From: Trinickia soli
GTDB lineage: Bacteria > Pseudomonadota > Gammaproteobacteria > Burkholderiales > Burkholderiaceae
Direction of reading: 5' to 3'
NCBI RefSeq assembly: GCF_002879855.1
Contig: NZ_PNYB01000009.1
Location: 124,001-188,000, forward strand
DNA length: 64,000 nt
Below, piece after piece: positions 1 to 64,000 of the stretch (position 1 is the first letter of the stretch; every line of letters starts with the position of its first letter). A program made the translations under genes and the position numbers. The notes under the pieces were generated by a model. It was not told the DNA's origin. It did not search any database and worked only from the letters and a program-made list of their open reading frames with translations.

Positions 1-219
1 GTGATCGCCCGCAAGCGGTCCCGCGCTCATGCCTTGCAAGCGCGAGATGACCTGCTGCTCCCGCTCGGGCCGGAATACGGGCGCGTTGTACTGCTTTTTG
101 ACCTCGCCCACTTCGAGCGCGATCGCCGCGCGCTGGTTGAGCAGCGCGATAAGCTGCTCGTCAATCGCATCGATTCGATCGCGCAGCGGCTTCAGTTTTG
201 AATTGAGTTCGTCGTCCAT
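1..219 (-). CDS. pheA: P-protein (chorismate mutase / prephenate dehydratase), N-terminal part; gene runs off the window
   Basis: Only the first 73 codons are present. They form the AroQ-type chorismate mutase domain that converts chorismate to prephenate in the cytoplasm, the branch to phenylalanine and tyrosine. Visible active-site equivalents of the E. coli P-protein are Arg13 (LRDRID), Arg30 (LLNQRA) and Lys41 (VGEVKK). The prephenate dehydratase and ACT domains must lie to the left of the window. The gene is read away from serC, with 59 bp between the serC stop and this start, so the two probably share a transcript, the gyrA-serC-pheA order usual in Burkholderiaceae. The product name rests on the first domain plus context; a stand-alone chorismate mutase is less likely. 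Confidence 0.9.
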   Translation of the reverse strand, partial: MDDELNSKLKPLRDRIDAIDEQLIALLNQRAAIALEVGEVKKQYNAPVFRPEREQQVISRLQGMSAGPLAGDH

Positions 220-278
220 GCGTAAAACGGCTGAGTATCGAAAACAAGCGGCTTTTCGGCCGCCCCGTCCCGCGCGAT

Positions 279-1361
279 TCAGGCGCGAGTCCGTTCGAAT
301 TCCAACATGTACTCGACCAGCGCTTTGACGCCTTCGAGCGGCACCGCGTTGTAGATCGACGCCCGCATGCCGCCGACGGACTTGTGGCCCTTGAGCTGCA
401 TCAGCCCGCGCGCCTTCGCGCCGGCCAGGAAATCTTCGTTGCGCGATTCGTCCGCGAGGAAGAACGGTACGTTCATCCGCGAACGCGACTCGCGTTCCAC
501 CTTGTTCATGTAGAAGCTGCTCGCGTCGATCGTGTCGTAAAGCAGCTTCGATTTCTGGAGGCTGCGCGCCTCCATTTCCGTCACCCCGCCCTGCCGCTTG
601 AGCCACTTGAAGACGAGGCCCGCGATGTAGATCGCGTACGTGGGCGGCGTGTTGTACATCGAATTGTTTTCGGCAACGATGCGCCATTCGAATGCCGACG
701 GGCAAATCGATAGCGCGCGGTCAAGCAGATCCTCGCGCACGATGACGATCGTCAACCCGGCCATGCCGATATTCTTCTGCGCGCCGCCGAACAGCACGCC
801 GTATTTGGCGATATCGAGCGGGCGCGAGAGCACATGCGACGAGATGTCCGCCACGAGCGGAATATCGCCGAGATCGGGGATCTCGAACGTCTCGACACCA
901 TGGATCGTCTCATTCGTGCACAGGTGGACGTAGGCCGGATCGTCCGACAATTGCCACTCGCTGCGCCGCGGAGCGCGTGTAAAGCCATCCGCCGTCTCGC
1001 CGCTCGCGGCAAGATGCGGCTTGCAGTACTTCCCTGCTTCCTTGAACGACTTTTGCGACCACGATCCCGTGATGACGAAATCGGCTACGTCCCGCTTGCC
1101 GAGCATATTCATCGGCACGATCGCGTTCTCGCCGAGCCCGCCGCCCTGCAGGAACAGCACGCGGTGGCTGGCTGGCACCTGCATCAGATCGCGCAGGTCG
1201 GTCAGCGCCTCTTCATGGATCGACATGAACTCGCGGCCGCGGTGGCTCATTTCCATCACACTCATGCCGCTGCCGTGCCAATCGAGCATCTCGTCGGCCG
1301 CCTGACGCAACACCTCTTCGGGCAAAGCCGCTGGCCCGGCCGCGAAATTGAAGACGCGCAT
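279..1361 (-). CDS. serC: Phosphoserine aminotransferase
   Basis: Class V aminotransferase of 360 residues, the normal family length. It uses PLP to convert 3-phosphohydroxypyruvate and glutamate to phosphoserine (serine synthesis) and the equivalent step in vitamin B6 synthesis. The start [14 protein letters not shown] is the family's N-terminus; the PLP lysine is in [12 protein letters not shown] near residue 197, and the phosphate-binding HRGREF is near residue 40. I chose this ATG over an open frame reaching 1481 because GAGG lies 9-10 bases before it and the added 40 residues do not fit the family. A 41-bp inverted repeat sits in the leader (see 1445-1485). pheA follows. Confidence 0.95.
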
Positions 1362-1444
1362 CGTGAGAACCTCTGCAAATGGATGAATGGACGCGAGCCG
1401 CGGCCCTCGCCGCCAACGGAACGCGCCGGCGCATTCCTCAAATA

Positions 1445-1485
1445 GATAATGGCCGTTCGCGCATTTCGCGCAAACGGCCATTATC
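1445..1485 (-). repeat. Long inverted repeat in the serC leader
   Basis: Arms GATAATGGCCGTT (1445-1457) and its exact complement (1473-1485) are extended inward by GCGC/GCGC after one C.A mismatch, leaving a 5-base loop. In RNA this is an 18-position stem with one mismatch. It lies 84 bases upstream of the serC start and 76 bases after the DUF2059 stop. On the minus strand it is followed by TATCTATTTGAGG rather than a run of T, so it is not a standard intrinsic terminator. It may be an RNA processing or stabilising element, a weak terminator, or a protein-binding dyad. Confidence 0.75.
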
Positions 1486-1561
1486 GCACCGCCGACCGAA
1501 AACCGCTTGAGCAGGCCCCAAAACCGGCCTACATCAACAGGCCCAAGCGGGCCTGTGCGGC

Positions 1562-2170
1562 TTACTTGCCCGGCTTGACCGCGGCGACTTCCTTATCGGC
1601 TTGCGTGCGCGTGGCCTGGATCGATTGCGGCATGTACTTCTGCATCAACCCGCCGACGACATCGCGGCCGACCTGGTCTTGCACCTGAATGAACTTGCGA
1701 CCCGTCGGGCTCTTGTAGAACGTCGTCAGATCCTTGATTTCCTGCGTCGAATAGTACTTCGCGTAAGCGTCGTACTGCGCTTGCATGGCGTCCTGACGGA
1801 AAGCGTCCGTCGTGAACACCTGGCCCGCGGAATCAACGAGCTTCTGCACGGCAGTCTTCTGCAGCGCCGGCACGGCCGCCTGCTTTTGCTTGTCGCTCAG
1901 CGTCTTATTCTCCGAGAGCGCTTCCGAAAGGATTTCAGGCACGTACTGCTTGGCTTGCATCTGCGCGCTGTTGCCAATCGCGCCGACGAGCTTTTGCGCG
2001 TCGATCGCTTCGAGCAGTTCCTTGATCGCAGCCTGCTTGGCCGGATCGACCGGCGCAGCGGCCGCAGCAGCGGAAGACGCCGGCGCCTGGGACTGGAGCG
2101 CTTGCGCCATTGCGAAAGTCGGCACGAAAGCAGCCAGCAGCATCCATTGCTTGAATCGTAGTTGCATCAT
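1562..2170 (-). CDS. DUF2059 domain secreted protein
   Basis: A 202-residue exported protein of unknown biochemical role. It opens with two methionines, then a signal peptide (basic MMQLRFKQW, hydrophobic [12 protein letters not shown], cut near AMAQA), an alanine-rich linker, and a helical body. The stretch around [20 protein letters not shown] in the last third is the DUF2059 signature. GAGGGAG six bases before the ATG at 2170 fixes the start; a longer open frame to 2236 would bury the signal peptide. It stands between gyrA and serC on the same strand, as in many Burkholderiaceae. The family is found in the periplasm or outer membrane of proteobacteria; no enzymatic motif is visible. Confidence 0.85.
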
Positions 2171-2384
2171 CACTCCCTCTAAAAAATGAATCGTCAGCGC
2201 GCGAAGCCCGTCAGGCCCGGTGCGATGCAGCGCCACGGTCGACCGCGGCCAGCATGTTCACCGATAGCGCGATCGCTCGTGCGGTTCGTTGTCTTTCGTC
2301 AAAAACCAAGGGCTGCGCCGTGCGACACGCACAGCGGGCGAAAACTGCCGCACGCCCGCCACCCGTTGCCGCTCCGCGCGCATA

Positions 2385-5018
2385 TTACTGCGCGTCGTCC
2401 TCGCCCGCTTCCTCGTCGGCCGCCGCACCGTCGACATCGACGTCGATATCGACATCCGGATCGGCTTCGGCGATTTGCTGAAGGCCGGACAGCTTCGTAC
2501 CCTCGTCAAGGCTGATGAGTGTAACACCCTGAGTCGCCCGGCCCATCTCACGAATCTCCGCCACACGTGTGCGAATTAACACACCGGTGGTGGTGATCAG
2601 CATGATCTGGTCGTCGGCGTCGACGAGCGTGGCGGCGACCACCTTGCCGTTACGCTCGGATGTCTGGATTGCGATCATGCCCTTGGTGCCGCGCCCGTGC
2701 CGCGTGTACTCCGTGATCGGCGTGCGCTTGCCGTAGCCGTTTTCGGTGGCAGTCAGCACCGACTGCGTCTCGCTGCCGGCCACGAGCATCGCGATGACCT
2801 GCTGCCCCTCTTCCAACTGCATACCCCGCACGCCGCGCGCCTCGCGGCCCATCGGGCGCACGTCGTTCTCGTCGAAGCGGACGGCCTTGCCGGCGTCGGA
2901 AAACAGCATGACGTCGTGCTGGCCGTCGGTGATGTCCGCGCCGATCAGGTAATCGCCCTCATCGAGACCGACCGCAATGATACCTTTGCGCAATGGTCTG
3001 CTGAAAGCCTCGAGTGGCGTCTTCTTGACCGTGCCCAGCGCAGTGGCCATGAAGACGAACTTGTCGGCCGAGAATTCCTTGACCGGCAGCACCACGTTGA
3101 TCTTCTCGCCTTCCTGCAGCGGGAACATATTGACGATCGGGCGGCCGCGCGAGTTCCGCGATCCCTGCGGCACTTCGTACACTTTGACCCAATAGACGCG
3201 GCCGCGATTCGAGAAGCACAGAATATGATCGTGCGTGTTCGCAATGAACAACGTATCGATCCAATCGTCTTCCTTCATTTGCGTGGCCTGCTTTCCGCGC
3301 CCGCCGCGCTTTTGCGCCCGGTACTCGGAAAGCGGCTGCGACTTCACATAGCCCGAGTGCGACATCGTCACGACCATGTCCTGCGGCGTGATCAGATCCT
3401 CGGTATTGAGCTCGGTGGCGTTCAGCTCGATCTTCGAACGGCGCGCATCGCCGAATTCCGCTTTCACCGACGTGAGTTCGTCGCCGATGATGGCCGTAAT
3501 CCGTTCGGGCCGCGCGAGAATGTCGAGCAGATCAGCAATTTGAGCCATGACTTCACGGTATTCGCCGATGATCTTGTCTTGCTCGAGCCCGGTCAGGCGC
3601 TGCAAACGCATTTGCAGGATTTCCTGCGCCTGCGTGTCGGACAGCTTGTACAGGCCGTCGCCTTGCATGCCGAAGGCCGGATTCAGCCCCTCGGGACGGT
3701 AAGCCTCGCGCCCGCCGGCTGCCGCGTTCTCGCTCTCGGCGCGCGCCAGCATGTCGCGCACGAGCGACGAATCCCACGCGCGCGCCATCAATTCCTGCTT
3801 GGCGATAGGCGGCGTCGGCGCGGCCTTGATGATCGCGATGAATTCGTCGATGTTCGCCAGTGCGACGGCCAAGCCTTCCAGGACATGCCCGCGTTCCCGC
3901 GCCTTGCGCAATTCGTATACAGTGCGCCGCGTCAGCACCTCGCGCCGGTGCGACAGGAACGCGTCAAGCATCTCCTTCAGGTTCAGGAGCTTCGGCTGGC
4001 CGTCGACGAGCGCCACCATATTCATGCCGAACGTGTCCTGCAGCTGCGTTGCCTTGTAGAGATTGTTGAGGACGACCTCGGGCACTTCGCCGCGCTTGAG
4101 CTCGATGACGACGCGCATCCCGCTCTTGTCGGATTCGTCACGGATATCGGAAATGCCTTCGAGCTTCTTTTCGTTGACGAGCTCGGCGATCCGCTCGAGC
4201 AGCGAGCGCTTGTTAACCTGATAGGGCAGCTCGTCGACGATGATCGCCATGCGCTGGCCGCGGTCGATCTCCTCGAAGTGGGTGGCCGCGCGCATGACGA
4301 CGCGGCCGCGCCCCGTGCGGTAGCCGTCGCGCACGCCGGCCACGCCATAGATGATGCCCGCCGTCGGGAAATCGGGCGCGGGGATGATTTCGATGAGCTC
4401 GTCGACGCTGGCCTGCGGATTCTTCAGCAGATGATGGCAGGCGTCGACGACTTCGTTCAGATTGTGCGGCGGGATGTTCGTCGCCATCCCGACCGCAATG
4501 CCCGAGGAGCCGTTGATCAGCAGATTGGGAAGGCGCGCCGGCAGAATCAGTGGCTCGTTCTCGCTACCGTCGTAGTTCGGCCCGAAATCGACGGTTTCCT
4601 TGTCGATGTCGGCCAGCAGCTCGTGACCGATCTTCGCCATGCGGATCTCGGTGTATCGCATGGCAGCGGCATTGTCGCCATCGATCGAGCCGAAATTGCC
4701 CTGGCCGTCCACGAGCATGTAGCGCAGCGAGAAGTCCTGCGCCATGCGAACGATCGTGTCGTAAACAGCGGTATCGCCGTGCGGATGGTATTTACCGATG
4801 ACGTCGCCGACGATACGCGCCGACTTCTTGTACGCGCGGTTCCAGTCGTTGTTGAGCTCGTGCATCGCATACAGCACGCGGCGATGCACCGGCTTCAGGC
4901 CGTCCCGGACGTCGGGGAGCGCGCGTCCCACGATCACGCTCATGGCGTAATCGAGATACGAACGGCGCATTTCCTCTTCGAGGGAGATCGGCAGAGTCTC
5001 TTTGGCGAATTGATCCAT
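2385..5018 (-). CDS. gyrA: DNA gyrase subunit A
   Basis: Cytoplasmic type II topoisomerase subunit (877 residues) that cuts and rejoins DNA to introduce negative supercoils with GyrB. The catalytic tyrosine is in AAMRYTEIR near residue 122, and the GyrA box QKRGGRGK, needed for DNA wrapping, is in the C-terminal beta-pinwheel. The quinolone-resistance region reads [10 protein letters not shown]: Thr at E. coli position 83 and Asp at 87, which is the ordinary state in Burkholderia and not a resistance change. The protein ends in an acidic tail ([12 protein letters not shown] and on), commonly variable. Transcription is divergent from the ompA-family gene across a 559-bp spacer. Confidence 0.98.
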
Positions 5019-5230
5019 TATCCGTATCGTTTTCGGGGCGCGAGCGAAGCGAAAAACCGAAAAACCCAGCCGACCGCCCGCTCCCGCTGACCCGGCAGGA
5101 GGCGCCGGGCATCACGCGATTCTAACATGGCCAGCATCCCCGCCCGGGGCCATGCATGTACTCCCCCTATGCACGCCCCGGCGGCGCGCCCCAGAAACGC
5201 CCGTCGCGCGCGTTCGCCGCCGCACGCCGA

Positions 5231-5260
5231 CATCTGCCGACGTCTGCCGACGTCTGCCGA
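5231..5260. repeat. Tandem decamer repeat, three copies
   Basis: CATCTGCCGA, CGTCTGCCGA, CGTCTGCCGA run head to tail with one helical-turn spacing (10 bp), preceded by CGCACGCCGA, a decayed fourth unit. It lies 212 bp upstream of the gyrA start. One-turn spacing would place the same bases on one face of the helix, as in cooperative operators, but a simple slippage repeat is equally possible. Confidence 0.7.
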
Positions 5261-5491
5261 AATCAATTGTTACGACTTTGTTGTGCGCGTGGGCATGTAT
5301 CGTGCGACCCTTGACCGCCCCGAAAAGCCCGTCAGGCTTCGCTGTTGCGGCAGCACCACATTCGAAACCAGCGATTTGGGACGGCGGGATTTTTTTTTCG
5401 TAAGAAGGGAACGATATGGCAAAATGCCAACGCACTTGGTTAGACGCTGCTCGAAGTGTCCACAGGGTCGCGCATTTTTGTGCCGCACCAA

Positions 5492-5500
5492 TGTTATACT
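5492..5500 (+). promoter_or_regulatory. Extended -10 promoter element for the OmpA-family gene
   Basis: TGTTATACT: a TG one base before TATACT (5 of 6 to TATAAT). No good -35 is seen at 16-18 bp, which fits an extended -10 promoter. The start codon is about 70 bases downstream, with AGAGGAG in between. Confidence 0.5.
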
Positions 5501-5577
5501 TCGAGCAATGTATGACTAGTCTTCGTCATCCAAGCTCGCAGTAAACCTGCGGTAATCTCAATTTCGAGAGGAGAAAT

Positions 5578-6231
5578 ATGAATAAATTTTCAAAGCTCGC
5601 GTTCATTGCAGCTACCGCAGTTGTGGCTGCATCCGCATCGGCGCAATCGGTGCCGGCGTCGCGACAAGCTACGAACGACAACTGGGTGAACGGCACGGGC
5701 GAATACGTGTGGATGAACGGCACGAACGAGCTTTGCTGGCGCGATGCCTTCTGGACGCCGGCCACGGCTAACGCGAAGTGCGACGGCGCACTCGTCGCGC
5801 AAGCGCCGACGCCTCCGGCTCCGGTCGCTCCGGCTGCCCCGGCAATCACCAGCCAGAAGGTCACGTACCAGGCTGACACGCTGTTCGACTTCGACAAGGC
5901 TATCCTGAAGCCGGCTGGCAAGCAGAAGCTCGACGAACTCGCTGGCAAGATCGAAGGCATGAACCTCGAAGTGGCCGTTGCCACGGGCTACACGGACCGC
6001 ATCGGTTCGGACAAGTACAACGACCGCCTGTCGCTGCGCCGCGCGCAAGCTGTCAAGGCTTACCTGGTCAGCAAGGGTGTGCCGGCCAACAAGATCTACA
6101 CGGAAGGCAAGGGCAAGCGCAATCCGGTTACGACGGGCTGCAACCAGAAGAACCGCAAGCAACTCATCGCTTGCCTGGCTCCGGACCGTCGCGTGGAAGT
6201 CGAAATCGTTGGCACGGCAAACAAGCAGTAA
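5578..6231 (+). CDS. ompA: OmpA-family peptidoglycan-binding outer membrane protein
   Basis: 217 residues: signal peptide (MNKFSKLAFIAATAVVAASASA, cut before QSVPAS), a short Trp-rich N-terminal segment with two cysteines (ELCWRDAF and NAKCDGAL) that could form a disulfide, a Pro/Ala linker (PTPPAPVAPAAP), and a C-terminal OmpA domain (LFDFDKAILKP ... GYTDRIGSDKYNDRLSLRRA) that binds diaminopimelate in peptidoglycan. There is no room for the eight-stranded barrel of E. coli OmpA, so it tethers the wall by other means. The Cys pair in GCNQKNRKQLIACLAPDRRVEVE is usual for this domain in beta-proteobacteria. Strong ribosome site, TTATACT promoter and a tight terminator point to high expression. 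The symbol is used as for the family. Confidence 0.9.
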   Translation: MNKFSKLAFIAATAVVAASASAQSVPASRQATNDNWVNGTGEYVWMNGTNELCWRDAFWTPATANAKCDGALVAQAPTPPAPVAPAAPAITSQKVTYQADTLFDFDKAILKPAGKQKLDELAGKIEGMNLEVAVATGYTDRIGSDKYNDRLSLRRAQAVKAYLVSKGVPANKIYTEGKGKRNPVTTGCNQKNRKQLIACLAPDRRVEVEIVGTANKQ

Positions 6232-6249
6232 GCCACGCTTTCGCTTCAC

Positions 6250-6278
6250 AAAAAACCCCGCTTCGGCGGGGTTTTTTT
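6250..6278 (+). terminator. Intrinsic terminator of the OmpA-family gene
   Basis: Stem CCCCGC/GCGGGG closed by a TTCG tetraloop, flanked by six A and seven T, 19 bases after the stop codon. Confidence 0.95.
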
Positions 6279-6459
6279 CTGGCTGCGCCGCAACGTGCGA
6301 TAAGGCTGCGCACGCCGGCCGGCCCTGGGTGGCGCCGTTCTGGCCAAGCCCGAGTCTCCCTGGACTCATGCGCAGAACGACGCACGCACCACTTTTGCGG
6401 CAGCGCGCAACCCTCGATATACTCAGCCTAATCCTGGCCTCTCCCATCCTTGCAAGCTT

Positions 6460-7158
6460 ATGACGAATGCCGATCCCCACGAGCTACGAAAATTCAGCGA
6501 CCTTGCGCATCGCTGGTGGGATCCGAATGCCGAATTCAAACCGTTGCATGAGCTGAACCCTGTGCGTCTCGCCTGGATTGATGCGCATGCCCATTTACCG
6601 GGAAAGCGCGTGCTCGACGTCGGCTGCGGCGGCGGCATCCTGTCGGAATCGATGGCCGGCCTCGGCGCGCAGGTCAAGGGTATCGATCTGTCGAACCAAG
6701 CCCTCGGGGTAGCCGATCTGCACAGCCTGGAAAGTGGGATCACCGTCGAGTATGAGGAAATCGCCGCCGAAGCGCTCGCCGCGCGCGAGCCGGACTGCTA
6801 CGACGTGGTCACCTGCATGGAAATGCTCGAACACGTGCCCGATCCCGCCGCGATCGTTCGCGCGTGCGCAACGCTCGTCAAACCTGGCGGCTGGGTGTTC
6901 TTTTCGACACTGAATCGAAACGTGAAGTCGTATCTGTTCGCCGTCATCGGCGCGGAGTATGTCGCGCAGATGCTACCCAAGGGCACCCACGATTACGCTC
7001 GGTTCATTCGTCCGTCCGAACTCGCGCAGTTCGCGCGCGCGGCCGGCTTGCGCGAGGCGGAAATCAAGGGGATCACTTACCGCCCGCTGGGCAAGCACTT
7101 CGCCCTGTCCGACGATACGAGCGTCAATTATCTGTTCGCGTGCCGGCGCGAACCTTGA
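6460..7158 (+). CDS. ubiG: Ubiquinone biosynthesis O-methyltransferase
   Basis: SAM-dependent methyltransferase of 232 residues that makes both O-methylations of the ubiquinone head group (the demethylubiquinol and 3,4-dihydroxy steps), loosely bound to the inner membrane. The N-terminal [19 protein letters not shown] is typical of UbiG. SAM motif I is [13 protein letters not shown], and the [11 protein letters not shown] and [11 protein letters not shown] stretches are motifs II and III. gph follows on the same strand after 73 bp, a pairing common in Burkholderia. Confidence 0.95.
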
Positions 7159-7231
7159 CGTAGACGACGCGGAAAACCCCGCAAGCTTGCCGCGTTACGC
7201 TTTTGCACGAGCCCCATTCGCCTCTCTCCTG

Positions 7232-7954
7232 ATGAGCCAAACGTCCACACCATCCACTCGGCACGACAATGCGCCGCAGGTCGCACGATGCCGCGCTGCC
7301 CTATTCGACCTCGACGGCACACTGGCCGACACGGCACCCGATCTTGTCGCCGCCGTCAATAAGATGCGACGCGTCCGAGGATTGGAGTTGGTCCCGGTCG
7401 AGCAATTGCGCCCTCTGGCTTCGGCCGGCGCGCGCGGGCTGATCGGCGGCGCGTTCGGCATCGACCCAACGCACCACGAGTTCGCGTCGATGCGTGAGGA
7501 GTTTCTCGCGAACTACGAAGCCGATTTGTGCATCGAGACCACACTGTTTCCGGGCATCACCGAATTGCTCGATGCGCTCGACGCGCGCGGGGTGCGCTGG
7601 GGCATCGTGACGAACAAAGTCGGCCGGCTCACCGTGCCGCTGGTCGAGCAACTGGGCTTGGCCGCGCGCGCCGGCTGTATCGTGAGCGGCGACACGACGC
7701 CGCACTCGAAGCCGCATCCGGCACCACTACTCCATGCGGCCGAAACACTCGCGCTGCCGCCAGAGCGGATCGTGTACATCGGCGACGATTTGCGAGACGT
7801 CCAGGCAGGCTTCGCGGCCGGCATGGCCACCGTCGCGGCAGCCTATGGCTATTGCGGCACCGACCTGCCACCGGCTATGTGGCATGCCCAGCACATCGTC
7901 GATTCGCCCCGTCAGCTGCAGCATCTGCTCGACTCGCTCGCTTCGCTCGGCTGA
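7232..7954 (+). CDS. gph: Phosphoglycolate phosphatase (HAD family)
   Basis: HAD-superfamily hydrolase of 240 residues. It dephosphorylates 2-phosphoglycolate formed during repair of oxidised DNA ends. Motif I is FDLDGTLADT (nucleophile and acid Asp), motif II is IVTNKVG, motif III lysine is HSKPHPAP and motif IV is YIGDDLRDVQAG. The alpha-helical cap lies between motifs I and II. I chose the ATG at 7232, which leaves about 20 residues before motif I; the open frame continues upstream into ubiG but without homology. Substrate is assigned from family and neighbour ubiG; other HAD phosphatases look alike, and a second paralogue is present at 51695. Confidence 0.88.
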   Translation: MSQTSTPSTRHDNAPQVARCRAALFDLDGTLADTAPDLVAAVNKMRRVRGLELVPVEQLRPLASAGARGLIGGAFGIDPTHHEFASMREEFLANYEADLCIETTLFPGITELLDALDARGVRWGIVTNKVGRLTVPLVEQLGLAARAGCIVSGDTTPHSKPHPAPLLHAAETLALPPERIVYIGDDLRDVQAGFAAGMATVAAAYGYCGTDLPPAMWHAQHIVDSPRQLQHLLDSLASLG

Positions 7955-8067
7955 CGCTGATAGCGCGATCGACAGCAAGGCGGGCGACCGGGCGCGGGGT
8001 ACTGAGGCGGCCGCCGCGTCGCCTCCTCTTGAATTCGCGCTAATCCGCACCATCTGGTGTTCTGTGG

Positions 8068-8073
8068 GATAAT
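8068..8073 (+). promoter_or_regulatory. Candidate -10 element for ssrA
   Basis: GATAAT, 15 bases before the mature 5' end of the tmRNA. No good -35 at 17 bp. Placement relative to the RNA is the main support. Confidence 0.4.
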
Positions 8074-8088
8074 CCCACCTTACACACA

Positions 8089-8445
8089 GGGGCCGACCTG
8101 GTTTCGACGTGGGTAACGAAGCAGTTCAGGGCATACCGAGGACCCGTCACCTCGTAAATCAATGGGACTTAAGTAACCGCAAACGATAACTCGTTCGCTG
8201 TAGCGGCTTAACCCCGCTCGCCTCGCACTAGTTCGCTGACGGGCTAGGGTCGCAAGACTGGCGAGGTCATTTACGTCAGATAATCCTCGGTGGTGTCACG
8301 ACGCCGGGGCCGAAAACCAAGTGACTCGCCGTAACGAAGCGTGTTCGTCCGCGTCGGTGCGGTTAAATCAAACGACAGAACTAAGTATGTAGAACTGGCT
8401 GTGGACTATTTGCGGACGCGGGTTCGATTCCCGCCGGCTCCACCA
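8089..8445 (+). ncRNA. ssrA: tmRNA (10Sa RNA), one-piece
   Basis: 357 nt. It rescues stalled ribosomes together with SmpB. The acceptor stem GGGGCCG pairs with CGGCTCC (one G.U), then A and an encoded CCA; the T arm is GGTTCGATTCC, and the 5' tRNA-like part contains the conserved CTGGTTTCGACG. The tag frame starts at resume codon GCA (8179) and ends with TAA (8209-8211), giving ANDNSFAVAA. The YAA-type hydrophobic end is the expected proteolysis signal; the ANDN start is usual, SFAV is a less common interior. It is a single continuous RNA, not the permuted two-piece form. Confidence 0.97.
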
Positions 8446-8452
8446 GCATTTG

Positions 8453-8482
8453 AAAGGCCAACCGGATCGGTTGGCCTTTTTC
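8453..8482 (+). terminator. Intrinsic terminator of ssrA
   Basis: Perfect 9-bp stem GGCCAACCG/CGGTTGGCC with a 3-base loop and a T5 tail, beginning 8 bases after the CCA end. Confidence 0.93.
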
Positions 8483-8674
8483 ATTGGCGCTTGCGAGCGC
8501 ACATCCCCATCTCGCACGGCGACCCTGCCTGGCTGCCGGCGAGCGCCCGAGCCCATCGCGTGGATGCGCCGCTTTCCCCGTTCCTTGCCGACACGTACGC
8601 ATTGCACGCCTTTGCGCCACCGGCGAGCGCGGTTAAACTGGCACGCCCTGTCGACCCCACAGGTTTGTTTGCCG

Positions 8675-9034
8675 ATGAAAGCCTTCTCCCTCGCCACCGC
8701 CGTTATCGCCCTCTCAATCACGTTGACGGGCTGCGGCTCCGCACAGCAGTCCGGAACGAGCGCACGTGCCTCGGACGCGCCGATGGTCTTCTCCTCCGCC
8801 CGCTCGCCCCGCTCGATCGCCAACTGCCTGTCGAGCCGCCTCACCGGTGTCGATCGCCGCATGGGCGCCGGCTATACCGAGCTTGGGCTCGGACGCTCGG
8901 CGAACGGCTACGCATGGCTCGTTACACTGAAGCCATCCGCCGTCGGATCGAATGTGACGGTGGAAAAAGTCATCGACAACGATTCGGTATCCGAGCCGGA
9001 ACTGCGCTTCGCGATCGCACGCTGCACGACCTAG
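8675..9034 (+). CDS. Small lipoprotein of unknown function
   Basis: 119 residues. A lipoprotein signal is clear: MKAFSLATAVIALSITLTGC with lipobox LTGC, so Cys20 would be lipidated; Gly-Ser after Cys gives no inner-membrane retention Asp, so outer membrane is likely. The mature part (about 99 residues) has a Ser/Ala linker and then a folded-looking portion with SIANCLSSRLTGVD, GLGRSANGYAWLV and a C-terminal IARCTT; Cys residues in the first and last could pair. I do not recognise a named domain. It is convergent with the fic gene, and the two share one CTAG for both stop codons. Confidence 0.75.
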   Translation: MKAFSLATAVIALSITLTGCGSAQQSGTSARASDAPMVFSSARSPRSIANCLSSRLTGVDRRMGAGYTELGLGRSANGYAWLVTLKPSAVGSNVTVEKVIDNDSVSEPELRFAIARCTT

Positions 9035-10158
9035 GCGTCGACCGGGCCGGCCAGTTCGTAAGACGTGGCGCGGCCGCCCGCATCCGATTTTTTCAGAAGC
9101 CCTTTCGCGAGCAGGTCGCTAATGTCGCGCAACGCTGTATCGGGTGAACACTTGGCGATGGCAGCCCATTTCGCAGATGTGAGTTTGCCCTCAAATCCGT
9201 CGAGCAATCGATTCAGCAGTTTCGATTGCCGCGCGTTCAACGAGACGCTGCCCCAACGCTGCCAGAAGCGCGCTTTTGCCAGCACCGCATCCAGCGTCTC
9301 CTGTGCCAGGCCGATCGCACGATGCAGCACGCCGAGAAACCAACCGAGCCATTCAGTAATGTCGAGCGAGCCCTTTTGGGTTTGCTCGAGGATGGCGTAG
9401 TAAGCGTTGGTTTCTCGCTGTATTTGCGCCGATAAGCTAAAGAAGCGCTGCGGACTGTTGTCAGCTCGCGCCAGTAGCAGATCGCCGATCGCGCGAGCAA
9501 TACGTCCGTTGCCGTCGTCGAACGGATGTACCGTGACGAACCATAAGTGGCCTATTCCTGCCCTGATCAATCCGGGTTCGTGCGCAGGCGCATTAAGCCA
9601 GGCGATCAGCCGCGCCATTTCGCGCTCGAGCCGGTCGGCCGGAGGGGCTTCGAAATGAACGCGTTGCCGACCGATCGGGCCGGATACGACCTGCATCGGT
9701 CCATGCATGTCGTCCCGCCAACCGCCGACGCCGATTCTTGATAGACCCGAGTAGCCCGTCGGAAACAGTGCCGCATGCCAGCCAAACATACGCTCGCACG
9801 TCACCGGGGCATAACAATTGGCGGTCGCGTCCAGCACCATGTCGACCACGCCTTCTATATGGCGGTCGATCGGTGCGAGCGCGCCGATATCCACACCGAG
9901 TCGTCTCGCGATCGATGAGCGTACAGAGCCCACGTCGAGCCGCTCGCCCTCGATTTCGCTGGTCTTGACTACATCGGCGGTCAGCGCCGCGAGCGTTGCC
10001 TCGTTCCGCAGGAGCACGCCGACGTCCGCAAGCCGCCCGAGCAGTACCCCTTGGGCTCGGCTGACATCCGCCAACGACTTGGCCAGCGCGGCCAAGTCGT
10101 AGCGCAAATTCGGCCAGTCATCGGCCTGCCAGATGTATGTGTAATCTCCGCAATTCAT
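9031..10158 (-). CDS. Fic family protein with N-terminal DUF4172 and C-terminal winged helix
   Basis: 375 residues. Residues 8-80 match the DUF4172 start (YIWQADDWPNLRYD). The inhibitory helix motif S/TxxxE(G/N) is present as TSEIEG near residue 67, making this a class II, self-inhibited Fic protein. The catalytic motif HPFDDGNGRIAR near residue 212 is complete: catalytic His, phosphate-binding GNGR. The last 70 residues (NRLLDGFEGKLTSAKWAAIAKCS...) look like a winged helix. Known Fic enzymes transfer AMP to Ser/Thr/Tyr hydroxyls; the target cannot be read from sequence. The start overlaps a triple repeat (10142-10186). No antitoxin-like small partner is adjacent. It could be an orphan toxin or a regulatory AMPylator. 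Confidence 0.88.
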   Translation of the reverse strand: MNCGDYTYIWQADDWPNLRYDLAALAKSLADVSRAQGVLLGRLADVGVLLRNEATLAALTADVVKTSEIEGERLDVGSVRSSIARRLGVDIGALAPIDRHIEGVVDMVLDATANCYAPVTCERMFGWHAALFPTGYSGLSRIGVGGWRDDMHGPMQVVSGPIGRQRVHFEAPPADRLEREMARLIAWLNAPAHEPGLIRAGIGHLWFVTVHPFDDGNGRIARAIGDLLLARADNSPQRFFSLSAQIQRETNAYYAILEQTQKGSLDITEWLGWFLGVLHRAIGLAQETLDAVLAKARFWQRWGSVSLNARQSKLLNRLLDGFEGKLTSAKWAAIAKCSPDTALRDISDLLAKGLLKKSDAGGRATSYELAGPVDA

Positions 10159-10186
10159 GCGGAGATTATTGGGGCTAATCTCCGCA
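10142..10186 (-). repeat. Three alternating copies of an 11-mer across the fic start codon
   Basis: Read on the minus strand, TGCGGAGATTA (10186-10176), its exact complement TAATCTCCGCA (10168-10158) and TGCGGAGATTA again (10152-10142). The middle copy can pair with the first (7-base loop GCCCCAA) or with the third (5-base loop TGAAT), not both. The A of the ATG is the last base of the middle copy, so the start codon is at the foot of one hairpin or in the loop of the other. The only GGAG before the start is inside copy one, 21 bases away. The third copy is coding (Cys-Gly-Asp-Tyr). Confidence 0.85.
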
Positions 10187-10224
10187 AATGCAAACTGCCG
10201 GCCCTGCGCCGAGCACCCGCGCCC

Positions 10225-10491
10225 CTACTGCGGGTCGTCAGGACATTGCAGGTTGCACCCGTTGGGATCGCCGTTGTCGCCTCGCTTACGCAACTGCGTG
10301 TCGCGCGTCTGATACTTCTTCGAAGGCGCCGATGCGGCGAATTCCATCTGCGGATGTTCCTGGAGCCTGAACTGGTCCTGCAAGATGCCGCCGGGCAGGC
10401 CCGGCGAGTTTTGAGCGAAGCCCAATGACGCAACCATGGAGAGCGCCCCTGCCGCTGCCGCAGCGACGCAAAGTCTGACAAGCGATTTCAT
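10225..10491 (-). CDS. Small secreted protein of unknown function
   Basis: 88 residues. A signal peptide is likely (MKSLVRLCVAAAAAGALSMVASLGFAQ, cut near GFA-QNS). The mature part of about 60 residues is polar: QDQFRLQEHPQMEFA, SKKYQTRDTQLRKRGDN and a C-terminal pair of cysteines in NGCNLQCPDDPQ. No family recognised. I prefer this ATG because a signal peptide follows directly; an in-frame ATG at 10530 would add 13 charged residues. Neither has a strong ribosome site. The gene sits alone between fic and the formate dehydrogenase regulator, on the same strand as both. Confidence 0.6.
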   Translation of the reverse strand: MKSLVRLCVAAAAAGALSMVASLGFAQNSPGLPGGILQDQFRLQEHPQMEFAASAPSKKYQTRDTQLRKRGDNGDPNGCNLQCPDDPQ

Positions 10492-10676
10492 AGCATTGCC
10501 GCGCCGGACGGCGCGTTCCGAATCCGTCATATTTGGAAAGCTGCAAGCGTAACGCAGATCGGCGCGTTCATGCAGCGGCCGCCATTACAGCCGTAACCGA
10601 TGAGGTGAGACAAGGCACCGCGCTGCGGCACATCGCGCATCGGCGACCGCCGCTTGCGCGCGCCCCGCATGCCGCC

Positions 10677-11756
10677 CTAAAGCGGTGCGCCGCGCAAACC
10701 CGCCGCTACGTCGACGATCGCGCCGCAATGGGTTGGGTCGTAGCCTTCGAGACCGGCCACGCCCGCGCGGAAATCGTCGCTGCGAAGCACGGCGAGCGCG
10801 GCAGCGACGGGCTGCGCCGACAACCGGCTGCGCTCGCAGGCGAAGTAGTAATCCTCGTCCACGATCGGCAGGAAATCGAGTGCGAAATGATGAGCGGCCG
10901 GCGCCACGCCGAGGCCGGCATCGGCCATGCCGCTCGCGACGAACGCGGCAATTGCCGTGTGCGTCAGTTCCGTCGATGCGTAGCCGTTGATGCGCTCCGG
11001 ATCGATGCCGATACTGTTGAGCGCCAAATCGAGCAGCAACCGCGTGCCGGATCCCGGCTGACGGTTGACGAAGCGGATATCCGCACGCGCGAGATCGTCG
11101 AGGCCGCGCACCCCTTTCGGATTGCCTTTGGCCAGGAAGAGGCCTTGTTTGCGCGCGGTCAGGTAAACGAGCACATGCCGGCGCGGGTCGAGCCAGCGCC
11201 GATAAATGTCGGCGCACAGATCCCGGAACGCCCCGCGCGGCAGATGAAAGCCGGCGAAATCGCATTCGCCGCGCGCGAGCGCCATCACGGCTTCGGCGCT
11301 TTCCCGGTATTTGATTTCCACGGCGCTCCCTTCGCGCGCATTCATTTGTGTGACAAGCGCCGCGACGGCATAGCCGTGCGAAGCATGAATGCGCGTCGTG
11401 CCGGTCGCGCCGAGCTGCCGATTCAATTGCGCAGCCACTTCTCCCGCAAGCTGCTTGAGCGGCCCGTCGAGCCGCTCCGTGCAGGCGCGCTGCCCCTGCA
11501 CGACCGCCCGGCCCAATGCCGACAGCGCCGAGCCCTTGCCGCGCTCCTTCGAAATCAGTTCGCCGCCCAGACGCGCCTCGATCGCGCGCAACAGCCCCCA
11601 GGCATGGCGGTAAGACAACTGCCGTTCGCCGGCAGCCTGCGCGATGCTGCCCGTCTCGTCGATCAGCGCCAGCAGCGGCACGATGTCCGTCAAACTCGCC
11701 TCGCGGCCCGCGCTGTCGCGGACGATCAATTCCGCGACGCATTTGATCTCTATCAT
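10677..11756 (-). CDS. HTH / periplasmic-binding-like transcriptional regulator, divergent from the formate dehydrogenase operon
   Basis: 359 residues in two parts. Residues 20-95 are a LysR/ModE-type winged helix (LLALIDETGSIAQAAGERQLSYRHAWGLLRAIE, followed by a wing). From residue 120 on there is a substrate-binding-protein-like domain (PBP-like): IHASHGYAVAAL, NRQPGSGTRLLLD and VASGMADAGLGVAPAAHHF are typical of ModA/PstS-like folds that bind oxyanions or cofactors. Position and orientation match FdsR-type control of fds genes. Ligand is unknown; molybdate or formate would make sense because the operon encodes a Mo-formate dehydrogenase, but that is inference. Two dyads lie in the shared promoter region. 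Confidence 0.85.
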   Translation of the reverse strand: MIEIKCVAELIVRDSAGREASLTDIVPLLALIDETGSIAQAAGERQLSYRHAWGLLRAIEARLGGELISKERGKGSALSALGRAVVQGQRACTERLDGPLKQLAGEVAAQLNRQLGATGTTRIHASHGYAVAALVTQMNAREGSAVEIKYRESAEAVMALARGECDFAGFHLPRGAFRDLCADIYRRWLDPRRHVLVYLTARKQGLFLAKGNPKGVRGLDDLARADIRFVNRQPGSGTRLLLDLALNSIGIDPERINGYASTELTHTAIAAFVASGMADAGLGVAPAAHHFALDFLPIVDEDYYFACERSRLSAQPVAAALAVLRSDDFRAGVAGLEGYDPTHCGAIVDVAAGLRGAPL

Positions 11757-11907
11757 TTATGCTGTCCGATTTCCTATTGCACAACACACGACCCGCGCCT
11801 ATTGTTGCGAGACAACGGCCACAGCCGAGCATATATGCACGCCATATGACTAGCAAGTGCATATAGTGGACGACGCAGAGGAGCCGGAGCCTAAGAGGAG
11901 CCCCACC
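11757..11907. promoter_or_regulatory. Shared control region of the regulator gene and the fds operon
   Basis: Two inverted repeats are visible. One is GTTG-N5-CAAC at 11804-11816, nested in TTGT-N6-ACAA (11802-11815), which has the T-N11-A look of LysR-type sites. The second is ATATGCAC (11833-11840) with GTGCATAT (11857-11864), 16 bases apart, close to the likely fdsG promoter. Either could be the operator of the divergent regulator. AAGAGGAG at 11893-11900 is the fdsG ribosome site. Confidence 0.55.
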
Positions 11908-12423
11908 TTGGAACATGCCAGCGCCCTGGCGCCGAATGACCTCGTCCGGCGACACGTCTCGCCGGGCGCATCGCTCATCGCGGTGCTGCACGCCATACAG
12001 GATGAAGCGGGCTTTGTCCCGCCCGAGGTCATCGCGCCGCTCGCGCGCGCCTTCAATCTGTCCCGCGCCGAAGTCCATGGCGTGCTCACGTACTACCACC
12101 ACTTCCGCACGCACCCGCCTGCGCCAGTGACGGTCGCGTTGTGCCGGGCCGAAGCGTGCCGCAGCATGGGCGTGGAAGCGCTCGCACAGCACATCGAAGG
12201 CCGCACCGGGTGTCGCTTCGACGCGCATCGGGACACGGCCGCGAACGATGCGCCCGTCGAACTCGAATCGGTCTATTGTCTGGGCCAATGTGCGCTGTCG
12301 CCGTCGATGACGATCAACGGCGAACTGCACGTGAAAGTCACGCCGGACAAATTCGATGCGCTGTACGAGACGGCCCGTGCTTGCGCAACGTCCACGCTCC
12401 CAAGCACCAAGGAGAACGCATGA
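11908..12423 (+). CDS. fdsG: NAD-dependent formate dehydrogenase gamma subunit (NuoE-like)
   Basis: 171 residues with the [2Fe-2S] thioredoxin-like fold of complex I NuoE. Cluster ligands are the two pairs in ALCRAEACRSMG and VYCLGQCALSPS. The N-terminal half (LIAVLHAIQDEAGFVPPEV, HGVLTYYHHFRT) is the usual helical bundle. It passes electrons between FdsA and the FMN/NAD site of FdsB. I chose the TTG at 11908 because AAGAGGAG lies seven bases before it; GTG codons at 11857 and 11866 are in frame but without a ribosome site, and the first lies inside the inverted repeat. The stop overlaps the fdsB start by ATGA. Confidence 0.9.
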   Translation: MEHASALAPNDLVRRHVSPGASLIAVLHAIQDEAGFVPPEVIAPLARAFNLSRAEVHGVLTYYHHFRTHPPAPVTVALCRAEACRSMGVEALAQHIEGRTGCRFDAHRDTAANDAPVELESVYCLGQCALSPSMTINGELHVKVTPDKFDALYETARACATSTLPSTKENA

Positions 12424-13982
12424 CGACGCGTGTTTTCGTTCCTCGCGACTCGTCGGCGCGCGCGCTGGGCGCCGACGCAATCGCCAAGGCAATCGTCGAA
12501 GAAGCCGCACGTCGCGGCCACCGCATCGAACTCGTTCGCAACGGCTCGCGCGGCTTGCTGTGGCTCGAACCGCTCGTCGAGGTGCAAACACCCGAAGGGC
12601 GTATCGGTTACGGGAACGTCGAGGCTGACGACGTCGCCGCGCTGTTCGATGCCGGGTTTCTGACGGGCGGGGCGCACGCGCGCTCGGTCGGCCTCGTCGA
12701 AGACATTCCCTATCTGAAGCAGCAACAACGTCTGACGTTTGCGCGTCTGGGGATAACCGATCCGCTGTCGATCGACGACTACCTCGCGCACGGCGGACTG
12801 GCCGGCCTGAGAGCCGCGCTCGCCATGAGCGCCGAAGCCGCCTGCCAGACGGTGCTCGATTCGGGCCTGCGCGGCCGCGGCGGCGCCGCGTTTCCGGCCG
12901 GCATCAAATGGCGCACCGTCCGCGAAGCCAAAGCGACACAAAAGTACATCGTCTGCAATGCAGACGAAGGCGACTCGGGCACGTTCTCGGATCGCCTCGC
13001 GATGGAGGGCGACCCGTTTGCGCTGATCGAAGGCATGATCATCGCCGGCGTGGCCACCGGCGCGACGCGCGGCTACATCTACGTGCGCAGCGAATACCCG
13101 GATTCGATCGACATGCTGAACGCCGCGATCGCCATCGCGCGCGCGGCGGGCTGGCTCGGCGAGCGCGTACTCGACTCGGCGCATGCGTTCGAACTCGAAG
13201 TCGCGAAAGGCGCCGGTTCCTATGTCTGCGGCGAGGAAACCGCGCTGCTCGAATCGCTCGAAGGCAAACGCGGCGTCGTGCGCGCCAAACCGCCGGTCCC
13301 CGCGTTGTCGGGGCTGTTCGGGCAGCCTACCGTCGTCAACAATGTCATCACGCTGGCAACGGTGCCGATCATCTTCGCGCGCGGCGCGCAGTTCTACCGC
13401 GACTTCGGCATGGGCCGCTCGCGTGGCACGCTTCCGTTCCAGTTGGCCGGCAATATCAAACGCGGCGGGCTCGTCGAACTCGCGTTCGGCGTCACGCTGC
13501 GCGAGCTCGTCGACCGGTTCGGCGGCGGGACGGCGAGCGGCCGCCCCGTGCGCGCCGTGCAGGTAGGCGGCCCGCTCGGCACCTACCTGCCCGAAAGCCA
13601 GTGGGACATCCCGCTCGACTACGAAGCGTACGCGGCCGTGGGCGCGGTCGTCGGCCACGGCGGACTCGTCGTTCATGACGATACGTCGAACCTGGCCGAG
13701 CTCGCGCAATACGCGATGCACTTTTGCGCCGTCGAATCCTGCGGCAAATGCACGCCGTGCCGCATCGGCTCGACGCGCGGCGTCGAGGTCATCGCGCGCA
13801 TCCGGAACGGCGACACCTCGGAAAAGCAAGTGCAGTTGCTGCGGGATCTCTGCGACACGATGGTTGCAGGCTCGCTCTGCGCGATGGGCGGCATGACGCC
13901 CTACCCCGTGTTGTCCGCCCTTGATCATTTCCCCGAAGACTTCGGTCTTCGCCCCGTTCAGCCGAAAGCGGCTGCGGCTTGA
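12420..13982 (+). CDS. fdsB: NAD-dependent formate dehydrogenase beta subunit (NuoF-like)
   Basis: 520 residues, soluble flavoprotein that reduces NAD+ with electrons from formate. An N-terminal thioredoxin-like segment (about residues 1-80) lacks cluster cysteines. The FMN/NADH site is GLRGRGGAAFPAGIKW near 140-155 and GAGSYVCGEETALLESLEGK near 260-280; the [4Fe-4S] site is ESCGKCTPCRIG plus a later Cys in GSLCAMGG. The start overlaps the fdsG stop. The stop TGA is at 13980-13982, and fdsA begins 14 bases later. Together with FdsG this forms the diaphorase half of the complex. Confidence 0.95.
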   Translation: MTTRVFVPRDSSARALGADAIAKAIVEEAARRGHRIELVRNGSRGLLWLEPLVEVQTPEGRIGYGNVEADDVAALFDAGFLTGGAHARSVGLVEDIPYLKQQQRLTFARLGITDPLSIDDYLAHGGLAGLRAALAMSAEAACQTVLDSGLRGRGGAAFPAGIKWRTVREAKATQKYIVCNADEGDSGTFSDRLAMEGDPFALIEGMIIAGVATGATRGYIYVRSEYPDSIDMLNAAIAIARAAGWLGERVLDSAHAFELEVAKGAGSYVCGEETALLESLEGKRGVVRAKPPVPALSGLFGQPTVVNNVITLATVPIIFARGAQFYRDFGMGRSRGTLPFQLAGNIKRGGLVELAFGVTLRELVDRFGGGTASGRPVRAVQVGGPLGTYLPESQWDIPLDYEAYAAVGAVVGHGGLVVHDDTSNLAELAQYAMHFCAVESCGKCTPCRIGSTRGVEVIARIRNGDTSEKQVQLLRDLCDTMVAGSLCAMGGMTPYPVLSALDHFPEDFGLRPVQPKAAAA

Positions 13983-13996
13983 CGATGGAGCCTCTC

Positions 13997-16945
13997 ATGT
14001 CCGATGCGCCCAACCATAACCGTTCCGCCTCGACGACGTCCGGGGGCTGCGGTTCTGCGCACTGCGCATGCCGAGCCGGCACCGCTGCGCCCCTGAACGA
14101 CATCGACTACGGCACGCCACGCCGCCACGCCGACACCGACGTCACGCTCGAGATCGACGGCGAGACCATCACGGTCCCGGCGGGCACGTCGGTCATGCGC
14201 GCCGCGGCCGAAGCCGGCGTCAATGTGCCCAAGCTTTGCGCGACCGATTCGCTCGAACCGTTCGGCTCCTGCCGCCTATGCCTCGTCGAAATCGAAGGCA
14301 GGCGCGGCTATCCGGCGTCCTGCACGACGCCCGTCGAAGCGGGCATGCGCGTGCGCACCCAAAGCGACCGCCTGCAAGCGCTGCGCCGCAACGTGATGGA
14401 GCTTTACATCTCCGATCACCCGCTCGACTGCCTGACCTGCCCCGCCAACGGCGACTGCGAATTGCAGGACATGGCCGGCGTCGTGGGTCTGCGCGAAGTG
14501 CGTTACGGCTTCGACGGCGCGAATCATTTGAACGACGCCAAGGACGAATCGAATCCGTACTTCACCTACGATCCGGCCAAGTGCATCGTCTGCAATCGCT
14601 GCGTGCGCGCGTGCGAGGAAACGCAAGGCACGTTCGCGCTGACGATCGCCGCCCGCGGCTTCGAATCGCGCGTCGCGGCCAGCCAGAATCAGCCGTTCAT
14701 GGAGTCGGAGTGCGTATCGTGCGGCGCCTGCGTCGCCGCTTGCCCGACCGCCACGCTCATCGAAAAGACCGTCACATTCGCAGGCCAGCCCGAGCATTCC
14801 GTCATCACGACATGTGCTTATTGCGGCGTCGGTTGTTCGTTCAAGGCCGAAATGAAAGGCTCGCAGGTCGTGCGCATGACGCCCTATAAAAACGGGCAGG
14901 CCAACGAAGGCCACGCTTGCGTGAAGGGCCGCTTCGCCTGGGGCTATGCCACGCACAAGGATCGCATCACGAAGCCGATGATCCGCGCGAAGATCACCGA
15001 CCCGTGGCGCGAAGTGACATGGGAGGAAGCCATCGCCTATGCCGCCTCCGAGTTCCGCCGGATCCAGGCGCAGCACGGGCGCGATTCGGTCGGCGGCATC
15101 ACGTCTTCGCGTTGCACGAACGAAGAAACCTACCTCGTGCAGAAGCTCGTGCGCGCCGCGTTCGGCAATAACAATGTCGATACCTGCGCGCGCGTCTGCC
15201 ATTCTCCGACAGGCTACGGTTTGAAGACGACGATCGGCGAATCGGCCGGGACGCAGACGTTCGCGTCCGTCGAGCACGCCGACGTCATCATGGTCATCGG
15301 CGCGAACCCGACCGATGGTCATCCGGTGTTCGGCTCACGTTTGAAGCGCCGTCTGCGTGAAGGCGCCAAGCTCATCGTCGTCGATCCGCGCCGCATCGAT
15401 CTCGTCGACGGCCCGCACGTCAAAGCCGACTATCACCTGCAATTGCGTCCAGGCGCCAACGTCGCCCTCGTCAATGCGCTCGCGCATACGATCGTGACCG
15501 AAGGCCTGCTTGCCGAGACCTTCATCGCCGAGCGCTGTGAGCCGCTTGCGTTCGCACAATGGCGTGCGTTCATCGCACAGCAGGAGAATTCGCCCGAGGC
15601 GACGGAACAGATCACCGGGGTACCGGCGGCGCTCGTGCGCGAGGCCGCGCGGCTCTACGCGACAGGCGGCAACGCCGCGATCTACTACGGCCTTGGCGTC
15701 ACCGAGCACGCGCAAGGCTCGACGATGGTCATGGGCATCGCGAACCTGGCGATGGCAACGGGCAACATCGGCCGCGAAGGCGTCGGCGTCAATCCGCTAC
15801 GCGGCCAGAATAACGTCCAAGGCTCGTGCGATATGGGCTCGTTCCCGCACGAGTTGCCTGGCTATCGCCACATCGGCGGGGATGAGGTCCGTCATCAGTT
15901 CGAAGCCGCCTGGGGCGTCACCTTGCAGCCCGAGCCGGGCTTGCGCATTCCGAACATGTTCGACGCCGCGCTCGACGGCAGTTTCAAAGGCCTGTACTGC
16001 CAGGGCGAAGACATCGTTCAATCGGATCCCGACACGCAGCACGTCGCGGCCGCGCTCGCGTCGATGGAATGCATCGTCGTGCAGGACATCTTTTTGAACG
16101 AGACGGCGAAGTATGCGCATGTGTTCCTGCCGGGTTCTTCATTCCTCGAAAAAGACGGCACCTTCACGAACGCGGAACGCCGGATCTCGCGCGTGCGCCG
16201 CGTCATGCCGCCGCTCGCCGGCTACGCCGACTGGGAAGTCACGCTGATGCTCTCGCGCGCGCTCGGCTACGAGATGGATTACGCGAATCCGTCGCAGATC
16301 ATGGACGAAATCGCGCGGCTGACGCCGACGTTCCACGGTGTCTCGTATGGCCTCATCGATCGGCTCGGCAGCGTGCAATGGCCATGCAACGAGCAGGCGC
16401 CGGAAGGCACGCCGACGATGCATGTCGACGAGTTCGTGCGCGGCAAGGGCAGGTTCGTCATCACTCAGTTCGTCGCGTCGCGCGAGAAGGTCACGCGTCG
16501 CTACCCGTTGCTGCTGACGACGGGGCGCATCCTTTCTCAATACAACGTCGGGGCGCAAACGCGCCGCACGGAGAACTCGCGCTGGCACGAGGAGGATCGG
16601 CTGGAAATCCATCATCACGACGCGGAGGAACGCGGCATCAAAACGGGCGATTGGGTCGGCATCGAATCGCGTGCAGGGCAAACGGTGCTGCGGGCGCTCG
16701 TCAGCGAGCGGATGCAGCCCGGCGTGGTTTATACAACGTTCCACTTCCCCGAATCGGGCGCGAATGTCATTACGACCGACAGTTCGGATTGGGCGACAAA
16801 CTGCCCCGAGTACAAGGTCACCGCCGTCCAGGTTCAGCCCGTGCAACAGCCGTCGCAATGGCAACAGCAATACGAGCGATTCAACGAGACGCAACTCGAA
16901 TTGCTGCGCGAGCGAACGCTTGCCGGCGAGACGAGCGGCAAATGA
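13997..16945 (+). CDS. fdsA: NAD-dependent formate dehydrogenase alpha subunit, molybdenum
   Basis: 982 residues, cytoplasmic bis-MGD enzyme oxidising formate to CO2. Order: [2Fe-2S] (CATDSLEPFGSCRLC), His-ligated [4Fe-4S] (HPLDCLTCPANGDC), two ferredoxin clusters (CIVCNRCVRACEE; CVSCGACVAACP), MopB [4Fe-4S] (CAYCGVGC), then the bis-MGD domain. The Mo ligand is Cys, with the neighbouring catalytic His, in ARVCHSPTG, so no selenocysteine. I chose the ATG at 13997 (GGAG, six bases before); TTG 13979 and ATG 13985 are in frame. The N-terminal tail has an odd Cys cluster (C18, C23, C25 in GGCGSAHCAC) whose role is unclear. Confidence 0.96.
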   Translation: MSDAPNHNRSASTTSGGCGSAHCACRAGTAAPLNDIDYGTPRRHADTDVTLEIDGETITVPAGTSVMRAAAEAGVNVPKLCATDSLEPFGSCRLCLVEIEGRRGYPASCTTPVEAGMRVRTQSDRLQALRRNVMELYISDHPLDCLTCPANGDCELQDMAGVVGLREVRYGFDGANHLNDAKDESNPYFTYDPAKCIVCNRCVRACEETQGTFALTIAARGFESRVAASQNQPFMESECVSCGACVAACPTATLIEKTVTFAGQPEHSVITTCAYCGVGCSFKAEMKGSQVVRMTPYKNGQANEGHACVKGRFAWGYATHKDRITKPMIRAKITDPWREVTWEEAIAYAASEFRRIQAQHGRDSVGGITSSRCTNEETYLVQKLVRAAFGNNNVDTCARVCHSPTGYGLKTTIGESAGTQTFASVEHADVIMVIGANPTDGHPVFGSRLKRRLREGAKLIVVDPRRIDLVDGPHVKADYHLQLRPGANVALVNALAHTIVTEGLLAETFIAERCEPLAFAQWRAFIAQQENSPEATEQITGVPAALVREAARLYATGGNAAIYYGLGVTEHAQGSTMVMGIANLAMATGNIGREGVGVNPLRGQNNVQGSCDMGSFPHELPGYRHIGGDEVRHQFEAAWGVTLQPEPGLRIPNMFDAALDGSFKGLYCQGEDIVQSDPDTQHVAAALASMECIVVQDIFLNETAKYAHVFLPGSSFLEKDGTFTNAERRISRVRRVMPPLAGYADWEVTLMLSRALGYEMDYANPSQIMDEIARLTPTFHGVSYGLIDRLGSVQWPCNEQAPEGTPTMHVDEFVRGKGRFVITQFVASREKVTRRYPLLLTTGRILSQYNVGAQTRRTENSRWHEEDRLEIHHHDAEERGIKTGDWVGIESRAGQTVLRALVSERMQPGVVYTTFHFPESGANVITTDSSDWATNCPEYKVTAVQVQPVQQPSQWQQQYERFNETQLELLRERTLAGETSGK

Positions 16946-16995
16946 GCACGATGACCGGCAACGCAACTTTGACGAACGAAGGCGGGGCGCGATGA
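16942..16995 (+). other. 17-codon frame at the fdsC position, possible deletion remnant
   Basis: An ATG overlaps the fdsA stop (ATGA), and its TGA overlaps the fdsD ATG, so the frame is translationally coupled on both sides. It encodes MSTMTGNATLTNEGGAR. In other beta-proteobacterial fds operons this slot holds fdsC, an FdhD-like sulfurtransferase of roughly 270-290 residues. The double coupling is what an in-frame internal deletion would leave. It may equally be a chance spacer. Confidence 0.4.
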
Positions 16996-17234
16996 ACGTC
17001 GAGCATTTGATCGAAATGGCCAATCAGATCGGCGAGTTCTTTGCGTCGATGCCCGATCGCGAAGAGGCGCTGGCCGGCATTGCCGATCACATCCGGCGCT
17101 TTTGGGAGCCGCGCATGCGACGCGCGATCCTCGCCTCGCTCGACGATCCCGCAGCGAGCGAGGCGATGTCGCCGATCGTGCGCGAGGCGCTCACGCGGTC
17201 ACGCGAGGCACTGATGCCGCTTGCCGTCTCGTAA
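16992..17234 (+). CDS. fdsD: NAD-dependent formate dehydrogenase delta subunit
   Basis: 80-residue FdsD-family protein (MNVEHLIEMANQIGEFFASM, IADHIRRFWEPRMRRAI). It is a small helical subunit of the cytoplasmic fds complex, needed for assembly or stability rather than electron transfer; no cysteines are present. FWEPRMR is the most conserved stretch of the family. AAGGCGGGG precedes the ATG. It ends 12 bp from the stop of the convergent monooxygenase gene. Confidence 0.92.
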   Translation: MNVEHLIEMANQIGEFFASMPDREEALAGIADHIRRFWEPRMRRAILASLDDPAASEAMSPIVREALTRSREALMPLAVS

Positions 17235-17246
17235 CGGTCACCTCGT

Positions 17247-19061
17247 TCAAGGCGCGCCGGTGCCGCCGCCGAACCATGTCTCGCAATGGCGCGCGAGCGC
17301 GCTCGCATCGGAAGCCGGGCGGCCCCGAGCGCAAATGTAGCCGTCGGGGCGCACAAGATAGAACGCCGGGCGCGTGCGTCCATATGCATGCAATAGCGAC
17401 GGCGCCTCGCCTTCGCTCGCATCGGTCACGCGCCAGATGCGCACCACGCCTCGCAACGTCCGCTCGACGGACGATATCAGGCGGTCGAGTTCGGGGTCGG
17501 CTTCTACGGGCGGCAACACGAGCGTACCCGTCGCGTCGAGCATCGCCTCGGTGCCGGCCGGCAACGAGACAAGCACGAACAGCGAGAACAAGCCCGGATC
17601 GTGCAGGTCGTACAGGCGGCCTGTGCCGGGCGCACGACCGAGCGGGCCGTCCACGACATGCACGAGCGCATCGGGCGCCCGCTCTCCGGCACGCGGGCCG
17701 CCGTCCAGCACGCGTTCGAGCGTCAGCGGGCTGCGCCGGTATTGAATCGCAAGCTCGCTGACCATCAACCGAGCCGCATCGCGCAGCGGACCGAACGCAG
17801 CCAGGACGGGCATCACGCGCTCGCGCAAGAGCTTCATCGGCCCGCGTTCAGCTTCGGCCAATTGCGTAATGAACGCGGTCTGGCGCAACACGTCGCGCTC
17901 GATCGGATGACGCTCGAGCTGGTACGTATCGATCAGCGGCTCTCCCGCCTCGCCTGCCACGCACCGCGCGAGCTTCCAGCCCAGATTCAGCGCTTCCTGG
18001 ATGCCTGTATTCATGCCTTGCGCGCCCGCGGGACTGTGGACGTGGGCGGCATCGCCGGCCAGGAATACGCGCTGCGTACGCAGGCGCTCGACCATCCTGC
18101 TATTCAGATGGAAATACGACGACCAGCCGAGCGACGACATCGTCAGCGGATGATCGATCCGTCGCGCGGCCACCGCGCTGCACAGATCGAGCGAGGGCGG
18201 AGGGTCGCCGCCGCCTGCCTGCGCCGGTTCGGCGCGCGGCTCGTGCTCGGCGACACGGCCCGCGAAATCCGAACTCGCGCCGCCGCCCGGTTTGAACGTT
18301 GCCCCGCTCGACGACATCAGGCCGAGCATCGGCCTGCTGTCGGCGTGATCGGCGTGATCGGTGCCCTCGACGTTATCGGCGATGAAGCGGTGGCGACCGG
18401 CGCCCATCGGAATGACGGCAGCGAGCCCGTCGCGCGATGCGAACAGATGAAACTCGTCGTCAGACAAGTCGGAATCGACCTGCACATCGGCCAACAGAAA
18501 GCTCTGCTCGAGCGTTTTGCCGGCGAAGCGCATCCCGAGCAAATGGCGCGTGACGCTGTGCGCGCCGTCGGCGCCGATCAGATACGCGGCACGGCACGTT
18601 TCCTGGCGCCCGTCGGCGTGCAGGAGCTGCGCCTCGACCGACGATGCATCCTGCTTCAGGCCGACGAGTTCCACACCGCGCTCCACCTGGACGCCGAGCG
18701 TCGCGAGATGCTCGGTCAGCAACCGCTCCGTGATCGATTGATCGAGACAGAGCAAATAGGGATAACGCGTTTGCAGTGGGTCGAAATCGAGGCGCGCGAG
18801 CCGATGACCGTTCGAATACAGGTTGGCGGCGCGCAGGCGGTGACCGAGCGCGAGAAAGGGCTCGACGACGCGGTGCTGCTCGAACAGCTCGAGGGTGCGC
18901 GCCTGGATACCGATCGCGCGGGAATGCGGCGACGGGCGCGGCGCGCGATCGACGAGACGCACGTTCGTGTGCGCACGCGCCAAGCTCATCGCGCAGGCGA
19001 GCCCGGTCGGCCCTGCCCCGACGATCAGCACCGGCAGCGCGTTGGGGGTAACGGCGGCCAT
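17247..19061 (-). CDS. FAD-dependent aromatic-type monooxygenase
   Basis: 604 residues, class A flavoprotein hydroxylase (PheA/TfdB/MhpA type). FAD motifs: VGAGPTGLACAMSLARAH near the start, YLIGADGAHSVTRHLLG mid-protein, and GDAAHVHSPAGAQGMNTGI. A C-terminal thioredoxin-like domain as in phenol hydroxylases ends the protein. Between about residues 265 and 315 there is a low-complexity insert (SSSGATFKPGGGASS ... EPAQAGGGDPPPS) and a tandem 9-mer in the DNA (18342-18359, His-Ala-Asp twice), unlike the family and possibly expanded by slippage. GGAGG six bases before the ATG fixes the start. Substrate is unknown; no ring-cleavage gene is adjacent. Confidence 0.88.
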   Translation of the reverse strand: MAAVTPNALPVLIVGAGPTGLACAMSLARAHTNVRLVDRAPRPSPHSRAIGIQARTLELFEQHRVVEPFLALGHRLRAANLYSNGHRLARLDFDPLQTRYPYLLCLDQSITERLLTEHLATLGVQVERGVELVGLKQDASSVEAQLLHADGRQETCRAAYLIGADGAHSVTRHLLGMRFAGKTLEQSFLLADVQVDSDLSDDEFHLFASRDGLAAVIPMGAGRHRFIADNVEGTDHADHADSRPMLGLMSSSGATFKPGGGASSDFAGRVAEHEPRAEPAQAGGGDPPPSLDLCSAVAARRIDHPLTMSSLGWSSYFHLNSRMVERLRTQRVFLAGDAAHVHSPAGAQGMNTGIQEALNLGWKLARCVAGEAGEPLIDTYQLERHPIERDVLRQTAFITQLAEAERGPMKLLRERVMPVLAAFGPLRDAARLMVSELAIQYRRSPLTLERVLDGGPRAGERAPDALVHVVDGPLGRAPGTGRLYDLHDPGLFSLFVLVSLPAGTEAMLDATGTLVLPPVEADPELDRLISSVERTLRGVVRIWRVTDASEGEAPSLLHAYGRTRPAFYLVRPDGYICARGRPASDASALARHCETWFGGGTGAP

Positions 19062-19254
19062 GCGTGTCCTCCGGCGAACGACGAGATGCCGCCAAGTGTA
19101 CGCCGGCCCGCCTCCCTCTGCGCTCGAAGTCATCTGGCGCAGATGTCCCGGGCGATTCGTCACAGCTCAGGCACCTCGCCTGTGGCCAACACCCGAAAGA
19201 GGTGAACGTTTCCGAGTATGGGACAATGCTGCGTTTGCGCAATTGCCTGCCGTC

Positions 19255-21147
19255 ATGGATTCTTTTTTCGCGCGCGCCTATGCGGCGCATCGTGACGGAC
19301 GACTCGTCGATGCCGAGCGCGACTACCGCGCGGCGATCGAGGCCGACCCCGTCCACACCGACGCCCTCCACCTGCTGGGGGTGCTCCGCCATCAGCAGGG
19401 GCGTCACGAAGAAGCGGCCGATCTCGTCAGCCGCGCCGTGGCGCTGCGCCCGGACGATGCCGCGCTGCAACTGAATCTGGGCAATGCGCTGAAAGCGCTG
19501 GGGCGCCTCGATGGCGCCATCGAGCGCTTTCGCAATGCGTTGACGCTCGCTCCCGAATTCCCGCTTGCGCATTACAACCTCGGCAACGCGTATGCACAGG
19601 CGGGGCGGCATGAAGATGCGGTCGATGCATTCGAGAAATCATTGCGCCTGCAGCCGAACGACGCCTCGACTTTCAACAATCTCGGCAACGCGCTGCACGC
19701 GCTCGGCCGCAGCGACGAAGCGATCGCGGCGTTCTCTCGCGCGCTGGCGCTGCGCCCCGGGCATGCCGGCGCACACAACAACCTCGGCATGGCGTTTGCG
19801 GCGCTCGCTCGCCCCGACGATGCGGTCGCACAGTTTCGCGCAGCGCTGGCGGCCGAGCCGCGCTATCTCGCGGCGCACTTCAATCTGGGCAATACGCTCG
19901 ACGCCGTAGGTCGCCATGACGAGGCGGTCGAGGCATTCGCAGCGGCACTCGCATTACAGCCGGCTTTCCCGCCCGCGCTGCTGGGCCTCGGCAATGCCCT
20001 CGCAGCGCTCGGCCGCCACGCCGAAGCGATCGCCCGCTTCGAGCGAGCCGTCGGGCTCGATCCGCAATTGGCGCTCGCATGGCTCGGCCTGGGCAACGCG
20101 CATCATGCGCTCGGCGCACATCAAGCGGCGTTGCGGGCCTTCGACCAAGCGCTGCGCTTACGTCCGGACCTCGCTTCGGCGCACCTCAATCGCGCGCTGA
20201 CGCTGCTGACGCTAGGCGACTTCGGGCGCGGTCTGCCCGCCTATGAATCGCGCTTCGCGGTCGCGGCGGCAGCGACGGCCACCGGCCGCCTCGCAGCCGC
20301 GCCGCCCGAGCCGCCCGTCCCACCACGTTGGCGCGGCGAACCGATCGCTGACAAGACGCTCTGGATCGAAGCGGAGCAAGGCTTCGGCGACACGCTGCAA
20401 TTCCTGCGCTTCGTGCCGCTCGCATGCGAGCGGGCAGGCCGCATCGTGCTCACCGTGCAGCGTGAACTCGCGCCGCTCGTCGAACCGCTGGCGCAAACCT
20501 GGCGCGTCACGCTGACGGTCGCCGGCGAAACGCGGCCCCAAGCCGACCTGCACTGCCCTCTGCTGAGCCTGCCGCTCGCGCTCGGCACCCGACTCGACGC
20601 GCTGCCCTCTTCCCGCCGCTACCTCGAGGCGCCCGCTGCCTATCGCCGCCGCTGGCGCGGTTCCTTGGGCGGTCATGCCAAAGTGAAGATCGGTCTTGCG
20701 TGGTCGGGCCGGATTCAGGCGCACGAAAACCGCGCGCTGCCCGTCACCCTGCTCGCCCCGCTGTTTGCGTTGGCGGGAATCGATTGGCTCGTGCTGCAGC
20801 CGAACCTGAGCGACGACGACAAGCTCGCGCTCGATACGGCGGCGCGCTCCGCGTCGATTCACCGGCTCGATACGCGTATCCGCGATTTCGCCGACACCGC
20901 CGCGATCATCGACAAGCTCGACGCAGTCGTCTCGATCGACACGTCGATCGCCCACTTGGCCGGCGCGCTGGGCAAGCCGCTTTGGCTCATGCTGCCGTTC
21001 GCGGCCGATTGGCGCTGGTTCACGAACACCGACCGCAGCCCCTGGTACCCGAGCGCCCGGCTCGTGCGGCAGCCTGCGCCGGGGCAGTGGCAAAGCGTCG
21101 TCGAGCAAGTGGCGCTCGCGGTTTCGAGCGAGTTTTCGAACCGCTAA
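19255..21147 (+). CDS. TPR protein with C-terminal glycosyltransferase-like domain
   Basis: 630 residues. Roughly ten TPR units fill residues 1-330, each with the LGNA..ALGR.DEA...F..AL.L.P pattern. Residues 350-630 resemble the heptosyltransferase/GT9-like half seen in such TPR proteins: WIEAEQGFGDTLQFLRFVPL, KIGLAWSGRIQAHENRALP, AVVSIDTSIAHLAGALGKP and WLMLPFAADWRWF are its typical elements (the last is the nucleotide-sugar pocket area). No signal peptide or membrane segment, so cytoplasmic. Acceptor unknown; no flagellin, pilin or LPS gene is near. The gene is divergent from the monooxygenase across 193 bp. Confidence 0.85.
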   Translation: MDSFFARAYAAHRDGRLVDAERDYRAAIEADPVHTDALHLLGVLRHQQGRHEEAADLVSRAVALRPDDAALQLNLGNALKALGRLDGAIERFRNALTLAPEFPLAHYNLGNAYAQAGRHEDAVDAFEKSLRLQPNDASTFNNLGNALHALGRSDEAIAAFSRALALRPGHAGAHNNLGMAFAALARPDDAVAQFRAALAAEPRYLAAHFNLGNTLDAVGRHDEAVEAFAAALALQPAFPPALLGLGNALAALGRHAEAIARFERAVGLDPQLALAWLGLGNAHHALGAHQAALRAFDQALRLRPDLASAHLNRALTLLTLGDFGRGLPAYESRFAVAAAATATGRLAAAPPEPPVPPRWRGEPIADKTLWIEAEQGFGDTLQFLRFVPLACERAGRIVLTVQRELAPLVEPLAQTWRVTLTVAGETRPQADLHCPLLSLPLALGTRLDALPSSRRYLEAPAAYRRRWRGSLGGHAKVKIGLAWSGRIQAHENRALPVTLLAPLFALAGIDWLVLQPNLSDDDKLALDTAARSASIHRLDTRIRDFADTAAIIDKLDAVVSIDTSIAHLAGALGKPLWLMLPFAADWRWFTNTDRSPWYPSARLVRQPAPGQWQSVVEQVALAVSSEFSNR

Positions 21148-21285
21148 ACGCAGACGCGGCGCGCGAGCGAATCGCCCTTGCGCCGCGCAACCGATGTAGG
21201 CCGCGATGCGGGGGCGGTCAACACGCCAACTGAGCGCGCGACCGAACCGCCGTATGGGGCCGCGGAGAAATCCCGCGCGGCCGCC

Positions 21286-21879
21286 TCAATGCACGCCGCC
21301 GCGTTCGCGAATTTGCGGCCAGGCGAGCTTCATGTAATACAGCATCGACCAGATCGTCAGAACGGCGGCGAGGTAGATAAGCCAGAGGCCCCAAACCCGG
21401 GTGTCGATCGAGAACGAGCCGCCCACCGGCACATTGCCGTAGTAAAGCAGCATCGGGATGGCGACCATCTGGCAGGCTGTCTTGAACTTACCCAGCTGGT
21501 TGACGGCGACGCTCTTGGACGCGCCGATGTGCGCCATCCACTCGCGCAGCGCGGAAATCGCGATCTCGCGGCCAACGATTACGAGCGCGATCGCCGATTC
21601 GATGCGAGACAACTGCACGAGCACGAGCAACGCAGCCGTGACCATCAGCTTGTCGGCGACGGGATCGAGAAACGCGCCGAACGCCGAAGTCTGGTTCCAT
21701 TTGCGCGCGAGAAAGCCGTCGAACCAATCGGTCAGCGCGGCCAGCACGAAGATCGCCGACGCGGCCATGTTGCGATCGACCGCACTCATCATCGAATCGG
21801 GGACATAGAAGACGCCGACGACCAGCGGAATCAGGACGATCCGTAGCCACGTCAGAAAGATCGGAAAGTTGAACGGCAT
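21286..21879 (-). CDS. pgsA: CDP-diacylglycerol--glycerol-3-phosphate 3-phosphatidyltransferase
   Basis: 197-residue inner-membrane enzyme making phosphatidylglycerol phosphate. The CDP-alcohol phosphotransferase motif D-G-x2-A-R-x8-G-x3-D-x3-D is exact: FDGFLARKWNQTSAFGAFLD plus PVADK. About five to six hydrophobic helices. The start MPFNFPIFLTWLRI is the family's; a longer open frame to 21954 has no homology. uvrC lies upstream on the same strand, 114 bp away, the uvrC-pgsA order common in proteobacteria. tRNA genes that often follow pgsA in Burkholderia are absent here. Confidence 0.95.
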   Translation of the reverse strand: MPFNFPIFLTWLRIVLIPLVVGVFYVPDSMMSAVDRNMAASAIFVLAALTDWFDGFLARKWNQTSAFGAFLDPVADKLMVTAALLVLVQLSRIESAIALVIVGREIAISALREWMAHIGASKSVAVNQLGKFKTACQMVAIPMLLYYGNVPVGGSFSIDTRVWGLWLIYLAAVLTIWSMLYYMKLAWPQIRERGGVH

Positions 21880-21993
21880 GGACGAAGGTCGGCGTTGGAG
21901 TAAGGGAGCGGGCCAGGGAGACGCCATTGTGCCGCGTCGCCGAACCTGCCACAAGCCAGGCGCCGGGACCGCGGCGCCGGACAGACCGACAGC

Positions 21994-24126
21994 TCAGTGC
22001 AACTGCCGGTAGATTTGCTCGGCGAGCGAGCGCGAAATACCTTCGACGCTCGCCAGATCGTCGACGCTGGCCGCGACGACGCCGCGCAGGCCGCCAAAGC
22101 GCGCAAGCAACCGCTGACGCCGCTTCGCCCCGATGCCCTCGAGCTCTTCGAGCCGCGACGTCTGGCGCGCCTTGGCGCGTTTCGCGCGCATGCCCGTGAT
22201 CGCGAAACGATGCGCCTCGTCGCGGATTTGCGCCACGAGCATCAGGGCAGCGCTGTCCTTGCCGAGTTCGAGCGAGGGGCGACCGTCGGCGAAGACGAGC
22301 GTCTCCAGGCCGACTCTGCGGCCTTCGCCTTTCGCTACGCCCACGAGCATCGAGCGATCGAGGCCGAGTTCGGTGAATACCTGCCGCGCCACTTCAACCT
22401 GTCCCTTGCCGCCGTCGATCAGCACGATGCTCGGCAACACGCCGCCGGCCGCGACGGGTTCCGCCGGATCGGCCGCCAGCTCGGGATCGGCCGCGTTGCT
22501 GGCGGCAAGTTCGACGAGTTTTTCGTAACGCCGCGTGAGCACCTGCCGCATGGCGGCGTAATCGTCGCCCGGCGTGATGCCCGTGATGTTGTAGCGGCGA
22601 TATTCGCCCGACTGCATCTTGTGATCGCGATAAACGACGCATGACGCCTGAGTCGCCTCGCCCATCGTATGGCTGATGTCAAAGCACTCGATGCGCAGGT
22701 GCGCAAGATCGTCGCACTCCAGGTTGAGCACATCGGCCAGCGCACGCGTACGCGCTTGCTGAGAACCGCGTTCGGACAAGAGCCGCGCGAGCGCGAGCCG
22801 TGCATTCTGCTCGGCCATCGTGAGCCAGACGCGCCGTTGTCCCTGGGGCTGTCGCACGAAGATCACCTTGTGCCCGGCTTGTTCGGTCAACAGGTCGACG
22901 AGTTCGCGATTGGCCGGCGCATGACTGACCACGAGCACCGGCGGGACGCGATTGCCGAGATAGTGCTGGGCGATGAACGCCTCCAGCACCTCCGTCTCGA
23001 TCCCTGCATCGAGGGAGGCGGCGGGATCGCCCGCCTCGACCGCCTGCGCGATGGCTTCTGCCTCTTCCGGCTCAGCCAGATGAGCCTGACCGGGCGCCTG
23101 CACCTCTTCCGATGCCGACGCCGCATCCTGCTCCGCTCCGATGGTCGACTCTGACGCCTGCGCCTGCGACAGCGCGACATCGGCAGGCTCGATGGCTTCC
23201 TGTTGCGCGTCGCCGGACAATGCCTCATCGCCCGCGACGCCGCTTTCGACGTGCGCAGGGAAATAGGCTTTATCGCCGAGATGACGGCCGCCGCGCACCA
23301 TCGCAAGGTTCACACACACGCGCCCGCCCTGCGCCACGACGGCGAGAATGTCGACATCGCTGTCGCCCCCGACTTCGATCGCTTGCTGATGCAGCACGGT
23401 CGACAGCGAACTCATCTGATTGCGCACAGCCGCGGCCTGCTCGAACTTCAGTTCGGCGGCAAATGCATGCATCTTGGCTTCGAGTTCCTTCATGACCTCG
23501 TTCTGCCGGCCCAGCAGGAAGCGCGAGGCATTCGCGACGTCGCGCGCATAGTCCTCTTCGCTGATCGCGGCCACGCAAGGTGCGGTGCAACGTCCGATCT
23601 GATGCAGCAGGCACGGTCGCGTCCGATTGTTGAACACCGAATCTTCGCAGGTGCGCAACTGAAAGACGCGCTGCAGAATCTGAATGCTTTCCCGTACGGC
23701 CCAGGCGCTCGGGAACGGCCCGAAATACTGGTTCTTTTTATCGACCGAGCCGCGGTAGTAGGCCATGCGCGGAAAAGTGTGGCCGGTCAGCTTCAGATAC
23801 GGGTAGGACTTATCGTCGCGAAACAGGATGTTGTAGCGCGGCGCCAGGGCCTTGATGAGATTGTTCTCGAGCAGCAGCGCCTCGGCCTCCGAGCGCGTGA
23901 CCGTCGTCTCGATGCGCGCGATGCGCGTGATCATCATGGCGATGCGCGGCGACAGCTGCGTCTTGGTGAAATAGCTCGACACGCGCTTTTTCAGATCGCG
24001 CGCTTTACCGACATAGAGCACGGCGTCGTGCACGTCGTAATAACGGTACACGCCCGGCAGATGCGGCAATTGGGCGAGGAATTTCTTCGGCTCGAACGGC
24101 GGCTTGGGGGCGGCGGAATCGGTCAT
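21994..24126 (-). CDS. uvrC: Excinuclease ABC subunit C
   Basis: 710 residues. Nucleotide excision repair endonuclease that makes both incisions with UvrB. GIY-YIG domain ([20 protein letters not shown]), UVR helix pair ([19 protein letters not shown]), RNase H-like endonuclease domain ([18 protein letters not shown] ... [13 protein letters not shown]) and C-terminal helix-hairpin-helix pair ([18 protein letters not shown]). Between residues about 300 and 375 there is an acidic Ala/Glu/Gln-rich insert ([18 protein letters not shown] and on) not in E. coli UvrC. Start at [17 protein letters not shown]; an in-frame ATG at 24156 is an alternative. Divergent from earP. Confidence 0.95.
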
Positions 24127-24279
24127 GCGTATAGGGGGCGAAGCGGCGCCCGGCATGGGGCGGCGTGCTTTAGAATCGCCAGTTTAGACCATTTGCGCGC
24201 GCGTTCGCGACGTCGGCGACCCATTGGCCGCATTGCCGTCTCGTCGATCGCCCGGTCCTTTTGTCGGTTTTCCCCGCCC

Positions 24280-25446
24280 ATGCCCCCAGCCAACCCCGAC
24301 ACGATAGCCTGCGACCTCTTTTGCGCCGTCATCGACAACTTCGGCGATGTCGGCGTCTGTTGGCGGCTCGCGCGGCAACTCGCGAACGAATACGACTGGC
24401 AGATGCGCCTGTTCGTCGACGATCTGCATACGTTCGCACGCTTGTGCCCGGCGCTCGACGTCGCGCTTGCGAGGCAGCGCATCGACGGCATCGTCGTCGA
24501 GCATTGGCATGAACCTGCGCACGCCGGCGATACGTTGGCCGTGGCCGACATCGTCATCGAAGCGTTCGCATGCGAACTGCCGCCGGCCTATGTCGCCGCG
24601 ATGGCACGGCGTGCGCGCACGCCCGTATGGATCAATCTCGAATACCTGAGCGCCGAGGACTGGGTGGCCGAATGCCACCTGAAGCCCTCGCCGCACGCCC
24701 GCTATCCGCTGACGAAAACGTTCTTTTTTCCCGGGCTCGGCCCCGGTACCGGCGGGGTGCTCAAGGAGTCCTCGCTCGACCAGGAGCGCATTGCATTCGA
24801 GACGTCCGCGACCGCGCGCGAGCAGTGGTGGCGTCAGGCGACGGGCGCCGGCCCCGCCGAGCCCGACGCCACCGTCGTTTCGCTGTTTTGCTACGACAAC
24901 CCGGCTGCCGACGGCTTGCTCGAGCAGTGGCGCGACGGCCGCGAGCCGGTCGTTCTCCTCGCACCCGAGGGCCGCATTTCCGGCGCGCTCGCGCGCTTTT
25001 TTGGCGCCGCAACGTTCGCGGCGGGCGCCCACGCGGTGCGCGGGAACCTGCGGGCGTACTCGCTCGGATTTCGGCCGCAGCCCGAGTTCGACCGGCTGCT
25101 GTGGGCGAGCGACGTCAATTTCGTGCGCGGCGAAGATTCTTTCGTGCGGGCCCAGTGGGCACGCCGCCCTTTCGTGTGGCACATCTATCCGCAGGCGGAT
25201 GCCGCGCACCTGCCCAAACTCGACGCTGCGCTCGCCCATTACTCGGTCACGTTGCCGCCATCGACGCAGGCAGCCGTCACTCGCTTCTGGCACGCATGGA
25301 ATGGGGCGGGCACGCCCGACTGGGCCGATTTTTGGAGCCATCGGCAGGCATTGCGTGCGCGCGCCGACACGTGGGCGGACGAACTGGCGTCGGTCGGCGA
25401 TCTGGCCGCCAACCTAGCCGGGTTCGCAAAATTTCAGTTAAAATAA
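24280..25446 (+). CDS. earP: EF-P arginine rhamnosyltransferase
   Basis: 388 residues, cytoplasmic GT-B enzyme (DUF2331) that attaches rhamnose from dTDP-rhamnose to Arg32 of EF-P, needed for relief of polyproline stalling. The acidic pair D19 and D23 in IDNFGDVG matches the essential Asp pair of characterised EarP, and NFVRGEDSFVRAQWA holds the conserved Glu and nucleotide-sugar site. The ATG at 24280 gives the expected length. efp follows directly (170 bp) and carries Arg32, so the substrate is encoded next door. dTDP-rhamnose synthesis genes are not in the window. Confidence 0.95.
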   Translation: MPPANPDTIACDLFCAVIDNFGDVGVCWRLARQLANEYDWQMRLFVDDLHTFARLCPALDVALARQRIDGIVVEHWHEPAHAGDTLAVADIVIEAFACELPPAYVAAMARRARTPVWINLEYLSAEDWVAECHLKPSPHARYPLTKTFFFPGLGPGTGGVLKESSLDQERIAFETSATAREQWWRQATGAGPAEPDATVVSLFCYDNPAADGLLEQWRDGREPVVLLAPEGRISGALARFFGAATFAAGAHAVRGNLRAYSLGFRPQPEFDRLLWASDVNFVRGEDSFVRAQWARRPFVWHIYPQADAAHLPKLDAALAHYSVTLPPSTQAAVTRFWHAWNGAGTPDWADFWSHRQALRARADTWADELASVGDLAANLAGFAKFQLK

Positions 25447-25616
25447 GCGGTTATCCGACGGCGTAGTGCATTTACGAGACCACCGCACGGGGCGCTCATC
25501 GCAAACTCGCGCGGCGTCCATCGGGCACCTACCGGCAATGCAGACCGATTGAGCGATCGATGTCGATGCCGTTGAGCAACAGATCAACCACCTTATTCGC
25601 ATAGGATCGTTTTTTT

Positions 25617-26174
25617 ATGAAGATCGCACAGGAACTGCGCACGGGCAACGTCGTGATGATCGGCAGTGACGCCATGGTCGTGCAAAAGACCGAATACAAC
25701 AAATCGGGCCGCAACGCCGCCGTCGTCAAGATGAAGCTGAAGAACCTTCTGACGGGTGCAGGCATGGAATCGGTCTACAAGGCCGACGATAAATTCGACG
25801 TCGTCGTGCTCGACCGCAAGGAAGTCACGTACTCGTACTTCGCCGATCCGTTGTATGTCTTCATGGACGCCGACTACAACCAGTACGAAGTCGAAGCCGA
25901 GATGATGGGCAATGCGCTCAACTACCTCGAAGACGGCATGCCCTGCGAAGTCGTGTTCTACAACGAAAAGGCCATCTCGGTCGAACTGCCCACCACGCTC
26001 GTGCGCGAAATCACGTACACGGAACCGGCGGTCAAGGGCGATACGTCGTCGGGCAAGGTGCTCAAGACGGCCAAGATCAACACGGGCTTCGAGCTGCAAG
26101 TCCCCCTGTTCTGCAGCACGGGCGACAAGATTGAAATCGACACGCGGACTGACGAATATCGTAGCCGCGCCTAA
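25617..26174 (+). CDS. efp: Elongation factor P, rhamnosylation type
   Basis: 185 residues, three OB-like domains. It enters the ribosomal E site and promotes peptide-bond formation at consecutive prolines. The modified loop residue is Arg32 ([10 protein letters not shown]), as in the EarP branch, not the Lys34 of the E. coli EpmA branch; no epmA or epmB is seen. Domain III ends in [19 protein letters not shown], the usual C-terminus. AGGAT lies nine bases before the ATG with a run of T between. A strong terminator follows. Confidence 0.97.
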
Positions 26175-26230
26175 CCGGCTTACCGCACGGCGCCGCTTCG
26201 GGCGGCGTATGCGGACCGTTATGTCGACCG

Positions 26231-26258
26231 AAGCGCCCCACGGGGCGCTTTTTTTTTC
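26231..26258 (+). terminator. Intrinsic terminator of efp
   Basis: 8-bp stem AAGCGCCC/GGGCGCTT with loop CACG and a long T run, 57 bases after the stop. Confidence 0.93.
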
Positions 26259-26309
26259 GTATGAGTAGTGTATGGTTAAGCAATCTTTACCGGTCGTTTT
26301 TTCACAGTG

Positions 26310-26339
26310 ATCCGGAGGCGAGTGCCGCTCTTGCCGGAT
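26310..26339 (+). promoter_or_regulatory. Dyad upstream of a sigma-54 promoter, possible activator site
   Basis: ATCCGG (26310-26315) and CCGGAT (26334-26339) with nested GAG/CTC (26320-26322, 26328-26330), all nearly centred on 26325. It lies about 40-70 bp before the -24 element, closer than most enhancer sites but within the known range. Confidence 0.4.
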
Positions 26340-26377
26340 ACGAAGTGTAAGTGCTTGTTCTAAAAGGGGGAACGATC

Positions 26378-26393
26378 TGGCACGCCAAATGCT
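26378..26393 (+). promoter_or_regulatory. Sigma-54 (RpoN) promoter
   Basis: TGGCACGCCAAATGCT against the consensus TGGCACG-N4-TTGCW: only one base differs in the conserved positions, and GG (26379-26380) to GC (26391-26392) are exactly ten bases apart. Transcription would start near 26404, leaving a leader of about 90 nt to the response regulator ATG. Confidence 0.75.
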
Positions 26394-26495
26394 TCCCTTG
26401 GACAGCCCGTCCGCCGTCAAAACGCGTTTCCCGCGCATGGCGCTTTTTGACTACGGCGTCGGCGGCTCTCGAATCCTTGATTGATTACGCCATCC

Positions 26496-27875
26496 ATGCC
26501 ACACGCCCTGATTGTCGAAGACGATCCTAATAGCTTGTCCGGTCTGAACGCGATCGTCGCCGCCGACGGCTTTTCGGTCGATACGGCGGCCACGCTTGCC
26601 GAAGCGCGCGCTGCACTGACGCGCTTTATTCCCGATGTCGTCCTGATCGACCTCAACCTGCCCGACGGCAGCGGCCTCGATCTGCTGCACAATCTGCCCG
26701 CACAGCCGGACGGCGTTGTCCCCGTGATTGTCATGACCGGTAACGCGACGGTCGAAAGCGCGATCGAAGGGTTGCGCCATGGGATTTGGGACTACCTGCT
26801 CAAGCCCGTCAACATCCCGCGTCTACGCAGCCTGCTCGCGCGCATTCCGCGGCCCTATGAGTTGACCGAGGAAGTCCAGTCGCTGCGCACGACCTTGCGT
26901 CGGCTTGGCCGCTTCGGGCCGATGATCGGCCGCAGCGATGCGGTCCAGCATGTCTACGATTCGATCGAACGGCTTGCGCCGACCGAATCCGCCGTTCTGA
27001 TCTGCGGCGAAGCAGGCACAGGCAAGGAAGTCGCAGCGCGCACGCTGCATGAGATGAGCCGTCGCCGCAAAGGACCGTTCGTCGTATTCGACTGCCGCGC
27101 CTTCGCGCGCGATCCCGGCGCCGAGCGCGGTCTCGACAGCATGCTGTTCGGGCAGGAAAGCGCGATTCCCGCCATCGAGCGGCGCGAGCCCGGCCTGTTC
27201 GAGCAAGCCGCGGGCGGCACGCTGTTCCTGGACGAAATCGTCGAGCTGCCGTTGCCGCAGCAGGAGGCGCTGCTGCGAGCGCTCGATTCGCAAACTTACA
27301 TGCGCGTCGGCGGCAGCAATCAGGTCAGCGTCGACTGCCGCATCGTGGCAGCCACGCGCAAGGCCGCTCGCGACGCCGTCGCGCACGGCGTTCTGCGCGA
27401 AGACCTGTGGCTGCGGCTCGACGCGGCCTCGATCGCGTTGCCGCCTTTGCGCGAGCGCGCCGACGACGCCGTCCTGATCGCGGAAGCGCTCGTCGACGAA
27501 CTCAATCGCGAAATCAATGCGAGCGGACTCGCGACGGTGAACAAACGTATCGGGCCCAACCTCGTACGCGAGTGCCTCACTTACGATTGGCCCGGCAACG
27601 TGCGCGAGTTGCACGAACGTGTGCGCCGCGCCTACAACGCGTCGGGCGAAATCGTCGATTCGTTGCGCGCCGACGAGGCCAACGGATCGGGCGGCCGGCG
27701 CTTGAACGGCGGCAGCGTACAGGTCACGGTCGGCACGCCGCTGTCCGACGTCGAAGACCTGCTCATTCGCGCAACGCTCGATGCAGTGGGCGGCACGCGC
27801 CACCGCGCGGCGACGCTGCTCGGTATCAGTCCGAAGACGCTTTACAACAAGCTGCAGCGCATGAAGATGGCGTGA
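26496..27875 (+). CDS. Orphan NtrC-type response regulator without GAFTGA loop
   Basis: 459 residues: receiver domain (acidic E8/D9/D10, phospho-acceptor D52 in LIDLNLPDG, MTG, Lys in LLKP), AAA+ domain (Walker A GEAGTGKE; Walker B GGTLFLDEI; sensor WPGNVRELHERV) and a C-terminal Fis-type HTH (HRAATLLGISPKTLYNKLQRM). Where NtrC has HEKGAFTGAN after ELFG, this protein reads QESAIPAIER, so the sigma-54 contact loop is missing and the segment is one residue shorter. It is thus not expected to activate sigma-54 itself, as with TyrR- or HupR-like members. No kinase gene is adjacent. A sigma-54 promoter precedes it. Convergent with nagZ. Confidence 0.9.
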   Translation: MPHALIVEDDPNSLSGLNAIVAADGFSVDTAATLAEARAALTRFIPDVVLIDLNLPDGSGLDLLHNLPAQPDGVVPVIVMTGNATVESAIEGLRHGIWDYLLKPVNIPRLRSLLARIPRPYELTEEVQSLRTTLRRLGRFGPMIGRSDAVQHVYDSIERLAPTESAVLICGEAGTGKEVAARTLHEMSRRRKGPFVVFDCRAFARDPGAERGLDSMLFGQESAIPAIERREPGLFEQAAGGTLFLDEIVELPLPQQEALLRALDSQTYMRVGGSNQVSVDCRIVAATRKAARDAVAHGVLREDLWLRLDAASIALPPLRERADDAVLIAEALVDELNREINASGLATVNKRIGPNLVRECLTYDWPGNVRELHERVRRAYNASGEIVDSLRADEANGSGGRRLNGGSVQVTVGTPLSDVEDLLIRATLDAVGGTRHRAATLLGISPKTLYNKLQRMKMA

Positions 27876-27933
27876 CAGCCGGTGGCCGGCCAGCCGCTGC
27901 GGTCGGTTCGGCGTCGTCGTGCGTTGTGCCGGG

Positions 27934-27964
27934 CTTCCCGCGGCCTTCCCGCGCCCTTCCCGTG
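27934..27964. repeat. Short 11-bp period repeat between convergent genes
   Basis: CTTCCCGCG, CTTCCCGCG and CTTCCCGTG at 27934, 27945 and 27956. It fills part of the 109-bp space between the response regulator and nagZ. No hairpin with a T run is seen, so no terminator is called here. Confidence 0.6.
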
Positions 27965-27984
27965 CGTTATACCCGTCCCGCCCG

Positions 27985-29013
27985 CTATCCGAAGGCCCGC
28001 TGCAAGAGCGCCTGGGCATGCTGGTACGCGCTCTGGCCCATCAGCTTGTGCCAACCCGGCGCTTTGCCACGCGGCCGCAGGGCCCTGAGTCGTCGCACGC
28101 TCTCTTTCGAGGGTACATACTTCAATTCCTGGAGCACGACCTCGGCGGCCTCGGGCTGATTGCAGACGAGCACCATGTCGCATCCGGCCTCGAGCGCAGT
28201 CTGGGCCGCCTGAGTCAGCGTACCGCCGGCGCGCGCCGCCTCCATCGACAAGTCGTCGCTGAAGATCGCCCCCGTAAAGCCGAGCTTGCCGCGCAAAATA
28301 TCCTGCAGCCAGATGCGTGAGAAGCCGGCTGGCTTCGCATCGACTTTCGAGTAGATCACATGCGCCGGAATCACCGACGAGAGCGCCATGCCAAGCCAGT
28401 CGTATGGCATCACGTCTTCGCTCAGGATTTCGTCGAGCTCGCGCTCGTCCACGGGCAGCGCCACGTGCGAATCGGCTGCCGCGAACCCATGCCCCGGAAA
28501 GTGCTTGCCGCAGTTGCTCATGCCAGCCAGCGCGAGGCCGTGCGTCAGGCTCTTGGCAAGCAACGTCACCACGCGCGGATCGCGGTGAAACGCACGATCG
28601 CCGATCACCGAGGAACGCCCGTAATCGAGATCGAGCACCGGGGTGAAGCTCATGTCCACGCCGCATGCGCGCAGCTCGGCGGCGAGCACGTATCCCGTCG
28701 CCGTCGCCACCTTCGTCGCCGACAACACATCGCGATCCCAGAGCTCGCCCAGACGCCGCATGGCGGGCAACACGGTGAACCCATCGCTACGAAACCGCTG
28801 GACGCGTCCGCCCTCGTGGTCGACGGCAATCAGCAAATCGTCGCGCACGTCGCGAATGGCATCGGTCAACGCAACGAGTTGCGCGCGACACTCGAAGTGA
28901 CGTGAGAACAGAATGACGCCGCCTGTCATCGGGTGCGAGAGGCGCCGTACGTCGTCGTCGGTAAGCACGGCGCCCTTGACGTCGAGCATCACCGGTCCGG
29001 GAGATTTTTTCAT
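27985..29013 (-). CDS. nagZ: Beta-N-acetylhexosaminidase
   Basis: 342 residues, GH3 family, cytoplasmic. It removes GlcNAc from anhydromuropeptides in peptidoglycan recycling, the step that generates the AmpR inducer in bacteria with inducible beta-lactamase. Key parts: AVDHEGGRVQRF, the substrate and catalytic loop KHFPGHGFAAADSH (catalytic His), and the nucleophile Asp in SDDLSMEAA. No signal peptide. It is the last gene of a long minus-strand series, 91 bp after acpS. Confidence 0.95.
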   Translation of the reverse strand: MKKSPGPVMLDVKGAVLTDDDVRRLSHPMTGGVILFSRHFECRAQLVALTDAIRDVRDDLLIAVDHEGGRVQRFRSDGFTVLPAMRRLGELWDRDVLSATKVATATGYVLAAELRACGVDMSFTPVLDLDYGRSSVIGDRAFHRDPRVVTLLAKSLTHGLALAGMSNCGKHFPGHGFAAADSHVALPVDERELDEILSEDVMPYDWLGMALSSVIPAHVIYSKVDAKPAGFSRIWLQDILRGKLGFTGAIFSDDLSMEAARAGGTLTQAAQTALEAGCDMVLVCNQPEAAEVVLQELKYVPSKESVRRLRALRPRGKAPGWHKLMGQSAYQHAQALLQRAFG

Positions 29014-29104
29014 CGGAGCTGAGGGTAGGAAGAGCGAGGAAGAGAACGAAAAATCGAAGTTCGAAGCCTGGCCGCCGCGTTGCGAAAGCGAGGCGCGAGC
29101 GCGT

Positions 29105-29518
29105 TCACGTCGCGGCAGCAGCCAGTTCCGTTTCGGCGATGACGAACGCGACGGCGTAATCGCGCTCGTCGCTGACCGTCACGCGCGCCGTGATGCCGCG
29201 CGCGGCGAGCCACTCAGCCAGCTCGCCCGACGCCTGCAGCACAGGCTTGCCGCTCGCTTCGTTCAGGGTTTGCAGTGCGCGCCAGGTCATCGGCCACCGC
29301 ATGCCGAGGCCGATCGCTTTCGAAAACGCCTCCTTGGCGGAGAACCGCGTAGCCAGAAACGCCAGGCCACGGGCCTGCGAACGTGCATGACGGGCCTGAT
29401 AGACGCGCAGTTCGTCGGGGCCGAGCACCTTTTCCGCGAAGCGCCCGTTCGTGCGCGTCATCACCTGCGCGACGCGGCTGATTTGAATGACGTCGGTGCC
29501 GATGCCGTAGATCGTCAT
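29105..29518 (-). CDS. acpS: Holo-[acyl-carrier-protein] synthase
   Basis: 137 residues. It transfers 4'-phosphopantetheine from CoA to the Ser of AcpP, whose gene is in this window. The two signatures are present: [12 protein letters not shown] at the N-terminus (metal-binding Asp) and [13 protein letters not shown] (catalytic Glu and Lys). Start is 17 bp after the pdxJ stop, the pdxJ-acpS order usual in proteobacteria. Slightly longer than E. coli AcpS (126), with the extra in a central loop and the Ala-rich C-terminus. Confidence 0.95.
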
Positions 29519-29535
29519 GAGCGTGCCGTCGTCGC

Positions 29536-30300
29536 TCAGTGCGTTGCGCCAAGACGCGCGGCCACCATGATGGCCTTCATCTCGCGCACCGCGTTGTCCC
29601 AGCCGACAAAAATCGCATGCGCGACGATTGCGTGGCCGATATTCAATTCGACGATCCCTTCGATCGCCGCAATCTGCTGCACGTTCGTGTAGTGCAGGCC
29701 GTGACCGGCATTGACCTTCAAGCCGAGCGACGCACCGAGTTCGACCCCGCGCACGACGCGCTCGTACTCGCGTCGCTGCTCGCCTTCGTCGTGTGCATCG
29801 GCATAGCGCCCCGTATGCAGCTCGATGACGGGCGCGCCCACCTCGTGCGCCGCACGGATTTGCGTCTCGTCAGCGTCGATGAAAAGCGATACGCGCGAAC
29901 CCGCATCGGTCAACTGGCGGCAGGCGGCGCGGACAGACTCGAAATGGCCGGCTACGTCGAGGCCGCCCTCGGTCGTCAACTCGGCGCGCTTTTCCGGCAC
30001 GAGGCAAACGTCATGCGGGCGCACGTCGCAGGCAATGTCGAGCATCTCTTGCGTGACCGCGCACTCGAGGTTCATCCGCGTCGACAGTTGCGGCCGCAAC
30101 GAGCGCACGTCAGCGTCGACGATGTGGCGGCGATCCTCGCGCAAGTGCAGCGTGATGGCGTCGGCGCCCGCTGCCTCGGCATCCAGCGCCGCACGGATCG
30201 GGTCGGGGTAGCGCGTGCCGCGGGCGTTGCGCAGCGTGGCGACGTGGTCGATGTTGACGCCGAGGTCGATGACGGTCGGCGACGTCAAAAAGAAGCTCAT
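29536..30300 (-). CDS. pdxJ: Pyridoxine 5'-phosphate synthase
   Basis: 254 residues, TIM-barrel enzyme forming pyridoxine phosphate from 1-deoxyxylulose phosphate and aminoacetone phosphate. Conserved: [18 protein letters not shown] (active-site His), HLREDRRHI, the catalytic Glu in NLECAVT, and [12 protein letters not shown] with the second His. It starts within the recO stop (ATGA). Together with serC in the window, this gives two steps of the DXP-dependent vitamin B6 route. Confidence 0.96.
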
Positions 30301-31295
30301 AGGTTCTGCAAATCGAGAAGGATCTGGCGGGTGGCGAGCGGCGTGCCGCCCAGATAGGTGTTCAGCAAAAAGCGCATCAGCGTTTTGCTTTGCGCGACGG
30401 TCTGGGCACGATGGTAATCGTCACACTCCATATCGAGCAACGTCTGCCCCGACACGACAGGCCAATGGGCGGGCAATCCGTTCGCCGCCTCACGCACGCC
30501 GCGCTCGGGATCGAACACGTAGCGGCCTTCGGCCGTCACGGCCTTGCGCGCGACGGTGCGATCAAGCGCCATCGCATAGCCGGTTTCCCGCAGCAGGACG
30601 CGCTCGAACGAGCGCAGCACCTGCACGGGCGGTTCATCATGTGCAAGACGCGTCAGCGTGACGACGTAGTGGTGAAACAACTGCGGGTGGGGGTCTTCTC
30701 GCGCACAAAACTTCACGAGCAGTTCATTGACGTAGAAGCCGCACAGCAGCGCGTCGCCCATCAAAGGCAGCATGCCGCCCACCCACTCGGCACCCGTCAG
30801 CGTGCGCATCTCGGATTTGCCCGACCACGACATCGACAGCGGTTGAAACGTCTGCAAAACGCCGCGCAATGCCGAATGCGGCCGCTTCGCGCCCTTCGCG
30901 ACGAGCGCAAGGCGGCCGTGGTCGCGCGAGAACACGTCGATGATGAGGCTCGTCTCGCGATAGGGATAGCTGTGCAGCACGAAAGCGGGCTGCTCCGCGA
31001 TGCGGTGCGAGCCCGCTCGCGATTCCTGCGATTCTCGGAGCATTCGGCGCTCGGCGGCGGGCGCGCCCTCGTCGCCGGCATCGGATCGACGCGCGCTGCG
31101 ACGCTCCTTCACACCCGGCGTGCCGGCCGCCTTCGATTCCGCCGATGCGGCGCGCGTGCGGGTGCGTGCGCGTGTTTTGACTCCGTCGCGCCGACCGTCC
31201 TCGCCACCGGGGCTTTCGTCGGCTTCCTTGACGGCTTGGTCGTCGGTCGAGAGAAGCGTCACCGACGCGTCATGGATCTCGTCATTCGTACCCAT
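30297..31295 (-). CDS. recO: DNA repair protein RecO with N-terminal extension
   Basis: RecFOR loading factor, cytoplasmic; it helps RecA displace SSB. The RecO OB fold starts near residue 100 ([20 protein letters not shown]), followed by the helical body ([11 protein letters not shown]). The C-terminus [11 protein letters not shown] is complete. The first 95 residues are disordered, charged and repeat-like ([12 protein letters not shown]), absent from E. coli RecO (242 residues). I placed the start at ATG 31295, which overlaps the era stop by 14 bases; an ATG at 31043 would give 248 residues without extension but has no ribosome site either. Start uncertain, function secure. Confidence 0.88.
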
Positions 31296-32184
31296 AGGCA
31301 CGCAGGCCGGCTTCGTTGTCGGCCCAACCGCTCTTTACCTTGATGAACGTTTCCAGATAGACGGGACCGTCGAAAAGCTTCTCCATATCGATCCGCGCTT
31401 CCGTGCTGATCTGTTTGAGCTTGGCGCCCTTGTGGCCGATGATCATCGCCTTGTGGGTGTCGCGATCGACGAGAATCGTCGCGAATACGCGGCGCAGCCG
31501 CCCTTCCGTCTCGAACTTGTCGATCAGCACCGTGCTCGTGTACGGCAATTCGTCGCCCGTCCATCGAAACACCTTTTCACGCAAGATCTCGGCGGCAAGG
31601 AAACGCTCGCTGCGATCGGTCAGGTCATCTTCGCCGTAAATCGGCTCGCCTTCGGGCAGATACGGCTTGATCGTCTCGAGCAAATGCTTGACGTCCTCGG
31701 CGCGCTTGGCCGAAAGCGGCACGATCTCCTTGAATTCGCGCAGCGCGCTGGTCTTCTGCAAGAACGGATAAAGCGTCGTTTTATCGCTGACCCGGTCGAG
31801 CTTGTTCACGACGAGAAGCACCGGCGCCGATGGGGGAATCAGATCGAGCACCTTTTGATCGTCGGGCCCGAAACGACCTGCCTCGATTACGAACAGGACA
31901 GCGTCCACAGCCGTCAGCGTCGAAGTGACGGCACGGTTCAACGAGCGGTTCAGCGCGCCGCTATGCTGAGTCTGAAAGCCCGGCGTGTCGACGAAAACGA
32001 ACTGCGCGTCGTCGAACGTATGGATACCCGTGATGCGATGCCGGGTCGTCTGCGCCTTGCGCGACGTGATGCTGATCTTTTGGCCGACGAGCGCGTTCAT
32101 CAACGTCGATTTGCCGACATTGGGGCGACCCACGATAGCGACCATGCCGCAACGAAAGCCGGAGGAATTGGGGGTATCAGTCAT
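31282..32184 (-). CDS. era: GTPase Era
   Basis: 300 residues. Ribosome assembly GTPase that binds the 3' end of 16S rRNA through its KH domain. G1 [10 protein letters not shown]3 [10 protein letters not shown]4 NKLD; KH loop is [11 protein letters not shown], followed by the usual [18 protein letters not shown] end. Starts at the ATG after rnc with a 64-bp gap; recO overlaps the end, giving the classic rnc-era-recO order. Confidence 0.97.
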
Positions 32185-32248
32185 GCGGAGCTGGCGATTC
32201 GAAAAGGGGCGGCACGGCGCACTGCCGGCGCCGAGGACGCTAAGGGGA

Positions 32249-33451
32249 TCATGAATGGCCGGGCTCGGGTAAGCGCGGAGGCGCGGCGCCGGCAATGTCG
32301 GTGACAAGCTCCACCTCACCGCCTTTCACGGGTGCGCCGGCCGGCGATTGCACGGGGGCCGCGCCGGACTCGGATTTGCCATGCGCATCGGCAGGCCTCG
32401 GCGCAGGCGCGTCGACCTTCGCCGACGGCTCGTCGCCGCGCGAAACGGCCGCGTCGGGCTTGACCGACATCGAACCTTCGGCCTTACCGGGCGCCTCCGC
32501 TTTCACGGCCGAGTCCTGCGTGCGCAGCGCGGCCTTATGCTCGACATGGGCCGCGCGGATCATCGCGGGCGGCACATTCGGAAGGCGCTCGGCGCTCTCC
32601 GCAGCAGATGCCGTCTTCGCGCCCTCGCTGCGCGCGGATTTGTCCCGTTCGCCGCGCCGCTCGGGCGATCTGAGATCGAGCGCTGCCTGCACGCCCTTCA
32701 CACCGGGCACGACTTCGGGCTCGCCGACCTTGGCCGAGCGCGCACCGCGCGAGCGCTTGGGCTTGGTTTCGAGCGCCGGCTGCAACGCCATCACTTCATC
32801 CAACGCCTTCTTGGCTGCCGCCTGCTCGGCGGCACGCCGGCTCGCGCCGGACCCCGATACCTTCACCTCGAGCTTGGGCACCGTACATTCGACTTCGAAC
32901 TGCTGATTGTGCGCGGCGCCGTGCGTCGCCACCACCGTGTAGGTGGGCAATGCGATCTTGTGGCCCTGCAGATATTCCTGCAGCAGCGTTTTGGAATCCT
33001 TGCCGAGCGTGCGCGGATCGATGTGATCGAGAATCGGCACGTACAGGCGCTTGATGACGGTCTGGGCGGCGTCGAAACCGCCGTCGAGAAAGATCGCGCC
33101 GAGGATCGCTTCGAACGCATCGGCCAGAATCGACGGCCGCCGGAAGCCGCCGCTGCGCAGCTCGCCCTCTCCCAGGCGCAGGCTTTCGGAGATATTCAGG
33201 GCCTGAGCGATCTCATACAGCGACTGCTGCTTGACGAGGTTGGCGCGCACGCGCGACAGATCGCCTTCGTCCAATTTGCCGAATCGCTGATACAAAAGTG
33301 CAGCCACCGCGCAATTTAGAACGGAATCGCCCAAAAATTCGAGCCGTTCGTTGTGCGAGGCACTGTGACTGCGGTGAGTTAACGCCTGGCGCAATAATTC
33401 CGCATTGCGAAATTCGTAGCGCAACCGGCTTTCCAGCGGAGATAGCGGCAT
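32249..33451 (-). CDS. rnc: Ribonuclease III with long C-terminal extension
   Basis: 400 residues. Double-stranded RNA endonuclease for rRNA and mRNA processing. The signature [12 protein letters not shown] with the catalytic acidic residues and [15 protein letters not shown] form the nuclease domain (1-150), and the dsRBD is at about 155-225 (QEYLQGHK ... [17 protein letters not shown]). The remaining 175 residues are disordered, rich in Ala, Lys, Glu and Pro ([17 protein letters not shown]), absent from E. coli RNase III (226). A 9-bp GC-rich hairpin lies just upstream (33471-33497). Fifth gene of the lepA-lepB-rnc-era-recO run. Confidence 0.95.
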
Positions 33452-33470
33452 GTGCAGAGTATAACGCGCG

Positions 33471-33497
33471 CGCCCCGCCCGGCGATTCGGCGGGGCG
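33471..33497 (-). promoter_or_regulatory. GC hairpin and TATACT immediately before rnc
   Basis: Stem CGCCCCGCC/GGCGGGGCG (9 bp, 9-base loop) with no T run after it. On the minus strand it is followed by GTTATACTCTGCAC and then the rnc ATG. TATACT resembles a -10 box but would start transcription at about the ATG, giving an almost leaderless mRNA; no -35 is seen. Alternatively the hairpin is part of a longer leader, which RNase III could cleave, as known for E. coli rnc. Confidence 0.45.
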
Positions 33498-33580
33498 AGA
33501 CGCGAAAAACGTGGCCGGTCGTGCGCTCGTGCTTGTTACAGACGAGATGACGCGCACGAAGCGCGCGACGCGAGCGGTGC

Positions 33581-34474
33581 TCAGTTGAACGGGCCGATGC
33601 GTTTCAGATTGCTGAAGTTCATCCAGACGAAGAACGCGCGGCCGACAATGTTGCGATCGGGCACGAAGCCCCAATAGCGGCTGTCGGCGCTGTTGTCGCG
33701 GTTATCGCCCATCATGAAGTAATGGCCGGGCGGCACCTTGCAGACCACGCCCGCGCTGTTATACGTACAGTTGTCGCGGTACGGATAATCTTCGGCGCCG
33801 ATCACAAACGGCGGCACGGCGGGGTTGTTCAGAATCCCGTGCTTGCGCCCATCGAGCGATTCCTCGAACTGCTTTGCATAGCCGATTCGTTCTTCGTCGA
33901 AATAATCGGGCAGCGGCGTCTCGGCGACAAGCTTGCCATTGATCGTCAGGCGCTTGTTTTCATAAGCGATGACGTCCCCGGGCAATCCGACCACACGTTT
34001 GATGTAGTCGACCGATTCGTCCTTCGGATAACGGAACACGACGACATCGCCACGGTGCAGTGGGCCGCCTTGCGTGATTTTCGTATCGGTGATCGGCAGC
34101 CGCAGCCCGTATTCGAACTTGTTCACGAGAATGAAGTCGCCGACGAGCAGCGTCGGCACCATCGAGCCCGACGGAATCTTGAACGGCTCGACCACGAACG
34201 AGCGCACGAGGAATACGACGAGGATGACGGGAAAAAAGCTGGCCGTGTATTCGAGCCACCAGGGCTGGCGCAGCTTTTCGTCGCGCAACCGGGCCCGCGT
34301 TTGCGGCGCGTTTTCATCGGCGAAGCGCTCGCCGACGCGCGCCTGCTGTCGGTCGAACTCGACGACGGCGGCCTCGGCCGCGCGCCGCCTTTGCGGCAAA
34401 AATACCAATTTATCGGCAACCCACGCGATGCCCGTCAGAATGACGAGCACAAAAAGAATCAGCGCAAAGTTCAT
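33581..34474 (-). CDS. lepB: Signal peptidase I
   Basis: 297 residues, inner-membrane Ser/Lys protease that removes Sec signal peptides. Two N-terminal membrane segments: residues 1-20 (FALILFVLVILTGIAWVA) and about 77-97 (SFFPVILVVFLVRSFVV). Catalytic Ser is in PSGSMVPTL and Lys in DYIKRVVGLPGD; the C-terminal GDNRDNSADSRYWGFV box is intact. The cytoplasmic loop with RQQARVGERFAD is normal. Located between lepA (15 bp) and rnc (129 bp). Confidence 0.97.
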   Translation of the reverse strand: MNFALILFVLVILTGIAWVADKLVFLPQRRRAAEAAVVEFDRQQARVGERFADENAPQTRARLRDEKLRQPWWLEYTASFFPVILVVFLVRSFVVEPFKIPSGSMVPTLLVGDFILVNKFEYGLRLPITDTKITQGGPLHRGDVVVFRYPKDESVDYIKRVVGLPGDVIAYENKRLTINGKLVAETPLPDYFDEERIGYAKQFEESLDGRKHGILNNPAVPPFVIGAEDYPYRDNCTYNSAGVVCKVPPGHYFMMGDNRDNSADSRYWGFVPDRNIVGRAFFVWMNFSNLKRIGPFN

Positions 34475-34489
34475 GTAAGAGCGGTCCTG

Positions 34490-36283
34490 TTATTTGTCTT
34501 CGACGCGCAAGATAGCGAGAAAAGCTTCCTGCGGGATCTCGACGGACCCGACCTGCTTCATTCGCTTCTTGCCTTCTTTTTGCTTTTCCAGCAGCTTCTT
34601 CTTCCGCGTGATGTCGCCCCCGTAGCACTTCGCGAGCACGTTCTTGCGCAACGCCTTGATGTTCTCGCGCGCGATGATATGCGCGCCGATGGCCGCCTGA
34701 ATCGCGACATCGTACATTTGGCGCGGAATGATCTCGCGCATCTTGGCGGCGACTTCTCGACCCCGATATTGCGACTGCGTCCGGTGGACGATGACGGACA
34801 GTGCATCGACCTTGTCGCCGTTGATCAGCATGTCTACCTTGACGACATCCGACGCACGATATTCCTTGAACTCATAATCCATCGACGCGTAGCCGCGCGA
34901 GACCGATTTGAGCCTGTCGAAGAAGTCCAGCACGATTTCCGCCATCGGGATTTCGTACGTCAGCTGAACCTGGCGGCCGTGATACTGCATGTTGATCTGA
35001 TTGCCGCGCTTTTGCGTACAGAGCGTGATGACCGAACCGACATAGTCCTGCGGCATATAGAGGTTCACGGTGACGATCGGCTCGCGGATTTCCTCGATCT
35101 TCGAAGGATCGGGCATCTTCGCCGGGTTCTCGACCATGATCGTCGTACCGCCCTGCAGCACGACTTCATAGACGACGGTAGGCGCCGTCGTGATGAGATC
35201 CATGTCGAATTCGCGCTCGAGCCGCTCTTGCACGATCTCCATGTGCAACAGGCCCAGGAAGCCGCAGCGAAAGCCAAAACCCAGCGCCTGCGAAACCTCG
35301 GGCTCGTATTGCAGCGATGCGTCGTTGAGCTTGAGCTTCTCGAGCGATTCGCGCAGTGCGTCGTATTGATTCGCCTCGACAGGGTAAAGGCCGGCGAACA
35401 CCTGCGGCTTGACTTCCTTGAAACCCGGCAGCGGTTCTTGCGCCGCGCGCGTCGCGAGCGTGACCGTATCGCCGACCTTCGCCGCCGTGAGCTCCTTGAT
35501 GCCGGCGATGATGAACCCCACCTGACCGGCCGAGAGCTCGTCGAGATCCTTCGACTTCGGCGTGAACACGCCGATGTGCTCGACCGGATACTGCGCGCCC
35601 GTGGCCATCAGCTTGATTTTGTCCTTCGGCCGCAGCGTACCGTTGACGATACGCACGAGCATCACCACGCCGACATAGTTGTCGAACCACGAATCGATGA
35701 TGAGCGCTTGCAGCGGCGCGGCCGGATCGCCCTTCGGCGGCGGCACCTTGGCGATCAACGCTTCGAGCACATCTTCGACGCCGAGCCCCGTCTTCGCGCT
35801 GCATCGTACGGCATCGGTCGCATCGATGCCGATGACGTCCTCGATCTCTTCGATCGCGTTCTCGGGATTGGCCGCGGGTAGATCGATCTTGTTGAGCACC
35901 GGCACCACTTCGACACCGAGCTCGATCGCCGTGTAACAGTTCGCGACGGTCTGCGCTTCGACGCCCTGACTCGCGTCGACGACGAGCAATGCCCCTTCGC
36001 AGGCCGACAGCGAACGGCTCACCTCGTACGAGAAGTCGACGTGGCCCGGCGTGTCGATGAGGTTGAGGTTATAGACCTTGCCGTCGCGCGCCCGATAATG
36101 AAGAGCGGCCGTTTGCGCCTTGATCGTAATGCCGCGCTCGCGCTCGAGATCCATCGAGTCGAGCACCTGCGATTCCATTTCGCGGTCGGACAATCCGCCG
36201 CACAGTTGAATAATGCGATCGGCGAGCGTCGACTTGCCATGGTCGATGTGCGCAATGATCGAGAAGTTGCGTATGTGATCCAT
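34490..36283 (-). CDS. lepA: Elongation factor 4 (LepA)
   Basis: 597-residue translational GTPase that acts in initiation or back-translocation under stress. G1 is [14 protein letters not shown]3 DTPGHVDF, G4 NKID. Domain IV with [13 protein letters not shown] and the LepA-specific C-terminal domain ([20 protein letters not shown], lysine-rich [15 protein letters not shown]) are present. A terminator-like hairpin ends 17 bases before its ATG (see 36301-36369), leaving no obvious ribosome site; translation or transcription of lepA may depend on this leader. lepB follows. Confidence 0.97.
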
Positions 36284-36300
36284 TCAGGGCCGATCAAGCG

Positions 36301-36369
36301 AAAAAGGCGCGCTCGGACGACTGCGGAGCACGCCTTGTAAGTACGTGAAAAAACGGCCTATTTTAGCCG
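36301..36369 (-). terminator. Two terminator-like hairpins between the glutaredoxin gene and lepA
   Basis: First (read on minus): CGGC/GCCG stem with an A/T-rich loop followed by TTTTTT (36369 to 36348). Second: AAGGCG-GCT style stem with one mismatch (36336 to 36306, 10 positions, about 12-base loop) followed by TTTTT to 36301. The second ends 17 bases from the lepA ATG. Either they end the rpoE-mucD transcript or they act as a lepA attenuator. Confidence 0.55.
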
Positions 36370-36476
36370 AAATGGGCCTCGGACGGCGGATTTCCCGGTG
36401 GGAAGCGCTCACGCGCAACAGGTAGGGCCCGTTCACGCCGATTCCTGGCTTGCGCCAGCCACCACGAATGATTTTC

Positions 36477-36749
36477 TCAATCGGTGGAACCCGCCCTGGC
36501 CAACGCCGAGCGCACGCGCTCGGCGTCGAGCCGATAACGGCTCAGCTCTTCGCCGTTGCAGACGAGCACGGGGACGAGTTCGTCGTAGCGCTCGACGAGC
36601 AGCGGGTCGGCGTCGACATCGACCACCTCGACCGTGGCCCCGAACGCACGCGCCAGCGGTTCAAGCTCGACCCGCATCTCTTCGCAAAGATGACACCAGG
36701 CCCGCGAATAGAGGGTCAGCAGGGGTGCGCGCACGGCGGCCGACTTCAT
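36477..36749 (-). CDS. Glutaredoxin-family protein
   Basis: 90 residues, thioredoxin fold of the DUF836/glutaredoxin-like type. The redox motif is CHLC (SRAWCHLCEEM) at residues 19-22, with a cis-Pro in ELVPVLVCNGEEL and a third Cys in the same strand. Probably a cytoplasmic thiol-disulfide protein. The start overlaps the mucD stop (ATGA), so translation is coupled to the envelope protease. A link between redox state and envelope stress is plausible but unproven. Confidence 0.88.
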   Translation of the reverse strand: MKSAAVRAPLLTLYSRAWCHLCEEMRVELEPLARAFGATVEVVDVDADPLLVERYDELVPVLVCNGEELSRYRLDAERVRSALARAGSTD

Positions 36750-38272
36750 TTGCCCGGTGTGTGCGGCTTGATCGGCACGAACTGCGTGTTCTCTCCGCGG
36801 CGCACGAGCACGGGCACCATTTTCTGCGAATCGAGATGCGCCGCAACCTGGTCGAACTGCTTCGCACTCGACACATCGGTATCCCCGATGCGCACGATCA
36901 CGTCGCCCTTTTGCAGCCCGACGCGCGCGGCCGGTCCGTCGACGGCCTCGACCTGCACGCCGCCGGTGCTGAGCTTCATCGACTTCAGCTGGTCGGCCGA
37001 CAGATCCGACACCGTCACCCCGAGCGGATTGGACGGACGCGCTTTCGCCGCCGGGGCCTCATGCGCGTCGGCCTTCGCCACTTTTTCCGGCAGCGTTTGC
37101 ACGACCGTGATCGGCAATTCGCGCGATTGGCCTTTGCGCCAAATCGTTACCGTGGCCTTGCTGCCCGGCTTCGTGTCGCCGACCATGCGCGGCAGATCCG
37201 TGTCCGCTTCGACCGGAGCGCCGTTGAACTTCAAGATGATGTCGCCGGGCTGAATGCCCGCCTTGTCGGCCGGGCCGCCCGGCTCGACGTTGCTCACGAG
37301 CGCCCCTTCGGCGCGCGGCAGGCCAAGCGAGTCGGATACATCCTTCGTCACCTGCCCGATCGACACCGCGATCCGGCCGCGCACGACCTTGCCCGTCGAC
37401 TTAAGTTGCTCGGCCACGCGCATCGCTTCGTCGATAGGAATGGCGAAGGCGATACCCATGAAGCCGCCCGTGCGACTGTAGATCTGGGCATTGATGCCGA
37501 TCACCTCGCCTTGCATGTTGACGAGCGGGCCGCCCGAGTTGCCGGGATTGACGGCGGCGTCAGTCTGGATAAACGGCAGATAGTCGCCCGTCTCCCGCCC
37601 CTTCGCGCTGACGATGCCTTCGGTCACCGTATTGTCGAGCCCGAACGGCGAACCGATCGCGAGCACCCATTCGCCGACGCGCAGCTTGTTCGAATCCCCG
37701 ATCGTGACGGACGGCAGGTTCGCGGCATTGATCTTGACGATGGCGATATCGGTGCGATCGTCGACGCCGATCAGCCTGGCCTTGAACTCGCGCTTGTCGG
37801 TGAGCGTGACGTAGATGTTGTCGGCGTCATCGACGACGTGCGCGTTCGTCATCACATAGCCGTCGGACGAGAGGATGAAGCCCGAGCCGACGCCGTTGTT
37901 CTGCTCGCCGCCGTCGCCGTTATCGGACTGATCCGGGCTGCCGCCGCGATCGCCGCGCCCCCCCTTGTCGCCGCGGCCACCGCCGCGCGGCGAGTTGGGC
38001 GCCTGCGGCAGCGGGATGCCGAAAAAGCGCCGGAAGAACTCGGACATGTCGCCTTCGTCCATTCCGGGCGGCACGGCGCGTTGGCCGCTGGCCGTCGACA
38101 CACGAGAGGTCGTGCGGATGTTGACGACGGCCGGCCCGACCTTGTCGACGAGATCCGCGAAGTCGGGCAGGTTCGCGCCCGGAGCAATGGCCAACGCCGA
38201 GTGGGGCACGAACGACAGGCAAGCCATCGCTGCGGCGGCCGCGAAGAATTTGCGCACCGAGAGATTCGTCAT
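36746..38272 (-). CDS. mucD: Periplasmic serine protease, DegP/MucD family
   Basis: 508 residues. Signal peptide MTNLSVRKFF...PHSALA, then a trypsin-like domain with His (TNAHVVDD), Asp (DIAIVKI) and Ser (GNSGGPL), and two PDZ domains. Degrades and holds misfolded envelope proteins. A Gly/Arg/Asp-rich loop (PRGGGRGDKGGRGDRGG, about residues 92-115) between the first strands is unlike E. coli DegP and resembles Burkholderia MucD. Member of the rpoE-rseA-rseB-mucD operon: 20 bp after rseB. Confidence 0.95.
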   Translation of the reverse strand: MTNLSVRKFFAAAAAMACLSFVPHSALAIAPGANLPDFADLVDKVGPAVVNIRTTSRVSTASGQRAVPPGMDEGDMSEFFRRFFGIPLPQAPNSPRGGGRGDKGGRGDRGGSPDQSDNGDGGEQNNGVGSGFILSSDGYVMTNAHVVDDADNIYVTLTDKREFKARLIGVDDRTDIAIVKINAANLPSVTIGDSNKLRVGEWVLAIGSPFGLDNTVTEGIVSAKGRETGDYLPFIQTDAAVNPGNSGGPLVNMQGEVIGINAQIYSRTGGFMGIAFAIPIDEAMRVAEQLKSTGKVVRGRIAVSIGQVTKDVSDSLGLPRAEGALVSNVEPGGPADKAGIQPGDIILKFNGAPVEADTDLPRMVGDTKPGSKATVTIWRKGQSRELPITVVQTLPEKVAKADAHEAPAAKARPSNPLGVTVSDLSADQLKSMKLSTGGVQVEAVDGPAARVGLQKGDVIVRIGDTDVSSAKQFDQVAAHLDSQKMVPVLVRRGENTQFVPIKPHTPGK

Positions 38273-38292
38273 AAGGAAGGGGAGCGGAAGCG

Positions 38293-39333
38293 TTACTTGG
38301 TAGCTTTGTATTCTATGGCAGACGCGAATCGCTGCAGCGTTGTTTGAGGCACTTCCCCCAACACCGTGACCCAGAAATCGCGATATTTCGTCACCAGCAC
38401 GTGGGTCGCCCCGGTACTGCCCGCCCCTTCCTTGCGCGAATTATTCTCGGCGGGCTCGACGAAGACCGAGATTGTCGACAACCCGTCGGAAAACACGGCC
38501 TGGTCCACGGGAATCGGGGGCGCAGCGGCGTCGCGCGCGGCCATCGGCCGGCGCAATTGACGAATTTCGCGAAAACCGGCGACGTCAGGCTTGATGCGCC
38601 ATCCTTGCGCCTGCATGTCGATGGGCGATACGGGCGGATGCACGACCGTCCAGCCGCTGGTGTTGTGCATGCCCGCGACAATGCCCGATTTCCGCGCAGG
38701 CACGCCGATGCGCACCTGCGTGAACGCAATCTGCTCGAGCACCTGGCCTGAGGCATCGAGCGTCTGCACACGCAGCAGCAGGCCTGTCTTTGCATCGGCC
38801 CAGAGCTTATAGGCGAAACGGTAAACATCCTTCGGATCGAGTTCGATCACCTGCGCATCGAGCCCCGCCACGCGGTCGCCGCTGAGCAATTTCGGGTCGT
38901 AGACGGACAGCACCTGCTCCGCACCGGCGCTCATCAGAGCGGGGAACGCGTCGCGGTTCAGACGCTTTTCCACGACACACAAATGCCGCTCGGGCACGAA
39001 AGTGTAAAGGTCGTCGTCGTGACGCAGGAGCTTGCGCGGCTGGCCGTCGAGGCTTTCCAGCGATTCGAATTCGCCCTCGCCGCGCACCGCGTAATGCTCG
39101 ATCCGCGAAGATTGCACGAAATTGCCACGCTGATAGACGAAGACGCCCTCGTAGTTTTCACGTCGCGCCGCATCGTGAATTCGATCGAGCCAGGCGGAGG
39201 CCCGTTCACGGGCGGAGGAATCGGCCTGGGCGAGCGCCACGCGCGGGCAAACCGACAACAGCGCGGCCACGCAAATCAGCCACGCCGCCCCCTGCCCCCG
39301 GGCGGCGGCGCGCATCGTGCGCAATGTCTGCAT
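38293..39333 (-). CDS. rseB: Sigma-E factor regulatory protein RseB (MucB)
   Basis: 346-residue periplasmic protein that binds RseA and protects it from DegS. Signal peptide (WLICVAALLSVCPRVALAQ), lipid-sensing N-terminal domain (DAARRENYEGVFVYQRGN, KLLRHDDDLYTFVPERH), then a smaller C-terminal domain (HVLVTKYRDFWVTVLGEVP). It starts four bases after the rseA stop, so probably coupled. Confidence 0.93.
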   Translation of the reverse strand: MQTLRTMRAAARGQGAAWLICVAALLSVCPRVALAQADSSARERASAWLDRIHDAARRENYEGVFVYQRGNFVQSSRIEHYAVRGEGEFESLESLDGQPRKLLRHDDDLYTFVPERHLCVVEKRLNRDAFPALMSAGAEQVLSVYDPKLLSGDRVAGLDAQVIELDPKDVYRFAYKLWADAKTGLLLRVQTLDASGQVLEQIAFTQVRIGVPARKSGIVAGMHNTSGWTVVHPPVSPIDMQAQGWRIKPDVAGFREIRQLRRPMAARDAAAPPIPVDQAVFSDGLSTISVFVEPAENNSRKEGAGSTGATHVLVTKYRDFWVTVLGEVPQTTLQRFASAIEYKATK

Positions 39334-39337
39334 CGGC

Positions 39338-39943
39338 TTATTGGCCTTCGGAAGTCTGAACGGCGGCGCGAATCAGCGGCATCGAGCCAGGCACCATCGG
39401 CTGCTGGGCGAATTGTTGGTGTGCTTCCAGATATTGGTCGAGACTGGCATCGCGGATGATGTTGCCGCTCTGCGCGCCTGCGCCCGACATCGCGACGGTC
39501 TGCACGCCGCCCGCGCGAGCATTGGTGGACGCCGTTTGGACCGCTCCCTGCGATGCGCCGTGCTGGAACTGCGGCAGGACGATCCAACTGAGCGTGGCCA
39601 CCGCCGCAGCCACGGCAAGCGCGGGCGCGACACGCCGGCGCAGCGCCGATGCGCCGTGCCGGGCCGTCGCGCGCGCGGGAATCAGGATATGCGGCTCGGC
39701 TTCCAGCCGCGCCGCGAACCCGCTCAGAAAAGCACTGCTCGCAGCGGGATGAATCGCCAGATCGTCGGAGCGCAAAGCGTCGCCGATCAGGTGGTATGCC
39801 GACCATGTGGTTCGATCCGCATGATCGAACCCGGTCAGCATCTGGTCGAACGACTCGGAAGGATCAAGCCCTTCCCCATCGACAAATGCGGACAAACGCT
39901 CGCTGCGCGAGTTCCGTTGCGACTCCATCGAGACCGACCCCAT
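39338..39943 (-). CDS. rseA: Anti-sigma-E factor RseA (MucA)
   Basis: 201 residues, single-pass inner-membrane protein. The cytoplasmic N-terminal anti-sigma domain (SERLSAFVDGEGL ... TTWSAYHLIGDALR) holds RpoE; a membrane segment is at about 110-130 (VAPALAVAAAVATLSWIVLP); the rest is periplasmic and Gln/Ala-rich, ending in QQFAQQPMVPGSMPLIR, the RseB-binding type of tail. Two in-frame ATGs (39955, 39943) could serve; I use 39943 since GGGGAG lies four to five bases before. Between rpoE (91 bp) and rseB (4 bp). Confidence 0.9.
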   Translation of the reverse strand: MGSVSMESQRNSRSERLSAFVDGEGLDPSESFDQMLTGFDHADRTTWSAYHLIGDALRSDDLAIHPAASSAFLSGFAARLEAEPHILIPARATARHGASALRRRVAPALAVAAAVATLSWIVLPQFQHGASQGAVQTASTNARAGGVQTVAMSGAGAQSGNIIRDASLDQYLEAHQQFAQQPMVPGSMPLIRAAVQTSEGQ

Positions 39944-40034
39944 GACGCTCCCCATCTTACAAACACCCCGTAGTGATACCACTTGACCCGGTTCTCGTTG
40001 GCATAGCCGAGCCTTTACCGTTTTACCGCGAGCG

Positions 40035-40634
40035 CTACCAGCGCTTGCCCTCCGGCGTATCGAGCAGCGGACGCAATTTTGACGCAATCGCCTCCCGAGC
40101 GCGAAAAATTCGCGATCGAACCGTTCCGATGGGGCACCCCATCATGTCGGCGATTTCCTCGTAGCTCAGCCCTTCGATTTCCCGAAGGGTAATAGCCACC
40201 CGAAGCTCTTCGGGCAGCAGGGCCATTGCAGCGTTGACCGTCTGTGCGATCTGCTTGCTCATCAACATCGACTCAGGCGTGTTGATATCCCTTAGTTGAT
40301 CGGCGTCGGAGAAAGTTTCCGCCTCTTCGGCGTTTGCTTCGGTCGAAGTGGGCGCGCGCCGGCTTTGCGTCGCGAGATAGTTCTTCGCCGTGTTGACTGC
40401 AATCCGGTACAGCCACGTGTAAAACGCCGACTCGCCGCGGAACTGCGGCAGCGCGCGATAGGCTTTGATGAACGCATCCTGCGCGACGTCCTCGACCTCG
40501 GCCGGGTCGCGCACGAGACGCGAGATCAAGCGAATGATCTTGCGATGGTATTTCGAGACCAGGAGTTCGAACGCTGCCTTATCGCCCTGCTGCACGCGCT
40601 CGACCAGTACCTGATCGATTTCTTTTTCACTCAC
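40035..40634 (-). CDS. rpoE: RNA polymerase sigma-E factor (AlgU/RpoE)
   Basis: 199-residue ECF sigma factor for the envelope stress response. Region 2 is YHRKIIRLISRLVRDPAEVEDVAQDAF, region 2.4 YTWLYRIAVNTAKNYL; region 4 has LPEELRVAITLREIEGLSYEEIADMMGCPIGTVRSRI split over its helices. I chose GTG 40634 (VSEKEIDQVLVERV aligns one to one with the AlgU N-terminus); the ATG at 40667 would add 11 residues. A candidate dyad and a 13-bp duplication lie upstream. rseA and rseB, its inhibitors, follow. Confidence 0.96.
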   Translation of the reverse strand: MSEKEIDQVLVERVQQGDKAAFELLVSKYHRKIIRLISRLVRDPAEVEDVAQDAFIKAYRALPQFRGESAFYTWLYRIAVNTAKNYLATQSRRAPTSTEANAEEAETFSDADQLRDINTPESMLMSKQIAQTVNAAMALLPEELRVAITLREIEGLSYEEIADMMGCPIGTVRSRIFRAREAIASKLRPLLDTPEGKRW

Positions 40635-40713
40635 CTGATGGGGTCCGTTCACTTGGGAGGGGTGCATCGCGGAGCGCTATTGTAGCGTCCCCATCAAACC
40701 CTCATGCACCATG

Positions 40714-40767
40714 TGTAACCGTCGTTACGGCCGTTACAGATTGGTCTTACGCCGTGGTCTTACGCCG
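40714..40767. repeat. Dyad and 13-bp tandem duplication upstream of rpoE
   Basis: TGTAAC (40714-40719) and GTTACA (40733-40738) form an inverted repeat with 13 bases between; a third GTTAC lies inside. Next to it TGGTCTTACGCCG is present twice without a gap (40742-40754, 40755-40767). The ygfX-like stop is at 40787. The dyad is 80 bp before the rpoE start, where an operator could act; the duplication looks recent. Confidence 0.6.
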
Positions 40768-40786
40768 CAGCGCGGTGCCGCCGCGC

Positions 40787-41239
40787 CTACGCGGCATGAC
40801 GGCCGCGTACGGCCAATTCGCGAAAAACCGCCGCATCGACGGAATCGGCCGCGACGATGAGGACGTTCGGCCGCCGCCCGTCCGCACCGTCGACGGCCAA
40901 CACCAGCAACCGCTCGGCCCACTGCGTCGCGCCGACAATGCGCCCTTGAAGCCGCGCGCGCCCGCACCGATCGAACGCGGCGATTGCCTCGCCCGTCAAT
41001 TCGAGCAGCGCCGGGTGCCGACGCTCGTGCCGCACGAGACACACGCCGAGCGCAGCGACGACGGTCACAGCCAGCCAAAGCGCATCGATCTTCCCGAGGT
41101 GCGCGGCGGCCGTGGCATAGGCAGCCCCCGCGCAAACGACGACGAACGCGAGCGACGCAAGGCGTATCGCGACCGAGCTGCGCAACGCGACGCGCCGCGG
41201 CCTGCCCGGTTCGCGATAGAAGCCTGCAGCCTCAGTCAA
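40787..41239 (-). CDS. YgfX-like membrane protein
   Basis: 150 residues. Two adjacent membrane segments (about 27-45 and 50-68: LASLAFVVVCAGAAY and ALWLAVTVVAALGVCLV) and a cytoplasmic C-terminal part. Its end, LIVAADSVDAAVFRELAV, matches the LWLAADSMDEAEWRDL region of E. coli YgfX/CptA, also a two-span protein of 135 residues, so I assign the family. E. coli YgfX is tied to SdhE and cell division proteins; here it lies 13 bp after fabF, and no sdhE is present. Role unknown. Confidence 0.72.
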   Translation of the reverse strand: MTEAAGFYREPGRPRRVALRSSVAIRLASLAFVVVCAGAAYATAAAHLGKIDALWLAVTVVAALGVCLVRHERRHPALLELTGEAIAAFDRCGRARLQGRIVGATQWAERLLVLAVDGADGRRPNVLIVAADSVDAAVFRELAVRGRHAA

Positions 41240-41252
41240 CGGACCGCCGCGC

Positions 41253-42491
41253 TCAGATGCGCTTGAAGACGAGCGTGCCGTTCGTGCCGCCGAACCCGAA
41301 CGAGTTCTTCAGCGCGACGTCGATCTTCATCTCCCGGGCCGTGTTCGCGCAGTAGTCGAGATCACATTCCGGGTCTTGATTGAAGATGTTGATCGTCGGC
41401 GGCGACACCTGGTGATGAACGGCCAACACCGTGAACACCGACTCGAGGCCGCCCGAGCCGCCGAGCAAGTGGCCCGTCATCGACTTCGTCGAATTGACGA
41501 CGGTCTTCTTCGCGTGCTCGCCCAGCGCGCGCTTGATGCCGGTGGTTTCGGCGATATCGCCGAGCGGCGTCGACGTGCCGTGCGCGTTGACGTAATTGAC
41601 CTCGTCACCGTTGATGCCGGCATTGCGCAGCGCCGCGGCCATGCAGCGACGGGCGCCATCGCCGTCTTCGAGCGGAGCAGTCATGTGATACGCGTCGGCG
41701 CTCATCCCATAACCGGCAATTTCGGCGTAGATCTTCGCGCCGCGCGCCTTCGCATGCTCGTACTCTTCGAGCACCATGACGCCCGCACCCTCGCCGAGCA
41801 CGAAGCCGTCACGATCCTTGTCCCAGGGACGACTGGCCGTGGCCGGATCGTCGTTGCGCTGAGACAGCGCACGCGCCGCGGCGAAACCACCGATGCCAAG
41901 CGGCGACACGGTCGCTTCCGCGCCGCCCGCGAGCATGACGTCGGCGTCGCCGTATTCGATCAGGCGCGCAGCCTCGCCGATACAGTGCAGCCCCGTCGTA
42001 CAAGCCGTGACGATCGCGAGGTTCGGCCCTTTGAGACCGAATTTCATCGACAGGTGGCCCGAAATCATGTTGATGATCGAGGCCGGGACGAAAAACGGCG
42101 AAATGCGGCGCGGGCCGCGATTGAGCAGTTCCGTCTGCGTCACTTCGATCAGCGGCAGGCCGCCAATGCCGGAGCCGACCACGACGCCGGCACGCTCCGC
42201 ATTGGCTTCGGTGATTTCGATGCCGCTGTCCTGCATCGCCTGCATGCCGGCCGCCATGCCGTAATGGATGAACGTATCCATATGGCGGGCTTCCTTGGCG
42301 GGCATGTAATCTTCGACGTTGAAGCCTTTCACTTCGCCAGCGAAGCGCGTCGAGAAGTTCGTTGCGTCGAACTTCGTGATGGTCGCGATACCGGACTTGC
42401 CGGCGACCAGATTGGCCCACCCGTCGGCAACATTATTGCCAACAGGCGACACCAGTCCCAAGCCTGTTACAACAACACGGCGACGGCTCAC
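41253..42491 (-). CDS. fabF: Beta-ketoacyl-ACP synthase II
   Basis: 412-residue condensing enzyme for chain elongation, including unsaturated acids. The catalytic triad Cys-His-His is in [20 protein letters not shown] and [15 protein letters not shown]. The start is GTG ([18 protein letters not shown]) with AAGGGG five bases before; an ATG at 42530 is in frame but its added residues do not fit. A terminator-like hairpin separates it from acpP, yet the order acpP-fabF is standard. Confidence 0.96.
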
Positions 42492-42510
42492 GGTAACCCC
42501 TTTTTCATAA

Positions 42511-42567
42511 ATGACAAAAGCAAAAGCCACAGCGACCCCAGGAAACTGCCCCTGTGACCCTGTGGCT
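42511..42567 (-). terminator. Terminator or attenuator between acpP and fabF
   Basis: On the minus strand AGCCACAG (42567-42560) pairs exactly with CTGTGGCT (42532-42525), with a smaller CAGG/CCTG stem inside the 27-base loop, then TTTGCTTTTG. It would lower fabF expression relative to acpP, as is known for acpP in other bacteria. Confidence 0.6.
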
Positions 42568-42648
42568 AAGAATTCGACACCAGCATCGGCATCCGACGTG
42601 AAAACGCGTCAAACGCGGCCGGCGCAAACGCGCCAGGCGCGCGAAGCG

Positions 42649-42888
42649 TTACGCCTTGACGTTGGCGCGAGCGTAGTCGATCGCTTGCTGAACCGTCGTG
42701 ATCTTTTCGGCTTCCTCGTCCGGAATTTCCATGCCGAACTCGTCTTCCAGCGCCATCACGAGCTCAACGGTATCGAGCGAGTCTGCGCCGAGGTCGTTCA
42801 CGAACGAAGCTTCGTTCTTGATTTCAGCTTCGGCAACGCCCAGTTGTTCCGCGACGATCTTCTTGACGCGCTGTTCGATGTTGTCCAT
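42649..42888 (-). CDS. acpP: Acyl carrier protein
   Basis: 79-residue acidic four-helix protein. The phosphopantetheine serine is in [19 protein letters not shown] near residue 39. It carries the growing acyl chain for FabD/H/G/F, all encoded here; AcpS, which activates it, is also in this window (29105). CGGAGGG ribosome site eight bases before. It has its own promoter and a following hairpin, so probably a separate abundant transcript. Confidence 0.98.
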
Positions 42889-42929
42889 TACCCCTCCGAG
42901 GGAAAAAGTTCAAAATTGCAAGTGCGCGC

Positions 42930-42938
42930 ATTTTATCA
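42930..42938 (-). promoter_or_regulatory. Extended -10 promoter for acpP
   Basis: On the minus strand TGATAAAAT: TG, one base, then TAAAAT (5 of 6). It is 42 bases before the acpP ATG. No good -35 at 17 bp. It lies in the 143-bp fabG-acpP gap. Confidence 0.5.
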
Positions 42939-43031
42939 GGTTTGCCTGCTCAAAAAGCGCGCTCAGCTAAGGTTGAGGCTTCGCGCCGGAAGCGTTCGGC
43001 TACCGCCGGCGCGGATGGTAAACGAAATTCG

Positions 43032-43781
43032 TCAAGACATGTACATCCCGCCGTTCACATGCAACGTCGTGCCGGTGATGTACCCGGCCTGCGGCGAAGC
43101 AAGGAACGCAACGGCATGGCCGATGTCCTCGGCGCTGCCCAGCCGTCCGAGCGGGATTTGCGTCTTCAGTGCGGCTTGTTGCTCTTCGGGCAGCACCTTC
43201 GTCATATCGGTATCGATGAACCCCGGCGCCACGCAGTTGACCGTGATGCCGCGGCTGCCGATCTCGCGCGCGAGCGCACGCGTCATGCCCGCCACGCCGG
43301 CTTTCGCCGCCGCGTAGTTGATCTGCCCCGGGTTGCCCGCCGACCCAACGACCGAGGTGATATTGATGATGCGGCCGCCGCGCGCCTTCATCATCGGGCG
43401 CAGGACGGCGCGCGATAGCCGGAACACGGCCTTCAGGTTCGTATCGATGACGGCGTCCCACTCGTCGTCCTTCATGCGCATCGCCAGTTGATCGCGCGTG
43501 ATGCCGGCGTTGTTCACGAGCACGTTCAGCGCGCCGAATTCCTTCACGAGCGAATCGATCAGGGCATCGACGGCCTGAGCGTCGTTGACTTCAAGCACGG
43601 CGCCGCGCCCGGCCAGGCCCTCGGCCCCCAGCGCCTCGGTGATGCCGGCGGCGCCGGCTTCGCTCGTGGCCGTACCGATGACGGTGGCGCCTTGTCGCGC
43701 GAGCACGAGCGCGATCGCCCGGCCGATGCCGCGCGAGGCGCCCGTCACGAGGGCAACGTGTTTATCGAGTGCTTTTTCCAT
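43032..43781 (-). CDS. fabG: 3-oxoacyl-ACP reductase
   Basis: 249-residue short-chain dehydrogenase using NADPH. GASRGIGRAIA cofactor loop, NNAG, catalytic Ser in ITSVVGSAG, and the YxxxK pair in INYAAAKAGVAG. The end HVNGGMYMS is typical of FabG. The start is the ATG at 43781; in-frame codons to 43802 have no homology. Between fabD and acpP. Confidence 0.97.
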   Translation of the reverse strand: MEKALDKHVALVTGASRGIGRAIALVLARQGATVIGTATSEAGAAGITEALGAEGLAGRGAVLEVNDAQAVDALIDSLVKEFGALNVLVNNAGITRDQLAMRMKDDEWDAVIDTNLKAVFRLSRAVLRPMMKARGGRIINITSVVGSAGNPGQINYAAAKAGVAGMTRALAREIGSRGITVNCVAPGFIDTDMTKVLPEEQQAALKTQIPLGRLGSAEDIGHAVAFLASPQAGYITGTTLHVNGGMYMS

Positions 43782-43874
43782 GATGGTTCGGATGTTCCGC
43801 AATGACGCGGTGGATTTCTGGCAGGTTGTCGATCTTCTTCGTATCGGCCGCAGATGAGTCCGAAGGCTCAGGCT

Positions 43875-44813
43875 TCACGCGCCGAGCAGCTTCAGCGTCT
43901 CGTCGAGCGAGGCCGGATCCGTGATTGCGGCACCGACGAGATTGCCGTCGATGCGCTTGGTCAGCCCGGCGAGCACTTTGCCGGGGCCGCACTCGATCAA
44001 ATGCGTCACGCCGTCCCTGGCCATGGCCTGTACGCATTCCACCCAGCGCACAGCCCCCGCCGCCTGACGCACGAGCGCATCTTTGATGGCGGCCGGTTCG
44101 GACACCGTGGCCACATCGACGTTGTTGACGACGGGAATCTGCGGCACCTTGATGTCGACGCCGGCGAGATATTCGCGCAGGCGATCCGAGGCAGGCTGGA
44201 GCAACGACGAATGGAACGGCGCCGAGACCGGCAGCGGCAGCGCGCGCTTCGCTCCTTTCGCCTTCGCCAGTTCGCATGCCTTTTCGACGGCAGCCTTGTG
44301 GCCCGCGATCACGACCTGCGCCGGCGCATTGAAGTTGACCGCCTCCACTACGCCGCTGCTTTCGCGCGCCGCTTCCGCGCAGACGGCATGCACCGTGTCG
44401 TCGTCGAGACCGAGGATGGCGGCCATGCCGCCAACGCCGACCGGCACGGCCGTTTGCATCGCCTGGGCGCGAAAGCGCACGAGCGGCACGGCGTCGCGAA
44501 AGGCGAGCGCACCCGCGGCGACGAGCGCCGTGTACTCGCCGAGGCTGTGACCTGCGACGACTGCCGGCGCGGCCCCGCCCGCTTCGCGCCAGGCGCGGTA
44601 GATCGCGTAAGCGGCCGTCAACATGACCGGCTGGGTATTCGTAGTGAGATTGAGTTCTTCGGCCGGGCCCTCGGCGATCAGCTTGGCGAGATCCTGACCT
44701 AGTGCGTCGGACGCCTCCTGAAGCGTCTCGCGGACAACCGCACGATCGGAAAATGCATTCAACATGCCGACCGATTGCGATCCTTGTCCCGGAAAAACGA
44801 ACGCAAATTTCAT
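43875..44813 (-). CDS. fabD: Malonyl-CoA-ACP transacylase
   Basis: 312 residues. It loads malonate onto AcpP. The nucleophile Ser is in GHSLGEYTALVAAG near residue 92, with FVFPGQGSQSVGM at the N-terminus, the Arg in RAQAMQTAV and the His in VSAPFHSSLLQPA. Gap to fabH is 88 bp, to fabG 93 bp. Confidence 0.97.
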   Translation of the reverse strand: MKFAFVFPGQGSQSVGMLNAFSDRAVVRETLQEASDALGQDLAKLIAEGPAEELNLTTNTQPVMLTAAYAIYRAWREAGGAAPAVVAGHSLGEYTALVAAGALAFRDAVPLVRFRAQAMQTAVPVGVGGMAAILGLDDDTVHAVCAEAARESSGVVEAVNFNAPAQVVIAGHKAAVEKACELAKAKGAKRALPLPVSAPFHSSLLQPASDRLREYLAGVDIKVPQIPVVNNVDVATVSEPAAIKDALVRQAAGAVRWVECVQAMARDGVTHLIECGPGKVLAGLTKRIDGNLVGAAITDPASLDETLKLLGA

Positions 44814-44901
44814 ATCGTTCCCAAAATGTGAGCCTTGTTGACGCGAGCGGCGCGCGCATTGCCCCCGGCCGAGCGCCGGTTGCCGGACCGCCCGCAGCCG
44901 A

Positions 44902-45891
44902 TCAGTAGCGAATGAGCGACGCGCCCCAGGTGAAGCCGCCGCCGACGCCTTCGATGAGCACGTTCTGGCCGCGCTTGATGCGCCCGTCGCGCACCGCGAG
45001 ATCGAGCGCGAGCGGAATCGACGCGGCCGACGTATTGCCGTGCTCGCCGACCGTCACGACCATGCGCTCTTGCGGCAAGCCGAGCTTGCGGCAAGTGTGC
45101 GACATGATACGGATATTGGCCTGGTGCGGAATCAGCCAATCGACCTGGTCGGGCGAAACGTCGGCCTTGGCGAGGGCCTCGAGGGCAACCTTCTCGAGCA
45201 CGTTGACGGCCAACTTGAAGACCGCCTGCCCATCCATATGAAGGAACGCGCTGCCCGCGACGACGCCGCCGTTGACATGGCCCGGCGTGCAAAGAATGCT
45301 GGCGTAGCTCCCGTCCGCATGGAGCGCGCTCGAAAGCACGCCCGGCTCGTCCGACGCCTGCAGAATCGCGGCGCCGGCGCCGTCGCCGAACAACACGCAC
45401 GTGGTGCGATCGTTGAAATCGAGAATGCGCGAGAACGTCTCGGCGCCGACGATGAGCGCCGTGCGGTGCTGGCCGCTGCGGATCAGCGCATCGACCGTCG
45501 CGACGGCATAGGCGAAACCCGAGCAAACGGCCTGGATATCGAACGCGGCGCCGCCGTTCTTGATCTGCAGTTTGTCCTGCAGCAGGCAAGCGGTGCTCGG
45601 AAACACGAAATCGGGCGTGGACGTGGCGACCACGATCAGATCAATCGTCTGCGGGTCGACATCGGCCGCTTCGATTGCACGTTGCGCCGCGATTAGCGCG
45701 AGATCGCTCGTCGTGACGTTGGCTTCGGCAAAATGACGCGCGTGGATGCCCGTGCGCGCGACGATCCATTCGTCACTCGTTTCGACGCCGCGCCGGGCCA
45801 GTCGATCCGCGAGCTCTTGATTCGTGACACGGCCGGGCGGCAGATAGCTGCCGGTGCCGAGCACGCGGGAGTAAATAGTCGGTTGGGCCAT
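44902..45891 (-). CDS. fabH: Beta-ketoacyl-ACP synthase III
   Basis: 329 residues. It starts fatty acid synthesis by condensing acetyl-CoA with malonyl-ACP. The triad is Cys ([13 protein letters not shown]), His ([11 protein letters not shown]) and Asn ([12 protein letters not shown]). [13 protein letters not shown] at the start is typical. The ATG at 45891 abuts the plsX stop at 45892 without a gap. Confidence 0.97.
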
Positions 45892-46995
45892 TTAAGCTTT
45901 CGAAGATACCGCGGCGTAAGGCTCGGCCGGACGGCCGGCAAGGTTCGCGTGACCGGCGCCGCCCGGTTCGCGCGCTGCTTGCGCGAGCGGCGCCGCGTTC
46001 TCTTCCATCGCGCGCGCCAGGCGTTCGAGCACACCATTTTTGACGGCATCATACCCGCGTTTGATGGCCCACTCAAACGCATAAGCATCGGCGGAACCGT
46101 GGCTCTTGATGACGAGCCCCCTTAGTCCGAGCAATGCCGCACCGTTGTACTGGCGATGATCGACGCGCTTCTTGAAGCGCATCAGAACGGGCAGCGCCAG
46201 GATGGCCATGAATTTGGTCAACAACGAACGACCGAACTCCTCGCGGATGATGTCCGAGAGCATCTGCGCCAATCCTTCCGACGTTTTCAGCGCGACGTTG
46301 CCGACGAAACCATCGCACACGATGACGTCGGCCGTGCCCCTGTAGATGTCGGTGCCTTCCACGTTGCCGCGGAAATTGAGCGTGCTCGCACGCAACAGCT
46401 CACCGGCGCGCTTGATCGTGTCGTTACCCTTGATGACCTCTTCGCCGATGTTCAAGAGCCCGATCGTGGGACGATCCTTGCCCTCGAGCGCAGAAACGAG
46501 CGCGTGGCCCATCTCGGCGAATTGGAGCAGATGCTGCGGCTCGCAATCGACGTTCGCGCCGAGGTCGAGCATCATCGTGTAGCCGTGGGGGTTGGGTAGC
46601 GCCGACGCGATAGCGGGCCGCTCGATGCCGGCGAGCGTTTTGAGCACGTACCGGGACACGGCCATCAACGCACCCGTATTGCCTGCGGAAATGCATGCTT
46701 GCGCCGCCTCGTCCTTCACGAGGTTGAGCGCCACCCGCATCGACGAGTCCTTCTTCTTGCGCAATGCGACTTCGACGGGGTCATCCATGGCGACGACCTC
46801 CGAGGCCGGCACGATGGTCAGCGCTGCGAGGTCGAGCGCCTTGCATTTCTTCAGTTGAGCACGAATCGGAGCTTCGAGCCCGACCAGCATCAACTGCGCG
46901 TCGGGATGCGAACGAACGAAGCTGACGGCAGCGGGAACGGTCACGGACGGGCCGTGGTCGCCTCCCATGCAATCTATCGTGAGCTTTATAGTCAT
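45892..46995 (-). CDS. plsX: Phosphate acyltransferase
   Basis: 367 residues. Makes acyl-phosphate from acyl-ACP for PlsY in phospholipid synthesis; peripheral on the inner membrane. [18 protein letters not shown] at the start, [25 protein letters not shown] and [17 protein letters not shown] are the family's blocks. Start at [12 protein letters not shown]; longer frames upstream lie in the intergenic region. The C-terminal 40 residues are low complexity. Usual order yceD-rpmF-plsX-fabH. Confidence 0.96.
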
Positions 46996-47275
46996 GGACT
47001 GCGACGAATTTTCAGGCGCTATGCGCACGGCTGCAGCAAGGGCTGACCCACTCGCTCGAAGCCGACCGCACAGCATGGGACCGAAGCAAGCGCGCCGCAT
47101 ACGGTCGATGCAGGCGCTCAGTCGTTCGTTCGACAACAGCCGAAGCGCCAGCCCGGGCCCACCGCGAAACGCAGGGCCAAAGCACACCGAAGCGCCATCG
47201 TTGACCGACTGCGACGGACGGACCTGGAGCCAGACGCTCAAGCAGATACACCGAAGCGCGCACGCCGACCGACGC
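46996..47275. other. plsX upstream region
   Basis: 280 bp between the rpmF terminator and plsX. It should hold the promoter of the plsX-fab genes. I see no clear -35/-10 pair and no reading frame that looks coding. Confidence 0.5.
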
Positions 47276-47304
47276 AAAAAAGCGGCAGTGAAATGCCGCC
47301 TTTT
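47276..47304 (-). terminator. Intrinsic terminator of yceD-rpmF
   Basis: On the minus strand AAAAGGCGGCA pairs with TGCCGCTTTTT (one G.U) around the loop TTTCAC, with a T6 tail, 86 bases after the rpmF stop. Thus plsX is not only read from the rpmF transcript. The A-run on the other side could make it bidirectional. Confidence 0.88.
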
Positions 47305-47390
47305 GTTTCGTTCGAGCCGCGAAATTGCCTGGCAAGCCGCTCGCCGCGCACAGGATCGCCGGACCAGGCGAACGCCGCGCGCCTACGCGT

Positions 47391-47570
47391 TTAGTCGTTC
47401 TTCGTCTTGACGACTTTCTTGCCGCGGTAGTAACCGTTCGGGCTGATGTGGTGACGCATGTGAACTTCACCCGTGCTCGGCTCTACTGCGAGCGGCGTCG
47501 TGGTCAGGAAATCGTGCGAGCGGTGCATGCCGCGCTTCGACGGCGACTTCTTGTTTTGCTGGACTGCCAT
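47391..47570 (-). CDS. rpmF: 50S ribosomal protein L32
   Basis: 59 residues. [15 protein letters not shown] at the start, [14 protein letters not shown] in the second half. No cysteines, so the zinc-free (C-minus) form as in E. coli. AGGAG five bases before the ATG. yceD precedes it, and the terminator follows. Confidence 0.98.
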
Positions 47571-47670
47571 GGTAACTCCTAAAAATTTTTGGGATTCTAA
47601 CACAGCCCGATCGGCGTAACGCCACTGGCCAAACGGCCGGCGCGCCGCATCGTGCTACTCATGCAACGGT

Positions 47671-48366
47671 TCAATGTTTCTTGCCGTCATCTTCACCGCG
47701 CTTCAGTACTTCGAGCGCGGCGAACGGATTCGGTTTGCCGGCGTCTTCGTGCCCGCCGCCGGACTGCGGGGCCTCGCCATCGTCTTCGTCTTCGTCTTCG
47801 TCTTCGTCTTCGTCTTCGTCGCTTTCGCTCAGATCGACGGCGTGCTCGCCCGCTGCGCCCGTCACGAGACTTTCATGCACCAGCGGGCAAACGTCGTGCT
47901 TCGGCACGAGCGGCAGCGACAGCAGCAGTTCCTCCTCGATCAACCCGACCAGGTCGAATTGCCGCGAACCGACGATCACGTCGAGTTCCTCTTCATCGAG
48001 CGGGAACTCTTGCGCTTGCGCTTCCGTCTCGACGATCCGGTAAGCAGCCTCGATATCGAAGGCCTGCTCGTACGGCGTGAGGCACCGCTGGCACTCCAGC
48101 CACGCCGCACCGTGCAACGCGAGCCGCAGATAGGGCTGCGGCGCTTCCGTGCCGTCGTCTTGCAGCTCGGGCTGCGTCGAGCCTTCCGCCTGCCACGTGA
48201 ACAACGTGTCGCGATCTGGCGCATCCGCCGGAACTTCGTTTAACATGCGCGGCAGTTGCGAGACGCGCACTGCGCCGGCAGCCTGCCGCCCGCTACGCGC
48301 GAATTCGAAAATATCGAACCCGTGCGGATCGACGAGCCCGCCAGCCTTACCGGAATGTTGGGACAT
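47671..48366 (-). CDS. yceD: DUF177 protein, YceD (23S rRNA accumulation protein)
   Basis: 231 residues, cytoplasmic. DUF177 core with the Cys pair in WLECQRCLTPYEQAF, probably metal-binding, and the acidic motif PLDEEELDVIVG. It is genetically linked to rpmF across bacteria and is needed for 23S rRNA levels. The C-terminal part holds a run of 7-8 Glu-Asp pairs (about residues 180-197) encoded by a CGTCTT-type hexamer repeat, so length may vary between strains; E. coli YceD lacks it. A divergent promoter region lies upstream. Confidence 0.9.
   Translation of the reverse strand: MSQHSGKAGGLVDPHGFDIFEFARSGRQAAGAVRVSQLPRMLNEVPADAPDRDTLFTWQAEGSTQPELQDDGTEAPQPYLRLALHGAAWLECQRCLTPYEQAFDIEAAYRIVETEAQAQEFPLDEEELDVIVGSRQFDLVGLIEEELLLSLPLVPKHDVCPLVHESLVTGAAGEHAVDLSESDEDEDEDEDEDEDDGEAPQSGGGHEDAGKPNPFAALEVLKRGEDDGKKH
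47781..47820. repeat. Hexanucleotide microsatellite inside yceD
   Basis: CGTCTT repeated six times plus CGTC (40 bases, plus strand). On the coding strand it makes alternating Glu and Asp codons. Because the unit is six bases, slippage changes the protein by two residues without breaking the frame. Confidence 0.95.
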
Positions 48367-48712
48367 GGTTCGCTCCTCGCTCTGCTCAAGTAGCGGTCTG
48401 CCAGCTTCAGCTGTGGGTTCCGCTGTGAGTTCTCATGCTGCGCGCTCTACCGCTGACGCTATCGGCTTTTGCTTCCGCTTTCGTTGCTGCACGCCTCTCG
48501 GCCTCAAGCCCTTAGGCCTCAAGCCCCTGGGCCTTCGCTGTCAGCCTTGCCCGTCAGCACCAAAGGTTCCGAGATTCGCAGCACGAACCGCACCGTGAAA
48601 AGCCGAAGACTATATTCGATTTACTGTTTGCAGTCAATCACTTAAACGATCCGGCACGAACCGCCGCCAATCGGGCGCCGGTTCGTGCCGCCCCAATTTT
48701 TCGCGTCCGACC
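48367..48712. other. Divergent intergenic region, yceD / maf
   Basis: 346 bp without a gene. It contains a short direct repeat of GGCCTCAAGCCC (at about 48500 and 48515) followed by GGGCC, which gives a leucine/proline-like repeat in one frame but no real coding signal. A T-rich part near 48605-48640 (ATTCGATTTACTGTTTGCAG) may hold the promoters. Confidence 0.5.
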
Positions 48713-49333
48713 ATGCCCGATTCCCGCGTCCGGCCACCCCGGTTGATCCTCGCTTCCAGCTCACCCTATCGCCGCGCCCTGCTCGAACGGTTGCGCATTG
48801 TGTTCGACGTCTGCGTACCGGCCGTCGACGAAGCGCCGCACCCCGGCGAAACCCCGGCCGCAACGGCGCTGCGGCTTGCCCAGGCCAAAGCGCGCGCCGT
48901 GGCAGACCGCGAGGCGGCGTCCGCGCCGGTGCTCGTCATTGGGTCCGATCAAGTCGCCACGTACGACGGCCTGCAGATCGGCAAGCCCGGCACGCACGAA
49001 AAGGCGCTCGAGCAACTGCGGGCCATGCGCAATCGCATCGTCGAATTCCACAGCGCGTTGTGCCTGTTCGACAGTGCGCGCGGCATCGCACAAACAGAGG
49101 ATGTCGTGACGCGCGTGCGCTTCCGCGATCTGCCCGATGCCGAGCTTGACGCCTACCTGCGCGCCGAGACCCCTTACGACGTAGCCGGCAGCGCCAAGTC
49201 CGAGGGCCTTGGCATCGCGCTATTGGAGTCGATCGAATCGGACGATCCAACCGCTCTCGTCGGACTGCCGCTGATCGCGCTCACGAAGATGCTGCGCGCG
49301 GCCGGCTACCCGCTGTTCGCAGGTGCGCAATGA
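48713..49333 (+). CDS. Maf-like nucleotide pyrophosphatase (YceF type)
   Basis: 206 residues. Maf family, hydrolysing non-canonical or methylated NTPs. ILASSSPYRRALLERL at the start, GSDQVATYDG (the catalytic-base Asp is in SDQ), then GSAKSEGLG and GLPLIALTKML. The SSSPYRRALL and YDVAGSAKSE wording suggests the YceF branch (7-methyl-GTP) rather than YhdE. The next gene begins within its stop. Confidence 0.92.
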   Translation: MPDSRVRPPRLILASSSPYRRALLERLRIVFDVCVPAVDEAPHPGETPAATALRLAQAKARAVADREAASAPVLVIGSDQVATYDGLQIGKPGTHEKALEQLRAMRNRIVEFHSALCLFDSARGIAQTEDVVTRVRFRDLPDAELDAYLRAETPYDVAGSAKSEGLGIALLESIESDDPTALVGLPLIALTKMLRAAGYPLFAGAQ

Positions 49334-50052
49334 GCGGCGTTCTCTATTTGATCCCGAACGCGCTGGGCGAAGGCGACGCGGCCGCGCTCGCGACCGTCCT
49401 GCCGGCCAGCGTCGTCGCGCGCGCCGCCTCATTGGGTTATTTCGTCGGCGAGAACGCGAAGAGCACGCGTGCTTTTCTCAAGCAGGTCGGCGTCGCCCGG
49501 CCGATTCAGGAAATCGAAATTCGCGAACTGAACGTCAACACGCCGGCCAGCGAGATCGATGGACTGCTGGCCCCGATATTGGCCGGGACGGATGGCGGAC
49601 TCGTCTCGGAAGCGGGCTGCCCGGCTGTAGCCGACCCCGGTGCGCTGCTCGTGCGACGCGCACACCAACGCGGCGTCAAAGTCGTGCCGCTCGTCGGCCC
49701 GAGCTCGATCTTGCTCGCGCTCATGGCCTCGGGCCTCGACGGCCAGCGATTCGCATTCCACGGTTACCTTCCGGTCGACCCCGCCGAGCGGACGAAGACG
49801 CTACGCGATCTCGAACAGCGCTCGCGCAAAGGCCGTGAAACACAGATTTTCATCGAGACGCCCTATCGCAACCGTGCTTTGCTCGATGCGCTCATCGCGA
49901 CTTGCGCACCCTCGACGCTCGTTACGGTGGCGGTCGACCTGACGCTCGATTCAGAGCGGATTGCCACGCGCGCGGCGAGCGATTGGAAAAAACATGCCGG
50001 GACATTCGACATGCATAAGCGGCCAGCCATCTTCTTGATGTTGGCGAATTGA
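49330..50052 (+). CDS. SAM-dependent methyltransferase, tetrapyrrole methylase / RsmI family
   Basis: 240 residues. It matches the RsmI fold, LYLIPNALGEGD at the start, DGGLVSEAGCPAVADPGALLV (the SAM loop and a conserved acid-Pro), and GPSSILLALMASG. RsmI methylates C1402 of 16S rRNA, but this branch is shorter (E. coli RsmI 286) and its N-terminal motif differs (PNALGEG instead of PTPIGN), so the substrate may differ. It overlaps maf by ATGA. Confidence 0.8.
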   Translation: MSGVLYLIPNALGEGDAAALATVLPASVVARAASLGYFVGENAKSTRAFLKQVGVARPIQEIEIRELNVNTPASEIDGLLAPILAGTDGGLVSEAGCPAVADPGALLVRRAHQRGVKVVPLVGPSSILLALMASGLDGQRFAFHGYLPVDPAERTKTLRDLEQRSRKGRETQIFIETPYRNRALLDALIATCAPSTLVTVAVDLTLDSERIATRAASDWKKHAGTFDMHKRPAIFLMLAN

Positions 50053-50168
50053 AGAAGACGACGAAGGCATAGCGATAGCGAGCCAGGGGCGGCGCATGCC
50101 CGGGACGCCCCTGGCCCGCAGCGTCCCGGCGTCCCGGGCGCTGCTGCGCGCGGCGCCCGCTTGCAGCT

Positions 50169-51197
50169 TCAGCGCAGTTTCACGCCACCCAGAGCCAATG
50201 CATGGACGGCGCCCGCACCGACCGCCGCACCAAACTTGCGCGCGATGCGGTTGGAAATGCTTTCCTTTTCCGTGTAGTCGACGATGTCAGGCGCCTTGAT
50301 CACCTCGCGCGCGACGTAGCCCGTATCGCCGTAGCCGTCGGCGAGCCCCAGCTCCACGCTCTTCTGGCCGGTCCAAAACAGACCGGAAAAGAGGTCCGGT
50401 GTCTCATGCAGACGCTTGCCACGCCCCTGCCGTACGGCATCGATGAACTGCTGGTGGATCTGGTCGAGCATGGCCTGCGCATGCGCATCCATGGCCGGCG
50501 TCTCGGGCGAGAACGGATCGAAAAAACCCTTGTTCGCGCCCGAGGTATGCAACCGCCGCTGCACGCCGAGCTTTTCCATCAACCCGGTAAAGCCGAAACC
50601 GTCCATCAGCACGCCGATCGACCCGACGATACTGGCGCGATCGACGTAGATCTTGTCGGCCGCGGCAGCAACGTAGTAACCACCGGACGCGCACATATCG
50701 CCAACCACGACGTACAGTGGCTTGGCCGGGTACTTCGCACGCAGCCGGCGAATTTCGGCGTTAATGATGCCGGCCTGGACGGGCGAACCGCCGGGACTAT
50801 TGATGTAAAGGATGACTCCGGCCGAATCGCTGTCGGAGAATGCGCGCCGAAGCGATCGATCGATATCCTTGGCGTTCGCGTTCGTATCGGCGCCGATTTC
50901 GCCTTCGAGCGAGACGAGCGCGGTATGCCGGCCCGTGGCCGCCACGTTCTGATGGGAGGCGTTGAACAGGCTGAACACGAGCAACAACAGCACGGCAAGA
51001 AACGCGAACCGGAAGAAGATCTTCCAGCGGCGGGCGGACCTCTGCTCGTTGATCGCCGCGAGCGCGATGCGCTCGAGCGCCGCGCGTTCCCAGTTCGGTT
51101 CGCGCTGGCTGGCGCCGGGGCCCGGCGGTAGTTCGGGCGGCAGGGAATATGGCGATTCTGAAGGTTGCTGCGGGTCGGGCGTGTGTTGATCGGCCAT
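50169..51197 (-). CDS. S49 signal-peptide peptidase (SppA/SohB-like)
   Basis: 342 residues, anchored by one membrane segment (about 60-80, IFFRFAFLAVLLLLVFSLF), with a cytoplasmic Pro-rich N-tail and a periplasmic Ser/Lys protease domain. Nucleophile Ser is in GDMCASGGYYVAAA, Lys in TSGANKGFFDP. Single domain, unlike E. coli SppA (618). It may degrade cleaved signal peptides; LepB is in the window. Terminal neighbour of the Rieske-HAD-rluC series. Confidence 0.92.
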   Translation of the reverse strand: MADQHTPDPQQPSESPYSLPPELPPGPGASQREPNWERAALERIALAAINEQRSARRWKIFFRFAFLAVLLLLVFSLFNASHQNVAATGRHTALVSLEGEIGADTNANAKDIDRSLRRAFSDSDSAGVILYINSPGGSPVQAGIINAEIRRLRAKYPAKPLYVVVGDMCASGGYYVAAAADKIYVDRASIVGSIGVLMDGFGFTGLMEKLGVQRRLHTSGANKGFFDPFSPETPAMDAHAQAMLDQIHQQFIDAVRQGRGKRLHETPDLFSGLFWTGQKSVELGLADGYGDTGYVAREVIKAPDIVDYTEKESISNRIARKFGAAVGAGAVHALALGGVKLR

Positions 51198-51296
51198 GTG
51201 CTCTCGGTCGCTCGTTGTGTTCGTTGTTATCGAAAAAATAAAAAAAAGCGGATAAATGCCACTAAATTCCGGCAAATAACCCGCAATCCGGCGAAA

Positions 51297-51698
51297 TTAC
51301 CCGCCCTCGACCGGCGCCGGCTGCAAATCGCCATCGGGCAGCCAAAACACCGCGCGCCCTTCCGGTGTCTCGCGCTCTTCGACTTCGACCGCCCGCAACC
51401 GCGCGCCGCGACAAGGGCCGCCAACGCAACGACCGCTGTCCGGCGCATAAATCGCGCCATGGGTCGCGCACATCAAGTATAAGCCGGACGATTCGAAGAA
51501 CTGGCCCTCGACCCAGTCGAGCTCCATCGGCACGTGCGCGCACCGATTCAGATAGCCGTAGGGGCGCCCGTCGTAGCGAACGAAGAAGACGACGGCGTCG
51601 CCATCGAGATACCGGGCCGCCCGCCGTACGCCCATTCCGCCGTCGACGAGTTCTTCGGCGGCACAGACACGCACGGCCTCGCGCTCGCCGCCGCTCAT
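51297..51698 (-). CDS. Rieske [2Fe-2S] protein
   Basis: 133 residues, soluble. The two pairs C-x-H and C-x2-H are present: NRCAHVPMELDW and LMCATHGAIYAPDSG, so a Rieske cluster can be bound. No signal peptide. It starts inside the HAD phosphatase stop by ATGA. It may be a ferredoxin for an oxygenase or for a nitrite-reductase-like enzyme; no partner is nearby, so function unknown. Confidence 0.85.
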   Translation of the reverse strand: MSGGEREAVRVCAAEELVDGGMGVRRAARYLDGDAVVFFVRYDGRPYGYLNRCAHVPMELDWVEGQFFESSGLYLMCATHGAIYAPDSGRCVGGPCRGARLRAVEVEERETPEGRAVFWLPDGDLQPAPVEGG

Positions 51699-52354
51699 GC
51701 GTGCTCCCGCAGCCAGTCGGCCAGCGCGCCGACGTTCTCGGCGACAAAACGCGGCTCCAGTTTCGTGAGCGCATCGACCGGATGCGCGCCGTAAGTGACG
51801 GCAACCCCCGCGGCACCGGCATTGGTCGCCATTTGAAGATCGTGCGTCGTGTCCCCGATCATGACCGTGCGTTCGAGATCCTGCCCAAGCTCGCGCGAGA
51901 GCTCTTGGAGCATCGCCGGATGCGGCTTGGAGAATGTCTCGTCGGCGCAGCGTGTGCCGTCGAACACGCTCGTGAGCCGGACTTCGTCGAGCGCGCGATT
52001 CAAACCCACGCGGCTCTTGCCCGTCGCCACGGCCAGCAAATAGCCGAGCGAACGCAATTCCGCCAGCAGTTCGCGCACGCCGGCGAACAGTTCCGTGCGC
52101 GCATCCTTGACGAGATAGTGGTAGCGATACCGCTCGGCCAAGCGCGGGTATTCGGCCGGATCGAGCGAGGGCGCGGCGATCTGGAGCGCATCGCGCAGCC
52201 CGAGACCGATGACATAGCGCGCGGCTTCGTCGGCGGGCACCGGCAGCCCGAGATCGCGGCACGCGGCCTGGATGCTGCGCGCGATGTGCGCCGTCGAATC
52301 CATCAGCGTGCCGTCCCAGTCGAAGACGATCAGGTCAAATTGCTGTCGGGGCAT
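51695..52354 (-). CDS. HAD-family phosphatase (phosphoglycolate-phosphatase-like)
   Basis: 219 residues. Motif I FDWDGTLMDST, motif II VATGKSRVGL, motif III SKPHPAML, motif IV MIGDTTHDLQMA. Related to gph at 7232 but with the FDWDGTL wording. It overlaps the end of rluC by 20 bases; GTG at 52369 is an alternative start. Linked order rluC-HAD-Rieske-sppA is common in Burkholderia; exact substrate not known. Confidence 0.85.
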   Translation of the reverse strand: MPRQQFDLIVFDWDGTLMDSTAHIARSIQAACRDLGLPVPADEAARYVIGLGLRDALQIAAPSLDPAEYPRLAERYRYHYLVKDARTELFAGVRELLAELRSLGYLLAVATGKSRVGLNRALDEVRLTSVFDGTRCADETFSKPHPAMLQELSRELGQDLERTVMIGDTTHDLQMATNAGAAGVAVTYGAHPVDALTKLEPRFVAENVGALADWLREHA

Positions 52355-53366
52355 CAGGTTGCGCCTCACTGCGCAAGTCGGTCAGTTGGTCGAGGAAACG
52401 CCGGCATTCTTCCGGCACCGGCGCGCTCAGTTCGAGCGGCTCGCCCGTGATCGGATGCGTCAGACGCAACCGGTACGCGTGCAGGAACATTCGCTTGAGC
52501 GAAGGCCGGGCATTGGCGCGGGCCAGCGCCTTGTTCAAGGCGAAATCGCCGTATTTGGCATCGCCGACGATCGGCAACCCGAGATGCGCCAGGTGGACAC
52601 GGATCTGATGCGTGCGCCCTGTCTTCAGTTCCGCCTCGATCAGCGCGTAACCGGGCCAACGCTCGACGAGATTGAACACGGTATGCGACGGCTGGCCATC
52701 GGGCTGCACGCGCACGCGCCGCTCGCCCTCGGGCGTCAGATATTTGTGAAGCGGCTCCTTAACTGCGCGCCGCCGTCCCCAATCGCTTGCCCACTCGCCG
52801 TGTACACACGCGTAATAGCGCTTATCCATCCGATTTTCGCGGATCTGCTCGTGCAGCCCCACGAGCGCCGCGCGCTTTTTGGCGAGCAGCAGGATGCCCG
52901 ACGTTTCGCGATCGAGCCGATGCACGAGCTCGAGAAATTTGCCGAGCGGCCGCGCCTCGCGCATCTGCTCGATCACGCCGAAAGCGATGCCGCTGCCGCC
53001 GTGAACGGCCACGCCGGCCGGCTTGTTGATCGCAAGCATGTGCTCGTCTTCGAAAATCACCGCGAACTGCGCAGGCGGCGCGGGGATGGCCATACCGGCC
53101 TCGAACGCGTCCGATTGGGCAACGCGCATGGGCGGCACGCGCACGAGATCGCCTGTCACGAGCCGGTACTTCGCGTCGACGCGGCGCTTGTTGACCCGCA
53201 CCTCCCCGCTGCGCAGGATCCGGTAGATGTGACTTTTCGGCACGCCCTTGCAGACGCGCAGCAGGAAATTGTCGATGCGCTGGCCGGCGGCCCCGTCGTC
53301 CACCTGTATCATCGACACTTGGTCGGCTGCGACCAATTTCTGGGATATTTTGCCTAACTCATTCAT
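52335..53366 (-). CDS. rluC: Ribosomal large subunit pseudouridine synthase C
   Basis: 343 residues. Makes pseudouridine at positions 955, 2504 and 2580 of 23S rRNA in E. coli. S4 RNA-binding domain at 25-85 (GQRIDNFLLRVCKGVPKSHI, NKRRVDAKYRL), then the catalytic domain with HRLDRETSGILLLAKK (active-site Asp) and LKTGRTHQIRVHLAHLG. An in-frame extension to 53513 is not needed. On the minus strand TATATT lies just before the ATG, so the mRNA may be leaderless. The rne promoter overlaps this 5' end in the other direction. Confidence 0.93.
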   Translation of the reverse strand: MNELGKISQKLVAADQVSMIQVDDGAAGQRIDNFLLRVCKGVPKSHIYRILRSGEVRVNKRRVDAKYRLVTGDLVRVPPMRVAQSDAFEAGMAIPAPPAQFAVIFEDEHMLAINKPAGVAVHGGSGIAFGVIEQMREARPLGKFLELVHRLDRETSGILLLAKKRAALVGLHEQIRENRMDKRYYACVHGEWASDWGRRRAVKEPLHKYLTPEGERRVRVQPDGQPSHTVFNLVERWPGYALIEAELKTGRTHQIRVHLAHLGLPIVGDAKYGDFALNKALARANARPSLKRMFLHAYRLRLTHPITGEPLELSAPVPEECRRFLDQLTDLRSEAQPDAPTAI

Positions 53367-53378
53367 TCTGAATATAAT
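53350..53378 (+). promoter_or_regulatory. Sigma-70 promoter for rne
   Basis: TTGCCT (53350-53355), 17 bases, TATAAT (53373-53378). The -10 is perfect, the -35 has 4 of 6. The start would be near 53385. The -35 lies within the first codons of rluC, so the two genes' starts overlap in DNA and polymerases could interfere. Confidence 0.7.
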
Positions 53379-54092
53379 TTGCCCAGCCGTTCGGGCGCGC
53401 CGTGCTTTTTTTCGCGGCCGATCGTCCGAATTGCCCAGGGTGAAGCAAGAACCTGTTATTTTACTTGTTTGGTGTACCCAAGGGCTGGTTGCTTGCCCTG
53501 AATTAAGAAGCAACGAGTTGCACGCACGGCATTCATCGCGGCAGGGACGTCGCCCACAGGCGCGTTCGGTCGGGTCGATGCCGACGGTAACGGAATTTTG
53601 GTAAAAAAGAATTCATCAGGTGAGCCTCGGTGGCATCGCGCGTTTGTCGGGCGAGACCGGGCTCCCGATTGCGAAACCTACGGCGAGCGCCCCAAGCGTT
53701 CCGTGTGAAGCGGAACTGTCGGCGACGTCAAAAATTGGCGAGACACGCCGCGCGGCGGTCGAGCATGCATCGGGCTTCGCGCCGCCACACGCGGCGCGGC
53801 TTTCCCGGCCTCGCACCGGCATCGAACGATGCCACGGATGCGGCGCGGGCCACCCGAGCGCTCGGGTAGCGCGCCCCGTGCAACGCCGTTATTTGAAGCC
53901 GTGTTCGCATGCGCCCATGCGGCTCGCGGCTTTGTTCGGCCATCCCGAGTCCTCTCAGGCAATTCTCCCCGCCATCGTTCCCGCTCCAGCGTGCTTGTGA
54001 AAACACAATAAGGACGCGGCGCGCTCCGATTGCGTCGCCCGGTCGGGTCATTTTCCGCCGGGCGCGCGGCGACGCCGCTCTGGAGCCGTTCA
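53379..54092 (+). other. Long rne leader
   Basis: About 710 nt between the rne promoter and start codon. I see no real gene; one open frame (53620-54000) has composition of noise. GC-rich inverted stretches suggest much secondary structure (for example near 53890-53930). In E. coli the 361-nt rne leader mediates autoregulation by RNase E; a similar role is likely here. Confidence 0.6.
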
Positions 54093-57000
54093 ATGAAACG
54101 AATGCTGTTCAACGCGACGCAGCAGGAAGAACTGCGCGTCGCCATCGTCGATGGGCAAAAACTCATCGACATCGACATCGAAACCGCCGGGCGCGAACAA
54201 CGCAAAGGCAATATCTACAAGGGGATCGTGACGCGCATCGAGCCGTCGCTCGAAGCGTGCTTCGTCAATTACGGCGAAGATCGCCACGGCTTCCTGCCCT
54301 TCAAGGAAGTCGCCCGCCAGTACTTCAAGGAAGGCGTCGACATGCGCTCGGCGCGCATTCAGGACGCGCTGCGCGAAGGCCAGGAACTGATCGTTCAGGT
54401 CGAAAAGGAAGAGCGCGGCAACAAGGGCGCGGCACTCACGACGTTCATCTCGCTCGCCGGCCGCTATCTCGTTCTGATGCCGAACAACCCGCGCGGCGGC
54501 GGCGTCTCGCGGCGCATCGAAGGCGACGATCGCCAGGAACTGCGCGAAACGATGGCGCAGCTGCAATTGCCTGACGGCATGAGCATCATCGCGCGCACGG
54601 CCGGCATCGGCCGCAGCGCGGAAGAGCTGCAGTGGGACCTGAACTACCTGATGCAGCTGTGGCGCGCAATCGAAGCCGCCTCGCAAAGCGGCCAGACCGG
54701 TCAGCCGATGCTGATCTATCTGGAATCGAGCCTCGTGATTCGCGCCATTCGCGACTACTTCCAGCCCGACATCGGCGAAATTCTCATCGACACCACGGAA
54801 ATCCACGACCAGGCGCGCGCCTTCATGGATATCGTGATGCCCGACAACGTCGGCAAGGTGAAGCGGTATCACGACGACGTGCCGCTATTCTCGCGCTTCC
54901 AGATCGAACACCAGATCGAAACGGCGTATTCGCGTACGGTGCCGCTGCCCTCCGGCGGTGCGATCGTGATCGATCATACGGAAGCGCTCGTGGCGATCGA
55001 CGTCAACTCGGCACGCGCCACCAAAGGCGCCGATATCGAAGAGACAGCCACGCGCACGAACCTCGAAGCGGCCGACGAAGTGGCGCGCCAGCTGCGTCTG
55101 CGCGACCTCGGCGGCCTGATCGTGATCGATTTCATCGACATGGAATCGGCCAAGAGCCAGCGTGAAGTCGAGCAGCGCCTCAAAGATGCGCTCAAGCACG
55201 ATCGCGCGCGCGTCCAAATGGGCAAGATTTCGCGCTTCGGCCTGATGGAACTGTCGCGTCAGCGCCTGCGCCCCGCCCTGTCCGAAGGCAGCCATGTCAC
55301 GTGCCCGCGCTGCAACGGCACCGGCCATATCCGCGATACCGAATCGTCCGCGCTGCAAGTGCTGCGGATCATTCAGGAAGAAGCGATGAAGGAAAACACC
55401 GCGGCGATCCACTGCCAGGTGCCGGTCGAAGTCACCGCCTTCCTGCTCAACGAAAAGCGCCAGGAAATCAATAAGATCGAATCGCGCTTCAAGGTGGGCG
55501 TCGTCCTGATCCCGAACAAGCATCTCGACACGCCGCATTACAAGCTCGAGCGTCTGCGTCACGACGATTCGCGCCTGGACGAGCCGCGCGCGTCGTGGAA
55601 GATGGCCGAGGAAGCTGCGCGCGAACTGGAATCGGAGACGGCTTACAGCAAGCGTGCCGAAGACGTGAAGCCGAAGCAGGAAGCGGCCGTGAAGGGCATC
55701 ACGCCCGAGCGGCCCGCGCCCAGCGCGCCGGTACGTCCGCAAGCCGCGGCCGCACCGGCTGCGGCTGCCGCGGCGCCGCGCACCGGTGGATTCTTCGGCT
55801 GGCTCAAGAGCCTGTTCGGCGGCGAGAGCGCAGTACCCGCGCCCGCGCCGGAACCGGTGCAGCCGGCTCGCACGGCTCGCGCCGAGCGTGGCGGCGAGCG
55901 CGGCGAACGGACGGAGCGCGGCGGTGAACGCAACCGTAACCGCCGCGGCGGCGGTGGCGGCCGCGATGCGGCTGCCCGTCCCGAAGCGGCAGTCGGTGGT
56001 CGTGCCGGTCAGCAGCCGTCGCAGCGCCCCCCGCGCGAACAGCGCGAAGGTCGCGAGGGCCGTGGCGAACGCACACAAGAACGTGCCGAGACGGTGGAGG
56101 CCTCGCCGCGCGGCGAGCGCCAGGAACGCCGCGAGCGCGGTGAACGCGCGGAACGCGGCGAGCGGCCGGAGCGCGTCGAACGCGGTGAACGTGCCGAGCG
56201 CGGTGAACGCACTGATCGTGGCGAGCGCCAGGAGCGCACGGAACGTCCCGAGCGCGCAGAGCGACGCAAGCCGCAACCCGAGGTGGTAGCCGAAACCGCG
56301 GATCGCCCGGACGCGCAGGCTGCGGAACTTGCCGTTGCGGCCGGTGTGAACGCTCCTGAGCAAGACACGCTCGCACGGGACGGCGAAGAGCGTCGCCGTC
56401 GCCGCCGCGGCCGCCGCGGTGGACGCCGTGAGCGCGAGGAAGAAGGCGTGAACGCGACGCTGGCTGCCGATGTCGCCGAAGCCGAAGGCACCGCCGCGGC
56501 CGTACCGCCGCAGGCCGCCCCTGCTCCGGAAGTAGAGCGCGAGCCGCTTGCACCCGCCGTTCAATCGGCACTAGAGCAGACGCGTGCGGAAGCACGCGCC
56601 GAGGACGTCGTCGCGACGCCGGTGCCGATGCATTCGCCCGTGCCGACGCCACTGCCCGGGGCGCCCGTGATCGCGGCCGCTGAGCCGGCCGCGCCGGCGC
56701 CTGCCGAAGCCGTCGCCACGCCCGTCGAGCAGCCGTCAGCCGTCGCTGCAGTACAGGCAGTGCCGGCTGCGCCGGCCGCACCGGCTCCGCTTGCCGCGGA
56801 ACCCGAGTCGGCGCTGACGCATCTCATCGAAACGGCCCCGGTCCCGGTCCCGGCCCCGGCGCTCGCACCCGAAGCGACGCCGGCCGCCGAACCCGCCCCG
56901 GCAGCTCGGAGCGAAACGGTATCGGGCGCGGCGGCAGCGCCGATCGAAGCAGCCAGCGCTGCGACCGAAGTCGCCCAGCGCCCGGCCGCGTTCGAGGCTG

Positions 57001-57230
57001 CGACCACGCCTAAGAGCGTCCGGGCGAATGGATTGTCGATCAGCGACCTGCAACCGATGCTCGAATCGGCTGGGTTGGTGTGGGTCAACACCGATGCGGA
57101 CAAGCTGCGCGCCGCACGGGAAGCTGCGGCCCAGGCCCCGGCCCCAGCGCACGCACACCGCGAGCGCAAACCGCTGCCGCCTCTCGATCAATCGCCGATG
57201 CAGCAGATCGAAACGCGCAAGGACGCCTGA
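54093..57230 (+). CDS. rne: Ribonuclease E
   Basis: 1045 residues. Main endonuclease of mRNA decay and rRNA/tRNA processing. S1 domain at about 36-118, DNase I-like catalytic site ([23 protein letters not shown]), zinc link [12 protein letters not shown] (CPxC), small domain to about 510. The second half is disordered: an Arg/Glu-rich stretch (about 610-770; [33 protein letters not shown]-type repeats) and a Pro/Ala-rich stretch to 950. The end ([12 protein letters not shown]) is usual in Burkholderia. Start ATG 54093 with GGAG. A terminator follows. Confidence 0.96.
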
Positions 57231-57253
57231 GTCCGGATTCGCATGCGTAATGA

Positions 57254-57280
57254 GCCCGCCCTTCGTGGCGGGCTTTTTTT
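57254..57280 (+). terminator. Intrinsic terminator of rne
   Basis: 7-bp stem GCCCGCC/GGCGGGC with loop CTTCGT and T7, 23 bases after the stop. Confidence 0.92.
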
Positions 57281-57467
57281 CGCCCTTTCTTCGTACCTCT
57301 TCGTCCCCCTTCGTACGTACCCTTTCCGCCGCCTCGGGCGGTTGGATTCTCCCGACGTTCTTGACCTGCGTCACGATTTGCGCGTTATCCGCGCCATCAG
57401 GCGGGCCTTCCCCGCCGCTGGCGCGGCATTCCGTTAGAATGGGTTTCTGCCTGTTTCTGGCTTCATC

Positions 57468-58571
57468 ATGTCCCGACGCATTATTCCCGTCGCCGAGTTC
57501 AGTGCGGCGCCCGACGTCACCGGCGCGCCTTTCGCTCCGCGCGGGACGCTTGTCGACACGCTCACCAGACCGCTGCGCGATCTGCGCATCTCCGTCACCG
57601 ATCGCTGCAACTTCCGTTGCGTCTATTGCATGCCGCGCGCCGTCTTCGACAAGGACTATCCGTTCTTGCCGCACAGCGCCCTGCTTACGTTCGAGGAAAT
57701 CGAGCGGCTGGCGCGGTTGTTCGTCGCTCACGGCGTAGACAAGGTTCGGTTGACAGGAGGCGAACCGCTGCTTCGCAAGGACATCGAGCGGCTTATCGAA
57801 CGGCTCGCCGCTCTGACCACACCTGACGGCAGGCCGCTCGACCTCACCCTGACCACCAACGGCTCACTGCTTGCGCGCAAGGCCCGCAGCCTGAAAGACG
57901 CCGGCTTGAGCCGCGTCACGGTGAGCCTCGACGCGCTCGACGACACGCTCTTCAAGCGCATGAACGACGCGCAATACACGGCCGGTGCCGTGCTCGATGG
58001 CATCGAAGCGGCCCAGGCGGCAGGACTCGCGCCGATCAAGGTCAACATGGTCGTCAAGCGCGGCACCAACGATGGCGAGATTGTGCCGATGGCCCGGCGC
58101 TTCAAAGGGTCGGGCATCGTTCTGCGATTCATCGAATACATGGACGTGGGCACCTCGAACGGCTGGAACATGGCCGAAGTGCTGCCTTCCGCCGAAGTGA
58201 TCGCGCGCATCGCCGAGCACTTCCCGCTTGTACCGCTCGAAGCGCATACACCCTCGGAAACCGCTCAGCGCTGGGGCTATGCAGATGGCGGCGGAGAAAT
58301 CGGCGTCATCTCGAGCGTGACGCGCGCGTTCTGCGGCACCTGCACGCGCGCGCGGCTTTCGACGGAAGGCAAGCTGTACTTGTGTCTGTTCGCTTCGGCG
58401 GGACATGATTTGCGTGCGCTCGTGCGCGGCGGCGCAACCGATGCCGAAATCGCAACGGCCATCGCGCGCATCTGGCATGCGCGCGACGATCGCTACTCGC
58501 AGTTGCGCGGCAGCGCCGATGCCGCGTCGACCGGCAAGGGGCGCATCGAGATGTCGTACATCGGCGGCTAA
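57468..58571 (+). CDS. moaA: GTP 3',8-cyclase
   Basis: 367 residues, radical SAM enzyme of molybdopterin synthesis, cytoplasmic. N-terminal cluster CNFRCVYC, C-terminal substrate cluster in [19 protein letters not shown], and [11 protein letters not shown]. The end MSYIGG carries the C-terminal GG. With mobA and moeA downstream it forms a local Mo-cofactor cluster. The enzyme needing this cofactor in the window is FdsA. Confidence 0.96.
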
Positions 58572-58587
58572 GGCCGAACGCGCCGCC

Positions 58588-59229
58588 ATGACCCACGACT
58601 TACGCTCGCGTCTGACGGGCCTCGTGCTGGCCGGCGGCCGCGGCACCCGCATGGGCGGACTCGACAAGGGACTGCAACTGCTCGCCGGCGAGCCGCTCGC
58701 GCTGCGCGCAGCGAAACGCATTGCCGGACAAGTCGGCTGCGTGCTGATCAGCGCCAATCGCCACATCGACGAATACAAGCGGCTGGCGGCGCCGTTCCAC
58801 GCACGCATCGTCGAAGACGCATCGTGCGACTTTCCGGGCCCGCTGGCAGGAATCCTGGCCGGCTTACGGGCGACATCCAAAGAACTGCTGCTGTGCGTCC
58901 CCTGCGACACGCCCGCTCTGCCTGACGATCTCGCCGCGCGACTCGTCGACGCACTCGATGCCGCGCAGGCCGACGTGGCCTTCGCCTCTACCACGAACGC
59001 CGAAGGACACAGGTGCCCGCACCCGGTCGTTGCCGTGATGCGCACCTGCCTTGCCGACGACCTGGCCGCCTGGCTCGATGCCGGCGAACGCAAGGTCCGC
59101 ACGTGGTACGAACGCCACAAGAGCGTCCAAGTGCACTTTCAAGACGAGCGCGCGTTTTACAATGCCAATTCCTTGCACGAGCTCGCGGAGCTCGAACGAG
59201 CGTTCGGCGTCGAGCCAAAGCGCAGCTGA
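58588..59229 (+). CDS. mobA: Molybdenum cofactor guanylyltransferase
   Basis: 213 residues. Attaches GMP to Mo-molybdopterin to give bis-MGD, the form used by FdsA. The GTP site is LVLAGGRGTRMGGLDKGL (with conserved Lys), then DFPGPLAGILAGL and CVPCDTPALP (Mg-binding Asp). Starts 17 bp after moaA. TWYERH and YNANSLHELAEL are typical. Confidence 0.95.
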   Translation: MTHDLRSRLTGLVLAGGRGTRMGGLDKGLQLLAGEPLALRAAKRIAGQVGCVLISANRHIDEYKRLAAPFHARIVEDASCDFPGPLAGILAGLRATSKELLLCVPCDTPALPDDLAARLVDALDAAQADVAFASTTNAEGHRCPHPVVAVMRTCLADDLAAWLDAGERKVRTWYERHKSVQVHFQDERAFYNANSLHELAELERAFGVEPKRS

Positions 59230-59319
59230 TCAGCCGGCCCAGAGGCGAAACACCCACGCCACGCTCGCGCTGCTATGCTCACGCGGTTCCCGGCTCGCTG
59301 CGCCGCGCCCCATTCTTCG

Positions 59320-60648
59320 ATGACGATTTCCAACGAAATTTCCGGCGCCGCCGCCCCTTCGGCCCCGAACCCGCTTCCCGTCGATACCGCCCGCGCACTG
59401 ATTCGGCGCGCGGTCACGCCCGTGGCGATGGTCGAGCGAGTGGCGTTGCGGTCGGCGCTCGGCCGTGTGCTCGCACAGGACATCGTCTCGCCGATCGACG
59501 TGCCGGCCCATGACAACGCCGCGATGGACGGCTACGCGTTCGACGGCGCCGCACTGGCACGTTGCGTCGATTCCAATTCCACGCCGGCGTCGGCGGTTCA
59601 TGCGCCGTTGACGCTCGCCGTAGCGGGCGAAGCGCGTGCGGGCCATCCGTTCGAGCGGGTGTGCCGCGCCGGCGAATGCGTCAGGATCATGACGGGCGCG
59701 CCGATGCCGTCGGGCTGCGATACGGTCGTCGCCCAGGAATTCGTGACGCGCAACGGATCGAGCATCAGCTTCGACGATCAGCACATCGCGCGCGGCGCGA
59801 ACTGCCGGCGCACCGGCGAAGACCTGGCGCGCGGCCATCCCGCCCTTGCGGCCGGCCGGGTCCTGCGTCCGGCCGATCTCGGCTTGCTGGCATCGCTCGG
59901 AGTCGCCGAAGTACCGGTGCGCCGGCGCTTGCGCGTCGCATTCTTTTCGACAGGCGACGAACTGCGCTCGATCGGTGAGCCGCTCGAGACAGGATGCGTC
60001 TACGATAGCAACCGCTACACGTTGTACGCGATGCTGACGCGGATGAACGTCGAAGTACTTGATCTCGGCGTGGTGCGCGACGAGCCCGCAGCGCTCGAGG
60101 CTGCATTGCGAGCCGCCTGCGAGAGCGCCGACGTCGTATTGACGTCGGGCGGCGTATCGGTCGGTGATGCCGATTTCACAGCGCGCATGACCGAAACGTT
60201 CGGCGATGTGGCCTTCTGGCAACTCGCGATGCGCCCGGGCCGCCCGCTGGCGTTCGGCCGCCTGTGGCCGAACGGACGCGATGAGTCTGCTGGCAGCGCG
60301 CTGTTCTTCGGGCTACCTGGCAACCCCGTCGCCGTCATGGTGACGTTCTATCAGCTCGTTCGCGAAGCGCTGGTGACAATGTCAGGCGCAAACGCGGACA
60401 CACCGCTACAATTTGCCGCCGAAAGCAGCGTGGCGATCAAGAAGCGTCCCGGACGCACTGAATTTCTACGCGGCATCGCCACGCGCGACGCCGCCGGCAA
60501 GTGGAGCGTCGCGGCCACGCGTTCGCAAGGATCGGGCGTGTTGAGTTCGATGAGCGAAGCGAACTGTTTCATCATCCTCGCCCACGATCAAGCCGATGTC
60601 GCCGCGGGAGCACCCGTCGACATCATGCCCTTCGACGGGCTCGTCTGA
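59320..60648 (+). CDS. moeA: Molybdopterin molybdenumtransferase
   Basis: 442 residues. Inserts molybdate into adenylated molybdopterin. Conserved: VPAHDNAAMDGYAF (active loop), MTGAPMPSGCDTVV, FSTGDELRSIG, TSGGVSVGDADF and FGLPGNPVAVMVTF (GxPGNP). Start is ATG 59320; an in-frame ATG at 59275 would add 15 residues. It follows mobA by 90 bp. Confidence 0.96.
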   Translation: MTISNEISGAAAPSAPNPLPVDTARALIRRAVTPVAMVERVALRSALGRVLAQDIVSPIDVPAHDNAAMDGYAFDGAALARCVDSNSTPASAVHAPLTLAVAGEARAGHPFERVCRAGECVRIMTGAPMPSGCDTVVAQEFVTRNGSSISFDDQHIARGANCRRTGEDLARGHPALAAGRVLRPADLGLLASLGVAEVPVRRRLRVAFFSTGDELRSIGEPLETGCVYDSNRYTLYAMLTRMNVEVLDLGVVRDEPAALEAALRAACESADVVLTSGGVSVGDADFTARMTETFGDVAFWQLAMRPGRPLAFGRLWPNGRDESAGSALFFGLPGNPVAVMVTFYQLVREALVTMSGANADTPLQFAAESSVAIKKRPGRTEFLRGIATRDAAGKWSVAATRSQGSGVLSSMSEANCFIILAHDQADVAAGAPVDIMPFDGLV

Positions 60649-60708
60649 GCGGCGTTCGACGCCCGCTACGGTTTCCAAAAAGCACACTGTCTCTCAACGA
60701 GGCTCTCA

Positions 60709-60984
60709 ATGAAAAAACAAATCTTGTCGATTGCGCCGGGGCAGACTGCAAAAGCGCTCATCCTCGTATATTTGACCTTCAGTATGCCGATCGTCCTGCT
60801 CGGCATCCTCGTCGCGTTTATCCGCCACGGGTCAGTCGAACTGAGCACCATCTTCAGCGCGCTGCTGCTCAATGCGATCCTCGGGTTTGTATTGCTGTGG
60901 ATCGCTTGCCACCTCTACAACTGGGTAGCCGGGCGCTTCGGTGGCATCGAAATCGTTCTGTCCGACGTGCCCGAGGAAGCTTGA
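60709..60984 (+). CDS. Small two-span membrane protein of unknown function
   Basis: 91 residues. Two membrane segments, about 15-38 (ALILVYLTFSMPIVLLGILVAF) and 48-68 (IFSALLLNAILGFVLLWIACHLY), then NWVAGRFGGIEIVLSD. The end resembles DUF3566-type small proteins, but I am not sure. Its stop overlaps the ATG of the acetyltransferase (TGATG), so translation is coupled. Role unknown. Confidence 0.75.
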   Translation: MKKQILSIAPGQTAKALILVYLTFSMPIVLLGILVAFIRHGSVELSTIFSALLLNAILGFVLLWIACHLYNWVAGRFGGIEIVLSDVPEEA

Positions 60985-61469
60985 TGAACAACGACACCAT
61001 TCGCAACACCACGCCGCTCGACGTAGCGCCGATGATCGGCCTGATGCGCGAGTTGGCCGAGTACGAGAAGCTCACACATCTGTTCGTCGCGACCGAAGAC
61101 TCGCTGCACGAGGCCCTGTTCTCGGCACGGCCGGCGGCTGAAGCGCTTGTGGCCGAGCGCGACGGCCGCGTTGTCGGATATGCGCTTTACTTTCACAATT
61201 TTTCGACGTTCTTGAGCCGGCGCGGCCTTTATCTCGAAGACCTCTACGTGCAGCCCACCCTGCGCGGCAGCGGGCTCGGCACTGCGCTCCTGCGCCGCGT
61301 CGCGGCAATCGCGGTCGAGCGCCAATGCGGACGCTTCGAATGGTCAGTGCTCGACTGGAACCAAAGCGCGATCGATTTCTATACGAAGATGGGCGCCACG
61401 GTGTTGCCCGATTGGCGCATCGTTCGCGTGACCGACGACGCATTGACGCAACTCGCCAACGCAGCCTGA
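60984..61469 (+). CDS. GNAT-family N-acetyltransferase
   Basis: 161 residues. The acetyl-CoA site is YLEDLYVQPTLRGSGLGTALLRR (motif A R-x2-G-x-G/A as RGSGLG). The end FYTKMGATVLPDWR matches the spermidine/diamine or thialysine acetyltransferase branch (SSAT-like: YEKL, EDLYV, DWN..A..FY), so polyamine or an amine substrate is likely. Coupled to the preceding small membrane protein. Confidence 0.85.
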   Translation: MNNDTIRNTTPLDVAPMIGLMRELAEYEKLTHLFVATEDSLHEALFSARPAAEALVAERDGRVVGYALYFHNFSTFLSRRGLYLEDLYVQPTLRGSGLGTALLRRVAAIAVERQCGRFEWSVLDWNQSAIDFYTKMGATVLPDWRIVRVTDDALTQLANAA

Positions 61470-61555
61470 CCTGACTGCATGGCTGCCGGCGCAAGGCTCG
61501 GGGGCCGTAGCGGGTCCAGCGCCGCACCGCCCTTCTCCGACTCGATAGGAAGGCC

Positions 61556-63046
61556 TCAAACGTCGGGTTCTTGCAAACCCGCGTAAGCGTCGCCGAGCAA
61601 GCCTTCCGTTTGCTCGCCCGGCAGCGCCTCGACTTCCTTCAGCTTCGTGCTCATGACGCGCGTGCGGCGCTCGGCCGCTTCGATCGAGCGCGTGACTGTT
61701 TCGAGTTGCGATTTGGTCTTCGCCAGGACATCGCCGAACTTGCCGAACTCGGTCTTGACCGCGCCCAGCACCTGCCAGACCTCGCTCGAACGCTTCTCGA
61801 TCGCGAGCGTGCGAAAGCCCATCTGCAAGCTGTTGAGCAACGCCGTCAGCGTCGTGGGCCCGGCGATCGTCACGCGATAGTCGCGCTGCAACTGATCGGT
61901 CAGCCCGGGACGACGCAGGACTTCCGCATACAACCCTTCGGTCGGCAGGAAGAGCAACGCGAAATCGGTTGTGTGGGGCGGCGCCAGGTACTTTTCCGCG
62001 ATCGTGCGCGCCTCGCCGCGCACACGCGCCTCGAGCGCTCGCGACGCTTCGTCGACGGCAACCGGGTCTGCGCGCTCCTGCGCATCGATCAGGCGCTCGT
62101 AGTCTTCGCGCGGAAACTTGGCATCGATCGGCAGCCAGACGGGAGTGGCCGCGCCCTGGCCGTTTCCGCCCTCCGACCGCCCCGGTAATTTGATGGCGAA
62201 TTCGACGCGCTCTCCGCTCTTGGGCACGGTCGCGACATTCTTCGCGTATTGATCGGGCGTCAGTATCTGTTCGAGCAGCGCCTCGAGTTGGACTTCGCCC
62301 CAGGTGCCGCGCGTCTTCACGTTCGTCAGCACCTTTTTCAGGTCGCCTACGCCGGCCGCGAGCGTCTGCATCTCGCCAAGGCCGCGGTGAACCTGCTCCA
62401 GACGATCCGACACGAGCTTGAACGACTCGCCGAGCCGCTGCTCGAGCGTCGCATGCAGCTTTTCGTCGACTGTGCGGCGCATTTCCTCGAGCTTCGTCGC
62501 ATTGTTCGATTCGATATCCTTGAGCCGCGCTTCGAGTGTCGCCCGCACTTCGGCGAAGCGCCGATCGTTCGCCTCGATGAGCTGGGCGAGTTGTTGCGCG
62601 AGCGTATCGCCGAACCGCTTGAGGGCCGAGGACTGCTCGTCGCGCGACACATGCGCGTGCCGCTGCAGGCTCTCGCGCATCGCATCGAGCTGCGCGGCGT
62701 TCGTTTCGGTGAGTTGCGCAAGACGCGTCGCAAAGCCGTCGATTTGCTGGTTTTGCACCGTGGCGACGCTCGTCAATTGGGCGGCAAGCGTCTGTTGGAA
62801 CTGTGCGAAGCCACCGCCCAGTTCGGCGCGCGAGAGGCGCGACGTTTCGGCGATTTCCCCACGGAGCTCGCGCTCGAGCCGTTCGTAGGCACGAGCCTGC
62901 GCCTCGCCCGACGTTTGAATGCATTCGCTAAGATCGGCAAGCGCCGCGCGATCGTTCGCGCGTGTCGCACTTCTGACTGCCAGCGCCAGCGCAATCGCCA
63001 ATACGACAACGGCCAGAGCAAGCGCCGCAATAAGGATCATCGTCAT
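61556..63046 (-). CDS. rmuC: DNA recombination protein RmuC
   Basis: 496 residues. One N-terminal membrane segment (4-24, ILIAALALAVVVLAIALALAV) then a long coiled coil (40-235) and the RmuC nuclease-like domain (about 245-440: GTWGEVQLEALLEQIL, LPIDAKFPREDYERL, LLFLPTEGLYAEVL). Limits recombination at inverted repeats in E. coli. Its start overlaps the stop of the upstream dehydrogenase (ATGA). Convergent with the acetyltransferase gene. Confidence 0.94.
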   Translation of the reverse strand: MTMILIAALALAVVVLAIALALAVRSATRANDRAALADLSECIQTSGEAQARAYERLERELRGEIAETSRLSRAELGGGFAQFQQTLAAQLTSVATVQNQQIDGFATRLAQLTETNAAQLDAMRESLQRHAHVSRDEQSSALKRFGDTLAQQLAQLIEANDRRFAEVRATLEARLKDIESNNATKLEEMRRTVDEKLHATLEQRLGESFKLVSDRLEQVHRGLGEMQTLAAGVGDLKKVLTNVKTRGTWGEVQLEALLEQILTPDQYAKNVATVPKSGERVEFAIKLPGRSEGGNGQGAATPVWLPIDAKFPREDYERLIDAQERADPVAVDEASRALEARVRGEARTIAEKYLAPPHTTDFALLFLPTEGLYAEVLRRPGLTDQLQRDYRVTIAGPTTLTALLNSLQMGFRTLAIEKRSSEVWQVLGAVKTEFGKFGDVLAKTKSQLETVTRSIEAAERRTRVMSTKLKEVEALPGEQTEGLLGDAYAGLQEPDV

Positions 63047-64000
63047 GAACGCATGCGTCCCAGGACTTCAGGGTTGATCGGATTGGCCGGCCGGCCCGCA
63101 TTGGGGCCCTCGCCAAGCGCGGCAATGAGGTTGTCGGCGGCAAGGTTCGCCATCGCCCGACGCGTGGAATCGGTGGCGCTCGCGATATGCGGCGTCAGGA
63201 CGACACTGGGCGCCGACAGCAGCCGCGGATGCACGTTCGGTTCGCCCTCGAATACGTCGAGGCCCGCCGCCGCAATACGCCCCTCGTGCAGCGCCTCGGC
63301 CAGTGCCCCATCGTCTACGATGCCGCCGCGTGCAATGTTCGTCAGCGTGGCGGTTCGCTTCATCAACGCGAGTTCTGCAGCGCCGATCGTGTGATGGCTC
63401 TGCGCGCTGTACGGCACGACAAGCACGACGTGGTCGGCCTGCTGCAGCAAGTCCGCTTTCGACAGGTACTGCGCGCCGAGTTCGGCTTCGATCTCAGGCG
63501 CTACGCGCGAGCGATTGTGATAAACGACGCGCATCGAGAAGCCGCTCGCGCGGCGCGCCAGCGCCTGTCCGATGCGGCCCATCCCGATGATGCCCAACGT
63601 GGCCCCGTGGACGTCCGCACCAAGAAAACCGTCATAGCGCCAAGCGCCCCACTTGCCCGCGCGCAGCCAGTGCTCGCTCTCGGTCACGCGTCGCGCCGCC
63701 GCCATCATCAATGCCCAGCCGAAATCGGCCGTCGCTTCGTTGAGCACGTCGGGGGTGTTCGTGGCAATGACATTGGCGGCGTTGAACGCGTCGATGTCGA
63801 AATTGTTGAAGCCGACGGCCATGTTCGCGACCGCGCGCAAGCGCGGGGCCGCCGCGAAGATCGCCGCGCCGATTGGATCGCCAGCCGTCAACGCGCCGTC
63901 TTTATCGGCAAGCCTGCGCGCAAGCTCGTCGGGCGGCAGCGCCGGCCCGTCGTTCCAATCGACGTCGAAGTGCCGCTTGAGACGCTCGACGACATCAGGA
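63043..64000 (-). CDS. 2-hydroxyacid dehydrogenase (glyoxylate/hydroxypyruvate reductase type), N-terminus outside window
   Basis: 318 residues are visible to the right border, and a few N-terminal residues are missing. D-isomer-specific fold, NAD(P) loop GIIGMGRIGQALARRA, active-site Arg in NIARGGIVDDGALAEAL, Glu in LDVFEGEPNVHP and His in LTPHIASATD. The wording (NMAVGFNNFDIDA, GVFVTNTPDVL-like ATNTPDVLNEATADF) is the GhrB/TkrA type that reduces glyoxylate, hydroxypyruvate or 2-ketogluconate. Coupled to rmuC. Confidence 0.9.
   Translation of the reverse strand, partial: PDVVERLKRHFDVDWNDGPALPPDELARRLADKDGALTAGDPIGAAIFAAAPRLRAVANMAVGFNNFDIDAFNAANVIATNTPDVLNEATADFGWALMMAAARRVTESEHWLRAGKWGAWRYDGFLGADVHGATLGIIGMGRIGQALARRASGFSMRVVYHNRSRVAPEIEAELGAQYLSKADLLQQADHVVLVVPYSAQSHHTIGAAELALMKRTATLTNIARGGIVDDGALAEALHEGRIAAAGLDVFEGEPNVHPRLLSAPSVVLTPHIASATDSTRRAMANLAADNLIAALGEGPNAGRPANPINPEVLGRMRS

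Follow-up and report, generated by a model that had tools for sequence, protein, structure and literature searches.

A half-site array over the promoter of a class II fic gene and its probable role in autorepression by the Fic winged helix

The fic gene and its three repeats

The window (the whole 64,000-nucleotide stretch of Trinickia soli DNA analysed here) carries, on the minus strand, a fic gene with the first base of its ATG at 10158 and with three copies of one 11-mer around its 5′ end. The features of the locus are as follows.

9031–10158, minus strand: fic, 375 amino acids, with DUF4172 (residues 8–89), Fic (120–229) and a C-terminal winged helix; match to PDB 8cil, E = 6e-98
9106–9144, minus strand: recognition helix (residues 339–351 in the AlphaFold model), proposed reader of the half-sites; residues 338–346 best predict half-site differences
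10142–10152, minus strand: half-site F3 (copy 3), exact, in codons 3–6 (C-G-D-Y); found in 93/103 loci; where codon 5 is Asp it is GAT (79/79)
10158–10168, inverted relative to fic: half-site R2, exact, covering the end of the −10 box and the A of the ATG; found in 99/103 loci
10165–10170, minus strand: −10 box AATAAT (CATAAT in most relatives), from a promoter scan; at least 5/6 of TATAAT in 82/88 relatives
10176–10186, minus strand: half-site F2 (copy 1, TGCGGAGATTA), exact, in the spacer between −35 and −10; columns −28 to −18 conserved in relatives (74 distinct); found in 91/103 loci
10188–10193, minus strand: −35 box TTGCAT (TTGCGC in most relatives), 17 bp from the −10 box; TTG at −35 to −33 in 76/88 relatives
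10196–10240, minus strand: place of module A (F0, R1 and F1 in most relatives), degenerate in the window and overlapping the end of an upstream open reading frame (ORF)

The Fic domain is matched by Pfam (E = 2.6e-14) and contains the Fic motif HPFDDGNGRIAR at residues 211–222. An inhibitory motif of the form (S/T)xxxE(G/N) is present at the N-terminal side as TSEIEG (residues 66–71), and the two motifs together show that the gene was rightly called class II, the commonest kind of Fic protein. Pfam gives no helix–turn–helix (HTH) match in the protein. In the AlphaFold model (mean pLDDT 89.3), the C-terminal domain is a winged helix, with helices at residues 309–319, 328–335 and 339–351 and strands at 355–357 and 367–369; in an earlier model from a shallower alignment (pLDDT 51.7 overall), the blocks covering residues 301–370 reached 72–89. 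The alignment with the nearest solved relative, CbFic2 (PDB 8cil), spans residues 8–369. A phage origin is not indicated, the best phage matches to the Fic protein (15 records) being less than 60% identical. A second Fic protein in the same genome (C39: 8081–8659, L092) is 28% identical and lacks the window operator. The locus is syntenic between the window (10677–11756) and Trinickia dinghuensis (L010, 2–982): in each, fic is preceded by a ModE-like plus PBP-like regulator and by a small ORF; L010 and L093 also have upstream DNA in common.

The three copies of TGCGGAGATTA are exact (10142–10152, minus; 10158–10168, plus; 10176–10186, minus), are separated by gaps of 5 and 7 bases and are the only exact copies in the 6,096,209 bases of the genome, in which the reversed-pattern control gives 0. 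Each paired arrangement of the 11-mers occurs at a single place, and a regulon search of the same genome found no second paired site. The coordinates confirm that the last base of the middle copy is the A of the ATG, with the third copy lying within the coding region. Chance had been considered an unlikely source of the pattern, and this holds: the F-R-F arrangement scores 33/33, a value reached by 0/40 dinucleotide shuffles (best 18). With two mismatches allowed, the 11-mer is uninformative genome-wide and in the window (6 seen in the window against 12.9 expected).

A promoter array conserved across the family

At least 80 loci with 74–80% identity were reduced to 74 distinct relatives and aligned ungapped on the ATG. 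Among the matches listed, these relatives have six conserved half-sites, not three: F0 from −82, R1 at about −63 to −54, F1 from −48, F2 from −28, R2 to +1 and F3 from +7, with the R2 columns (−10 to +1) the most conserved. As modules, F0-R1-F1 and F2-R2-F3 repeat each other in the same orientation at a distance of 54 bp, and the R-to-R distance is 54 in 84 of 109 R-R pairs. Across 103 distinct loci, six half-sites are found in 50, five in 29, four in 8, three in 13 and two in 3. Only F2, R2 and F3 score in the window and in its Trinickia relative L010; the place of module A is occupied in the window by the end of a 101-codon ORF, for which no family match was found, and by unrelated sequence, and the remaining module is perfect. 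The R-to-F spacing (14 core to core in 200/203) is more rigid than the F-to-R spacing (20 in 182/199), and five ATAG-type loci have the F-to-R arrangement only, so that the unit bound by a dimer could be either R-F or F-R. The window-type array accompanies fic in beta-, gamma- and alphaproteobacteria and on a Hymenobacter plasmid.

The spacing extends to distant members of the family. We assembled 219 loci, kept 213 after dropping 6 of odd length (L141 and L191 among them) and used 192 distinct loci for the spacing test. The F-R-F spacing of 18/16 was the best of 121 spacing pairs both in 141 window-type loci (mean score 25.7/33, compared with a median over spacings of 16.4) and in 51 distant loci (22.35 compared with 16.9), which establishes at the level of sequence both the array and its spacing. 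All 40 shuffles were beaten by 133/141 window-type and 32/51 distant loci, leaving 8 and 19, respectively, that fail to do so. The distant loci have half-sites such as TGAGCCGAATA, TGAAGCGATTA and TGAGGCGAATA, among others. A further group, the Q117-type, reads TGAG(C/T)NATAG with another spacing, and most of its loci misfit 18/16; two of them (L205 and L207) have quite different repeated words, GTCCTATA and ATGTCAGT, upstream of fic and also misfit 18/16.

The array is placed on a promoter. TTG-N17-CATAAT lies between F1 and the ATG in all but a few relatives; in the window, the promoter scan puts the −35 box one base further upstream than listed above. A Shine–Dalgarno-like word at −16 to −4 is found in 1/88 relatives. 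The original prediction had pointed to the only GGAG, inside the first copy; this word is misleading as a Shine–Dalgarno sequence, because it ends 21 nt before the ATG, too distant for an ordinary one. In 103 of 118 window-type loci with the −10/R2 pattern (of at most 165; duplicates kept), the ATG is 7 bp past the last base of the −10 box, the usual distance of a transcription start. Given this conserved geometry, the predicted transcription start is the first base of the ATG; the fic mRNA, predicted to be leaderless, would then lack copy 1 and retain a single base of copy 2. In the other 15 loci, 14 of which are deeper homologues with 55–62% protein identity to the window, translation can first begin in frame 10–25 bp past the −10 box, most often at 23, a shift of about 16 bp, with array and promoter unmoved. 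Since the start codon moves while array and promoter remain fixed, the array is tied to the promoter rather than to the start codon. An in-frame upstream ATG, GTG or TTG occurs in 37/91 relatives (ATG in 10), and none is present at the window fic.

The third half-site also seems to force the choice of codon 5. F3 reads (T/A)GC GGN GAT TAY, in which the wobble position of the Gly codon falls on the unconstrained base of the half-site. Asp is encoded at codon 5 by 79 of 90 distinct loci, always as GAT, whereas 31.6 (s.d. 4.3) would be expected from the usage of each gene, an expectation whose implied probability should not be taken literally as the loci are related by descent. Elsewhere the same genes use GAT 854 times and GAC 1,280 times, and no other among 28 well-filled Asp columns exceeds 0.85 GAT (median, 0.44). 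The remaining 11 loci have GAA (9), GGT (1) or AAT (1) at codon 5, and some GAA loci, for example L014, yield GCGGCGAATA, another accepted form of the half-site. The N-terminal peptide C/S-G-D-Y of Fic is thus encoded by an operator half-site; it precedes DUF4172, which starts at residue 8, and is missing from deeper homologues that start past F3.

The original prediction had also offered a translational RNA switch, in which the middle copy would base-pair with one or other of its neighbours in the transcript, hiding or freeing the start codon. The mutually exclusive hairpins can be formed on paper: complementarity in the window is perfect, and the predicted fold of the 52-nt strand has an energy of −19.1 kcal/mol (z = −4.95), an outcome that any perfect inverted repeat would give. 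Predicted folds are also strong for L010 (z = −4.00) and L013 (z = −4.12), with only −1.24 for L088, and 66 bp separate the end of the same-strand upstream ORF from the ATG, so that a read-through mRNA with a leader, able to hold all three copies, is possible. Yet only the window and L010, 2 of 88 distinct relatives, can form both hairpins without a mismatch; the helix between copies 1 and 2 is complete in 24/88 and that between copies 2 and 3 in 2/88. The covariation that was proposed as a check is nearly absent, with double-sided compensatory changes in 1 and 3 of 968 cells. Partial pairing is common, most loci pairing at 9–11 of 11 positions between copies 1 and 2 and at 8–10 of 11 between copies 2 and 3, and it survives because all copies resemble one half-site. 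Related genes with the same start and no pairing, which had been named as evidence against the hairpins, are therefore what the relatives show for the perfect double hairpin, with partial pairing persisting in many of them. The promoter that is predicted to leave copies 1 and 2 out of the mRNA, the start codon that shifts independently of the array and the second module upstream of the −35 box in most relatives all argue in the same direction. The switch is largely refuted by the 88 relatives, and we regard it as very improbable. No known RNA family is matched, Rfam giving 0 matches in 9900–10600 at E values up to 1.

Half-site changes and the Fic winged helix

The half-site differs between clades of the family in step with the Fic protein. 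On a tree built from DUF4172-Fic only, half-site class changes 7 times, close to the minimum of 6 and compared with a mean of 20.6 after shuffling. Four genomes have two family members, and in each (L141 and L191 being included in this comparison) the half-site differs between the two. In the window's own genus, genome G001 has a member that is 46% identical (L114) with a TGAGGCGATTA-like array.

To relate half-sites to parts of the protein, we took 156 loci (0/40 shuffles, score of at least 22), of which 151 could be oriented and 86 were non-redundant. With overall protein distance removed, half-site differences are best predicted, among 367 nine-residue windows, by residues 338–346 and 324–332 (partial r = 0.549 each); the largest partial r in 200 label permutations was 0.304. 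Both segments belong to the same domain, the modelled HTH helices being residues 328–335 and 339–351, and the first falls on the recognition helix. Typically, the helix KCSPDTALRDI goes with CGG half-sites, KVSKATATRHL with AGC, KVSRATATRHL with AGG and AGT, and KTSRATAYREL with AAG. Within the 21 non-CGG loci, the top segment is residues 357–365, in the wing region, followed by 283, with 338 at 0.369. The link between half-site and recognition helix comes from few independent changes, about 7.

The operator pattern is nearly confined to fic. A scan with the R-F pattern covered 19 of 26 genomes with a family member, chosen for a match of about 62% identity or more (G047 left out); it gave 26 places in all, 25 of them at fic, and 0 for the reversed control, and two of the scanned genomes had none. 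The sole match away from fic (G082: C47) lies inside a 640-codon open frame, which we take to be pyruvate-kinase-like and in which Fic homology is at chance level. This near confinement calls for a regulator that is private to the fic gene, and the simplest candidate, judging from these patterns, would be the gene's own product.

Proposed autorepression and related systems

We conclude that the 11-mers are very probably half-sites of a DNA operator array over the fic promoter, through which the Fic winged helix represses its own gene. An operator array for self-control was the other reading in the original prediction, and it is supported by the conservation and spacing of the array and by its co-divergence with Fic. 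We infer that the winged helix binds the half-sites, probably as dimers. A winged helix bound at F2 (between −35 and −10), R2 (the −10 box and start point) and F3 (inside the gene) would cover spacer, −10 box and start point and block RNA polymerase; the promoter would be shut and the level of Fic kept low. Module A, directly upstream of the −35 box, may add cooperativity. The operator would double as promoter, start codon and first coding triplets, thereby fixing the start codon and first triplets of the gene that it controls.

An operator for a separate host regulator is quite improbable. Other regulators could exist in each genome; such a protein would nevertheless have to account for an array that travels with fic across three proteobacterial classes and onto a Hymenobacter plasmid, for the near absence of the pattern away from fic in 19 genomes and for paralogues in one cell that differ in half-site, and no single neighbouring regulator gene recurs in ten annotated plasmid loci (L121–L130). 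It is highly doubtful, too, that the array activates or recruits without repressing, by concentrating Fic at the promoter or controlling plasmid or neighbour functions. Module A does sit just upstream of the −35 box, a position that activators also use, but R2 and F2 lie over the core promoter itself, an arrangement that favours occlusion, and the distantly related protein CccR acts as a repressor.

Autorepression by Fic has a precedent in that protein, a class II Fic of Yersinia pseudotuberculosis with a C-terminal HTH. CccR represses its own promoter through the HTH and inverted repeats near −35 and −10; expression rises 3.3-fold in a deletion mutant, and binding is shown by electrophoretic mobility shift and footprint assays (PMC9755527). 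The window fic likewise has inverted repeats at the −35 and −10 boxes of its own promoter. CccR differs in its half-site, AGATAATCAT, which forms a single pair with a 26 bp spacer (the window has TGCGGAGATTA, spaced by 7 and 5 bp). Window-type arrays have three (window) or up to six half-sites, 16–20 bp apart, of which one falls within the reading frame and another on the start codon. The R1–F2 distance in six-site arrays is 36 bp centre to centre, equal to that of the CccR boxes (10 + 26 bp), possibly by chance.

CbFic2 of Coxiella burnetii shares the DUF4172-Fic-winged helix architecture. In the passages of its report considered here, the HTH binds DNA, random DNA is bound with high affinity and DNA switches the enzyme from AMPylation to deAMPylation; the DNA was random, and these passages describe no specific operator or autoregulation (PMC10628234). 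SoFic of Shewanella oneidensis (PDB 3eqx and others), also a Fic protein with a C-terminal winged helix, was deposited as a transcriptional regulator; its sequence match to the window protein is limited to the Fic part, residues 165–301, and the same passages state that its DNA binding has no demonstration (PMC10628234). Type II toxin–antitoxin operons resemble the window locus in that the level of a toxin-like enzyme is controlled through a repressor acting at the enzyme's own promoter; they differ in that at fic one gene would do both jobs and there is no neighbouring antitoxin, none of the ten annotated plasmid loci having an antitoxin-annotated gene beside fic. A search of the open literature, a scope outside which most subscription papers fall, returned no account of the window array.

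The relevant known reports are therefore those on CccR and CbFic2, and what is new is a self-regulating Fic protein, as we propose it, with a multi-site, clade-specific operator that holds the start codon. Nearly nothing is known of how class II Fic proteins are controlled, according to the CccR report (PMC9755527). For many DUF4172-Fic proteins, the comparison predicts the DNA that is bound, the place and the helix that reads it. Self-repression becomes testable clade by clade, and the family provides a small natural data set for the recognition code of winged helices.

By analogy with CbFic2, the promoter array might also act as the antitoxin, the cognate operator silencing fic and holding the enzyme harmless. 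If DNA binding switched AMPylation to deAMPylation here as well, the operator would hold Fic in a harmless form. We consider this extension unlikely. Were it true, the ratio of operator copies to Fic would set toxicity, one gene and its own promoter would form a complete toxin–antitoxin module, and each family member would have a private half-site; on plasmids with fic beside repC, the module could sense copy number or loss. Such plasmids occur in roseobacters, where fic lies directly downstream of repC in Sulfitobacter (L126) and Thioclava (L128).
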